Below, one piece after another: positions 1 through 38,841 of a stretch of 38,841 bases of DNA. Positions within the stretch are counted from its first letter, which is position 1, and the number at the start of each line of letters is the position of its first letter. Source of the stretch: a virus; the IMG/VR virus record IMGVR_UViG_3300036913_000020, positions 1-38,841 of that record. One strand, written 5' to 3'. Below the pieces are notes generated by a model. The model was not told the origin of the DNA. It saw only the letters and a program-made list of their open reading frames with translations, and ran no database searches. The position numbers and the translations under genes are program-made.

Positions 1-18
1 TCTCCGTTCTCGCACCAC

Positions 19-144
19 TACCCGCGAACAAGTGCATGGTACGCATTCATGTTACCTACCGATCCTTTACTCGGCCACCTTCGCGCTCGGATGGCACGCA
101 CAGCCAAGCTCCTCCGCCAGCATCGCTACCCATGGCTCAATCCG
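19..144. repeat. Left copy of 126-bp terminal direct repeat
   Basis: Bases 19-144 are identical to 38716-38841, the last 126 bases of the window. The copy holds nearly all of a tiny minus-strand ORF and the start of a methyltransferase-like ORF. The first 18 bases of the window lie outside the repeat and do not match 38698-38715, so this is not a clean circular overlap. Read on the minus strand, the left copy continues as MHLFAGSGARTE and the right copy as MHLFAGIGGGLL, as if two alleles branch here. Confidence 0.95.
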
Positions 145-147
145 CAT
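67..147 (-). CDS. Tiny conserved-looking ORF, 26 aa
   Basis: Minus-strand ATG at 147 with GGGGAG a few bases upstream, TAA at 67-69. The peptide begins MRIEPWVAMLAEELGC and ends CHPSAKVAE. It follows the ParB-like gene by 12 bases and precedes the methyltransferase start by about 30 bases, so it fits the operon. All but three bases lie in the terminal repeat. I do not recognise a family, and its size leaves a real chance that it is not translated. Confidence 0.45.
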   Translation of the reverse strand: MRIEPWVAMLAEELGCACHPSAKVAE

Positions 148-159
148 GCAGCTCCCCAG

Positions 160-1002
160 TTACGCACGATGTCGATTCTTAAAACTTAGCTTGCGCGCGA
201 GCGCAGTATTTTCACCAAACGTCTTTTGCCGCTGCCTGCCAATCTCGATAGCGCGCAGTTTCACAGAAAGACTCCGTCCCTTGGCCCCGTAGTTGTAGGC
301 GTCCTCGATGATACGCAAGTAGTCCTTGCTGTTGGTCTGCCGCTGCAATAGAGACGGATTCCTAGAGATGCGATGCTGGAAGATCTCCGCATCGAACTCC
401 GGAATTCGCAGCACCATGGATACGGCTGCCACAAAGGCGGACTGAGTAGCAAAGTCGATTCCGCAGCCCTTGCAGAAATCAACGACCCCAGCTACAGCCT
501 CCGCGTGCTTCAGATTGTCAGACACGCGATAGGTCCCGACCTTCACTTTCTTCATCTGGTTCCCGCTTCCGGCTCCTTCTCCTCCGAGAAGCGAAATTGC
601 GGCCCCCTGGGTGAGCCCATGTCTCTTCTTGAACGCAATAACTTTCTGACAGTTCTCATCGCCCGCCTTTGCTCGCGCAATTAGGAAATCCACGATGGAC
701 CAACTAGAGGACGAATCGCCTTCCAACTCCCAAATGTTCGTGTTGGTGTCATCAATCACATACCACACCGCAAGACCAAGGCGCTTTGCATAGTCTAGCC
801 TGTGATGACCACGAATGACCTTCAGAGTCCCTCGACCGTTCCTGACGCACTGAATCGGAGAGGACGGCATGAAGCCGTGATGCTTCATCGACTCAAGAAG
901 CGCCGGGTGTTCCGACATGTCCCGATTCAGCTCGTGCATTTCGAACATGCCGTAGTCCTTCGTCACCTGCAACTTCGGTTTGTTCATGCTATGCGTGCTC
1001 AT
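160..1002 (-). CDS. ParB-like N-terminal domain protein (280 aa)
   Basis: The N-terminal part carries a ParB/sulfiredoxin-fold signature: a segment predicting a target value (residues about 45-60) followed by IRGHHRLDYAKRLG, which corresponds to the GxxR motif region of ParB-type nuclease or CTPase domains. The rest has no recognised domain and ends very basic (KLSFKNRHRA). Phages often carry stand-alone ParB-fold proteins; roles range from partitioning to nuclease or transcription control, and none can be assigned here. ATG at 1002 has GAGGGAG about 8 bases upstream and overlaps the previous gene's stop by 14 bases; ATG at 987 is a second choice. Confidence 0.8.
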   Translation of the reverse strand: MSTHSMNKPKLQVTKDYGMFEMHELNRDMSEHPALLESMKHHGFMPSSPIQCVRNGRGTLKVIRGHHRLDYAKRLGLAVWYVIDDTNTNIWELEGDSSSSWSIVDFLIARAKAGDENCQKVIAFKKRHGLTQGAAISLLGGEGAGSGNQMKKVKVGTYRVSDNLKHAEAVAGVVDFCKGCGIDFATQSAFVAAVSMVLRIPEFDAEIFQHRISRNPSLLQRQTNSKDYLRIIEDAYNYGAKGRSLSVKLRAIEIGRQRQKTFGENTALARKLSFKNRHRA

Positions 1003-1816
1003 CTAACCACTCCCTCACAAAAGCGAGCGCCTGATTGCGCTCTACGTCATCCGTCCTAATTTGCTCAAGGTCCATGATCGCCATGCGCGCAAATTGCAGA
1101 CCGTTCGCAGGAGGACCGAGCCTCCGCAATGCTTGTGATTCTGGAAGCTCTACGATTTCCGGCTCTTCGATTGGTGGCGCTTCCCTGCGCGCTGGGTACT
1201 GCTTGCCGTCTTGGCCTGTCGTGGTCGCGGTCTTCGAGTTGCCATACACCACAACTAGATTGCGTGGCGTCCCGGTCGGACTGTGGTCCGGAGAAGACAG
1301 TGTGGTGCGATTGATACAGGTGTCGGATTCCGACACCTGCGGTGGGTACTGCTTGCCGTCTTGGCCTGTGGTGCGATTGACACAGGTGTCGGATTCCGAC
1401 ACCTGCGGCCTGTGGGCGATCACCATATCAACCCCCACCCCGCACATCGTGGCCACAGCCCGGCTGCTCAGCTTAGGGAACTCCCTCAACGCTATCTCCA
1501 CGCAACGCCGCTTGTCCGCGTTCGTGCGACGCGCCCCCTGTGTCGCGTTGGCCCCGAGCGCGTGCTTCAACGCGGCCACTCTCCCGCCAGGCTCCAGCTT
1601 GGCAGCAATCGTCTTCGCGTTGATCTTCCTGGCCGCGAAGACCCTGTGCCAACCGTCGCCTATCCAGCACTGCGCCCGCGTTCCGAATACCTCGACGGGA
1701 GGGAACTTGTCGCCGGCCACCATCCCCTTCGCGTAGTCGTCCACAACCGCCATATCTATCGACGCCCTGCACTGAATCGATGCGTCCTGATCTATCACAT
1801 CCAGTTCTATGTTCAT
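989..1816 (-). CDS. Second ParB-like protein with inserted repeats and a tail-gene fragment (275 aa)
   Basis: Residues about 1-95 look ParB-like, with IGDGWHRVFAARK matching the GxxRxxA region, and residues 95-130 look helix-turn-helix-like (KRRCVEIALREFPKLSSRAV, then ATMCGVG). ParB-like plus HTH is a common DNA-binding arrangement. The middle is odd: two copies of a 22-residue unit containing QVSESDTC, separated from an extra GQDGKQYP by 28 residues nearly identical to part of the tail-tube protein at 18196-18630. All insertions preserve frame. A GTG at 1846 would extend the ORF, but ATG at 1816 has GAGGT with an 8-base spacer and is preferred. It forms a pair with the next ParB-like gene. 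Confidence 0.8.
   Translation of the reverse strand: MNIELDVIDQDASIQCRASIDMAVVDDYAKGMVAGDKFPPVEVFGTRAQCWIGDGWHRVFAARKINAKTIAAKLEPGGRVAALKHALGANATQGARRTNADKRRCVEIALREFPKLSSRAVATMCGVGVDMVIAHRPQVSESDTCVNRTTGQDGKQYPPQVSESDTCINRTTLSSPDHSPTGTPRNLVVVYGNSKTATTTGQDGKQYPARREAPPIEEPEIVELPESQALRRLGPPANGLQFARMAIMDLEQIRTDDVERNQALAFVREWLDEHA
1218..1300 (-). repeat. 83-bp copy of a tail-tube gene segment
   Basis: These 83 bases match 18299-18381 with one difference (G at 1285, A at 18366; plus-strand bases). Orientation and reading frame are the same in both genes, giving SSPDHSPTGTPRNLVVVYG here and SSPDYSPTGTPRNLVVVYG in the tail-tube protein. The near-identity implies a recent copy or active conversion. 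Confidence 0.95.
1317..1339. repeat. 23-bp palindrome, copy 1
   Basis: Arms CAGGTGTCGGA and TCCGACACCTG flank one central T. It is a perfect inverted repeat inside the ParB-like coding sequence and encodes QVSESDTC. It could be a binding site, for example parS-like or operator-like, or part of a small palindromic mobile element. The function is inference. Confidence 0.85.
1383..1405. repeat. 23-bp palindrome, copy 2
   Basis: Identical to the palindrome at 1317-1339 and 66 bases away from it, about six helical turns, so both sites would face a similar side of the DNA. No third copy was noticed by eye elsewhere in the window. Confidence 0.85.
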
Positions 1817-1846
1817 CTGTGCATACCTCAAGACAAGGCTGCGCAC

Positions 1847-2078
1847 CCCCTTCTCGCCCGCCTCACCTCCGCCCGGCAGTCCCCACGCTTCCGCGAGTGA
1901 CTACAGCTTGCTTAGTCCCCAGCCCAGCCCCGGTGTAGGTCTTGCCACACTCAGAGGGCAGGATGATTGTCCGTCTGTCCCCGGCGTGGGCCTGGATAGG
2001 CGACGCCCTACCGACGCATCGCGCATCACAGGATGTGTCTCGGTTGGATTGTACGATCCCAGACTTAACACGCTGACG
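1847..2078. other. Non-coding leader region
   Basis: No convincing gene is seen between the promoter near 2080-2108 and the ParB-like start at 1816. A 113-residue minus-strand ORF spans 1863-2204, but it runs through the terminator hairpin and lacks recognisable composition. A possible alternative -10 (minus-strand TACAAT, 2048-2053) lies here without a good -35. Confidence 0.4.
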
Positions 2079-2108
2079 ATTGTGAGCTACGGAGCGACTA
2101 CATGTCAA
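2079..2108 (-). promoter_or_regulatory. Predicted promoter for the ParB-like genes
   Basis: Minus-strand TTGACA at 2108-2103 is a perfect -35. CACAAT at 2084-2079 follows after 18 bases and matches 4 of 6 positions of a -10. The site sits directly after the U-tract of the terminator, so it would restart transcription toward the ParB-like genes. The -10 is weak. Confidence 0.45.
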
Positions 2109-2174
2109 GAAGAAAAAGTAACCGGCCGGGTGTGTTAAGCCCACCTTTGCGGTGGAGATGTGCGCCCCGGCCGG
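2107..2174 (-). terminator. Branched Rho-independent-like terminator of the early operon
   Basis: Arms 2166-2174 and 2122-2130 pair over 9 GC bases (CCGGCCGGG type). Inside them a second hairpin, CCACC-GCAAA-GGTGG on the minus strand, lies at 2141-2155. On the minus strand the outer stem is followed by TTACTTTTTCTTC, an interrupted U-tract. It lies downstream of the last genes of the leftward operon. The two-tier stem is unusual for a simple terminator and could also be a stable 3' end or regulatory structure. Confidence 0.6.
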
Positions 2175-2207
2175 CGTACGCCCGCGCAAGTGGAAGTATA
2201 ACACGAG

Positions 2208-2420
2208 TCACCCGCACACAAGGTCAAGCGTTTTCTCGGCAGCCGCCTTTGCGCACGCCAAGCACAACACCACGTCTCCATATCTCCCAAACGTCCACGT
2301 TGGGCAGCGTGAGCATCGCGCCAGGCAGCCGACCCCCTTATCTCCAAGCCCAGACACATGCGCAGGCCAAGGAAAGTGCCAGTCGCAGCCGGTACCATGG
2401 CTGAGCTTGATACCCTGCAC
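2208..2420 (-). CDS. Zinc-ribbon module, possible gene remnant (70 aa)
   Basis: The frame contains CSRCPTWTFGRYGDVVLCLAC, two CxxC pairs that would bind one zinc ion. It is clearly related to the C-terminus of the protein at 38169-38573 (CSRCEKWTFGMYGEAPLCLAC), and the similarity continues into the preceding GLGD/GLGE segment. The GTG at 2420 has AGG five bases upstream, which is a poor start, and the first 20 residues look unlike coding sequence. It may be a degraded or promiscuous copy of that domain after the HNH gene. Confidence 0.45.
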   Translation of the reverse strand: MQGIKLSHGTGCDWHFPWPAHVSGLGDKGVGCLARCSRCPTWTFGRYGDVVLCLACAKAAAEKTLDLVCG

Positions 2421-2442
2421 GATGCCTGGCTGATAGCGTGGC

Positions 2443-2880
2443 TCAGACAACGTGGTGCTCCGCCAGATACGCGAACGGGTCAGGCTTCTCGTGCGTCTGC
2501 ACAGCCCGTAGGCGAAGATCGTCGTAGGCCTCGTCACCGATCCACTCGCGGCAGGCGCGCTCCCACTCAATCGGATGATGGTGTACCCACCTGTGATGTC
2601 CAGAGCAGAGCCCACGAATGTTCAGCTCGTCGAGCGCGATGGATGGGTAGGCGCCGACGCCAAAGATATGAGCACCTTGAAGCACGCCTCCGCAGTTGAA
2701 GTACATCCCGCCCATGACGCAGTGGCCATCTCGCTCGCGTGCGAGCTTGCGGGCTAGGTTTACAGCTTTGATCCACGCCTTGCGCCGAGCGCGCTGGCTC
2801 TGAGGATTTAGACGTCGGCCGCGAGCGATACGCTTGCGTGGCCTTGGAATGCGCTTGGCTGACTTCGGCTGAGGTGTCAT
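2443..2880 (-). CDS. HNH endonuclease-like protein (145 aa)
   Basis: A basic N-terminus (RIPRPRKRIARGRRLNP) is followed by a helix and a treble-clef HNH core: a CxxG/C-containing strand near residues 62-72, LQGAHIFG with the first histidine, LDELNIRGLCSGHHRWVHH with the Asn and His pair, then a closing helix. These residues form the metal-binding and catalytic centre in HNH nucleases. It may act in phage recombination or packaging-linked DNA cutting; the cluster with a NinB-like protein recalls the lambda nin region, where NinG has a similar role. ATG at 2880 overlaps the previous stop as ATGA; a longer frame to 3078 is a shadow of that gene. Confidence 0.75.
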   Translation of the reverse strand: MTPQPKSAKRIPRPRKRIARGRRLNPQSQRARRKAWIKAVNLARKLARERDGHCVMGGMYFNCGGVLQGAHIFGVGAYPSIALDELNIRGLCSGHHRWVHHHPIEWERACREWIGDEAYDDLRLRAVQTHEKPDPFAYLAEHHVV

Positions 2881-3116
2881 GCCTTGGCCTTCCCGGTTAC
2901 GATCGCTCGCATATCGCGCCCCCTGCCCTTCAGAATCCTGCGGATCGTGGGGTTCGCCATGTCTGGCGGCTTCCACCCGTCTCGGTCTGCGTTGGCGCGC
3001 TCGACCCGGATGCGCGTCTCGGCCAGAATCAGCGCCTGACGCCAGGTGCGGGTGTCGCCATGCTTCCAGCGCGCCCACCGCGTGGTCACTCTGCGAGCAA
3101 GTCGCGTTAGGAACAT
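2877..3116 (-). CDS. Hypothetical basic protein (79 aa)
   Basis: Very rich in Arg, Lys and Trp in the first half (RLARRVTTRWARWKHG). The C-terminus MANPTIRRILKGRGRDMRAI resembles a small regulatory or nucleic-acid-binding helix, but no family is recognised. ATG at 3116 has TGAGG with an 8-base spacer and overlaps the hidden membrane ORF upstream by 10 bases; an in-frame ATG at 3209 has no such site. Its stop overlaps the HNH start as ATGA, implying coupled translation. Confidence 0.55.
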   Translation of the reverse strand: MFLTRLARRVTTRWARWKHGDTRTWRQALILAETRIRVERANADRDGWKPPDMANPTIRRILKGRGRDMRAIVTGKAKA

Positions 3117-3241
3117 CGGAGCAGCCTCAGTAGCCGGTCGGTCACGCGCTGGCGCCAGAGACACGCGGAAGGATCGCACACCTCGATCCATAGCCAGACG
3201 GTCACGCATCCGAGCGCCAGAACGACAGCCTCAAGCCACAT
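3107..3241 (-). CDS. Small membrane peptide (44 aa)
   Basis: The minus-strand ATG at 3241 has GGGAG four bases upstream. The peptide starts MWLEAVVLALGCVTVWLWIE, a single hydrophobic helix, and ends with a basic tail (WRQRVTDRLLRLL). It lies between two genes and overlaps both, which fits the coupled-gene chain. The charge distribution suggests an outside N-terminus and an inside basic tail. It could be a lysis-type or regulatory peptide, but there is no direct evidence. Confidence 0.5.
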   Translation of the reverse strand: MWLEAVVLALGCVTVWLWIEVCDPSACLWRQRVTDRLLRLLRCS

Positions 3242-3488
3242 TGTCTCCCTCCCAGCGAGAAAGGCCGGCCCCGAACGTCTCTGCGTCCGGAGCCGGTGTC
3301 ACGTTGGATCGCTTCTGATTAACAGCCGCTCGTGGTTCTCTGGTGGCAGGCCTCCGCTCACGCCTTGGTTTACGCCGGGCACAAGCGCCCGGTGTCACGT
3401 CGTCGTCTACGCTCTCGCAGCGAGGGACCATCGCACCGCTCGCGGATAGGACCATAGGACATCCACATAGAGACCACTGCGCGCTCAT
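3231..3488 (-). CDS. Hypothetical protein (85 aa)
   Basis: Starts with ATG at 3488, overlapping the stop of the zinc-ribbon gene as ATGA. Its stop lies 10 bases inside the next small ORF. The composition is Arg-rich with a central RKPRRERRPATREPR stretch and low complexity, likely disordered. No domain is recognised; support comes mainly from the tight overlaps. Confidence 0.4.
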   Translation of the reverse strand: MSAQWSLCGCPMVLSASGAMVPRCESVDDDVTPGACARRKPRRERRPATREPRAAVNQKRSNVTPAPDAETFGAGLSRWEGDNVA

Positions 3489-3649
3489 CGCTTGCCTCGC
3501 TCTCTCTTGGCCTGCGCCTCGGCCCGTTCCTTGGCGCGTTCCGGCTCCTCGTCTTCAAGCGCGCAGGCCAGGCAGAGCTCGCGGTGCCGAACGGACCGAT
3601 TGGTCGGAGTGAATGGCGTCCCGCAGTCGGCACACAGTTGGCGTTTCAT
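3485..3649 (-). CDS. Small zinc-ribbon protein (54 aa)
   Basis: MKRQLCADCGTPFTP is followed by ELCLACAL, so two CxxC knuckles about 20 residues apart should bind one zinc. A charged tail follows (DEEPERAKERAEAQAKRERG). ATG at 3649 has AGAGGAGG with an ideal spacer; this site lies within the end of the NinB-like gene. One of many such proteins in this genome; probably nucleic-acid or protein binding. Confidence 0.7.
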   Translation of the reverse strand: MKRQLCADCGTPFTPTNRSVRHRELCLACALEDEEPERAKERAEAQAKRERGKR

Positions 3650-4083
3650 CCTATAGCCTCCTCTGGGCATTCATTCGGCTCAGGCAGCCGCGCCTGGTAA
3701 TGGTCCCACGCGAAGGCTCGCGCATCCTTATCGAACGCCGAATACTCCTCGGTTGTCATGGTGCGCGTCGGGATCGGCAGCGCGGTACCAAGTGGCCCCT
3801 CGACACTGCCGCGCAGGATCAGCACGAGCGCGTAATGGGTCTCATCTTTCGAGTATGGATCGAGTCCGGCAGCGACTCGCGGAGCAGACCACAGCTCTTG
3901 GAAGAACGGGACGACGACGCCCCAGTGATAGCCGCGTTGCCGATCACTGTGCAGAGTCTTCTCGGACTGCACGCTCACGACAACGCGGCCGGGCTTCATG
4001 GTCGCGAGCTGCGCGCGCCACCGCGTTGGATCATCCAGCGTGAGCCGATGGTCGGCGGAGATTGCTGCTCGCTGGCGGATCAT
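3646..4083 (-). CDS. NinB-like recombination protein (145 aa)
   Basis: Residues about 20-60 have the basic strand-turn pattern seen in NinB-type proteins (KPGRVVVSVQSEKTLHSD, then QRGYHWGVVVPFF). The C-terminus has the family's closing element MTTEEYSAFDKDARAFAWDH followed by LPEPNE. NinB proteins act with phage recombination systems and bind single-stranded DNA. It sits directly after the RecB-like nuclease, with an ATGA overlap at 4083-4080, which supports a recombination role. Assignment rests on pattern memory rather than a search. Confidence 0.6.
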   Translation of the reverse strand: MIRQRAAISADHRLTLDDPTRWRAQLATMKPGRVVVSVQSEKTLHSDRQRGYHWGVVVPFFQELWSAPRVAAGLDPYSKDETHYALVLILRGSVEGPLGTALPIPTRTMTTEEYSAFDKDARAFAWDHYQARLPEPNECPEEAIG

Positions 4084-4910
4084 GACTCCTCCGCCTTCAT
4101 CGTAACGTTGTCGTCGTGCTCTTCGGCGTCGCTCCACTTCCAGAGATGCAGAGCGGCAGAGAACGCTTCGCAGTAGACGTGCATCTTCTCGGGTTCGATG
4201 TAGAGCACTTCGAAGGCTGGGTCAGTCTCGACCTTCGGCAGCCTCACGATGCAGCCCCAGGGCATCGACTTGAGCTGCTCCATTTCGACCAGGCAGTGAC
4301 CGAGGGCTGCAACTTGCAAGCGCGCCTCTTTGTAAATCGCCTTGCCCGTCTTGTTGTCCTGCACGACGATACCGCGCGATCCGTCCGGGAGAGTCAGCTC
4401 GGCTAGTAAATCGAGCGTCCCGGCGTAGCCGTTGTTTCGTGACCACACGCGCTGCTCGACTCCCATCGGAGCCATGTTGACAATCTTGGCCCAGTCCTGC
4501 CAGGCCATCGCAGCCCACAGGGCCGGGTCGCAGACCTTCGGCTCCTCGCCAACCTCCATTTTCAGATCACGACGCAGCCACCACTCGATCAGCGCGTGAG
4601 TTTGGCTGCCGATGTCTCCGGCCTTTGACAGGAGCTTTTGACTTGCTTTCAGCTTCCCGATGCGCGCGACTAGCGAGGCCTGGTAGGCGTCGCGCGCCAT
4701 CTTCGGCGCAGTCGGCACGCTCTCCCATAAGTCGCAGGCCGCAGAGATGCACGCCTCGCGCTCTACCTTCGCTGCCCAGCCGACCAGTGCCGGCTTCCCG
4801 ATTACCCCGAGAATCGTGGTCACCGAAGGATAGAGTGTTCCATCCACATCATAGAAGCGGGCGCTACTACCGAAGCGGTTCGTGCGCTGTACGCGCTTGG
4901 CGGTTTCCAT
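4080..4910 (-). CDS. RecB/Cas4-like PD-(D/E)XK nuclease (276 aa)
   Basis: The order of motifs fits PD-(D/E)XK exonucleases: SVTTILGVIGKPALVGWA near the N-terminus, GDIGSQTHALIE (a His-containing helix) near residue 100, YAGTLDLLAEL supplying the metal-binding Asp near 168, VVQDNKTGK supplying the Asn/Lys of the active site near 190, and a KEARLQVAALG helix after it. The usual D/E before xK is here within QDNK, so the catalytic acid may be shifted. No Cys cluster for Fe-S is seen. It probably resects ends for single-strand annealing with the SSB-like and NinB-like neighbours. Confidence 0.8.
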   Translation of the reverse strand: METAKRVQRTNRFGSSARFYDVDGTLYPSVTTILGVIGKPALVGWAAKVEREACISAACDLWESVPTAPKMARDAYQASLVARIGKLKASQKLLSKAGDIGSQTHALIEWWLRRDLKMEVGEEPKVCDPALWAAMAWQDWAKIVNMAPMGVEQRVWSRNNGYAGTLDLLAELTLPDGSRGIVVQDNKTGKAIYKEARLQVAALGHCLVEMEQLKSMPWGCIVRLPKVETDPAFEVLYIEPEKMHVYCEAFSAALHLWKWSDAEEHDDNVTMKAEES

Positions 4911-4926
4911 GGATCACTCTCCTGCG

Positions 4927-5430
4927 CTAAAACGGGACCGCTTCCGCGTCTTCGTCTGCTGCGGCTTCGATGTGGTCCTCGACCTTGCGATCACAAACCC
5001 GAACGTAAGATGGGTCCGCGTCGATGCGCTCCTGACCCTTGCCGAGCGGGACGATGGCCTGCACATTCGCGTACTTCTTGCCATTCTCGGCGACGTTGTG
5101 AACGAGTTGGATCTGGCAATTCGCATGCAACAACTTCTCTAGATCGAATTGTTTCAGCTCCTCGGTGGTAAACTTTCGGCCGCGCCATGCCTCCAACAGA
5201 GGACGTAGGCGCCCCTTTTCGTGCAGCGTGTTGGTGAAACGCGCTACTACCAGATGTCGGCGCCCTTCGGAGTCTTTGGTATCTGTCTGCCAACGGATCT
5301 CTGCCTTGAGCTTTTCTCCCCACTGTGTCGGCATCATCCCAAGGTCCACAACGTCACAGCAAACAGCTTGATGCAGCCCTTCTGGCGCAGTCTCGAATTC
5401 GCGTCGATTGTCACGACTGTAGATTGGCAT
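4927..5430 (-). CDS. Single-strand DNA-binding-like protein (167 aa)
   Basis: Alternating charged and hydrophobic strands (HQAVCCDVVDLGMMPTQWGE; RHLVVARFTNTLH) and an acidic tail ending DEDAEAVPF recall phage SSB-like proteins next to recombination nucleases. The terminal Pro-Phe after acidic residues is the partner-binding tip found in bacterial SSB. ATG at 5430 has AAAGGA about 10 bases upstream; an earlier frame start at 5499 lacks this. It is separated by 16 bases from the nuclease gene, so both are probably made together. Confidence 0.6.
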   Translation of the reverse strand: MPIYSRDNRREFETAPEGLHQAVCCDVVDLGMMPTQWGEKLKAEIRWQTDTKDSEGRRHLVVARFTNTLHEKGRLRPLLEAWRGRKFTTEELKQFDLEKLLHANCQIQLVHNVAENGKKYANVQAIVPLGKGQERIDADPSYVRVCDRKVEDHIEAAADEDAEAVPF

Positions 5431-5528
5431 TGACTCTAATCCTTTTCCGCGCCACACTACGGGCGCATCGTTCGTCTCTCTCTCAGCGCCTCTGCCCATC
5501 TCCCGGACAGGGGCGCTCTATCTGCTCC

Positions 5529-6074
5529 TCAGTTCCCGACGCCTGCCAGCCTCTCACCGTTCCATGGGCAGCCATCGGGCGTTTTCGCCGCTAGACAGTA
5601 CCGCGCGTGCCACGCGTCCAACTCGGCTCGATGCTCAGCGTAGCCCTTGCTACAGAGCGCGTAGCCATTGCTCCAGAGCGCGTAGCCCTTGCTCCTGAGC
5701 GCGTCGCCCTTGCTCCAGAGCGGGTAGCCCTTTCTACTGAGCGCGTAGCCATTGCTCCAGAGCGCGTAGCCCTTGCTCCAGAGCGGGTAGCCCTTGCTCC
5801 AGAGCGCGTAGCCCTCGCTACTGAGCGCGTAGCCCTCGCTACAGAGCGCGTAGCCATTGCTCCAGAGCGCGTAGCCCTTGCTCCAGAGCGCGAGCGCTTC
5901 GCGGATCGCCTTTGGTAGCTGGCGGTATTGATATGGAGTCACCTGCCACATGCAGCGCAGGCGCATCGCATGCTCTGACTGGGGCTTGTACTGTAGGATC
6001 ATCTTCTTGCGCGCGGAGTACGTGAGCCCCACGGTCAGTAATCCTTGGTGATGTCCATGACCTAGCAGTAGCAT
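5529..6074 (-). CDS. Protein with 12 heptapeptide repeats (181 aa)
   Basis: Residues 1-61 form a normal-looking domain (ARKKMILQYKPQSEHAMRLR). Residues 62-145 are twelve 7-residue units of the form A/P-L-x-S-K/N/E-G-Y/D, dominated by ALWSKGY. A short tail follows with AWHARYC and CPWNGE. ATG at 6074 has AGGAGAGG upstream. Regular Leu/Trp and Tyr spacing suggests a solenoid or coiled repeat surface. Similar short tandem repeats are seen in other phage proteins, but I cannot name a function. Confidence 0.75.
   Translation of the reverse strand: MLLLGHGHHQGLLTVGLTYSARKKMILQYKPQSEHAMRLRCMWQVTPYQYRQLPKAIREALALWSKGYALWSNGYALCSEGYALSSEGYALWSKGYPLWSKGYALWSNGYALSRKGYPLWSKGDALRSKGYALWSNGYALCSKGYAEHRAELDAWHARYCLAAKTPDGCPWNGERLAGVGN
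5640..5891. repeat. 21-bp tandem repeat, 12 units
   Basis: Twelve 21-bp units, plus-strand core GAGCGCGTAGCCCTTGCTCC with scattered substitutions. The unit is a multiple of three, so copy-number change would lengthen or shorten the encoded protein without a frame shift. Differences are at a few positions (CTC/CTA, GCG/GGG, CTT/ATT), shared between non-adjacent units, as expected from slippage plus conversion. Confidence 0.95.
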
Positions 6075-6083
6075 CGTCCTCTC

Positions 6084-6266
6084 CTATCGTATCGGCGCCC
6101 AAAGTCCCCACAGACCCGCTACTCCCTGCCGGATGCCCAGCACACCCCAGCCGATCATCACCACGAACGCGAGCCAGGCCAGGACCGCCAACGGGCACTC
6201 GATTGCATGGAGCAGCCGGTCGGCGGAGATTAGCGCGGCGTCGATGCTGTGCGCTTGGCCGGTCAT
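6084..6266 (-). CDS. Small membrane protein (60 aa)
   Basis: After an amphipathic N-terminus (QAHSIDAALISADRLLHAIE) comes CPLAVLAWLAFVVMIGWGVL, a likely transmembrane helix, then a short Trp-rich end. ATG at 6266 overlaps the HTH gene's stop as ATGA. It is too small to assign; its position among early genes argues against a structural role. Confidence 0.6.
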   Translation of the reverse strand: MTGQAHSIDAALISADRLLHAIECPLAVLAWLAFVVMIGWGVLGIRQGVAGLWGLWAPIR

Positions 6267-6445
6267 CGCTCGGCCTCTTTCGCCAGCGCCGCGATAGTCG
6301 CAGCGTGTGGCCGCTTGCCACGTCCATGCAGCAGCACCGAGAACTGCCGCGCGCTCAGCTCGCACGCTACGGCCGCCTGCTCTAGGTTCCGATGCCTAGC
6401 CCGCACGCGCTTGGCCAACACCTGAGCCTGTCTGACTATGTTCAT
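6263..6445 (-). CDS. Small helix-turn-helix protein, Cro-like candidate (60 aa)
   Basis: NLEQAAVACELSARQFSVLL fits a helix-turn-helix: helix, turn at CELS, recognition helix ARQFSVLLHGRG, then a basic turn. The whole protein is about one HTH domain. ATG at 6445 has GAGGTGAGG close upstream. It is the only clear HTH protein of repressor size in the early operon, so it is a candidate for acting on the inverted repeat at 7630-7647. That link is inference. Confidence 0.6.
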   Translation of the reverse strand: MNIVRQAQVLAKRVRARHRNLEQAAVACELSARQFSVLLHGRGKRPHAATIAALAKEAER

Positions 6446-6456
6446 TCCCTCACCTC

Positions 6457-6636
6457 TCAGTTCTCCTCTCGTTCGTGAATCGCCGCCGCGGTGTCCACGT
6501 CGCGCTCGCTACCGTCTGGGCCGTACTGCTCGCTGGAAGGATAGGCGCAGGCCGGGCAGAGACCGTCGGTCAGAAGCTCCTGATCGAGTGCGCACTCGCC
6601 GCACAGCCGGCATTCGCCCAGCCTGTGGCGTCCCAT
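6457..6636 (-). CDS. Zinc-ribbon protein (59 aa)
   Basis: GECRLCGECALDQELLTDGL precedes CPAC, giving two CxxC pairs (with an extra Cys) for zinc. The tail is acidic (ERDVDTAAAIHEREEN). The start ATG at 6636 overlaps the stop of the previous gene as TGATG. No family name; the pattern resembles zinc-ribbon adaptors. Confidence 0.65.
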   Translation of the reverse strand: MGRHRLGECRLCGECALDQELLTDGLCPACAYPSSEQYGPDGSERDVDTAAAIHEREEN

Positions 6637-6890
6637 CACTGCACCTTCTCTCTTGCATCCGCGAGCCAGACCGCTTTGCATGCTGGGCAGACGGCGTGCG
6701 AATCGCTGTCGGTCACCGCCGGCCCCAGGTCGGCGAAGCACCACGCACACACGCTGTGCGGATCGAGCCGGGCAAGATCGCTGTCGGTCAGGAGCTGGCG
6801 GGCGCGAGTGCGGATCTCTACGTCCTGGTCTGAGTGCGCAACTACTCGCAGGCCCTCTAGTGTGGCTCGGTCAGTGTAGGTGGTTTTCAT
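6636..6890 (-). CDS. Hypothetical protein with C-terminal zinc ribbon (84 aa)
   Basis: The first 45 residues are helical and charged (RATLEGLRVVAHSDQDVEIR). Residues 50-75 have CAWCFADLGPAVTDSDSH followed by CPAC, again two CxxC knuckles. ATG at 6890 has GAGAGGGA upstream. It pairs with the zinc-ribbon gene that overlaps its stop. Confidence 0.65.
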   Translation of the reverse strand: MKTTYTDRATLEGLRVVAHSDQDVEIRTRARQLLTDSDLARLDPHSVCAWCFADLGPAVTDSDSHAVCPACKAVWLADAREKVQ

Positions 6891-6946
6891 TTCGTCCCTC
6901 TCAAGTACATCCTCGCATAGTGCAGGCAGCATGTCAAGCATTATCT

Positions 6947-7096
6947 TCAGAGCCACGCGACGACGAGCACATGGCCGGGATGAACCCTGAGCCACTCGCG
7001 CGCAACTTGTGCGACGTCCCTGCCGATCCAGCCAGTCACCGGCAAACCGACAGGGCGCCCTTGTTCTTGCCTGTAGGCCGTCGTGATCTGTGTCAT
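6947..7096 (-). CDS. Hypothetical protein (49 aa)
   Basis: ATG at 7096 has AGGAGGG with an optimal spacer. The product has a compact pattern, GRPVGLPVTGWIGRDVAQVA and HPGHVLVVAW. No family recognised. The downstream gap to 6890 is 56 bases. Confidence 0.55.
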   Translation of the reverse strand: MTQITTAYRQEQGRPVGLPVTGWIGRDVAQVAREWLRVHPGHVLVVAWL

Positions 7097-7202
7097 TGTC
7101 CAGCCCTCCTGCTGTACTACATTGCAAAAGCGAGCCCACAGGAGCAGCGTTGATATGACAGCAGTTACGGCTATTTCCGCGCGACGATATCGGGAGAATC
7201 CC

Positions 7203-7613
7203 CTACTGTCGGGCTGAACGCCCGCAGTGTGGGCAGGGGGCTGGGTGCGCCCGTCGGTAGCGGCTGCGGCACGCCTCTCCCGCCCAGACGCGCTGAGCTC
7301 CAGAACGCTTGCGCCCACACCCGCAGGCGCAAGAGCCGTCCAGGGTCATGGCGTCACGGTACAAATGACGCTCTTGGATTGGCGGGCTGACGTGACCATC
7401 GAATACGAGTGCGGGCGTGACGTGAACCGCCGTGGTGCCCACTGCCGGTATCGACGTCAGGTCGTCGAGGTGTACGCGCGGGTTCTCGCGCTCCCACTTA
7501 GCCTTACTGCACTTCCGGCAGCGTTTGGCGTCGCGTCGCCGCGCGCGGAACGGCTGGTTACAGTCTGGGCAGATGAAGTTGTGCGGTCCCTTGGGGATTC
7601 GCTTGGTAGGCAT
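7203..7613 (-). CDS. Multi-zinc-finger protein, first gene of the early operon (136 aa)
   Basis: Three Cys groups are visible: CPDCNQPFRARRRDAKRCRKC (residues 15-35), CACGCGRKRSG near 95, and CPHCGRS at the end. The basic residues between them suit nucleic-acid binding. The start ATG at 7613 has no Shine-Dalgarno; instead a -10-like TATACT lies 7 bases upstream, so the mRNA is probably leaderless. As first gene after an operator it could be an early regulator. Confidence 0.65.
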   Translation of the reverse strand: MPTKRIPKGPHNFICPDCNQPFRARRRDAKRCRKCSKAKWERENPRVHLDDLTSIPAVGTTAVHVTPALVFDGHVSPPIQERHLYRDAMTLDGSCACGCGRKRSGAQRVWAGEACRSRYRRAHPAPCPHCGRSARQ

Positions 7614-7650
7614 AGCCAGCAGTATACGCTATCGTCTGCGGACGATACAA
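7614..7650 (-). promoter_or_regulatory. Early promoter with embedded operator, leaderless start
   Basis: Minus-strand TATACT (7626-7621) matches a -10 at 5 of 6 positions; TTGTAT (7650-7645) is a plausible -35 at 18 bases. Between them lies an inverted repeat TATCGTC-TGCG-GACGATA (7630-7647), placed to block RNA polymerase. The ATG follows the -10 by 7 bases, so transcription should start at or within a base or two of the start codon. Confidence 0.55.
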
Positions 7651-7782
7651 CAGGATCCTGCGCGGCCACGCGGGCAACCGAGCGAATGTCGCGGGCGACT
7701 CCAGACAGTTACTGATTGACAATACGCGCAGAATGTGCGTTACTTGGTTTGTCTACGCTGGGCCTGGACGGTCACCAGCACC
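7651..7782. other. Intergenic region between late and early operons
   Basis: No gene is supported. A plus-strand TTGACA at 7716-7721 has only weak -10 candidates after it. The plus-strand ORF from 7735 overlaps the membrane-protein gene and looks like a shadow. Confidence 0.4.
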
Positions 7783-7825
7783 CCGGAGGCCGCCGTCATA
7801 GCGGGGAAGCGGCAGCGGCCTCCGG
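7783..7825 (-). terminator. Strong hairpin after the late operon
   Basis: Perfect 11-bp arms CCGGAGGCCGC (7783-7793) and GCGGCCTCCGG (7815-7825) lie just beyond the stop of the last late gene. On the minus strand no U-run follows, so termination may be Rho-dependent or the hairpin may protect the 3' end; on the plus strand TCTTATCTTC follows. Confidence 0.5.
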
Positions 7826-7827
7826 TC

Positions 7828-8328
7828 TTATCTTCGCCCTACTACGCGGCGCTCAGACCCAACATACGACTGAGGACCACACCCGCCCGTAAGCATCCGC
7901 ACGTCATGCGCGCCCTTGAGCGTGGCGAAGGCTTCGCGGTCAGTGCCGGCGCGGACTTCGAGGTCCTTGATACGCTCCTCGACCTCCAAGATTGACTTGG
8001 TGTGGGCCGCCAGCTCGGTAGCCTGTCCGGCTATTCCCTGGAGCGAGATGGCCACGTCGGAGAACCACTGCTCGGTAGGAATGCGCTTTAGCGCTATGGC
8101 CGCAGAGGTCCACTCGTGTGAATTCTCGCTCACGGTTTTCATGACTTCGTTCATGCGCCGCATCGTAGGTCGCATGAACATCCCCAGAAGGGATGATCCG
8201 GCCCCGGCAGCCGCACCGCCGAGCACGAGCGAGAATATCAGCAGAAACACGAGCTGCTTGACGTTGAGGTCCGCCAAGAGCTGGTACAGTACCCCGATGA
8301 AGCCCGACGGGAGCGCGGCTACCGTCAT
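7828..8328 (-). CDS. Membrane protein, possible holin or spanin-type (166 aa)
   Basis: Residues about 22-46 form one hydrophobic helix (VKQLVFLLIFSLVLGGAAAG). A helical, charged stretch (ERIKDLEVRAGTDREAFATL) suggests a coiled coil. It ends the late operon after the tail genes, where lysis genes often lie, but no endolysin is found nearby. ATG at 8328 overlaps the previous stop as ATGA. Function is uncertain. Confidence 0.6.
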   Translation of the reverse strand: MTVAALPSGFIGVLYQLLADLNVKQLVFLLIFSLVLGGAAAGAGSSLLGMFMRPTMRRMNEVMKTVSENSHEWTSAAIALKRIPTEQWFSDVAISLQGIAGQATELAAHTKSILEVEERIKDLEVRAGTDREAFATLKGAHDVRMLTGGCGPQSYVGSERRVVGRR

Positions 8329-8606
8329 TCCAACGCCTTCTTTTCCAGCGCGTCTAGGCGCGCCTCGCACTTGGTGACACGATCGGCGAGAGCGGAGTCG
8401 GAGTCCTGTAGATCGTTCACCGCTCCGGCCAGGTCTTGCAACTTGACGCTCTTGCCCTTCTTGTCAATGACCACGCCGCCTCCGCTCGCCACCGCTGCTG
8501 CGGTTGCTGTGGCATTCGCGGCCGTGGCCGCAGCAGTGGCGATGACGTCCGCGAGTTGTTGGCGTCGCTGTACCTCGGCCACGTCGGGAGGATCTTGCCT
8601 CATCAT
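8325..8606 (-). CDS. Ala-rich coiled-coil protein (93 aa)
   Basis: Residues 20-45 are a low-complexity helix (TAAATAANATATAAAVASGG), followed by a C-terminal heptad pattern (LQDSDSALADRVTKCEARLD). The start overlaps the stop of the 431-residue gene as TGATG; an adjacent second ATG lies at 8603. It may be a small tail or lysis accessory protein; no family recognised. Confidence 0.5.
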   Translation of the reverse strand: MMRQDPPDVAEVQRRQQLADVIATAAATAANATATAAAVASGGGVVIDKKGKSVKLQDLAGAVNDLQDSDSALADRVTKCEARLDALEKKALE

Positions 8607-9901
8607 CAGATCCAAATCGGATACGACTCCTCGTCAACCACGACAGCCTGCGCTGCTTTCCAGATTGGCAGGTACGTGCGCTGATCCGACAATACCGCCG
8701 CGATGCGCCCGAAGAGCACGTCCGTTTCTGTGCTAAGCGGGACAACCCAGAGCGGCCAGCGCCCGTATTCGGAGCGCTCGACGACCTCCATCAAGAACTC
8801 GATTCGATCGGCTTGGGCATGCCACTTGACGGGCATCGTCAGGCGCCGTCGCGCAACCTGCTCTTGCGGGATGACGACCAACCCGGCGTTGCCCGCGCGC
8901 GTCTGCGTCAAAGCACGGTCGGTCTGGTAGCCCGGCGCATCGGTCTTTTGGGCCAGCGTATACGCCTTCGACAGTGTCATGGACCCGATCTGGATGGCCG
9001 CGTCGTTTGTGCCCGTGAAGATGATCCGCTGATACCGTAGATCGCAGGGCGTCACCTCGCGATCGTAGAAGTGATTCTCGTAGGCGGTGATCGCCGCATT
9101 GACCGTGGTCTGCTCGCCCACGAAGGCGCCCGTCGCGCTCCCGTACCAGCCCACTGTCACTGGGCCGAGATTGTGGCCATGGAAGGCCAGGAAGTCCGCC
9201 GATGGCCAGACGCGGAAGTCGTCGACCCAAGCATCGCCCGTGTTCGTCGGTTCGGTTGCAATGGCGATCAGCCAAAGCGAGAGTAGCGGGCGCCCGCTGG
9301 CCAAGAAGCTCGGCATCGTGAACGGGAGCGTCGTCACTGTCCATGCTGGCGTCGTCTTCGCCGTAGCGAAGTCCGCGGCGGCAGCGCCGGCCGCGTTCCA
9401 TGTCCCATCGCTCTTGAGGTACTGATTCGTATCTGGACAGAAGAGGCGCGCCCGAGAGTACACCGTGCCGTCCCCGAGCTGCGCCACGCTCACGACCTGA
9501 CGCGAGCTGCTCGGGACGTTCGCGAAGACCTTCGTCACCTGCGCGTAGGCTCCAACACCGGCCGTCGGCACGTGGAGCTTTGCGCTCTGCGAGCCGCTGT
9601 TGTGCTTCGTCGCGTCGATTGACGCCAGGTTGCTGGCGCCGTTCTGCGTCGCTGTCCAGCCGCCGGCAGCGAGAGTCGCAGCCTCGAAGCCGCCATCCCG
9701 GATGCCGGCGCTGTCCGCGCGGTCCAAATCCGCCGAGATGTAGACGTTAGCTGTGGGCGGGGTCGCGAAGGCGAACGGGCGACCGCCGCGACCATCGCAC
9801 AGGTTGGCCGGCGGGTAGTTCGCGTTGTAGGCAGAGGTCGTGACGAGAGCACCCCCCAGGAGGTCGCTGTACCTTCCGGCCACTACTACAAGGTCTGCCA
9901 T
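8606..9901 (-). CDS. Tail adsorption protein with CBM-like region (431 aa)
   Basis: Residues 20-70 and 75-180 contain beta-rich segments like those of discoidin or carbohydrate-binding modules (AGIRDGGFEAATLAAGGWTA, with Trp and Ser/Thr-rich strands). The C-terminal third (RRLTMPVKWHAQADRIEFL; SEYGRWPLWVVPLST) looks like a conserved virion domain. It follows the LamG-containing tail protein, so it is probably part of the tail tip or fibre. ATG at 9901 follows that gene's stop directly. Confidence 0.6.
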   Translation of the reverse strand: MADLVVVAGRYSDLLGGALVTTSAYNANYPPANLCDGRGGRPFAFATPPTANVYISADLDRADSAGIRDGGFEAATLAAGGWTATQNGASNLASIDATKHNSGSQSAKLHVPTAGVGAYAQVTKVFANVPSSSRQVVSVAQLGDGTVYSRARLFCPDTNQYLKSDGTWNAAGAAAADFATAKTTPAWTVTTLPFTMPSFLASGRPLLSLWLIAIATEPTNTGDAWVDDFRVWPSADFLAFHGHNLGPVTVGWYGSATGAFVGEQTTVNAAITAYENHFYDREVTPCDLRYQRIIFTGTNDAAIQIGSMTLSKAYTLAQKTDAPGYQTDRALTQTRAGNAGLVVIPQEQVARRRLTMPVKWHAQADRIEFLMEVVERSEYGRWPLWVVPLSTETDVLFGRIAAVLSDQRTYLPIWKAAQAVVVDEESYPIWI

Positions 9902-9902
9902 C

Positions 9903-12341
9903 TCAGGCCACCGGGGTCTCTGCCACCGCCTGCGCGATCCACGAGGTGCTGATCGCGGCTATCTCTGCATCGCTCAGGCAGCGTGGCATGATCAAGGTGC
10001 GACGGATGCAGGAGTCGGCCCCGTAATAGTTCACGTTGAGAATCGCTGGGCTATAGAGCTGCGGTATCAAGGGCGTCGAGACGCCCCGGCCGAAGACAGT
10101 GCCCTTCACGCCGTTGACGTAGAGTGTGGAAGTTGGCGAGTTGGTACCGTTCTCGCCAGCCGCGCTCGACCAGGTGAGCGCCACAACGTTCCAGGTGTTG
10201 CGCGTCACGTGCGCGGATGCGGCCAGGCATCGAGCCTGCCCTCCGGCGAAGTCGAAGAAGTTCCAGAACGCATTAGACGGCCAGTACCAGAGAGCATTGC
10301 GTACGTTCTGCCCCACAACATCCATGTCCATATGGAAAGAGCGGATCGCGGTCGGCTCCGAATCTGTGTCGCTCCACAGTGGCCGGAACAAAAACAGCAT
10401 CGTCCCGCAGATCGTCGAGAGGTACTGCTGCCCGGACACAGGAACTCCAAGAGTCACCGTGTCGGCCATGCGTAGGTACGCTGCGGTTGTCGTGGGTATC
10501 CGGGATGTTGCACAGCTCGCGCTGATGGCCGCGGACATCCATGCGTCGTATCGCTCCTCGAGCTGCACATGCTCGACCCAGCACACAGCGCCGTCTGCGG
10601 TAGCAGCCGGAAGCACGATGGTCAGCGTGTAGTTGGTCGCCGAGCCGGTGATAGGCGTTGATTGGTGACGATGGATGCCCAGCGCGTTTGCCGTACCCGC
10701 GCAGAGATTGACGCAGGAGCCGGCCTGCCACGCCGGAGGCGCGGAAGTGTCGTTCCAGAATTTACCGTCAGTACGCGATAGACGCCAGCTCGGCGCAGTG
10801 ATCGCCCAATCTATCGAGACCACTAGATTCTGCGTCGCCGTCGTGATAGCCGCCGCGACTGTCGCCGTCTGGTCCGCCTTTGCGCCGCCTGCGCCATGCA
10901 CGAACTTCAACGCATAGAGCGTCACGCTTTGATCGAAGAGATCGTAGCCGCTGGCGAGTGTGGCCGTGGCCGCGAGTGTGCCGCCGTGGGCAGCATCGGT
11001 AACGAGCGTCCAGCCCGTACCGGCTGCATCGAAAGCGGAGTGCAAAACATGATTCTTCGCCGCGCCCTCGTACAGCTTGCCCCACGGCGTTATTGCCTCA
11101 ACGTCGGGCGCCACGCGGGCGACGCGTCCATCCGTGCAGCGCTCGACCCACTTATACGATGGCCGCCCGAACGCGCGCCGTGTGCCGCCCGGCAGAACGA
11201 TCGAAGAGCCCTCATTCCATCGGTTGCTCGCCACCTGTGGGCGCCCGTTGTCATCGTAGTAGCCGACCAGCCGCCGGTTGAGCGTCTGCCCGTGCAGCGT
11301 CAGAGCCATCGCGTCAAGGTCCAACTCCCACGAGTCGAGCCTGACCTCACGCTGCTGCCACACGGCGTCGGCGATGCCCGCGCCACCGGGATCGGGAGCC
11401 GTCAGGTCTTCGCGCACGGCAAGCGAGTCGCCGAGATACAGGTCGAGGTATTCAAGGGATGCCGGGCTGATCGTCGGCTCCTCGCGGGGGGCGCCCAAGA
11501 AGAAGAGCCGGCGCCCGCCAGAATCCTGCCCCTGGGACACGGCGTCACCGCGTGTCCCGAACATCGAGAGGTAGTACCCTGCGAGCGCGTAGTATTGTAG
11601 AGAGAGCGCGGTATTCGCCTCTAGATACGCGTTGTACATGCGCACCTCGGCCATGCGCACGTCCGAGTAGGCCGGAGCTGCCTGCCCATTCCTGCCCAAT
11701 ACGATCTTGTACGCCAGGCTGGCGATGCCTCCGGTACTGACGGTCTGCTGATACTGCCGCGTCCCGCTCGGAGTCCAGAGTGAGGTGCTGATCGTGCCCG
11801 TTCCCCCCGCCACGAAGATCGCCGTGTACCACTGCTGCAACGTGATGGCGAATCCTGCGGTATAGGCCCAGCCAGTTCCGTTGTAAACACCGAGGAAGAT
11901 CGTGGGCGTCGTCCCGCCAATGTTACGAAGGAAAATCCCAAATCCGCCATTGGCAACGCTGCAACAAAGTGGCGACTCGTTGAGGTTCCCCGTCGCGCTG
12001 TTGGTCGTCACCGAATTAACGTACAACTGCATTGCTAACGTGAACTGGCTTGACGCCGAGTAGACTGACGCATTGAGGCTCGACAACATGTACGGCTTGA
12101 AGGCGCCCGATGGACTAAACGCGACGCACTTGCGACCATACGGCGCGGTGGTCGTGTCCACGTTCGGGTCGGTGTTGTCGGTTCCGCCGCCGGAGAAATA
12201 GCCCGTCCCGCCAGAGCTGTCATACCACGTTGATAGCCGATACGCGGCAGTGACAAGCTGCGCTGAGACAGCCTCCGATGACAGCACTAGCGTTGGTGGG
12301 TATGTGCCGCCGACATCGAGCTTGGGATCTAGGATGCTCAT
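9903..12341 (-). CDS. Tail tip protein with LamG-like domains (812 aa)
   Basis: Residues about 35-230 and 620-790 have the beta-sandwich pattern of LamG/concanavalin-like domains (SSQFTLAMQLYVNSV; RMAEVRMYNAYLEA; ILNVNYYGADSCIRRTLIMP). The middle contains EYLDLYLGDSLAVRE, typical of tail assembly proteins, and SYKWVER. Such proteins bind host surface sugars. ATG at 12341 overlaps the hub gene's stop as ATGA; a longer frame to 12521 is a shadow. Confidence 0.7.
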   Translation of the reverse strand: MSILDPKLDVGGTYPPTLVLSSEAVSAQLVTAAYRLSTWYDSSGGTGYFSGGGTDNTDPNVDTTTAPYGRKCVAFSPSGAFKPYMLSSLNASVYSASSQFTLAMQLYVNSVTTNSATGNLNESPLCCSVANGGFGIFLRNIGGTTPTIFLGVYNGTGWAYTAGFAITLQQWYTAIFVAGGTGTISTSLWTPSGTRQYQQTVSTGGIASLAYKIVLGRNGQAAPAYSDVRMAEVRMYNAYLEANTALSLQYYALAGYYLSMFGTRGDAVSQGQDSGGRRLFFLGAPREEPTISPASLEYLDLYLGDSLAVREDLTAPDPGGAGIADAVWQQREVRLDSWELDLDAMALTLHGQTLNRRLVGYYDDNGRPQVASNRWNEGSSIVLPGGTRRAFGRPSYKWVERCTDGRVARVAPDVEAITPWGKLYEGAAKNHVLHSAFDAAGTGWTLVTDAAHGGTLAATATLASGYDLFDQSVTLYALKFVHGAGGAKADQTATVAAAITTATQNLVVSIDWAITAPSWRLSRTDGKFWNDTSAPPAWQAGSCVNLCAGTANALGIHRHQSTPITGSATNYTLTIVLPAATADGAVCWVEHVQLEERYDAWMSAAISASCATSRIPTTTAAYLRMADTVTLGVPVSGQQYLSTICGTMLFLFRPLWSDTDSEPTAIRSFHMDMDVVGQNVRNALWYWPSNAFWNFFDFAGGQARCLAASAHVTRNTWNVVALTWSSAAGENGTNSPTSTLYVNGVKGTVFGRGVSTPLIPQLYSPAILNVNYYGADSCIRRTLIMPRCLSDAEIAAISTSWIAQAVAETPVA

Positions 12342-13693
12342 CGCGCCTCCGCCGGTCCCCACGTGCATTGCAGCGCGTCTTCGCGCACCATCGCCCCGCC
12401 ACTGTCGCCCATGAGCACGTCTGTCACCATGCCCGCTGCGGAATCGCCCAGCTTCAGCCGTAGCGTGTCGCAGAGCGAAGTCGTGTCGCCGACCTCGGGA
12501 TACTGAATCGGCTGGCGGCACTCGCCGGCCAGCAGCACGGGGCTCGTCACGTAGGCGTCACCATGCGGCGAGTCGACCATGAGCGCGAGCTTTCCCGTAG
12601 CCGTCCAGTACGGCGCGATCTGCGTCTGCTGGCACCAGGCATTGAGCTCGGACATTCCGGTCGTCTCGCCCGAGATGATGCGATTGGCGCTACGCGTCGT
12701 CGCGTTCGCGCGCCCCGCGAGAAAGACTTTGGCCGCGTCGAAGCTGGCCGTGTCGATGCCGACGACAGGCGCGGTCAAGCGCGTGTACCAAACGCCGTGG
12801 CTGCGGTTGAAGACGAAGTTGTGGCAGAAGTGCTCCAGCACATCGACTTCGTCAGTGATGAGCGTGCCGCTGCCATCGCCTACGGTCTCGTAACCATCAA
12901 CATCCGCCGTAATCGTGTTCGTTCCCTGGTCGGCGACAAACGCGATCTGCGTCCAGGTGTCGCCGTCGAGCACTGGGTATGCGATCGTGTAGTCGGTCGT
13001 CAACGTCTTGAGTGTGCCCTCCGAGTACACGCGCGGAACGCCCTTGAACGCCCCGAACGCCAGCGTGTAGGTGTAGGGCGTCCCCGAAGCTGCGTCCCGG
13101 ATCGCCGTGACGCAGCCCTTCTGCGCCGAGGCATAAGAATCGCAGTGGCCCCACACCAGCGGGGCGCATGTTCCGACCAACGCCGGGTCGATGTTGCGCC
13201 TGTTGCTTTCCGTCAGTCGGCGCGCGATCGTGGACCTAAGCGGCGCGTCGAGCGGAACAAACGGCAGATCCCACGTCAGCGGTGCCGGGTTGCCCCATCC
13301 GCTCTGAAGAGTTCCCGCGAACAACTGGAGCCATGAGCCCTCGGGCACGCGCGTCGTCGGAGCGGCCAAGTAGTAGGCGCATGTCGACCCGGCGACACGG
13401 TATCCTTTCGCGCACATCGTCGACCACCAGCGATCGTCGTTGCGCTCCACGATCTGAAGCGTGCGTGTCGCACCCTGCGTTAGCGACATCGACACGCGAT
13501 CGGCCGCCTCGCCCACGGAACCGAACTTGGTCACGATTCCATCGTAGTAGGCGCCGCCCAACTCGCAGACGCCGCCAGGAGCGCGTCCCCAGTAGAGCGT
13601 GCCCGTTGGGCCGTAGAACTTGACTAGCGGATAGACCTCGGGGCTCTGCGATTGCATCTCGGCGAGCATCGCCGCGCTGAGTCGTCCTGGCAT
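12338..13693 (-). CDS. Tail hub or distal tail-like protein (451 aa)
   Basis: It immediately follows the tape measure gene (TGATG overlap at 13693), where siphophages encode distal tail and hub proteins. Recognisable elements are GTLYWGRAPGGVCELGGAYY, FAGTLQSGWGNPAPL and a C-terminal GDSAAGMVTDVL. Eleven cysteines are present (for example CAPLVWGHC), many for a virion protein, so disulfides are possible. Assigned by position and general form. Confidence 0.6.
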   Translation of the reverse strand: MPGRLSAAMLAEMQSQSPEVYPLVKFYGPTGTLYWGRAPGGVCELGGAYYDGIVTKFGSVGEAADRVSMSLTQGATRTLQIVERNDDRWWSTMCAKGYRVAGSTCAYYLAAPTTRVPEGSWLQLFAGTLQSGWGNPAPLTWDLPFVPLDAPLRSTIARRLTESNRRNIDPALVGTCAPLVWGHCDSYASAQKGCVTAIRDAASGTPYTYTLAFGAFKGVPRVYSEGTLKTLTTDYTIAYPVLDGDTWTQIAFVADQGTNTITADVDGYETVGDGSGTLITDEVDVLEHFCHNFVFNRSHGVWYTRLTAPVVGIDTASFDAAKVFLAGRANATTRSANRIISGETTGMSELNAWCQQTQIAPYWTATGKLALMVDSPHGDAYVTSPVLLAGECRQPIQYPEVGDTTSLCDTLRLKLGDSAAGMVTDVLMGDSGGAMVREDALQCTWGPAEAR

Positions 13694-16600
13694 CAGAGTA
13701 TCCCCCCTTGCGTCATCAGTTTCACCATGCGACTCCCTCCCCCAGCAACGTCTCGCCCGAGCGCCTCGCCTAGAGCGCGAATGACCGCAGGTCGCACAAG
13801 CTGCTCGACGCCCGGCGCGGCTCCGCGTAGATCCATGTGGACTGTGATGTTCTGGCTGGGACGGTTCGACGATGACGTCAACATAGTCGCCATCGCCGAC
13901 AGTAATTGGTCCCCCATGGCTCCAGTGGACATCAGCCGCTCCGGAGTTCCGATGAGTTCGTTAGCGTCTACAAAAGCGAGTCCGGGCTGCGTGACGCGTC
14001 CGCCTCCGGCGAGATGTTCCACGTGCGCCGCAAGTTCTTCTGGGGACATGCCAACTCCGGACGACCGCGCCGTGGCCATCGCGCCAGAGATCAAGCCGCC
14101 ACCGCCAGTTCCGGCGCCCGATATTGCCTGCTGCTGCGCGGAGCCAAAGGCCGAGCCCATATCCGCGATTGATGCGCCTGCGTCTTTCGCTGCCGGAATG
14201 ATGCCCTTGATCGAGTTGACGAGATCCTGAATACCGGACATCAGCGTTTTGAACTGCGCGGTCATGTCGGCCGAGAACTTCAGCGTCGACAGATCCTTTA
14301 GCTTGTGGCCGGCGGCGTCGGTCAGGTCGCCCTGATCGGCCATCGACTGGAGCATTCCCCGCATCGACTCGGGGATCGTAACGCCCGCCTGCTGGCATTG
14401 CTTCACATAGGCATTCATGTCGCTGGCCATCTTCTTATCGACAGCCACGACATCTGCTCCGCGCGCCGTGAGCGCGCTCCACGATTGCAGCAGGCCTGCC
14501 GCCTGCTGGTCCATGTTCGACTTTGCCCAGCCCGAGCCAAGCTCTTTGGTGGTCAAGCCGTACTTCTTCGCGGCGGCATCAGCGACACCATACGCGGAAT
14601 CCTGATCCGCGATGCCCTTGTTGATCGCGTCAATGCTTTTCAAGAAATTTTCAGGATTGTCTGTATTGAACGCGCCAGACAACTGGTATCCGGCCTCTGC
14701 GGCGCGTTGGGTAAAGATCTCCATTCCGCCGCCGGCCGCGATCGCGTCCTCCTTCTGCTGCTTGAAGGCCGCCGCACCGTCAGCGAGTTTCTGGTTTAGG
14801 TCCGTCTGCGCCTTCGTCCAGTCGGCTTCAGTTTTGGAGGAGTAAAACTCGCTCAGGTCGGTCCCGGCGTTCTTTGCTGCCTCAGCCAACGCGTTGATGC
14901 CGCCTGCCTGCTCCGTGTAGGCATCACGGAGATCGTTGACGTGCTTCTCTTCCGATTGCGCGGAGAGTCCACCGAAGAGTCCGCCGAGCATTCCGAGCCC
15001 GCCGCCGATAATGGCCCCCGGCGCACCGAAGGCAGAGCCGGCCATCGCTCCGCTCACGGCGCCAGAGAGGGCACCCATGCCCGGTCCGGCTTCTTTGCCG
15101 CCTGCGACGATTGACTCGAATGCTCCCAGGCCGGCGGCGCCCTTCTGTGCAGTGGAGGCGTTCTTGTCCTTGAATGTGCTATAGGCGGTAGACGCCTGGT
15201 TCATTTCGGATGACAGCGCTGAAAATCCCTTCGCTGCGGCACTGCCAGCCCCGCCAAGATCTGAGATGATGCCGGACAAACTGCCGGCCATGGAGCCGAA
15301 AGCCTGCATCGACGAAACGCTCTGCTGAACAGCGTGATTGTAGTCAAGATCGGCCTTGGTTGCATCGACCGTGCGATTCTTGAGGTTGATGAGGTTGTCG
15401 GCCTGCGCCTTGGTAATTGCGCCTTGCTTGACTTGATCTTCCGTGGTGCGCTCGAAGGCGGCCTGCTCTCGCTGAAGGGCGCCGACTTGCTGGTCGTAGT
15501 CAGACTTGCTCTTATCCATCGCCGTGGACAACTCGTCACGCGCAGACTGCTGGGCCTCCATGCTCTTGATGGACTGATCCATCATCTCTTTTTCGATCTT
15601 CTTGGCCGCAACGGCGCGCATCGTGGCCACGTACTCGGCGTCGTAGGCGCGCTGGGAGGCTATCTTGGCTTCGTAATCCTGCCGCGCAGCCGCGCCCATG
15701 TTCAGCAGGGCCTCGACAGCCTTGACCTGCGCATCCGTGACTAGATGCGTCGCCTCGTACTCCGCTACCTTGCCCTCTACTTCGCGCTGGACGGCCTCTG
15801 TCGCGGCCGTGTATGGACTCACCAGCGCGGAGGTGGCCGCCGCGAGCTCGTTGTTGATCGCGATGCCTTCCTTGAGGTGCTCCAGGGCGATCTTGTGATC
15901 GTTGGCCTTCTCGGCTGCGGCCTTCTGTGCATTGGCTGCCGCATACAGGTTGCCGGCCATCGCGGAACCCTGGGCCGTCAGCTTGCCTTCGCTGTCGCGC
16001 AGTCCCTCGGTCTGGTTGAAGTTGGCCACCTTCGCGGCGGTCGCCGAATCGACTGCCATGGCCTCTTTGAGATAGCTGCCGTTCACCTGGTCGAGCACGG
16101 GCATCATCTCGGACTGCGCCTTGCCAAGCTCCGCTACAGTCTGGCGATACGCCTTGGTGGTCTTGTCCACCATCGCGACCGAGTCCGAGGCTATCTTCGC
16201 GGAAGCATTCGCTGTCATGGCCGCATTGGCATCGAAGGTTCCTGGGGCGCGCGGTACGAATTCCGCCTGCGGACTGACTCCGAGTGCCACCCCGCCGAAG
16301 GCGTTGTGCTGGATGGCGTAGTTTTGTTCGGCCGACGCCTTGTTGCCCGAAAACAGGGTGTTGTATTGGGCCGCCTTGGGACGCTCGGACACCCATTTGA
16401 CGATTGCGGCAGCCACTTGCAGATCGACGATCAAGTCCTTGAAGAAGCTAGCGATGACCTTGAAGTTGTCCGGCTGGGCCAGGCTGGAAATGGAGCGAGC
16501 CAGGTCGTCCAGGGCCGCCTTGGCTTCTGGTGCCGTTGCGATGCCCACCACAACCGACTGCTCGAAATGCTTCCAGGACAGCCCGAGCATCTCGACGGCC

Positions 16601-17379
16601 TCTTGCGTCGCAGCGGCCTTGTCGATGACGTCTTCGCCCCACACGAGACCATAGTCGTGAGCGCTCTTCTTAAGGTCGTCCATGTTGCCCCGAACAACCT
16701 TCAGGATCTCCATGTTGCGACCGAATAGCTGGAAGGCCAGTTGCGCCTGGCGCGCTGGGTCTGGAATGTCGTGCAGCCCCTTGATGACCGCCTCGAATTC
16801 CTGTTGGGGACTCAGCTTGCGAAGATCATCGAACGACAAACCCATGTTGGCAAAACCAACCTTGACATCATCGCTTCCGGAGGCGATGGCGCGCGTCATC
16901 CTGGTGAGAGCGTCTGTGATTGTCTCCGAACTCATCCCCAGGCGCGCTGCTACTACTTGGTATTCTTGTAGCGTGGTAGTGCCGACTTCGCTTTGAATCG
17001 CCTGGTTTTCTAGGGCGTGGGCGAACTCAGTGAACTTCAGCGTCATGTTTCCAATGAGCAGCCCTGCCGCTACCACCGCTCCTATTCCGGCTGCTGCCGC
17101 AACGCCCCATGGACCTAGCGCCTGAAGCGCTTTTCCGACAATGCCGAGCTGTCCAGCGAACTCGTCGCATTTGCCCTGGACGACGCCTACCGCTTTGCCT
17201 AAAGCGTCGTGTGCGCCAGCCGCGTCCTTCGCTTGCTTTTCTGCGCCGCCCAAAGCGTCGGCTAGGGCCTTGCTCTGCTGCGCCAGGACCTGAAACATTG
17301 GCCCGGCAGTCTTCAGCGTGGCGCTGAAATCGTCCCTTACGCGCAGGATGGCTTCGACAGTGCCAGCGTCAAGAGTCAA
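13693..17379 (-). CDS. Tail tape measure protein (1228 aa)
   Basis: Length, position after the G/GT pair, a Gly/Ala-rich hydrophobic region (AGIGAVVAAGLLIG, and a second set near residues 790-860 including GAMAGSAFGAPGAIIGG), and long alpha-helical stretches identify the tape measure. It sets tail length and assists DNA passage. Using about 1.5 angstrom per residue, a tail near 180 nm would follow; this is inference. The start is TTG at 17379, with AGAGG seven bases upstream, overlapping the GT stop by 11 bases. Confidence 0.9.
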   Translation of the reverse strand: MTLDAGTVEAILRVRDDFSATLKTAGPMFQVLAQQSKALADALGGAEKQAKDAAGAHDALGKAVGVVQGKCDEFAGQLGIVGKALQALGPWGVAAAAGIGAVVAAGLLIGNMTLKFTEFAHALENQAIQSEVGTTTLQEYQVVAARLGMSSETITDALTRMTRAIASGSDDVKVGFANMGLSFDDLRKLSPQQEFEAVIKGLHDIPDPARQAQLAFQLFGRNMEILKVVRGNMDDLKKSAHDYGLVWGEDVIDKAAATQEAVEMLGLSWKHFEQSVVVGIATAPEAKAALDDLARSISSLAQPDNFKVIASFFKDLIVDLQVAAAIVKWVSERPKAAQYNTLFSGNKASAEQNYAIQHNAFGGVALGVSPQAEFVPRAPGTFDANAAMTANASAKIASDSVAMVDKTTKAYRQTVAELGKAQSEMMPVLDQVNGSYLKEAMAVDSATAAKVANFNQTEGLRDSEGKLTAQGSAMAGNLYAAANAQKAAAEKANDHKIALEHLKEGIAINNELAAATSALVSPYTAATEAVQREVEGKVAEYEATHLVTDAQVKAVEALLNMGAAARQDYEAKIASQRAYDAEYVATMRAVAAKKIEKEMMDQSIKSMEAQQSARDELSTAMDKSKSDYDQQVGALQREQAAFERTTEDQVKQGAITKAQADNLINLKNRTVDATKADLDYNHAVQQSVSSMQAFGSMAGSLSGIISDLGGAGSAAAKGFSALSSEMNQASTAYSTFKDKNASTAQKGAAGLGAFESIVAGGKEAGPGMGALSGAVSGAMAGSAFGAPGAIIGGGLGMLGGLFGGLSAQSEEKHVNDLRDAYTEQAGGINALAEAAKNAGTDLSEFYSSKTEADWTKAQTDLNQKLADGAAAFKQQKEDAIAAGGGMEIFTQRAAEAGYQLSGAFNTDNPENFLKSIDAINKGIADQDSAYGVADAAAKKYGLTTKELGSGWAKSNMDQQAAGLLQSWSALTARGADVVAVDKKMASDMNAYVKQCQQAGVTIPESMRGMLQSMADQGDLTDAAGHKLKDLSTLKFSADMTAQFKTLMSGIQDLVNSIKGIIPAAKDAGASIADMGSAFGSAQQQAISGAGTGGGGLISGAMATARSSGVGMSPEELAAHVEHLAGGGRVTQPGLAFVDANELIGTPERLMSTGAMGDQLLSAMATMLTSSSNRPSQNITVHMDLRGAAPGVEQLVRPAVIRALGEALGRDVAGGGSRMVKLMTQGGIL

Positions 17380-18111
17380 GGAGTTCCTCTTGTGCCCGCC
17401 TGAAGTCCTCGCCCTTGACGAGATCCATCATGCGGCTGCCTTCCCAGCCCTTGAGGATGTTGGGATCGTTGCGCTGGTAGGCGAAGTATGCTTCTCCGAA
17501 GCGGATCGCCCAGAGACACTCAACCGCCAAGTCTTCGGGATCGTTGTCGAGGTCGTGCGCCACGATGGTCGGGCGCAGTCCGAACGTTTGGGCGATGCTG
17601 GCGATGAGCCAGACGCGGCGCACATGAGGATCAATCTTGGAGTCTGGCTCATTGGGGTCCTCTGCCAGCAGACTGTAGTACGCCGCTACCCTTTTCCCTC
17701 TTCCACCGCCTGCGCGGGGGCGTCGATCGGCCCGCAGGACAGGTCGACGATGTGCTCGTGGAGCGTCTTGGCGGTAGTTGCGTCCAGGTCTCCGATTAGA
17801 TCCGGAGTCGGCGCCGGCTCGATGTCCCAACTAACGATACCGGCCTGCAACACCGCGTCCACGTCATAGGCCGCGTAGCGCGATGCGCGCTGCTGGTCCG
17901 GCGTCGGCGCCTTCTGTACTTCCGGGTTGGCCTGTTGCGCCGAATCAAAAAACGCCTTCCCGCCAGCCGACACGAACCGCGCAAACTCGATTTGTCGGGC
18001 CTCGTTCGCCTTCGCGAGCGACTTGCGCGAGAGCTTGCGGATCGTCACATTGACCTGCTGCCCGTCATCGCCAACAACCTGGACAACTTCCGTCACCTTG
18101 CCTGCGAACAT
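17369..18111 (-). CDS. Tail assembly chaperone GT fusion, made by -1 frameshift (247 aa)
   Basis: The frame of the G-like protein carries the heptamer GGGAAAA at 17698-17692 in the phase G_GGA_AAA, two codons before its TAG. A slip of one base back joins 140 G residues to 107 residues beginning RVAAYYSLLAEDPNEPDSKI. The second part has no good start of its own: the reading frame runs through the G gene and lacks an ATG with a ribosome site. This matches the lambda G/GT arrangement, where the fusion recruits tail tube and tape measure. Confidence 0.8.
17686..18111 (-). CDS. Tail assembly chaperone G-like protein (141 aa)
   Basis: It lies between the tail tube and tape measure genes, the position of gpG. 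N-terminal strands (MFAGKVTEVVQVVGDDG; VNVTIRKLSRKSLAKANEAR) are followed by a helical region, and the end VEEGKG overlaps the slippery site. ATG at 18111 has GAGGAG six bases upstream. Most ribosomes should stop at TAG 17688-17686 and make this form; a minority would make the fusion. Confidence 0.8.
   Translation of the reverse strand: MFAGKVTEVVQVVGDDGQQVNVTIRKLSRKSLAKANEARQIEFARFVSAGGKAFFDSAQQANPEVQKAPTPDQQRASRYAAYDVDAVLQAGIVSWDIEPAPTPDLIGDLDATTAKTLHEHIVDLSCGPIDAPAQAVEEGKG
17692..17698 (-). promoter_or_regulatory. -1 ribosomal frameshift heptamer
   Basis: Minus-strand GGGAAAA in zero-frame phase G_GGA_AAA is a canonical X_XXY_YYZ slippery site; lambda uses GGGAAAG. The zero-frame stop TAG follows after one codon. 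Confidence 0.8.
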
Positions 18112-18195
18112 CTGGGCTCCTCTATTGGCGAGGCGCGAGCCTCGCGAGTCTGTGTCTTGAGCGGCCCCGATGCCATCACCGGGGCCGTACGCCTA

Positions 18196-18630
18196 CTAGC
18201 TCCAGGTCACCGTTCCGGGATAGGCCGGCGTGAGCGTGGCCTTGTACGTCGAGAGCTTGCCGACCGTTCCGGTCACTTCGTAGTCCTGGACCCAGACAGT
18301 CGTGGTCGCGGTCTTCGAGTTGCCATACACCACAACTAGATTGCGTGGCGTCCCGGTCGGACTGTAGTCCGGAGAAGACAGCACCGCATGCGGCCCGGTG
18401 TTCGCCGTGTCGTCGAAGAATCCGCCGATCGGGATGTCTTTCAGCGAACGCACCCCGGCCGGAAGTTTCCAGGTCCAGCTATCGCCGAACGCCGTCGCCT
18501 CTTCCATTGCCGACGCGATGGCCACCGCGATTGAACCGGTGATGTGGTGCTGGATAGCGCGACCAGTTCCGCCTGGCGCGTCGTCCAGGGTAAAAGTGAC
18601 TTCTGCTGACCCATGCTTGCCCGTTGCCAT
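18196..18630 (-). CDS. Tail tube-like protein, short form (144 aa)
   Basis: It shares an evident pattern with the adjacent 329-residue protein: AMEEATAFGDSWTWKLPAGV and IPIGGFFDDTA here, AMEDTHGLGDSATYKTPVGV and TQQGAFFDDSA there. This pattern suits a tail tube or tail tube-associated fold. The segment 18299-18381 is copied almost exactly into a ParB-like gene. ATG at 18630 follows the partner's stop by nine bases. Confidence 0.65.
   Translation of the reverse strand: MATGKHGSAEVTFTLDDAPGGTGRAIQHHITGSIAVAIASAMEEATAFGDSWTWKLPAGVRSLKDIPIGGFFDDTANTGPHAVLSSPDYSPTGTPRNLVVVYGNSKTATTTVWVQDYEVTGTVGKLSTYKATLTPAYPGTVTWS
18299..18381 (-). repeat. Source-like copy of the 83-bp tail-gene segment
   Basis: Matches 1218-1300 at 82 of 83 positions. 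Because the encoded strands (VLSSPDYSPTGTPRNLVVVY) fit smoothly within the tail protein, while the other copy interrupts a tandem repeat, this is the likely source. Confidence 0.9.
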
Positions 18631-18639
18631 ACGAACCCC

Positions 18640-19629
18640 CTAGCTGCGGGCCAAGCCCGCGAAGAACGTAATTGATTGACCCGACCCTGCGCCCTCGAAC
18701 AGCCACGACACCGCCAAGTAGCGATCCACGGCTCCGACGATGGCCACGCGCTGCGCCGTATTCGCCAGCGTCACGGCCGAGAATGCTCCAAGATCGCTCC
18801 AGATGGAATGGTCGGCGCTCTCGCGTATTGTGATGAGGCAGTCTGTGTAGCCTCCAAGCGCAAGTCCGGTCACCTGAAGATAAGCATGTCCGCCATTCGA
18901 GGTCTGCGCGCGCGTGAATGTTCCACCTGTGCCGCCCACGGTCACGTTGACCGGGATGCTAAACGTCGTGGTCGATATCACCGTGGCCGTCTGCTCGCCG
19001 TTGATACTCGGCGTTGACCCGCTATGCCCGGCAATGACTACGGTGTCTCCGCTTGTCAGGCCGTGCTGGCAAGAACAGGTGATGATCGACGGACTCGCGA
19101 CGCTTGACGACGTGATGGGCACAGCGCGCGTTGCCGCTATTGCCGAGTTGTCCACATACGACACCTGCGTGTTCCCACTGGCCACCGTCTCGGCGCCGAG
19201 CGGATGCAAAACGACTCCGTCGTCAAGTTGCCCCTTGACCGACAAGCTGAGATTGGACTTGCTCAGCTTGCCGATGTTGGCCAGGACATCGTAGCCCTCC
19301 GCGAACACGCCCTCGACGCCGTAGAACAAAGCGCCGCTCGTGTTGCCCGCCAGACCGGCACAGACAACGCGCGCCGTCGTCGTGGGTCCATCGGTGGCAC
19401 CAGAGAACTGCGCGTGAATCAATCCAGCCGAATCATCGAAGAAGGCCCCTTGCTGTGTAACTTCAACGGTGCGCACGCCGACGGGCGTCTTGTAGGTCGC
19501 GGAGTCACCCAGCCCGTGCGTGTCTTCCATTGCTGAGCTGACCTTGCGAGTCATCGACTGGAACTTAGATGAGAGCAGGTTGTATCCATCCACGAGATAC
19601 AACGCACTCGGAGAGCCGTATTTGGCCAT
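18640..19629 (-). CDS. Tail tube-like protein with C-terminal beta domain (329 aa)
   Basis: Residues 1-150 resemble the short tail tube-like protein. Residues about 175-240 (HGLTSGDTVVIAGHSGSTPS; TFSIPVNVTVGGTGGTF) have a pattern known from extra beta domains on phage tail proteins, often compared with the FCCH domain of E1 enzymes. The remainder (YLQVTGLALGGYTDCLITIR) forms another beta module. It may be the main tube protein with surface decoration, or a decorated minor form mixed with its short paralogue. Confidence 0.65.
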   Translation of the reverse strand: MAKYGSPSALYLVDGYNLLSSKFQSMTRKVSSAMEDTHGLGDSATYKTPVGVRTVEVTQQGAFFDDSAGLIHAQFSGATDGPTTTARVVCAGLAGNTSGALFYGVEGVFAEGYDVLANIGKLSKSNLSLSVKGQLDDGVVLHPLGAETVASGNTQVSYVDNSAIAATRAVPITSSSVASPSIITCSCQHGLTSGDTVVIAGHSGSTPSINGEQTATVISTTTFSIPVNVTVGGTGGTFTRAQTSNGGHAYLQVTGLALGGYTDCLITIRESADHSIWSDLGAFSAVTLANTAQRVAIVGAVDRYLAVSWLFEGAGSGQSITFFAGLARS

Positions 19630-19630
19630 G

Positions 19631-19846
19631 CTACTCCTCGCTCTCTGCCGTCTTGGGCTCAGCCTTGCGGGCGAACCGCTTCAACGGCGCTTCAACGAAC
19701 ACAGGCGCTACGCGCTTCACTACGCCCTTGAGTTCTAGGTGCTCGACAGCCTCGGCGGGCACGCGCTCGCACGTCTCGCCCTCTGCCGCGAGCACGCCCC
19801 CCTCTCTGTCGTACACCGGCTTGACAGCCACGTGTGCCTTGCTCAT
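19631..19846 (-). CDS. Hypothetical small protein (71 aa)
   Basis: MSKAHVAVKPVYDREGGVLA begins a compact protein with the segment VEHLELKGVVKRVAPVFVE and a charged tail (RKAEPKTAESEE). The ATG at 19846 overlaps the upstream stop as ATGA. Similar proteins occur beside tail tube genes, but no function can be given. Confidence 0.55.
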   Translation of the reverse strand: MSKAHVAVKPVYDREGGVLAAEGETCERVPAEAVEHLELKGVVKRVAPVFVEAPLKRFARKAEPKTAESEE

Positions 19847-20091
19847 ATCGTTGTCTCCCCGACGAAGTGGTGGCCACAGGCTCCACATAGCACCTTGGCG
19901 CCTTCGCCAAAACCGGTCCCCACAATGCGCATTGCGTGTGGCGCATGGCACTGTGGACAATCCGCGTTCTTGCGCATCACGCGTCCGCTACCGTCAACCA
20001 GCCGCGCCGCATTGAAGGCGCCCGCCGGCTTCTCTTCGTGCATCGGAGTCATCCTTTCGGGTGGCACATGGCCTACGCTGAATTGCGTCAT
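19843..20091 (-). CDS. Small zinc-ribbon protein in tail cluster (82 aa)
   Basis: CPQCHAPHAMRIVG near residue 50 and CGACGHHFVGETTI at the end give a zinc ribbon. ATG at 20091 overlaps the stop of the tail terminator-like gene as ATGA; ATGs at 20052 and 20043 are less likely starts. A zinc protein within the tail-completion cluster is unusual. Confidence 0.6.
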   Translation of the reverse strand: MTQFSVGHVPPERMTPMHEEKPAGAFNAARLVDGSGRVMRKNADCPQCHAPHAMRIVGTGFGEGAKVLCGACGHHFVGETTI

Positions 20092-20516
20092 GGGGTGGCC
20101 ACCGATGGCGACTTGACAAGGCGCGCGTTCACGACTACGTACACGCGCTGCTGCTCGTCGAGCTTGAGATGAAACGGCGGGATGACTTGCGACTCGTAGT
20201 AGATCGAGGTCGTCTTGGCCACTGTGTCTGCGAGCGTGACGTTCTGGAGAGCAAAGAGCGCTTGATAGACAGAGTCCGCCGTGGAGTTCGGTGTCTTCCA
20301 ATCCCGCGAGGCGCCACGACACGTCACCTGGACACTGGCGTGCTCGCGAAAGATGGAGGTCGAGCCGAAGAAGCCTTCCGCCGAGCCGCCTGGCGTCTCG
20401 TGAATGCGCATGGCTGCATCTGGCGTCTCGGGAATCTCTTCTTTCCAGATATCTACGCCCACGGTGCCGATGCCGTAGGTCTGGAGGTAGGCCGCGAGTT
20501 CGTCCAGCATGGCCAT
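20088..20516 (-). CDS. Tail terminator-like protein (142 aa)
   Basis: MAMLDELAAYLQTYGIGTVG followed by strands and a conserved-looking DSVYQALFALQN segment resembles short siphophage minor-capsid/tail-terminator proteins (DUF3168-type position and form). It lies between the HK97 gp10-like gene and the tail tube genes. Start by TAATG overlap at 20516. Confidence 0.6.
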   Translation of the reverse strand: MAMLDELAAYLQTYGIGTVGVDIWKEEIPETPDAAMRIHETPGGSAEGFFGSTSIFREHASVQVTCRGASRDWKTPNSTADSVYQALFALQNVTLADTVAKTTSIYYESQVIPPFHLKLDEQQRVYVVVNARLVKSPSVATP

Positions 20517-20926
20517 TAGCCGAGCCCCTTTTTCAGATCGAGACGCGCCGCTACGCGCTCGCCGAATGTTGCCTGGGCCGCATTGATCGGGATTTCGAGA
20601 TACTTAGCGTGTCCGACCTCGTGATGCGCGGCAGTATCCTCGTGGACGAACACCGCATAGCCGGCGCCCTCGGGAGACTTGGCCGTAGGTCCACCAACCG
20701 TGATCTTGACTTCCACCGCGCCGTCCTCGGTAACGCGTGGCTGCGTTATGTCGGTAGAGCCCTGCAAGATGCCGTGGCGCACAGGCGTCCCATCCTCGCT
20801 CTGCGCCTTGACGATGAGCCCCTCTTCGTAGATGGCTTCACCAAGTCCTAGCGGGACATACTGCCCGAGAGCGGCAAGCCTGGCCACGAGTGCGTCTGCG
20901 CCCTTTAGGCTCTCGTTATCCATCAT
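20516..20926 (-). CDS. HK97 gp10-like neck protein (136 aa)
   Basis: The pattern MDNESLKGADALVARLAALG, EAIYEEGLIVKAQSEDGTPV, then EGAGYAVFVHEDTAAHHEVG and a C-terminal helix fits HK97 gp10-like head-tail joining proteins: an amphipathic helix, the aligned tyrosine/Val-rich strand and AARL end. Either of two adjacent ATGs (20926, 20923) could start. Confidence 0.7.
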   Translation of the reverse strand: MMDNESLKGADALVARLAALGQYVPLGLGEAIYEEGLIVKAQSEDGTPVRHGILQGSTDITQPRVTEDGAVEVKITVGGPTAKSPEGAGYAVFVHEDTAAHHEVGHAKYLEIPINAAQATFGERVAARLDLKKGLG

Positions 20927-21318
20927 CCGAGGGCCACCCGCACCATGTACGGCGCATTGGTCGAAGGATCAACGGCACCTTCAACGTTGAGCACATGTCC
21001 CATCCAGCCGTTCGGTAGCGTGATCGTGTCGCGCGGGTCGATCGGCTCTTTTCTTCCGGTCGCCCCATTGGCGGGGATTGGTTGAATGAATACGACCTCC
21101 GCCACCTGGTCCACGACGCGCCCCGTGTCTGTCGTAATCCTGCGCTGGCGCCATTGAACGACGGCCCGATACGACGTGCTCGCAAACGTCGGCGTCACGT
21201 AGCCATCGCTTGAATTGGACACCCATGCGTTATGTGTCACGGTCGCCTGTAGCGATTGCGTGACCGCCCCCACGATGGATACCGTTTGGCGAACCAGCGA
21301 ATCAAGCCCAGCAGTCAT
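20923..21318 (-). CDS. Head closure-like protein (131 aa)
   Basis: Beta-rich sequence (RQTVSIVGAVTQSLQATVTH; YRAVVQWRQRRITTDTGRVV; DTITLPNGWMGHVL) fits a small head-closure barrel, and its place between the connector and gp10-like genes agrees. ATG at 21318 overlaps the previous stop as ATGA; an in-frame start at 21372 is inside that gene and has poor support. Confidence 0.65.
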   Translation of the reverse strand: MTAGLDSLVRQTVSIVGAVTQSLQATVTHNAWVSNSSDGYVTPTFASTSYRAVVQWRQRRITTDTGRVVDQVAEVVFIQPIPANGATGRKEPIDPRDTITLPNGWMGHVLNVEGAVDPSTNAPYMVRVALG

Positions 21319-21842
21319 CCGCGTGTCACCTGGGCAACAGCAAAGCCCTGCCCGCGCAGGCGTCCCCACCACGATGGAATCATGTTGGCTACCGCGTCCG
21401 GTATGATCGGATTGCTGATCGGGTCCTTGAAGCGGAGCTGCGCAGCGCCATACACCAACATGTAATCAATGTTGTAGCGCTTCGGCAGGAAGTCCCGCGT
21501 GCGGTCGTCGGTCATGAGAAACCCTGCCAGTTCAAACTGTGCCCACTTGAGCTGATCCGGCATCTGGTAGGGCTGGATCGGAGTCCACATGTTCCACGAG
21601 ATCATGCCACAGCGCGGCCAGTGCAGGGCCTGAGTCTGCGTCGTCTGCCAGTTCATCCAATCGTAGTATTGGCCCAACATGCGACAGGCCATCAGGAGCG
21701 CCTTGTTCTTGAGGTCGTCGCTGCCCGTCCATTCTGTAAACGCCACGCGCCCGGCAAAGTAGGTCTCCGCCTCCGCCAGTGTTCCATAGGTATTGCTGCT
21801 GGACCCGGCGATTGTTGCGTCGAGCGTGGGCGTACTGGGCAT
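21315..21842 (-). CDS. Head-tail connector-like protein (175 aa)
   Basis: AEAETYFAGRVAFTEWTGSD, KALLMACRMLGQYYDWMNWQ and later QLKWAQFELAGFLM correspond to the helix pattern of small phage connector proteins, some of which are annotated as DnaT-like. ATG at 21842. It is next to head closure and gp10-like genes, in the expected order, but portal itself is missing upstream. Confidence 0.7.
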   Translation of the reverse strand: MPSTPTLDATIAGSSSNTYGTLAEAETYFAGRVAFTEWTGSDDLKNKALLMACRMLGQYYDWMNWQTTQTQALHWPRCGMISWNMWTPIQPYQMPDQLKWAQFELAGFLMTDDRTRDFLPKRYNIDYMLVYGAAQLRFKDPISNPIIPDAVANMIPSWWGRLRGQGFAVAQVTRG

Positions 21843-21845
21843 TCC

Positions 21846-22025
21846 CTAGTGCTTCCTGCCGTCCGCTGCCCACTTGGCCATTTGATACGCGCCGTATTTC
21901 TTGATGCCCACTGCGGCGGCGACTGCTGCCGGATTGGCCGCGCCACTCTTCGCCGCCGCTCGTTTGATCGCGGCAAAGTTCTTGCCACTACCGAGCGCCG
22001 CGCCAGCGCTACCCTTCTTTGCCAT
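21846..22025 (-). CDS. Small Lys/Ala-rich basic protein (59 aa)
   Basis: MAKKGSAGAALGSGKNFAAI and KRAAAKSGAANPAAVAAAVG are basic and helix-prone. ATG at 22025 overlaps the stop of the 36-residue ORF as TGATG. Size and charge suit a DNA-binding or capsid-associated peptide; no family. Confidence 0.55.
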   Translation of the reverse strand: MAKKGSAGAALGSGKNFAAIKRAAAKSGAANPAAVAAAVGIKKYGAYQMAKWAADGRKH

Positions 22026-22135
22026 CACTTCTTCCCCTTTCGCGGATTCCCGCGTGCGTCGTTGGGATGACTCTTGTCCCTTCCACCGCCCTTGACAAAC
22101 GGCGCCGCCTTCTTACCGCCAAAAGTCTTGGCCAT
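22025..22135 (-). CDS. Small basic peptide (36 aa)
   Basis: MAKTFGGKKAAPFVKGGGRD ends NPRKGKK. ATG at 22135 overlaps the stop of the upstream 40-residue ORF as TGATG. Strong positive charge, glycine-rich and likely disordered. The strict frame-to-frame coupling with both neighbours is the main support. Confidence 0.5.
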   Translation of the reverse strand: MAKTFGGKKAAPFVKGGGRDKSHPNDARGNPRKGKK

Positions 22136-22257
22136 CACTTGCCTCGCTTCATTTTCTTCGCGGTCGCCCGCGCAACAGCCCAAGGATTGTCAACCTTGCC
22201 AGTGCGTGCGATCGCCTTCTCGATTTGCTTCACCTTGGAACAGCCAGCCTTGCCCAC
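22135..22257 (-). CDS. Small basic protein with GTG start (40 aa)
   Basis: The GTG at 22257 has AGAAGG five bases upstream. The product contains CSKVKQIEKAIARTGKVDNP and AVARATAKKMKRGK. A short amphipathic helix, then a GKVDNP(W) turn and a basic helix are visible. It is the first of three overlapped basic proteins between the secreted-looking genes and the connector gene. Confidence 0.55.
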   Translation of the reverse strand: MGKAGCSKVKQIEKAIARTGKVDNPWAVARATAKKMKRGK

Positions 22258-22265
22258 ATTGCCTT

Positions 22266-22856
22266 CTAAGGATTCACTGCGGTGATGGTCGCGCCGTCCA
22301 CGCCGCGCTCGAAGGTCATGTACACATTGCAGATGCCCGCGCCGGTTCCTGCTCCCGCGTCTCCCAGTACATAGACCTTCTTGCCAGTTTCGAGTATAGC
22401 CAGGGCCTTGGGAGTTGAAACGTACGTGGTCTGCGCGGCGAAGCTGGCCTTCGCCACGGCCAGAATGGGAGCTGACGCGCCCGTCTTGCCGTTTGCGTTG
22501 TCCACGGCAAATTCAAAGTTCGTCACGCCAGCGCCGGCCCAACCTGTCCCGTCGCACTGTGTCACGATCTCGACAAGTCGCACGATGCCGGTCGTTGATG
22601 CTGCCGTGATTGCGCCAGCCGTCAAGGTATTGTTGGGGATGTGCGACGAGGTGGCGGCGCTAACAATGGTGAAGCGTGTTCCGGCCTCTATTCCGAGCGT
22701 CGCAATGGCTGCCTGCACAATCGTCGATTGCGTGTCTGTCTCGGCATTGATCGCGACGGCATCGGTTGTGACGAGTGTTGGACGCGGTGCGACCTGGGCG
22801 TCCACACAGACGACCAGAGCGAACAACGCGACCGCTAGCCAGATTGCTCGGCGCAT
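22266..22856 (-). CDS. Predicted secreted protein (196 aa)
   Basis: The N-terminus MRRAIWLAVALFALVVCVDA followed by QVAPRP is a good signal peptide with a likely cleavage after VDA. The mature part is beta-rich (TDTQSTIVQAAIATLGIEAG; CNVYMTFERGVDG). A signal peptide in the head-gene cluster is unexpected for a virion protein. It may be a periplasmic protein, or a virion protein whose hydrophobic N-terminus has another role. Confidence 0.65.
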   Translation of the reverse strand: MRRAIWLAVALFALVVCVDAQVAPRPTLVTTDAVAINAETDTQSTIVQAAIATLGIEAGTRFTIVSAATSSHIPNNTLTAGAITAASTTGIVRLVEIVTQCDGTGWAGAGVTNFEFAVDNANGKTGASAPILAVAKASFAAQTTYVSTPKALAILETGKKVYVLGDAGAGTGAGICNVYMTFERGVDGATITAVNP

Positions 22857-22857
22857 C

Positions 22858-23232
22858 TTAGTACCCTGCCTTGTAGTAGGTCACGGTGAGCGTCCCGCTA
22901 TTGCCCGTCGTGCGGATCGCACGGAACGCCTTGAGCGCCTCGGGGCCACAGACGTCAAGACCCAGACCGGCAACCATCAGCGTGCCAACCGCAGACGTCG
23001 GCGCGGTACCGTCTGATGTGTAGCGGATCGGTGCGGTTTCGAGCTGCGCGAACGCATACGAAGCATTGGCAAGCTTCGCCGGAGTGAAACCGATAGCCGC
23101 GTTCGCAACCGTGATGCTCTCGTACGCGATCGGCGTCATCCTTTGCTCGAAGCCGGTACACGGACCTCCGCCGGCTCCGGACAACACCGGGAGCGCCAGA
23201 AGAACGACACAGGCCAACAGCGCCTTTCTCAT
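22858..23232 (-). CDS. Predicted secreted protein (124 aa)
   Basis: MRKALLACVVLLALPVLSGA is a signal peptide; the first cysteine after it (GGGPC) is not a good lipobox. The rest is short and beta-like (IAYESITVANAAIGFTPAKL). It directly precedes another signal-bearing gene, with one base between. ATG at 23232 starts four bases before the previous stop's end; the longer frame to 23439 is a shadow. Confidence 0.65.
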   Translation of the reverse strand: MRKALLACVVLLALPVLSGAGGGPCTGFEQRMTPIAYESITVANAAIGFTPAKLANASYAFAQLETAPIRYTSDGTAPTSAVGTLMVAGLGLDVCGPEALKAFRAIRTTGNSGTLTVTYYKAGY

Positions 23233-23233
23233 G

Positions 23234-23485
23234 TCACACCTTCTTTTCTGGCTTGGCGTCCGGCTTTGGTTCCGGATTGGAACTGACCGGCTTGGCGTCC
23301 TTTGACTTCGCGGAGATCTTCTCCGATTCTGGCGCTCCGGTCGAAATACCGGCGGCCACCAGAGCTTTCGGAGGAGCCTCCGCCAAGAGCGTGTGTCGCT
23401 CTTCACAGTAGTCGCTCTCGTTGATGCGCGCCAGCGCACCCGTGCTCTTTAGGAGCACCTCAATCGTGGGTAGCACTTTGTGCAT
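23234..23485 (-). CDS. Hypothetical protein with Lys/Pro tail (83 aa)
   Basis: Short helical start (MHKVLPTIEVLLKSTGALAR), then a disordered end with PVSSNPEPKPDAKPEKKV. ATG at 23485 has GGAGAGAG close upstream and overlaps the end of the small coiled-coil gene. Similar short proteins are found next to phage capsid genes; no function is seen. Confidence 0.5.
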   Translation of the reverse strand: MHKVLPTIEVLLKSTGALARINESDYCEERHTLLAEAPPKALVAAGISTGAPESEKISAKSKDAKPVSSNPEPKPDAKPEKKV

Positions 23486-23651
23486 TGCTCTCTCCAATCG
23501 GTTCGACGGACGCAGTGGACTGCGTCTTGGACTTCAAGAACTGAAGCGCGTCGATCGCTCCCACCGTGTGATTCAGTTCCGCCACGAGATCTGCACGGTG
23601 GGAGTTGAGCTGCGCTAGCTGCTCGTCGAGCACCGCCTCGTCTATGATCAC
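23460..23651 (-). CDS. Short coiled-coil protein with GTG start (63 aa)
   Basis: VIIDEAVLDEQLAQLNSHRA and ELNHTVGAIDALQFLK make a likely helix. GTG at 23651 overlaps the stop of the 234-residue gene as GTGA, the best argument for this start. It overlaps the next ORF by 26 bases. Confidence 0.45.
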   Translation of the reverse strand: MIIDEAVLDEQLAQLNSHRADLVAELNHTVGAIDALQFLKSKTQSTASVEPIGESNAQSATHD

Positions 23652-24352
23652 GAGATCGTACCCAGTTGGATGTAGTACTGAGTCGCATCGCCCCCGATCT
23701 TGCACGCGAGCTTATGGGTCTTGGTGAAACTGCCACTGCCCGACGTCGACAGGAAACCGGCCACGTCTTCGAAGGTCAACAACTGCGGCAGACGTCCGCC
23801 GTTGTAGATCGTAATGGCGCCGTCAATGGCGATCGTGCCGTTGTGCGAGATGCGCATGAGGTAGTCCCCGGCGTCGGCCTTGGTCGTGGCATGAGTGTCG
23901 ATCCACGCCACCCAACGACGACCCACAGAACCGGCCGTAGCGTCGATGCGTCCGTAGAGAGCACACACGATGTTGGTCGAGTCGGTTGTCTGCGCCAATG
24001 CGTTCGGCTGCGCGCAGGCGTTTACCGCCTTCAGGTTGCCATAGTCTGCCGCGATGGCGGATGCCGAAGCGTCGATACAGGTGGTCGTCCCAACGCTATT
24101 GTTGCCATTGCCGGAGGCCGTGGTGTTCTTGGCGCGAGCACGCATGCGCCAGGTCGCAAACTCGCCAGTGTTGGAGCGGTTCTCAAGCAACAGCTTGCCG
24201 CCGCACTGCCCAGGAAAGAGAAACGGCACCCAAGTTGCCTTGGACGTGACAATCGAGCCGGTCGTCTCGGTTCCGGGAGTGTATCGCGACACGTCCAGCA
24301 TCGGCGTAAACCGGATGCCGGTATTGCCTTGCGGATATAGGGAGGTGTCCAT
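23648..24352 (-). CDS. Virion-type beta protein next to capsid (234 aa)
   Basis: ATG at 24352 has GCAGGAGACG upstream. The protein is beta-rich and Thr/Gly-rich (GSVGRRWVAWIDTHATTKAD; ISHNGTIAIDGAITIYNGGR). Its position immediately downstream of the major capsid gene suggests a decoration or head-stabilising protein. Several cysteines are present. Confidence 0.6.
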   Translation of the reverse strand: MDTSLYPQGNTGIRFTPMLDVSRYTPGTETTGSIVTSKATWVPFLFPGQCGGKLLLENRSNTGEFATWRMRARAKNTTASGNGNNSVGTTTCIDASASAIAADYGNLKAVNACAQPNALAQTTDSTNIVCALYGRIDATAGSVGRRWVAWIDTHATTKADAGDYLMRISHNGTIAIDGAITIYNGGRLPQLLTFEDVAGFLSTSGSGSFTKTHKLACKIGGDATQYYIQLGTIS

Positions 24353-24409
24353 GTTGTCGTCTCCTGCCGGGTGGTCCCGAGGAGCCGGGAGCTGGCCCCG
24401 ACAATTCCA

Positions 24410-24429
24410 GCCCCCGTGCTGTGTGGGGC
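24410..24429 (-). other. Hairpin between capsid and decoration-like genes
   Basis: GCCCC and GGGGC arms enclose about nine bases in the 91-base gap after the capsid stop. A smaller GCCG-ATAG-CGGC hairpin overlaps the end of the gene. No U-run follows, so attenuation or mRNA processing is more plausible than full termination. Confidence 0.35.
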
Positions 24430-24443
24430 TATGCCGCTATCGG

Positions 24444-25586
24444 CTAGCCCATGATGCGCACGCCAAGGGATGGACGCGGAACGGCGGCGCCGTACAGCGC
24501 GTCGAAGCTCCACTCCATCTGATAGAACTGATGGCTGACGACCAGGCGCAGAGCAAGGCCGCTGTCCTGATCGACGGCGGTTTGTTGCATGATCGCGCCC
24601 ATGCCTTGCGGCAATTGCAGGCCTTCGGTCATCGGTGCCATGGCGAAGGCGATAGACTGCGGATGCGCCAAGAGGTTGACGGCGTGGTCACCCTGCACGG
24701 CGATGGCATCGTTGCCGCTGAAGCCAACCACCAGGGCCGGCGAGATAGTCACGGACGTGACCGTGGTGCCAGTGCTGCCATCGGCGGTCGCAACGTACTG
24801 TTGCGCGCTGCCCGCGATGGCGATGACGTCGCCTTCTAGGATCGTCCCGAGCGTGCCACCCTTGACGGTCAGCGTGGTGGCGCCGAGCGTGTGAACGCCG
24901 TTCAACTGATAGCCCGTGGCGCCGGTGCCCTTGTCGGTCTCACCGTAGGTGCCCGCAGTATGCGTCGGGACCAACTGAGACCAGCACTCGTCAATGTCCA
25001 GGCGCTGGAAGCTGGTGTCATACGTCCTGCGCAGCCCAATCCAGTTCGCATGGGCCGCAGTCGAGTTGATGAGGAACCGATCACCAATCGGCATGATGTT
25101 GTCGTTCGCGGCCTTGTCGGCGTCCAGGAACTCCTTGACGTCAGACCCGTACGGCGTGGTGCCCGCAGTGCCGACTGCGGTGTAGAACTTCTTGTAGGCC
25201 ACGGCCCAGACATCGTTTTCGATCTGGTTCACGAGACCCTTGATCGCCTCGTTGATCTGCATGGGGATGATCCCACGATCGACCTGGTGCAGTTGCTTCT
25301 CGTCGAAGGCGAACGGCGCGCGATACCACTTGTTGAGAGTGATAGGCACGTAGCTCGGCGTGACCTGCGCAGAACCGGGCGGGACGTAGCTCGGCGACAC
25401 TGCGGCGGCGCTCACTGCGGCCGGTACCACGATGTTGACAGTGGAGCCCGGCTTCGCGGCGTTGATCTCGGACTCGTACTCTCGGTTGCAGCGCTTCACT
25501 AGCTGGATTTGCTGGCGCAGAGTCGCAAGACCCATCGCGGCGACTGTGTTGAGGATGCTGGTGGTTACGACGGTTCCGATAGTCAT
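24444..25586 (-). CDS. Major capsid protein, P22 coat-like (380 aa)
   Basis: The region TVNIVVPAAVSAAAVSPSYV then PITLNKWYRAPFAFDEKQLH and AIKGLVNQIENDVWAVAYK fits the N-arm and E-loop of HK97-fold coat proteins of P22 type. Residues about 245-300 (LGATTLTVKGGTLGTILEGD; GTTVTSVTISPALVV) look like an inserted beta domain, as in P22 coat protein. DRFLINSTAAHANWIGLRR resembles the conserved P-domain part. It has a strong dedicated promoter and a structured leader. Confidence 0.85.
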   Translation of the reverse strand: MTIGTVVTTSILNTVAAMGLATLRQQIQLVKRCNREYESEINAAKPGSTVNIVVPAAVSAAAVSPSYVPPGSAQVTPSYVPITLNKWYRAPFAFDEKQLHQVDRGIIPMQINEAIKGLVNQIENDVWAVAYKKFYTAVGTAGTTPYGSDVKEFLDADKAANDNIMPIGDRFLINSTAAHANWIGLRRTYDTSFQRLDIDECWSQLVPTHTAGTYGETDKGTGATGYQLNGVHTLGATTLTVKGGTLGTILEGDVIAIAGSAQQYVATADGSTGTTVTSVTISPALVVGFSGNDAIAVQGDHAVNLLAHPQSIAFAMAPMTEGLQLPQGMGAIMQQTAVDQDSGLALRLVVSHQFYQMEWSFDALYGAAVPRPSLGVRIMG

Positions 25587-25599
25587 TGTGGCAACCCCT

Positions 25600-25729
25600 G
25601 GGGCTCATGCCCCGCTTGTTGTTCTGCCCCGTCGGGGTTTGCCAGCCTGACCGTCGGTCAGCGGCTAGATCCGCTGCGCCTTGCGGTCCGTCGGACCCAG
25701 CCGCCCCTAGCTCGTCGGGCCGGGGGCGG
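25600..25729 (-). promoter_or_regulatory. Capsid mRNA leader with six hairpins
   Basis: Going upstream from the start codon: GGGGC-ATGA-GCCCC (25600-25613), CCCC-GAC-GGGG (25627-25637), CTGACC-GAC-GGTCAG (25647-25661), AGCGG-ATCTAG-CCGCT (25660-25675), GGTCC-GAC-GGACC (25685-25697), and CCGCCCC/GGGGCGG arms at 25701-25729. Three share a CC-GAC-GG core. Such a leader may stabilise the transcript or serve as a protein-binding array. Confidence 0.75.
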
Positions 25730-25759
25730 TGTGCGCTGCGGTACGACTACGACACTATC

Positions 25760-25788
25760 AAGCTAGCACTTGCTATCTATCTTGTCAA
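25760..25788 (-). promoter_or_regulatory. Late promoter for the capsid operon
   Basis: TTGACA at 25788-25783, 17-base spacer, then TGC-TAGCTT with the -10 at 25765-25760. The extended TGn element compensates for the weak -10. The stop TGA of the preceding gene lies inside the -35. Transcription should start near 25753, giving a leader of about 170 bases. Confidence 0.7.
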
Positions 25789-26105
25789 GACAATACCTGC
25801 CAGGTATCCGCATCGGGGAACGGGCACAACCGCGCGTTGCCTCCGGCGTCTGTCACCTGCCATCGTGCTACGTACGGCTGCTCGGTTGCCGTGAGTTGTC
25901 CGACAGCCGGAGTGTAGGCGATCAGTCCGTTTGCGGCGTTCGTAATCACGATTCCGGAAGTAACCACCACCGTTGGCCGTACCGTCCCGAGCGGAAGCGT
26001 GGCGCGCACCAAGAGAGTAACGGTGCAGCCCGTCAGGCTCATGGGTGATCCGTTTTCGTACAGCGTGACAGCCCTAGTGGATGTGTCGCCTTCAACAAAG
26101 ATCAT
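25785..26105 (-). CDS. BppU-like N-terminal domain protein (106 aa)
   Basis: MIFVEGDTSTRAVTLYENGS followed by PMSLTGCTVTLLVRA is the pattern of the BppU N-terminal beta-sandwich fold common in phage baseplate or fibre-associated proteins. The end YVARWQVTDAGGNARLCPFP completes it. ATG at 26105 overlaps the repeat-rich gene's stop as ATGA. It usually links other proteins to the virion. Confidence 0.65.
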   Translation of the reverse strand: MIFVEGDTSTRAVTLYENGSPMSLTGCTVTLLVRATLPLGTVRPTVVVTSGIVITNAANGLIAYTPAVGQLTATEQPYVARWQVTDAGGNARLCPFPDADTWQVLS

Positions 26106-27217
26106 GAGATTGTTCTCCTAGTCAAGTCGGAAACACTCGCGACGCGCACGATCGCTGCGGACCCTACCGTTGTCTGGCTCTGGCCGCTTGACGTCGTGGT
26201 CCTCATGAGGGATTCACCCGTGACGCGCACAAGCGGAACGCTAGCGGCAGACCAGATTCCAATGCCGGACTGCGAGACCGAGATAGCCGTTCTGGTCAGG
26301 CCCAAATCGGTAACAGTTCTCAATAGGGCCGCCACGCTAACCGAGCGGTTCTGGGCATAGGTGATCGATTCGTACCCCACTCCGGCCGTTAGCATTGCGT
26401 CGAGCGGAGCCAACCCCGAGCCGGATACATCGATCGCCACTGCGCCAGACGAGGACAACTGGTCTGAGATAGATACCCCAGCACCGACGATTGGTATCAC
26501 TGCCGAGCCGGACGATCCTGCCGATCCGAACAGGGCCATGCCTTGGCCGCCTATTGGCACAACCCCGGACCCGACGCTGCCAAGCGAAAGCGCGCTCCAC
26601 CCCTGCCCCGCGACAACAACGACGCCCTGACCCGCAACGCCCAAGGCGCTCAGCGTGCTCCCGCCACTACCTACGATCCTGACCGCGCCCGATCCGACGA
26701 CCCCGACCGCCAGAGTAGCCGCGCCACTACCGGAGATGCGTACGGTACCGGCAGAGATCGTCGTCAGCGAGGCCAGCACAGTGGCGCCCTGCCCGGTGAT
26801 GGCGGTGTCGATATTGGTCCCCGAGCCGGACGACAACAGCGCCGCAAGCGTGACAGCCCCCTGGCCACTACAGGCGACTTGGCCGACGCCCACAGACGAC
26901 AGTGCCGCCAGTGCCTGCGAGCCAGCGCCCGCGACGGCTAGCACGGCAGCGCCACTCGCGGTCAGCGGGAGCAGCGGCGCTGCGCCCTGTCCGCCACACG
27001 CTACCTGGCCGGCACCGACTGACGATACGGCCCCCAGCGCCGCCGCACCCTGGCCCGATACGTCAAGTGATCCGGCCCCAACACACAACAGCGCCGCCAG
27101 TACGCATGTCCCCGCTCCGGTAATCGGTATTGAATTTGGATCGGCCGGAACCGTGGTGCCTGTCGGACACCAACGCGCCCGAGGCCGGAACGGGGATAGA
27201 CGTATTAGCAGCGCCAT
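26102..27217 (-). CDS. Gly/Ala/Val repeat protein, fibre-like (371 aa)
   Basis: From residue about 28 to 280 there are more than ten imperfect units of 20-27 residues with the plan GSGxxxLxxL, SxGxGxVxxxGQG (for example ITGQGATVLASLTTISAGTV). The pattern suits a beta-roll or a triple beta-helix. The last 90 residues are non-repetitive (YAQNRSVSVAALLRTVTDLG). No ideal ribosome site is seen at ATG 27217, so coupling with the upstream gene is likely. Fibre or surface protein is the best guess. Confidence 0.6.
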   Translation of the reverse strand: MALLIRLSPFRPRARWCPTGTTVPADPNSIPITGAGTCVLAALLCVGAGSLDVSGQGAAALGAVSSVGAGQVACGGQGAAPLLPLTASGAAVLAVAGAGSQALAALSSVGVGQVACSGQGAVTLAALLSSGSGTNIDTAITGQGATVLASLTTISAGTVRISGSGAATLAVGVVGSGAVRIVGSGGSTLSALGVAGQGVVVVAGQGWSALSLGSVGSGVVPIGGQGMALFGSAGSSGSAVIPIVGAGVSISDQLSSSGAVAIDVSGSGLAPLDAMLTAGVGYESITYAQNRSVSVAALLRTVTDLGLTRTAISVSQSGIGIWSAASVPLVRVTGESLMRTTTSSGQSQTTVGSAAIVRVASVSDLTRRTIS

Positions 27218-27221
27218 CGAA

Positions 27222-27782
27222 TTAGTTGAACGCGATCACTTCGATGTCCTGGACCGTTATTGTCTCTACGGTAGATCCTGATCTCAAAAACTGCACGCTC
27301 ACAATGAGCGCGGCCGTAAGGTCGCACGAGCCAGACACGACCGCTCCCGATGCCGGGATGATCAATGGCTGCAATGAACTCGCCACTACTCCGGGGTTGA
27401 AATTGGCCTCCCCGCGGCAGAAGAGCGTGCCTGTTGATCCGAGTGAGCGAGCGTGGACGCAGACGTCCACATTCCACGAGAGGTTCGTCTGCGAAGCCGT
27501 TAGGGCGAACGTCGCACTCGACGCGAGTAGCACTCCGTTCGCATCCGCTCCTGTACCATAGTAGATCGCGAAACTTCCATTGCCAGGCGTGGCCGCAGTC
27601 GTGATCTTTCCGAACAATCGAATTCGCAGTTTCTTCCCGATCCGCGCAAAGTATTGCCCGCCAAGGACCGGAAACGCCGACGGCGTATAGAGCGCCTTCG
27701 CCGTCGTGGAGAGTGTGACTGTCGCCTGATCTGCGGAGCTGAACGGCTCGCGCAAATCGTTGTAGAAGATTCCATCAGCCAT
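27222..27782 (-). CDS. Beta-rich virion-type protein (186 aa)
   Basis: MADGIFYNDLREPFSSADQA opens the protein; KKLRIRLFGKITTAATPGNG, SFAIYYGTGAD and ITVQDIEVIAFN follow a beta-sandwich pattern. The composition matches phage structural proteins that lie beside head genes. AGGTGAG lies near the ATG at 27782. Confidence 0.6.
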   Translation of the reverse strand: MADGIFYNDLREPFSSADQATVTLSTTAKALYTPSAFPVLGGQYFARIGKKLRIRLFGKITTAATPGNGSFAIYYGTGADANGVLLASSATFALTASQTNLSWNVDVCVHARSLGSTGTLFCRGEANFNPGVVASSLQPLIIPASGAVVSGSCDLTAALIVSVQFLRSGSTVETITVQDIEVIAFN

Positions 27783-27789
27783 GGCTCAC

Positions 27790-28194
27790 CTACGCATTCC
27801 CGTCAGTCCACGACTTCGCCGTGATCGTGACGGACTGGCCGACGTTGATGTTGAGGTTTTGGAGTTCGATGTCTCCACCTCCGCTCGTGACCGTCAGCGT
27901 GCCCTGCTCGTGGCATGTCGTACCAGAGGAGTCGTAGAGACGATAGTGCCCAGCCACACCGCTAGCGATTGCATTGGCCTGCCATGTGCCGAGCAGCGCC
28001 TTGGTGCCGCTTGCCGCATTGGACGCCCAATCGGACGGGCACGTGATCGAGACGAGCACTGTACCTCCATCCGCCGCTGCGCAGTTGGCCGGGAGGGTGC
28101 CGGTCACGATCTTGAGTAGTGGTGATGTGCCAACGGCCGCCTCGATTGCGTCCAGGCGGGCGTTTCTAACGGCTACGGACAGTTGAACTGACAT
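27790..28194 (-). CDS. Phage structural protein (134 aa)
   Basis: MSVQLSVAVRNARLDAIEAA followed by TSPLLKIVTGTLPANCAAAD and HYRLYDSSGTTCHEQGTLTV is a recognisable pattern of small head-region proteins in many environmental phages. AGGAGG lies nine bases before the ATG at 28194. Its exact role is unknown. Confidence 0.65.
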   Translation of the reverse strand: MSVQLSVAVRNARLDAIEAAVGTSPLLKIVTGTLPANCAAADGGTVLVSITCPSDWASNAASGTKALLGTWQANAIASGVAGHYRLYDSSGTTCHEQGTLTVTSGGGDIELQNLNINVGQSVTITAKSWTDGNA

Positions 28195-28203
28195 AACAAC
28201 CTC

Positions 28204-28947
28204 CTATCTAAATACCACCGGCAGGCCGGTTTTTTTGTCGACCATGCGCTTTTGCTTGGTGTCGTACTCAAGGCCAGTGCCGAGGTATTCAGGGTCGCCC
28301 TGACCCTCGATCACGATCTGCCCATCCTGCATGCGCGCCCCGCTTCCGCGTGCCGCCGCCGGGGCCGGAGCGCCGCCGCCGCTGCTGGGCTCGAAGAGGA
28401 ACGCGCGCTCCCGCATCTGCGCCTTCATCCACGAATCGAGATCCCACGCCGAACCAGTCTCGGGATTGATCGCGGTTGGCTGCGGTACCACCTGGCCATC
28501 GCGCACCTCGAAGATAGAGCGCGCCTCGTGCGTCAGATAGTCCACGCAGTTGCCGCGCCCGCGCGCTGCCAGAAAGCGCCTGCCGATTGTCTCCTGCAAT
28601 GTGCGCTCTGCGTTCGCGCGCTCAGCATTCGCCCGCGCCTGACGCTCGGCCAGAAGCTGATCGTTGGCTTGCTTCACCATGCCAGCCAGCGAGTCAAGCT
28701 GCGCCTTCAGCTCAGTGTACGCCTGCGCGCCCTTACCGCCCGTCTTGGTCTTGATCTCGTCAGACTCGGCCTTGAGCCGCTGATACTCGGCTGGGTCGAT
28801 ACCCTCGAAGAAATGGGAGCCAGGCCAAGGATCTTGTCTGTATCCCAAGCACTCCTCGTCGCACGGTCTGTTCGCCATTGCCGGCGCAGCGTCTCGTCCT
28901 ATTGGCTTTTTGCGAAGTCCGCAAGTCGTACAGGCCTGGTCACTCAT
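28204..28947 (-). CDS. Coiled-coil protein, scaffold candidate (247 aa)
   Basis: An N-terminal CTTCGLRKKP with CDEEC forms a small Cys cluster. Residues 65-125 are a charged helix (LKAQLDSLAGMVKQANDQLL). The C-terminal half (DGQVVPQPTAINPETGSAWD; EYLGTGLEYDTKQKRMVD) is distinct. Its helical centre and place upstream of virion genes suggest a scaffold or head-assembly role, but the Cys cluster argues for caution. Confidence 0.5.
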   Translation of the reverse strand: MSDQACTTCGLRKKPIGRDAAPAMANRPCDEECLGYRQDPWPGSHFFEGIDPAEYQRLKAESDEIKTKTGGKGAQAYTELKAQLDSLAGMVKQANDQLLAERQARANAERANAERTLQETIGRRFLAARGRGNCVDYLTHEARSIFEVRDGQVVPQPTAINPETGSAWDLDSWMKAQMRERAFLFEPSSGGGAPAPAAARGSGARMQDGQIVIEGQGDPEYLGTGLEYDTKQKRMVDKKTGLPVVFR

Positions 28948-29263
28948 CTACCTTCTCCTTCGCTGGCGGCGCGGCCAGCCGGCCGTCCGGGACAAGGGCG
29001 AGACGCGCGTCCTCAAGCATCATTCGGACTGTTGGTCCCTCGCGCACCTGCCCGTGCGTTATCCACCTCCGCACCAGCACCGACCTCTCACGCAGGCGAG
29101 ACTTGAGAGCGGCCACTTCGGCACGCGTCTCGTCTCGCGCGGCCTGCTCGCAGCCTTCGCGGTAGGCGGCGATCGGCAGAGCGGGGTCAATGTGATTGTC
29201 AACCGCGCCGAACACCCTGTTGCAGCACAGTCGATCATTGCTCGTAATCTCATCTTCGGTCAT
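28940..29263 (-). CDS. Hypothetical helical protein (107 aa)
   Basis: ATG at 29263 overlaps the previous gene by 14 bases. The sequence contains a charged helix (DETRAEVAALKSRLRERSVL) and PTVRMMLEDARLALVPDG. Phages often encode such proteins in runs of small reading frames; no family recognised. Confidence 0.5.
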   Translation of the reverse strand: MTEDEITSNDRLCCNRVFGAVDNHIDPALPIAAYREGCEQAARDETRAEVAALKSRLRERSVLVRRWITHGQVREGPTVRMMLEDARLALVPDGRLAAPPAKEKVDE

Positions 29264-29483
29264 GGTCGGCCCCCTTCGCCTTCTCGTCCGGCGCGGTCTC
29301 TGCGAGAAAGGCGTTGGCGCTACGAATCCCTTTCTCGCCCAACGCTGAGCAGGTGGTACTCTCGACGCATTCCGACAAGAGCAGCGCGACGATATCCCGC
29401 GCCCGCCGAAGTTTCTCGCGCAGGCGGCAGACTTCGTCCTGCTGTGCGCCTTCCGTCGCCATCCCAGACCACGCGATTGGCAT
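29250..29483 (-). CDS. Hypothetical helical protein (77 aa)
   Basis: The ATG at 29483 overlaps the upstream stop as TGATG. A helix with basic and hydrophobic residues (CRLREKLRRARDIVALLLSE) dominates. Two cysteines follow (CVESTTC). The longer frame to 29720 is a shadow. Confidence 0.5.
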   Translation of the reverse strand: MPIAWSGMATEGAQQDEVCRLREKLRRARDIVALLLSECVESTTCSALGEKGIRSANAFLAETAPDEKAKGADHDRR

Positions 29484-29713
29484 CACTCCCCCCCGATCTT
29501 GTCCAGCTCCGCTTCGATGCGCTCGCGAATGGGAGCCTCTGGCACATGCGCCGCGATCACGTCGAGAGCTGTGCTGAGGATCTCGTGCGCCTGCCGTAGC
29601 AGCTCGCGCAGGAGGCGGATCTCGCCCTCGGCGTCTTGCCATGCGCGCTCTCCGGAAATACGCTCGCGCCGCTGCGCTTCCAGCTCTCGATTCGGCTCTG
29701 TGTACGGCGCCAT
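29483..29713 (-). CDS. Hypothetical helical protein (76 aa)
   Basis: MAPYTEPNRELEAQRRERIS leads to a long helix (IRLLRELLRQAHEILSTALD). It resembles its neighbours at 29250 and 28940 in general form: charged helix, then a short hydrophobic helix. This suggests a small paralogous set, though identities are too low to prove it by eye. Coupled by TGATG. Confidence 0.5.
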   Translation of the reverse strand: MAPYTEPNRELEAQRRERISGERAWQDAEGEIRLLRELLRQAHEILSTALDVIAAHVPEAPIRERIEAELDKIGGE

Positions 29714-31155
29714 CACTCACCCCCGTCGTCGTACTTGGTCAGGTCCACGTCCAGATCCATGAGCTGCGCCACCATGCGCTCGACAGCATTGGCCCATGTC
29801 CCGATCCCGCTCTCGTCGAGCGCCTTGCCGATTGCTTTGGCCATCTCTCGGGCGTCCTTGCGCGCAGCCGCTAGATCGTCGCGTAGTTTTCCGGCCACCT
29901 CTGGCAGATCGCTCCATCCGTTCATACGCAGCGGATCGACCGGGACTCCCTTGAGCGCGTTGGCCGTCTGGTGCAACAGGCTCGACATCCTGTCTCGGGA
30001 TGACTCTTCCTCGGCCAGCTCGGCGTGCACCATGTCGCGTTCGGTTTTGAAAAGTTCCTCCGCGGCACGTGCCAAGCTGTAGTGCTGCCGGATCTCATCG
30101 CGCTCTTGTTCGGCCTGTGCCAGTCTTGCCATGGTTTCGGATTCACGATCCAAGGTGTGTCCCCATTTGATTTCCCACTGTGCCAGCTCGGCGCGCAGCC
30201 CATCGATGGTTTTAGTGCAAGTCTCAAACTCCCGCTCGATCTCTTGGTTAACCGGATCATCTGGCGGCAGTAACGCGTTCGCGCGTTGCAGGAGTAAGTG
30301 CAGGCGTCCGACCTCTGATCTAAGTTCTACGTTCACGTTGCGCTGCACTGCGTAGTCGTTCACCTCGGCGCGCAGTTTGTTGCATTCGTCCTCGGCTGCA
30401 CGCACGCGCTCATCGTGTCGCTGCTCGTTGATGACCAGATTCTTTTGGGCGGCATGTGCTGTGGCTAGTTCTTGTTCTTGTTCTTTCAGCGCCCTTCGCG
30501 CCAAGGCAAGCATTTCCGAATCAGAGACGCGCCCAATTCCCAACGCCTTATTGCGCTCAGCCTTGAGCTGCGCGATCTCCGCGCGAAGTCGTTCGTTTTC
30601 GCGATACGCTTCGGCGAGCGCCAGCGCCTTCTCGCGCCCAAGGGCTACATTGCACCGCTCAAGCTCCGCGATCCTGGCGCGCAGCTTGTCGCGCTCCAGG
30701 CGCACGTCGCGGGACTCCTCGACGGCGGCAGCGAAGTAGTCGATGCGCTGCTCTAGGTGGGCAATCCGCTCATCCTTCGCGGACACGGCGTCGCGCACGA
30801 GGGCCTCGATTTCATCTACAAGGCCTCCTTCCGTGAGACGCAAGCCCTCGCCGTTTTTGTGGAATGCGAATTCGTCCATTCGCTCGGCACGTTCCCTAAT
30901 CTCCGGGGACAGTGACGACGGAAGCACCGCTCGCACGCGATTGGCAGCCGCCTGCACTTCCGTCGAACACTTCGGTCCCAGCAGCTCCTCCCGCACGCGC
31001 TGCTCCCGCGCAGAGACGAGGGCGCGGATGTCGTCTGCGAGATTGATCGCGTGCCCCTCTTCGGCGTGCTCCTCGGCCAAGTCGTCGATCTCGTCTCGCG
31101 TGTTCCCCGCCAGGTCCGCCTGGCTGCTGCCGATGTCGGTCTCTTGCTCGTTCAT
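29713..31155 (-). CDS. Long coiled-coil protein (480 aa)
   Basis: Residues about 115-400 are nearly continuous heptads (ERIAHLEQRIDYFAAAVEES; LRAEIAQLKAERNKALGIGR; LRAEVNDYAVQRNVNVELRS). No catalytic domain is visible. The C-terminus includes GWSDLPEVAGKLRDDLAAAR. It may be a structural rod, a membrane-linked or DNA-organising protein, or a modified host-takeover protein. The run of similar short helical genes downstream might derive from parts of it. Confidence 0.6.
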   Translation of the reverse strand: MNEQETDIGSSQADLAGNTRDEIDDLAEEHAEEGHAINLADDIRALVSAREQRVREELLGPKCSTEVQAAANRVRAVLPSSLSPEIRERAERMDEFAFHKNGEGLRLTEGGLVDEIEALVRDAVSAKDERIAHLEQRIDYFAAAVEESRDVRLERDKLRARIAELERCNVALGREKALALAEAYRENERLRAEIAQLKAERNKALGIGRVSDSEMLALARRALKEQEQELATAHAAQKNLVINEQRHDERVRAAEDECNKLRAEVNDYAVQRNVNVELRSEVGRLHLLLQRANALLPPDDPVNQEIEREFETCTKTIDGLRAELAQWEIKWGHTLDRESETMARLAQAEQERDEIRQHYSLARAAEELFKTERDMVHAELAEEESSRDRMSSLLHQTANALKGVPVDPLRMNGWSDLPEVAGKLRDDLAAARKDAREMAKAIGKALDESGIGTWANAVERMVAQLMDLDVDLTKYDDGGE

Positions 31156-31424
31156 GGCTCGATCTTTCCTGATTCGATTTCATGGATGCGCAGCAGAATG
31201 CAATTGCGCGCATTCGTGCTCGGCTCTTGTCCACAGCAGTCAGCAGTATAGGCCGCCTGCTTCAACCCTCCGATGTACGCTTCCTTGATCGCGTCGGCCT
31301 CTTCGCTCAGTTCTTCGGCCAGATTGCGCATCCATGAAATCGAATACCGATCCACCGCACCCACATAGTTGGCCTTCTCCAGCAACCTCGCCCGCGTCGC
31401 TCGCCAGTCAGGCTTGTCGCTCAT
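31152..31424 (-). CDS. Hypothetical protein (90 aa)
   Basis: MSDKPDWRATRARLLEKANY begins a helical protein with DCCGQEP and a C-terminal ARNCILLRIHEIESG. The ATG at 31424 overlaps the zinc-type gene's stop as ATGA and its own stop overlaps the coiled-coil gene. Confidence 0.5.
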   Translation of the reverse strand: MSDKPDWRATRARLLEKANYVGAVDRYSISWMRNLAEELSEEADAIKEAYIGGLKQAAYTADCCGQEPSTNARNCILLRIHEIESGKIEP

Positions 31425-31648
31425 TGCTCACCACCTTCAAGCACCTTGATCGCCTCGCGGATATCGGCCTCTCCGAAGAGCCGCGCAAAGTCCTTATTGG
31501 GACACCGCTTGGATGCTCGAAGCACGCGCAGCGCCCACCGCAGCGCCATGCGCGCCCCATCTTTCCTGTCAACGCAGGCCTGGCACGTTCCGCACCGATC
31601 CTCAAGTTTATCGAGCAGCGCCTGCGTCCGGCGGCTCGGCTTGCTCAT
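31421..31648 (-). CDS. Small Cys-containing protein (75 aa)
   Basis: KLEDRCGTCQACVDRKDGAR contains CxxCxxC, followed by a helical segment with a further Cys (RASKRCPNKD). It may bind zinc, but the fourth ligand is uncertain. ATG at 31648 overlaps the previous stop as ATGA. Confidence 0.5.
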   Translation of the reverse strand: MSKPSRRTQALLDKLEDRCGTCQACVDRKDGARMALRWALRVLRASKRCPNKDFARLFGEADIREAIKVLEGGEQ

Positions 31649-31830
31649 CGCTCACTCCGCGGCTCATAGGGCCACGCGCGGCACTGCTGTTGTGAGTCTG
31701 CCCAATCCCGAGCCAGCCTGGCCGCGTGCTTTTCGTCGTCTTCCACCGCCATGAACTTCCACCCGCTCCACCTTCCGGTCGGGTATCGCTCACGAAACTG
31801 CACGCACCACAGGCAATCCTTGCGCTTCAT
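31645..31830 (-). CDS. Small Cys/Trp-rich protein (61 aa)
   Basis: MKRKDCLWCVQFRERYPTGR then WSGWKFMAVEDDEKHAARLA. A CxxC pair at the start and one later Cys. ATG at 31830 overlaps the lipoprotein gene's stop as ATGA. Confidence 0.55.
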   Translation of the reverse strand: MKRKDCLWCVQFRERYPTGRWSGWKFMAVEDDEKHAARLARDWADSQQQCRAWPYEPRSER

Positions 31831-33683
31831 TGGATCTCCACTGTCGTTTCGGATAGCCTGCCAACCCCGCTCGAGCTGCTGAGCCGCAACACGCCAGAGT
31901 GCCCAGGGACCGCCGACGCCAACGTGTTGAACTGGATACCCAACTCGCACGCGCCGGAAGCCATCGACCAGGCCGGATGCGAAGATGTGCTCGCGCAGCG
32001 ATGCCAGCCGCCGTTGTAGTCCACGCCCTCCACGAGCGTGCCACCGTCCTCGATACACCAGGTGCCGTCCACCACGGCTCGGCAGTCGCCACGAAAGAGC
32101 CACATACCCAGAGGATTGCCGGGAAACGCTCGCGTTGAGGACGCCCACCAACTCACCGCCGGATCGCTCGCATCGGATGGCACGGTTGCTCGGCATTGGT
32201 GGTCTATCAACGTCGCCCCGCCGGTCACCGACAACAGGCGCACCCACCACACACGGACGCCTGGCAGTGTGCGAAGCGGCACAGGAATCGCGATGGCAGC
32301 AGCGGTCGCTCCGTCCGGGAATGTCACCATAGCCGACGGAACGTCAGACGCCGTGCAGTCAGCTCCGCCCGTGTCGCAGGTGACTGAGTAGGTGAGCGTA
32401 ATCGCGCCTTGGTGACCGTCCTTTCGATTGACAGTCACGACTACTGCCGGAGCGTCGGCCGCGACTTGGAAGTTAGTACGCGGCAGCCAAAGCGCGCCCG
32501 GCCCAACGATCGGAGTCGGCACTGGCGTCGGCGCGGGAAGATCCTCCGGCTGCGGCTTGCCCGGATCGCGTCCAAGAATGATGCCCATGCCGCGCGTCAA
32601 GTACGGTCCGAACCCCTGCTCCCGCGACCCGCTTCCGCGCCCCCAGGAGAACGGGTCAACGCCAACGCACTGTGGCTCATGCGCATGGCACCACTGATAT
32701 GCCGCCAGCAGCACGGCCTCGTTGTTGCTCTTGCTTAGATAGGCCCCATTCCGCGCGTAGCCCATGCCGACCACGATCATCGGCTGCGGAGAGATAGCAA
32801 CGCGCGCGCGATCCAGTTCGGAGTTGACCTTGGCGATTTCGCCGGCCTGCGGCCCGGTTCCGGGTGGGTCTGCGTACGCCTCGGTCGAGCAGATGTCCGC
32901 CGCATGGCAGCGCGCCACGCCTTCTGGCTCCCAGAGTTGCGGTGTCGCCTGGTTGATCTCGAACGGCTTCGGCGGCAACCCCATCGCGGAGATCGTTGAG
33001 CGCAAGAACCCAGCAGCCGCTACGACATCGCTCGCTTTCCCGCCATACTCGTCCAGCGAGTCGAACTCGACGTACAGCACGCGATCCCACACTACGCGGA
33101 ACGCCTCCAACTGCGGGCGCAGGCAGTTGTCGTCCGCGATGACCCCACCACCGACCGCCACCGTAACTCCAGAGCGCTGAGCGAATGCCTTAACGCGCGG
33201 CCCGCGGTCCGTCTGTTCCACCACAGCCGGCACAACCTGACCGCCGATCATTGCGGACAGCGACGACGTAGCTCCGCACGCCTTGTCGTTCCTTCCCGGC
33301 ACGTAGTCGAGCGCGGGCAGCCAGCCCTTCGTTGAATGCACACTGATCCCAGCAACGTACTTCGCCAGCGAGGCGAGCTGCTCGGCCATCGGCGTGTCAG
33401 TCCTCGGCTGCACGTCCCATCCACCGAAGCGGAACGCCGTCACGAACGGCTCACATTCTTTCCAGAGCTGCGACTGCCCCGTCTGTGCCTCCCACCGCGA
33501 GCCGACGCACATGTACACGCTCGCCACACGACTCGGGATCGCGAGCGCAGGGACCGGCGTCGCTGTAGGCTGCGGGGTCGCAGTCGGCACGGCCATAGGC
33601 GATGGCGTAGGCTGGGCTGGCGGTTTAGGCGCAACGTGCACGCAGGCCGTGGCCAGCAGGGCGAGTAGCAGGTAGCGTTTCAT
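31827..33683 (-). CDS. Predicted lipoprotein with hydrolase-like and Calx-beta-like domains (618 aa)
   Basis: MKRYLLLALLATAC is a signal peptide with a lipobox-like end (cleavage before Cys14). A Pro/Thr linker follows (PTPSPMAVPTATPQPTATPV). Residues about 50-375 have the alternating pattern of a TIM-barrel sugar hydrolase (VTAFRFGGWDVQPRTDTPMA; DRVLYVEFDSLDEYGG; MIVVGMGYARNGAY). Residues about 400-470 resemble Calx-beta (FQVAADAPAVVVTVNRKDGH). The last part is a Trp/Cys-rich module. Catalytic acids cannot be assigned. A surface lipoprotein in a phage suggests altered receptors or host-envelope change; a tail hydrolase is an alternative. Confidence 0.6.
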   Translation of the reverse strand: MKRYLLLALLATACVHVAPKPPAQPTPSPMAVPTATPQPTATPVPALAIPSRVASVYMCVGSRWEAQTGQSQLWKECEPFVTAFRFGGWDVQPRTDTPMAEQLASLAKYVAGISVHSTKGWLPALDYVPGRNDKACGATSSLSAMIGGQVVPAVVEQTDRGPRVKAFAQRSGVTVAVGGGVIADDNCLRPQLEAFRVVWDRVLYVEFDSLDEYGGKASDVVAAAGFLRSTISAMGLPPKPFEINQATPQLWEPEGVARCHAADICSTEAYADPPGTGPQAGEIAKVNSELDRARVAISPQPMIVVGMGYARNGAYLSKSNNEAVLLAAYQWCHAHEPQCVGVDPFSWGRGSGSREQGFGPYLTRGMGIILGRDPGKPQPEDLPAPTPVPTPIVGPGALWLPRTNFQVAADAPAVVVTVNRKDGHQGAITLTYSVTCDTGGADCTASDVPSAMVTFPDGATAAAIAIPVPLRTLPGVRVWWVRLLSVTGGATLIDHQCRATVPSDASDPAVSWWASSTRAFPGNPLGMWLFRGDCRAVVDGTWCIEDGGTLVEGVDYNGGWHRCASTSSHPAWSMASGACELGIQFNTLASAVPGHSGVLRLSSSSGVGRLSETTVEIQ

Positions 33684-33686
33684 GGT

Positions 33687-33902
33687 TCACTTCTCCTGAT
33701 TGGGATCGACAAAGACAAATCCCTTCTGCCGATAACAAGAAAGCAGCCTCTCTGGCTTGGCCGTCCATGGCGGAGTTTCCCACAGTCCGACCCGCCGCCG
33801 CATGATGCTTTGGGCGTCCCTGAGATTCCAGCATTCCTTGATGCCGTATGGGTTGTTGCCATTGTAAAAATTCTCGCTGCACCCTGCGCACTTCGACGGC
33901 AT
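33687..33902 (-). CDS. Small zinc-binding-type protein (71 aa)
   Basis: MPSKCAGCSENFYNGNNPYG with CxxC then another Cys in GIKECWN. ATG at 33902 overlaps the previous stop as TGATG. The sequence ends four bases before the lipoprotein start. Confidence 0.55.
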   Translation of the reverse strand: MPSKCAGCSENFYNGNNPYGIKECWNLRDAQSIMRRRVGLWETPPWTAKPERLLSCYRQKGFVFVDPNQEK

Positions 33903-34105
33903 CACCCCTCCTCGATCCTCGTTGACTCCTCTTCGTCTTCGGGGAACGGAACCGTGCGAGGATCAACCCCAAGGAAGATGCCCTCGGAAGTGGTTTTCCC
34001 GCAATCGCAGCACACACGCGCATCCGGATCGGACATGCACGTAGGGTTACGCCCCGGGGACCTGACCGCATAGCAGTCTCCGCAGATTGGCTGAGTCCAG
34101 TTCAT
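33902..34105 (-). CDS. Zinc-ribbon protein (67 aa)
   Basis: MNWTQPICGDCYAVRSPGRN and later CCDCGKTTSEG make two zinc knuckles. An acidic tail (FPEDEEESTRIEEG) follows. ATG at 34105 overlaps the stop of the next gene upstream; the longer frame to 34168 is a shadow. Confidence 0.65.
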   Translation of the reverse strand: MNWTQPICGDCYAVRSPGRNPTCMSDPDARVCCDCGKTTSEGIFLGVDPRTVPFPEDEEESTRIEEG

Positions 34106-34353
34106 CACTTCGCCTCCCCAAGAGCCGCCAGCAATACCGCGTCCACCTTGGCGTCGTACTCTGCCCACAGCGCGTCCACCTTGGCGTTGTCGAGCTTTAT
34201 GGCAAGCCAGTCCACGCCCAACCCCAACTTGCGCGCCTTGCGTATGCTGGCCATTGTCACTGGAGCGCCCTTCGGCCAGGACTTGCGAAACGCACGCACG
34301 TCCTTACGGCACGCCCCCAGCTTGCGCAGGTAAGTCCAGGTCAAAATATTCAT
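34105..34353 (-). CDS. Conserved-type phage protein (82 aa)
   Basis: MNILTWTYLRKLGACRKDVR and KLGLGVDWLAIKLDNAKVDA suggest a helical domain of the kind found in many phage small ORFs. RBS GGGAGATG precedes ATG 34353. No function known to me. Confidence 0.6.
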   Translation of the reverse strand: MNILTWTYLRKLGACRKDVRAFRKSWPKGAPVTMASIRKARKLGLGVDWLAIKLDNAKVDALWAEYDAKVDAVLLAALGEAK

Positions 34354-34622
34354 CGCATCTCCCTCAGCACGGAGGCCATGCCGGCAAAGATGTCGGCAGC
34401 TTCGCATCGCGTCGCGACTTTGTCGCACCATTCCGAGTGTGCCAGCGCCGCCCGCACCGCACGCGCGCCCTGGATCGCGTGACATGGAAAGCCCCAGCCG
34501 CATTGTCCGCACGCCTTGCCGATCTCTGGATCGTCCATCGGCTCGTGCTGCTGTTCAACCTCGTCGCAGAACGCCAGCAGCTCGTCGGCTGAGTTGCTCG
34601 TGGCCGTCTTTTTCATCGGCAT
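34350..34622 (-). CDS. Zinc-binding-type helical protein (90 aa)
   Basis: A helix with HEPMDDPEIG, then CGQCGWGFPCHAIQGARAVR with CxxC and a third Cys, then a second helix. ATG at 34622 lies two bases after the stop of the upstream gene; it overlaps the next gene as ATGA. Confidence 0.55.
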   Translation of the reverse strand: MPMKKTATSNSADELLAFCDEVEQQHEPMDDPEIGKACGQCGWGFPCHAIQGARAVRAALAHSEWCDKVATRCEAADIFAGMASVLREMR

Positions 34623-34624
34623 CG

Positions 34625-34816
34625 CTATTTCTTCGCTTCTATTACCACCACGCGCTTCATGTCGATCACGCACGGCGCCATGCGCGGGTTCAACAACCCG
34701 AAATCCCTGGCCCGCCCTGCCGCAATTTCCGCGCTACTTAGGGCCTCTCTTATGGACATCGGAATAGACTTACTTCTTCCGGGATGCCACCACACCCACA
34801 ACTCACGTTTCGACAT
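34625..34816 (-). CDS. Hypothetical protein (63 aa)
   Basis: MSKRELWVWWHPGRSKSIPM, then SSAEIAAGRARDFGLLNPRM. The Trp pair in the first strand is conspicuous. ATG at 34816 is inside the end of the upstream gene. No family recognised. Confidence 0.5.
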   Translation of the reverse strand: MSKRELWVWWHPGRSKSIPMSIREALSSAEIAAGRARDFGLLNPRMAPCVIDMKRVVVIEAKK

Positions 34817-35027
34817 GCTCGTCCCCCATCTTGAGCGCGCGGACGGTTTCCGCGATGTCTTTCCGACCACACAGCCGGCATAGTTTTCCTGCATCGTCCA
34901 GCTTCGCGTTGACAAGAGCCCTGATCTCGTCGGCCAACTCGCCTACCCTCTGACAGCCTATTTGCCCAGGACGATATTTCCCGATCACCGATTCGGCTAT
35001 GTCCCACGCTTCGTCTGGATGCGTCAT
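34803..35027 (-). CDS. Small zinc-containing protein (74 aa)
   Basis: MTHPDEAWDIAESVIGKYRP opens it. CRLCGRKDIAETVRALK follows helix IRALVNAKLDDAG; another Cys lies upstream (IGCQRVG). ATG at 35027 overlaps the rubredoxin-like gene's stop as TGATG. Confidence 0.55.
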   Translation of the reverse strand: MTHPDEAWDIAESVIGKYRPGQIGCQRVGELADEIRALVNAKLDDAGKLCRLCGRKDIAETVRALKMGDEHVET

Positions 35028-35176
35028 CAGCAGCCACCCTTACGACCGGTTACAATGGCCGTGTCCCACTTGTAGGACTTGCAGAACGGGCAAGCTGCCG
35101 GCTTGACTACTCGCGGCACCCACGCAAACCCACACCGAATGCACAAGGCCAACTTCGGCTCGCTTTTCTTCTTCAT
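35027..35176 (-). CDS. Rubredoxin-like zinc-ribbon protein, leaderless (49 aa)
   Basis: MKKKSEPKLALCIRCGFAWV then VKPAACPFCKSYKWDT gives two CxxC knuckles and a C-terminal GRKGGC. The ATG at 35176 is six bases after a perfect -10 (TATAAT), so its message is predicted to be leaderless. It is the first gene of a long operon of small proteins. Confidence 0.65.
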   Translation of the reverse strand: MKKKSEPKLALCIRCGFAWVPRVVKPAACPFCKSYKWDTAIVTGRKGGC

Positions 35177-35182
35177 ATGCTT

Positions 35183-35211
35183 ATTATATGACTTGCCGCA
35201 TGCCCTGTCAA
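35183..35211 (-). promoter_or_regulatory. Perfect sigma70 consensus promoter
   Basis: TTGACA (35211-35206), 17-base spacer, TATAAT (35188-35183). It lies three bases after the previous stop and six bases before the next start codon. Strong, early or constitutive, and probably leaderless. Confidence 0.85.
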
Positions 35212-35214
35212 GGA

Positions 35215-35502
35215 CTATTCGTCGTCGCTGCCGGGTTCGCGGTCGGGACCATCCCGATACGGCAGCCTCGCCTCAGACTGCCGCGCATCATTCAGCCCCT
35301 CGTTCCACGTCCTATCCGTGCTCGGCTCGACTGCCGGCACGCGCTTGACGCCCTCGCTATCCTTGGTCAGCCCAGCCTCAAGCGCCAGGCGCCGGATGTA
35401 GGCCACCGTGCCCTCGGATGGCTGGCGCGGGAACCTGCGCGCGGTATCCACCAGCTCCTGCTCCTGGCCCACGTAGTCCCACAGGCTCTTGGCCATTCTC
35501 AT
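35215..35502 (-). CDS. Hypothetical protein (95 aa)
   Basis: MAKSLWDYVGQEQELVDTAR and SEGTVAYIRRLALEAGLTKD look helical. It ends with an acidic tail (REPGSDDE). It overlaps the helicase-loader-like gene as ATGA and closes that operon; the new promoter begins three bases after its stop. Confidence 0.55.
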   Translation of the reverse strand: MRMAKSLWDYVGQEQELVDTARRFPRQPSEGTVAYIRRLALEAGLTKDSEGVKRVPAVEPSTDRTWNEGLNDARQSEARLPYRDGPDREPGSDDE

Positions 35503-36002
35503 AGCAACTCGTCACTTTCTTCGAGCAGCCTCTGACGCCGGCCACCGTCCCCCAGCTCAGCGAGGGGCACCTGCTCCTTGATCTCGACCCACGCCTCTAC
35601 AAACGCCTTGCGCCTAAATGGCTCGCTCGACTCCTCACACCACTCGAACGCGTGGTCACCACCGGCCGCCAGGAACGCGTCACGCCCAGCCAGCCCGAAG
35701 CGCTCGCAGATCTGCCGCTGATTCAGTCCGCGCCCGCCCTGGTAGGTCTCCACGATCTTCCAGTACTCTTCCACTGCACGCGCCTGCGGAACACCTCGCG
35801 GGACTCCGTAGCGCAACAGCACAGCCGGCAGAGGAAAGAACTGCTCTTCCGACAGCACGCTCTTGACCGCAGTCTCCCACTGCTCCGAAGTCAGCCGCTC
35901 GCCCAGAACGCTGTAGTAGAGTTCGGCCAACTCGTCGGTCGGCTTCCGAGAGAACGCCACGCACAGCAGGGCCATGCCGCGCGCCAACTCATCTGTAGTC
36001 AT
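35499..36002 (-). CDS. Helicase loader-like protein (G39P-type, 167 aa)
   Basis: The first 65 residues follow the pattern of G39P-type loaders: KPTDELAELYYSVLGERLTS, then WETAVKSVLSEEQFFPLPAV. Such proteins bring the replicative helicase to the origin complex. The last part is helical (EPFRRKAFVEAWVEIKEQVP). It follows the initiator-like gene by an ATGA overlap at 36002. No phage helicase was found, so it would act on the host enzyme or on a missing gene. Confidence 0.6.
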   Translation of the reverse strand: MTTDELARGMALLCVAFSRKPTDELAELYYSVLGERLTSEQWETAVKSVLSEEQFFPLPAVLLRYGVPRGVPQARAVEEYWKIVETYQGGRGLNQRQICERFGLAGRDAFLAAGGDHAFEWCEESSEPFRRKAFVEAWVEIKEQVPLAELGDGGRRQRLLEESDELL

Positions 36003-36838
36003 TTAGCTGCCTCATGCCTGGACACGAACCGGGATAGCACGGCCTTGGTCTCGTCAAGGCTCTGCTGCTCTTTCGACTTCGGCGCCACGCACTCCCCGGA
36101 CCACCGGCCATACGTGGCCGCGAACCGCTCAGCGCTCGCAAACTCAGCCTCGCTCTGCGACAGGTACGATTGCCACGCCGCCCGGACCTCGGGCCAGCCA
36201 TGAGCCACGACTAGCGGCTTGAGCGCTTTCCCGATCCGACCGCCAGGAGCCGAGCCCTTGAAACGGGCTATCCAATCGTCGCAGGCTTCGCGGGTCCACG
36301 ACGCCGGAGCGGTAGCGACGGAACTCTGTTTCTCTGTTTCGTGTTCGTGTTCGTGTTCGTGTTCGTGAGCTTCGTTTTGCTTCGCGTTTGCTTCGGTTTT
36401 GCTTCGAGCCAACGCATTGGCAGCGCGCACCTTACCGGATTTCTCGCCCCCTTGTCGCCCGGCCCGCTCCCTCGACCTGCGAAGCAAACGGTCTCTTGCT
36501 TCGTCGTGATAGCGCGAGTGGTTCAAGATTCTGTACCCATTCGGGAGCTCCTCGATGCGCCGTCCTTCGAACTCTGGACTACGGCTTGAGCCGTCTGGAG
36601 ACAGGAGCACGGCTAGGCAGGATTCGACCTTGTCAATAGGTAGCAACGTCTTGCCGGCTAGGATCGGCTTGGCTATCACCACGGTCCCATCCTGCGGGCC
36701 ACGCGGGTCCTGGGCCAGCTCAAGCAACACAAGAAAGACGCGCAGCACGTCGCTCTCTTCGGCCCAGAGAGAGGAACTCAGCAGACGCCTAGAGACCTTG
36801 AAATAGCCATCCGAGTAGACCGGTCGTCGTCGCGTCAT
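35999..36838 (-). CDS. Replication initiator-like winged-helix protein (279 aa)
   Basis: Residues about 10-110 match the N-terminal winged-helix of DnaD/replisome-organiser-type phage proteins (YFKVSRRLLSSSLWAEESDV; LVLLELAQDPRGPQDGTVVI). A basic, Glu/His-rich linker (EHEHEHEHE) separates it from a C-terminal helical domain (ARFKGSAPGGRIGKALKPLV). A paralogous N-terminal domain occurs in the protein at 38169-38573. ATG at 36838 has GGAGGACG upstream; this site is complementary to the leader. Confidence 0.7.
   Translation of the reverse strand: MTRRRPVYSDGYFKVSRRLLSSSLWAEESDVLRVFLVLLELAQDPRGPQDGTVVIAKPILAGKTLLPIDKVESCLAVLLSPDGSSRSPEFEGRRIEELPNGYRILNHSRYHDEARDRLLRRSRERAGRQGGEKSGKVRAANALARSKTEANAKQNEAHEHEHEHEHETEKQSSVATAPASWTREACDDWIARFKGSAPGGRIGKALKPLVVAHGWPEVRAAWQSYLSQSEAEFASAERFAATYGRWSGECVAPKSKEQQSLDETKAVLSRFVSRHEAAK
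36338..36367. repeat. Hexanucleotide repeat, five TTCGTG units
   Basis: Five exact units encode (His-Glu)5 in the initiator-like protein's linker. Unit size is a multiple of three, so slippage changes linker length without breaking the frame. Confidence 0.9.
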
Positions 36839-36840
36839 TC

Positions 36841-36935
36841 GTCCTCCAAGTGCTAGTCGGTGCCGGCCTCCGCTTGGAGGACCGGACGCGCGACCTGGCG
36901 GCCTTGCGGCGGGAGCTACCCGCAACCGGCACCGA
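36841..36935 (-). promoter_or_regulatory. Bistable leader with anti-Shine-Dalgarno (riboswitch-like)
   Basis: The minus-strand Shine-Dalgarno region CTTGGAGGAC (36850-36841) is perfectly complementary to GTCCTCCAAG (36882-36873). That same segment can pair locally as CCTCC-AAGC-GGAGG (36880-36867). A 10-bp closing stem, TCGGTGCCGG with CCGGCACCGA (36935-36926 and 36866-36857), and another hairpin (GCGGG-TAGCT-CCCGC, 36923-36909) compete with Shine-Dalgarno pairing. Closed and open states are mutually exclusive, as in translation riboswitches. No ligand can be guessed. Confidence 0.6.
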
Positions 36936-37074
36936 ACCTATCCTAGCATAAGTCAACCGCACCTAATGGAAAGAACCATCAGCGGTGTTCTATAGATCGC
37001 GTGCCGATAGCACTCGCGCCAGCCAAGGCTTTCGAGGTGCCTCTGTAACTCTTCAGTGGTTGCCCAACGAAAAA
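36936..37074 (-). promoter_or_regulatory. Intergenic region with predicted promoter for initiator gene
   Basis: Possible elements are TTTCCA (36971-36966) with TATGCT (36950-36945) at 15-16 bases, or TGC-TAGGAT with the -10 at 36945-36940. Either puts the start near the first stem of the leader. No gene is seen between 36936 and 37074; the methyltransferase gene ends in a T-rich stretch on the minus strand, but no hairpin precedes it. Confidence 0.4.
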
Positions 37075-38172
37075 TCAAAATAGATTCCCCTGTTCACATC
37101 CTAGGCATGCCGGAGAAAACCAAATCCTCTCGCGCTTCCCGTTTCCTGAGCGCTCCTCGGCTTGTCCGCCGAAACCGTCACCCGCCGACCACACATGCAC
37201 AGACCAGGAATCCGGCATCTCGTGCTCACCTTCGTACCCGCACAGCGCCACGCGCATCTGTGGATTTTCGCCCGCCTCTATTGCCCACGCCCTGACAGAA
37301 TGCGCGATAGCGTCGGAGTCCTCTATATACAGGGCGGACGTCCGCTCTGCGGTGTCAGCGTAAGGCGGGTCGAGAAAAACGCCTGTCGTGCCATGCTTGA
37401 ACGTCACGCTAGGACCGCAGACGCGCGACCAATCGCCCGAGCACACGCGCACCCTAGAGAGACGATTCGCAAGCGCACTGAACCAAGGAACGAGACGTCC
37501 CTGCCCATTGTCCCCGAGGTGCACGAGTTTCCGGTTCACGCCCTGCCCATTGTCCCCGAGGTGCACGCGTTTCCGGTTCACGCCCTGCCCATTGTCCCCG
37601 AGGTGCACGCGTTGCCGGTTCACGCCCCGCCCATTGTCCCCGAGGTGCACGAGTTTCCGGTTCACGCCCTGCCCATTGTCCCCGAGGTGCACGAGTTGCC
37701 GGTTCACGCCCCGCCCATTGTCCCCGAGGTGCACGAGTTGCCCATCCCTCACACTCCAAGGTCCGCGCCCTGAGCAGAAGCCGCTACCAATCCAGCACGA
37801 CACTCCCCATACCCACCACCCGGCAATTTTAGAATCACAGAACTCGGGATCACCTTCTAGTCGCGCCCGCAACGTATCGCGTTGTCCGACAAGCCAGGCG
37901 TGTCGGGCGTGTAGGTCGTTTTCGTTGACCGGATTGTCGGCATGCTCTGCGGTTTCTTCGGGATGGAGCTTGATAGCGCGCCAAAAGTTGGCAACATATC
38001 CATCTAGGTCGTTGATGGTTTCGTTGCCACGACTTTCAGGACGCCCCAACAAGACGGCCCCGGAACCAAAGAAGGGCTCAACGTAATTGTCAACCGCTCC
38101 AAAACGCTTCCATACCTCTGCGGCCACCTTGCGCTTGCCTCCGAACCATGGGAAAGGGCTAGGTAGCGTCAT
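37075..38172 (-). CDS. D12-class adenine-N6 DNA methyltransferase with internal repeats (365 aa)
   Basis: FPWFGGKRKVA (residue 8) is the AdoMet-binding start. VEPFFGSGAVLL (near 32) follows, and LDPPYADT (near 267) is the catalytic motif. Together they identify a Dam-like adenine methyltransferase, which methylates DNA to evade restriction or regulate genes. Between them (about residues 145-224), where target recognition is expected, lie nearly six repeats of a 14-residue unit (QLVHLGDNGRGVNR). It overlaps the preceding gene as ATGA at 38172. Confidence 0.85.
   Translation of the reverse strand: MTLPSPFPWFGGKRKVAAEVWKRFGAVDNYVEPFFGSGAVLLGRPESRGNETINDLDGYVANFWRAIKLHPEETAEHADNPVNENDLHARHAWLVGQRDTLRARLEGDPEFCDSKIAGWWVWGVSCWIGSGFCSGRGPWSVRDGQLVHLGDNGRGVNRQLVHLGDNGQGVNRKLVHLGDNGRGVNRQRVHLGDNGQGVNRKRVHLGDNGQGVNRKLVHLGDNGQGRLVPWFSALANRLSRVRVCSGDWSRVCGPSVTFKHGTTGVFLDPPYADTAERTSALYIEDSDAIAHSVRAWAIEAGENPQMRVALCGYEGEHEMPDSWSVHVWSAGDGFGGQAEERSGNGKRERIWFSPACLGCEQGNLF
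37501..37740. repeat. 42-bp tandem repeat in methyltransferase gene, 5.7 units
   Basis: Units of 42 bases are identical except three sites: A/C, T/G and T/C on the plus strand. The T/G and T/C choices vary together (T with T, G with C), as expected from conversion among units. All substitutions change residues (Leu/Arg, Lys/Gln, Gln/Arg), so the array varies the protein surface. Confidence 0.95.
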
Positions 38173-38573
38173 GGGGCCGCCTTCGCGCACGCCAAACACA
38201 GCGGAGCCTCACCATACATCCCGAAAGTCCACTTCTCGCACCGCGAGCACTTAGCGTGGACGCCAACATGCCGCTCGCCGAGCCCCTCGATCCGCCCTGG
38301 CCAGTTGAGCACGCGAAAGCCGTTCGGTAGGATTTCTATTCGGCGTCCATCGCGGTCCTGCGTACGGCTCTCGTCATCTGGCGACGCGAGAACAGACAGG
38401 CATTCCTGTAGACGTTCCTCTGACAGAAACATCTTCGCCGCGAGTTGCTTTCTGGCGATGAAGACCGCCCCGTTCCTTGGCCCGCCAGGATCCTGGCTCA
38501 TCGCCACAAGAGCCGCGTCGAAACCCGCGAACGTCGTCTGGCGAGACGTCTCGAATGGATCTCTCGTCAACAT
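38169..38573 (-). CDS. Winged-helix plus zinc-ribbon replication-type protein (134 aa)
   Basis: The region FDAALVAMSQDPGGPRNGAV and RRIEILPNGFRVLNW is related to the initiator-like protein at 35999-36838 (LVLLELAQDPRGPQDGTVVI; RRIEELPNGYRILNH). The C-terminus has CSRCEKWTFGMYGEAPLCLAC, also found at 2208-2420. ATG at 38573 has GGAGG directly upstream but with a short spacer. Its first 25 residues lie over a methyltransferase-like frame, so its N-terminus may result from a recombination event. Confidence 0.6.
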   Translation of the reverse strand: MLTRDPFETSRQTTFAGFDAALVAMSQDPGGPRNGAVFIARKQLAAKMFLSEERLQECLSVLASPDDESRTQDRDGRRIEILPNGFRVLNWPGRIEGLGERHVGVHAKCSRCEKWTFGMYGEAPLCLACAKAAP

Positions 38574-38712
38574 GAGCCTCCGGGAAGAGTTGCGCGAGCC
38601 ACGCGCACGGGAACGGTTCTGAGTCGTTGAAGAACGGCGCGGCAATAGGGGTCCCACTCGACGGCGCAGACGGGCTCGTGTCCGAGGAGGAGGTCACAGA
38701 GCAACCCTCCAC
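38374..38712 (-). pseudogene. Second methyltransferase-like frame fragment
   Basis: In this frame the segment FFNDSEPFPCAWLAQLFPEA then HVDERSIRDVSPDDVRGF resembles sequence that often precedes the FAGIGG motif in phage C5 methyltransferases. Beyond about 38520 the frame is a shadow of the winged-helix gene. In this window it follows rather than precedes a FAGIGG motif, and in another frame, so pieces appear to be shuffled. The similarity is from memory. Confidence 0.35.
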
Positions 38713-38734
38713 CTATACCCGCGAACAAGTGCAT
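38567..38734 (-). pseudogene. Start of C5 DNA methyltransferase gene, prematurely ended
   Basis: ATG at 38734 begins MHLFAGIGGGLLCDLLLGHE, then CAVEWDPYCRAVLQ: motif I and motif II of cytosine-5 methyltransferases. After residue about 36 the frame turns to RLRTVPVRVARATL and ends at 38567, far short of the 300 or more residues expected. The Pro-Cys and other catalytic motifs are absent. A frame change or deletion has broken it, unless the true gene continues on the missing side of the end repeat. Confidence 0.6.
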
Positions 38735-38841
38735 GGTACGCATTCATGTTACCTACCGATCCTTTACTCGGCCACCTTCGCGCTCGGATGGCACGCACAG
38801 CCAAGCTCCTCCGCCAGCATCGCTACCCATGGCTCAATCCG
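38716..38841. repeat. Right copy of 126-bp terminal direct repeat
   Basis: Identical to 19-144 and running to the final base. It contains the methyltransferase start codon at 38734 and most of the tiny 26-residue ORF. If the ends are joined, the ParB-like operon runs directly into the methyltransferase fragment. Confidence 0.95.

What the first reader, a model, noticed from the sequence alone, without database searches (positions are those of the whole stretch)
1218..1300. A piece of the tail-tube gene inserted in frame in a ParB-like gene
The sequence shows 82 of 83 identical bases between 1218-1300 and 18299-18381, same orientation and frame. The insert is 84 bases between two halves of a tandem repeat (1220-1303). 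Copying a virion-gene segment into a regulatory-type gene without breaking it is rare. Its near-identity suggests recent transfer, ongoing conversion, or a deliberate function such as homology for recombination or antisense-like cross-talk.
Basis: seen in the sequence. Interest (0 to 1): 0.85.

Follow-up and report, generated by a model that had tools for sequence, protein, structure and literature searches.

The report
Tail-gene scrap beside self-encoded operators
A phage DNA-binding-protein gene carries, in frame, an 84-base copy of a piece of the phage's own tail gene; the copy is probably a chance recombination scar, but it sits beside something more telling: genes of this family carry what looks like the protein's own DNA target inside their coding sequence, and its bases follow the protein's DNA-reading residues.

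Summary
Window 1218-1300 equals 18299-18381 at 82/83 bases, same strand and codon phase. An 84-nt insert (1220-1303, codons 182-209) interrupts one copy of a 66-bp tandem duplication in a ParB/StrR-like ORF (989-1846, minus). The donor is the major tail protein gene: its relatives carry the segment natively, and none of 156 ParB-like relatives inspected has it. Junctions show 2 and 0 nt of homology plus a 3-nt duplication, no inverted ends; the insert lies in a predicted disordered linker. I read it as a tolerated ectopic copy, not a functional device.

The larger find is the linker. The duplicated unit contains a 23-bp palindrome (1317-1339, 1383-1405). In 213 related genes a palindrome follows the helix-turn-helix codons in 69%, against 2% in the gene core and 3% after synonymous shuffling, in all reading frames. 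In 120 genes its bases covary with recognition residues like a code (R to G 80/80; E/D to C 47/47; Q to A 13/14; T to A 30/30). So these genes very likely carry their own operator inside the ORF. In-frame duplications of that linker recur in 8 relatives. Autoregulation is inferred. No second assembly covers the ParB-side junctions.

The parts
989..1846 (-). ParB/StrR-like DNA-binding protein gene (285 codons from GTG; ATG at codon 11 is the likelier start by comparison with relatives)
   Evidence: PHROG 1033 ParB-like 1.2e-8; tblastn to streptomycin-regulator/ParB genes; ParB-family PDB sequences 1.5e-8; Foldseek to ParB, Noc, KorB 8e-7 to 1e-5
1220..1303 (-). 84-nt in-frame insert (codons 182-209): 81 nt copied from the tail gene plus a 3-nt duplication; the near-identical stretch runs 1218-1300
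   Evidence: predicted low-confidence/disordered region
1343..1408 (-). intact copy of the 66-bp tandem unit (PQVSESDTCVNRTTGQDGKQYP)
1193..1342 (-). second copy of the 66-bp unit, interrupted by the insert
1383..1405 (.). intragenic palindrome, putative operator 1: CAGGTGTCGGATTCCGACACCTG, arms 11 + 1 centre base
   Evidence: one of the only two perfect palindromes with arms of 9 or more in the window; family-wide feature with recognition code
1317..1339 (.). intragenic palindrome, putative operator 2, 66 bp away, duplicated with the unit
18299..18381 (-). donor segment in the major tail protein gene
18196..18630 (-). major tail protein gene, 144 aa
   Evidence: PHROG 10528 major tail protein 2.6e-7; tail relatives L007, L008, L010

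Best explanation
Two layers. (1) The insert: while this part of the ParB/StrR-like gene was copied or repaired, the new strand switched to the tail gene about 17 kb away, copied 81 bases and returned 3 bases back, leaving an 84-nt in-frame insert. It survived because it lies in a disordered linker between the helix-turn-helix and the C-terminal helices. It has no role of its own. (2) The site: that linker codes at the same time for the protein's own DNA target, a palindrome right after the recognition helix. A tandem duplication gave this gene two targets 66 bp apart. The protein most likely binds them and restrains its own transcription (inferred), and the embedding keeps the DNA-reading helix and its target together on one short cassette. 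Shown here: the copy, its direction, the duplication, the palindrome in the family and its covariation with recognition residues. Inferred: binding, autoregulation, template switching.
For: Copy and junctions. Direction: tail relatives align through the segment; 156 ParB-like relatives lack it. Disordered linker: pLDDT under 50 at 179-185 and 201-212, between a domain mostly above 90 and C-terminal helices near 80; a relative, L134, has the C-terminal part without the insert. Duplication-prone linker: 30-nt windows repeated at 24 or more matches in 9 of 212 linkers (window included) and 0 of 213 equal-length core regions, periods all multiples of 3. Palindrome: 69% of 213 linkers vs 2.3% core and 3.3% synonymous shuffle; centre frames 50/49/21. 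Covariation: an unbiased scan of residues against 12 half-site positions ranks residue 139/base -5, 129/base -6, 141/base -1, 140/base -4 on top, with R to G 80/80, S/N to T 26/27, E/D to C 47/47, Q to A 13/14, T to A 30/30, F to C 25/26, K/R to G 31/31; Fisher 2.8e-22 for R129 vs G; 24 disjoint tree pairs agree, 0 oppose, 3 do not differ. StrR-like regulators bind 29-bp inverted repeats, GTCCA-N18-TTGGAC (PMC7852140), and 3 of 5 Streptomyces StrR-like genes have imperfect GTTCA...GAAC palindromes at the same place. Phage recombination genes lie nearby: exonuclease 1e-25, NinG/Rap-like 8e-5.
Against: No independent assembly or reads across the ParB-side junctions. The tree behind the paired test is poorly resolved: on well-supported branches only 4-5 pairs remain, nearly all agreeing, which cannot reach significance. 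About 30% of linkers score below the palindrome threshold. Binding and regulation are untested. The same palindrome could act as an RNA hairpin, although that would not explain the residue-base code. The insert's reading frame is kept, which selection for a function would also give.
Confidence: 0.72

Rival explanations
1. Assembly or library chimera: the insert does not exist in the phage.
For: A single contig covers the ParB side; the contig ends are also imperfectly redundant (9-144 vs 38707-38841, 97.8%).
Against: A k-mer misjoin needs shared sequence of k length at each junction; only 2 and 0 nt are shared. The ParB copy has its own base at 1285, different from all three assemblies of the tail copy. 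Frame kept, strand and codon phase shared.
Confidence: 0.1
2. The insert is functional: maintained homology for recombination, antisense, or a peptide copied from the tail protein that gives the regulator a new contact.
Against: Unique in the window; no analogous copy in ParB-like genes of 30 contigs; lies in a predicted disordered, variable linker; 58% of random pieces would stay open.
Confidence: 0.1
3. The palindrome is a mobile palindromic repeat that inserts in frame (like Rickettsia palindromic elements), not an operator.
For: Palindromes appear inside coding sequence in different frames.
Against: Fixed place after the helix-turn-helix; a pattern scan of viral contigs found no other record with this palindrome; usually one site per contig; bases follow recognition residues.
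Confidence: 0.04
4. The intragenic site is a partition (parS-like) or loading site of the ParB-like protein rather than an operator for autoregulation.
For: ParB fold; some phages have extra copies outside the gene (G018: two, G036: one).
Against: No ParA-like hit among the ORFs scanned, though not all ORFs were scanned; no GERR-type CTP motif seen by eye in the N-domain (DGWHR/DGFHR instead).
Confidence: 0.25

Closest known systems
StrR-family antibiotic-pathway regulators (StrR, Bbr, Dbv4, AoStrR1)
   Same: Related N-domain and helix-turn-helix; 29-bp inverted-repeat targets (GTCCA-N18-TTGGAC for AoStrR1, PMC7852140); AoStrR1 binds its own upstream region; imperfect palindromes at the same intragenic place in 3 of 5 Streptomyces StrR-like genes (their pairing scores are not far above background in those GC-rich genes). 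From memory the StrR consensus is GTTCGActG-N11-CagTcGAAC.
   Different: The sites described in the paper read lie in promoter regions of target genes; here the site is inside the regulator's ORF across phages, plasmids and bacteria, usually once per contig. Whether a site inside strR was already described could not be checked.
ParB, Noc and KorB (parS, NBS and OB sites)
   Same: Fold of N-domain plus helix-turn-helix; palindromic targets. From memory a B. subtilis parS lies inside spo0J.
   Different: From general knowledge parS is nearly invariant across bacteria; here the site varies from gene to gene together with the recognition helix.
In-frame partial gene duplication by template switching or illegitimate recombination
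   Same: Short homology at junctions, small direct duplication, source in the same genome, no inverted ends.
   Different: Donor is an unrelated virion gene, and frame and strand are kept.
Rickettsia palindromic elements
   Same: Palindromic DNA tolerated inside coding sequence.
   Different: No dispersed family found; position and bases tied to the encoded protein.

Membership tests
StrR/ParB-like DNA-binding proteins | ParB-type N-terminal domain followed by helix-turn-helix | tested here: met
   PHROG 1033 1.2e-8, PDB ParB 1.5e-8, Foldseek, model confidence above 89 for residues 11-140
StrR/ParB-like DNA-binding proteins | Pfam ParB domain model above cut-off | tested here: not met
   No Pfam family at E 0.1; membership is claimed only as ParB/StrR-like
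StrR-type operator | Inverted repeat of about 29 bp with half sites around a central spacer | tested here: met
   Window 23 bp perfect; family up to 29 bp, CTG-N11-CAG core; literature GTCCA-N18-TTGGAC
StrR-type operator | Bound by the protein | not testable with these tools
   Only covariation
ParABS partition system | ParA ATPase partner | tested here: inconclusive
   No ParA hit among the ORFs scanned; not every ORF was scanned
ParABS partition system | CTP-binding GERR motif | not tested
   Read by eye only: DGWHR at that place
Insertion sequence or transposon | Terminal inverted repeats and dispersed copies | tested here: not met
   Insert ends are not inverted repeats (sequence); two copies only, one native
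Diversity-generating retroelement | Template/variable repeat pair with many adenine-directed changes, and a reverse transcriptase | tested here: not met
   One change in 83; no reverse transcriptase hit among scanned ORFs

The most novel reading that the evidence does not exclude
A whole family of phage and bacterial ParB/StrR-like genes carries the protein's own DNA target inside the reading frame, a codon or so after the recognition helix, so that the reading helix and its target form one short cassette that moves and diverges together; much of the site's sequence can be predicted from four residues, and the number of sites is changed by in-frame duplication, as in this window.
Probability: 0.75. 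Interest if true: 0.8.

Novelty: new variant of a known kind. Interest (0 to 1): 0.62.

Why it matters
The tail-gene copy itself is a clean, recent example of an ectopic in-frame insertion in a phage gene. The setting matters more: if genes of this family carry their own operator, each sequence gives both halves of a protein-DNA pair, so a recognition code can be read directly from metagenomes and tested residue by residue, and the target of uncharacterised phage regulators can be predicted. It also explains why a linker changes in sequence and frame while keeping a palindrome.

Tried and rejected
Exact peptide pattern search for the ParB-like protein in viral contigs found no relative. The palindrome as a dispersed element: no hit in viral contigs. 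The insert segment in other contigs: only the tail gene of two same-population contigs. The 18-mer CTTGCCGTCTTGGCCTGT: five unrelated or chance matches. Copies of other genes in ParB-like linkers of 30 contigs: none. The AlphaFold model of the tail protein was too poor to use (pLDDT 49), so the tail assignment rests on PHROG and on its relatives. Distant DNA search in phage records gave nothing. Ten literature searches found no report of a family-wide intragenic site. No scan of metagenome contigs was allowed.

Full report
WHAT WAS CHECKED. The window is a 38,841-base virus record. Repeat search and self-BLAST confirm one dispersed repeat: 1218-1300 against 18299-18381, 82 of 83 bases, same strand, E 2e-36. 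Both copies lie in minus-strand ORFs and in the same codon phase. The receiving ORF (989-1846) matches ParB-like PHROG 1033 at 1.2e-8; the other (18196-18630) matches a major tail protein PHROG at 2.6e-7.

ANATOMY. The receiving ORF has a 66-bp tandem duplication. The intact unit is 1343-1408; the second, 1193-1342, is 150 nt because 84 nt (1220-1303, codons 182-209) were added. Relative to the empty unit the left junction shares GT with the donor flank, the right junction shares nothing, and TGT is present on both sides. There are no inverted ends. The single difference (1285) puts His188 in the copy where the tail protein has Tyr89.

DIRECTION AND AGE. Tail relatives L007, L008 and L010 align through the segment, and L005 and L006, identical to the window over 8.5 and 7.7 kb, carry the donor unchanged. 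None of 156 ParB-like relatives inspected has the insert. So the copy went from the tail gene to the ParB-like gene, recently.

IS IT AN ARTEFACT? A k-mer misjoin would need long shared sequence at each junction; 2 and 0 nt are shared, and the ParB copy has a base not seen in three assemblies of the tail copy. I consider a chimera unlikely (0.1), but no second assembly covers the ParB side, and metagenome contigs could not be scanned.

IS IT SPECIAL THAT THE FRAME IS KEPT? Less than it seems. 58% of random 84-nt pieces of this genome are open in an arbitrary frame. The model puts residues 179-185 and 201-212 under pLDDT 50, between a confident ParB plus helix-turn-helix region and C-terminal helices. 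A bacterial relative (L134) keeps the C-terminal part without the insert. The linker is where relatives vary: 9 of 212 linkers (the window included) have repeated 30-nt windows against 0 of 213 core regions, all at periods that are multiples of 3: 66 in the window, L145 and L167, 45 in L135, L165 and L174, 33 in L053, 27 in L115, 93 in L347. In most of these the repeated stretch includes the palindrome described next (read from the sequences).

THE PALINDROME. Each 66-bp unit contains CAGGTGTCGGATTCCGACACCTG. These two places are the only perfect palindromes in the window with arms of 9 or more. In relatives the same place, directly after the helix-turn-helix, holds palindromes of different sequence: of 157 genes, score 8 or more in 103 linkers against 3 equal-length core regions. 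In 147 distinct genes it is 67% against 3.4% after synonymous codon shuffling and 2.5% after codon-order shuffling. In an enlarged set of 213 genes it is 69% against 2.3% (core) and 3.3% (synonymous shuffle), with centre frames 50, 49 and 21. So the constraint is on DNA, not on the peptide. The shared core is CTG-N11-CAG with pairing above 80% out to 11 bases from the centre, the innermost base excepted.

THE CODE. If the palindrome is the binding site of the encoded protein, its bases should follow the recognition residues. An unbiased scan over aligned residues and 12 half-site positions puts four such pairs on top: residue 139 with base -5, residue 129 with base -6, residue 141 with base -1 and residue 140 with base -4. 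The tables are close to textbook chemistry: R129 to G 80/80, S/N129 to T 26/27; E/D139 to C 47/47, Q139 to A 13/14, H139 to G 29/34; T141 to A 30/30, F141 to C 25/26; K/R140 to G 31/31. The codons of these residues do not overlap the site. Fisher for R129 against G is 2.8e-22. Relatedness is the main caveat: on the best tree 24 disjoint pairs agree, none oppose and 3 do not differ, but only 4-5 pairs lie on well-supported branches. In this window R129 goes with G at -6 and V139 with T at -5, as in the one other Val case.

WHAT IT WORKS LIKE. The fold is ParB/Noc/KorB-like and the nearest named proteins are streptomycin-type regulators. StrR-like regulators bind 29-bp inverted repeats, GTCCA-N18-TTGGAC for AoStrR1, which also binds its own upstream region (PMC7852140). 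Three of five Streptomyces StrR-like genes have an imperfect GTTCA...GAAC palindrome at the same intragenic place, close to the StrR consensus as I recall it; by pairing score alone these three would not stand out in such GC-rich genes. The site is usually the only one in the contig; G036 has one and G018 two further copies elsewhere. I therefore favour autoregulation through an operator inside the gene; a partition-type role is the main rival.

HOW THE INSERT AROSE. The phage has a predicted recombination exonuclease (4080-4910, 1e-25) and a NinG/Rap-like nuclease (2443-3078, 8e-5) near this gene; no transposase or reverse transcriptase was hit among the ORFs scanned. A bound operator or a hairpin could stall replication and promote both the duplication and a switch to the tail gene. 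This is inference.

VERDICT. The finding is real, its mechanism is probably ordinary ectopic copying into a tolerant linker, and no function of the copy is supported. The setting, an operator embedded in the gene that encodes its reader, is the result worth following. I found no report of it in ten literature searches, but the library is partial, and from memory a parS lies inside B. subtilis spo0J, so I rate it a new variant of a known kind.

Noticed in passing
window 5596-5952: 12 or more tandem copies of a 21-nt unit (heptad-like GYALWSN repeats) inside ORF 5529-6074 (minus); the stretch is open in several frames.
   Followed up: no
window 37457-37784: Six 42-nt in-frame repeats inside a D12-type adenine methyltransferase ORF (37075-38199).
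   Followed up: no
window 9-144 and 38707-38841: Contig ends overlap by 136 nt at 97.8% identity with differing outermost bases; suggests a circular or terminally redundant genome with an imperfect contig end.
   Followed up: no
window 160-1002: A second ParB-like gene of a different PHROG (12305, 1.6e-19) lies directly downstream of the finding's gene.
   Followed up: partly
L145, L167, L174, L135, L053, L165: Relatives whose linker duplications repeat the stretch that holds the palindrome, so operator copy number may change by in-frame duplication in several lineages.
   Followed up: partly
L195 near 17857, L196 near 17717, L232 near 14907: Extra palindromes like the gene's own intragenic site elsewhere in the same phage contigs (G018, G036), possible further targets.
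   Followed up: partly
L115, linker of the ParB-like gene: 27-nt tandem repeats (TTAGGTHC) in the linker of a Verrucomicrobia relative, a different kind of in-frame repeat without the palindrome.
   Followed up: no
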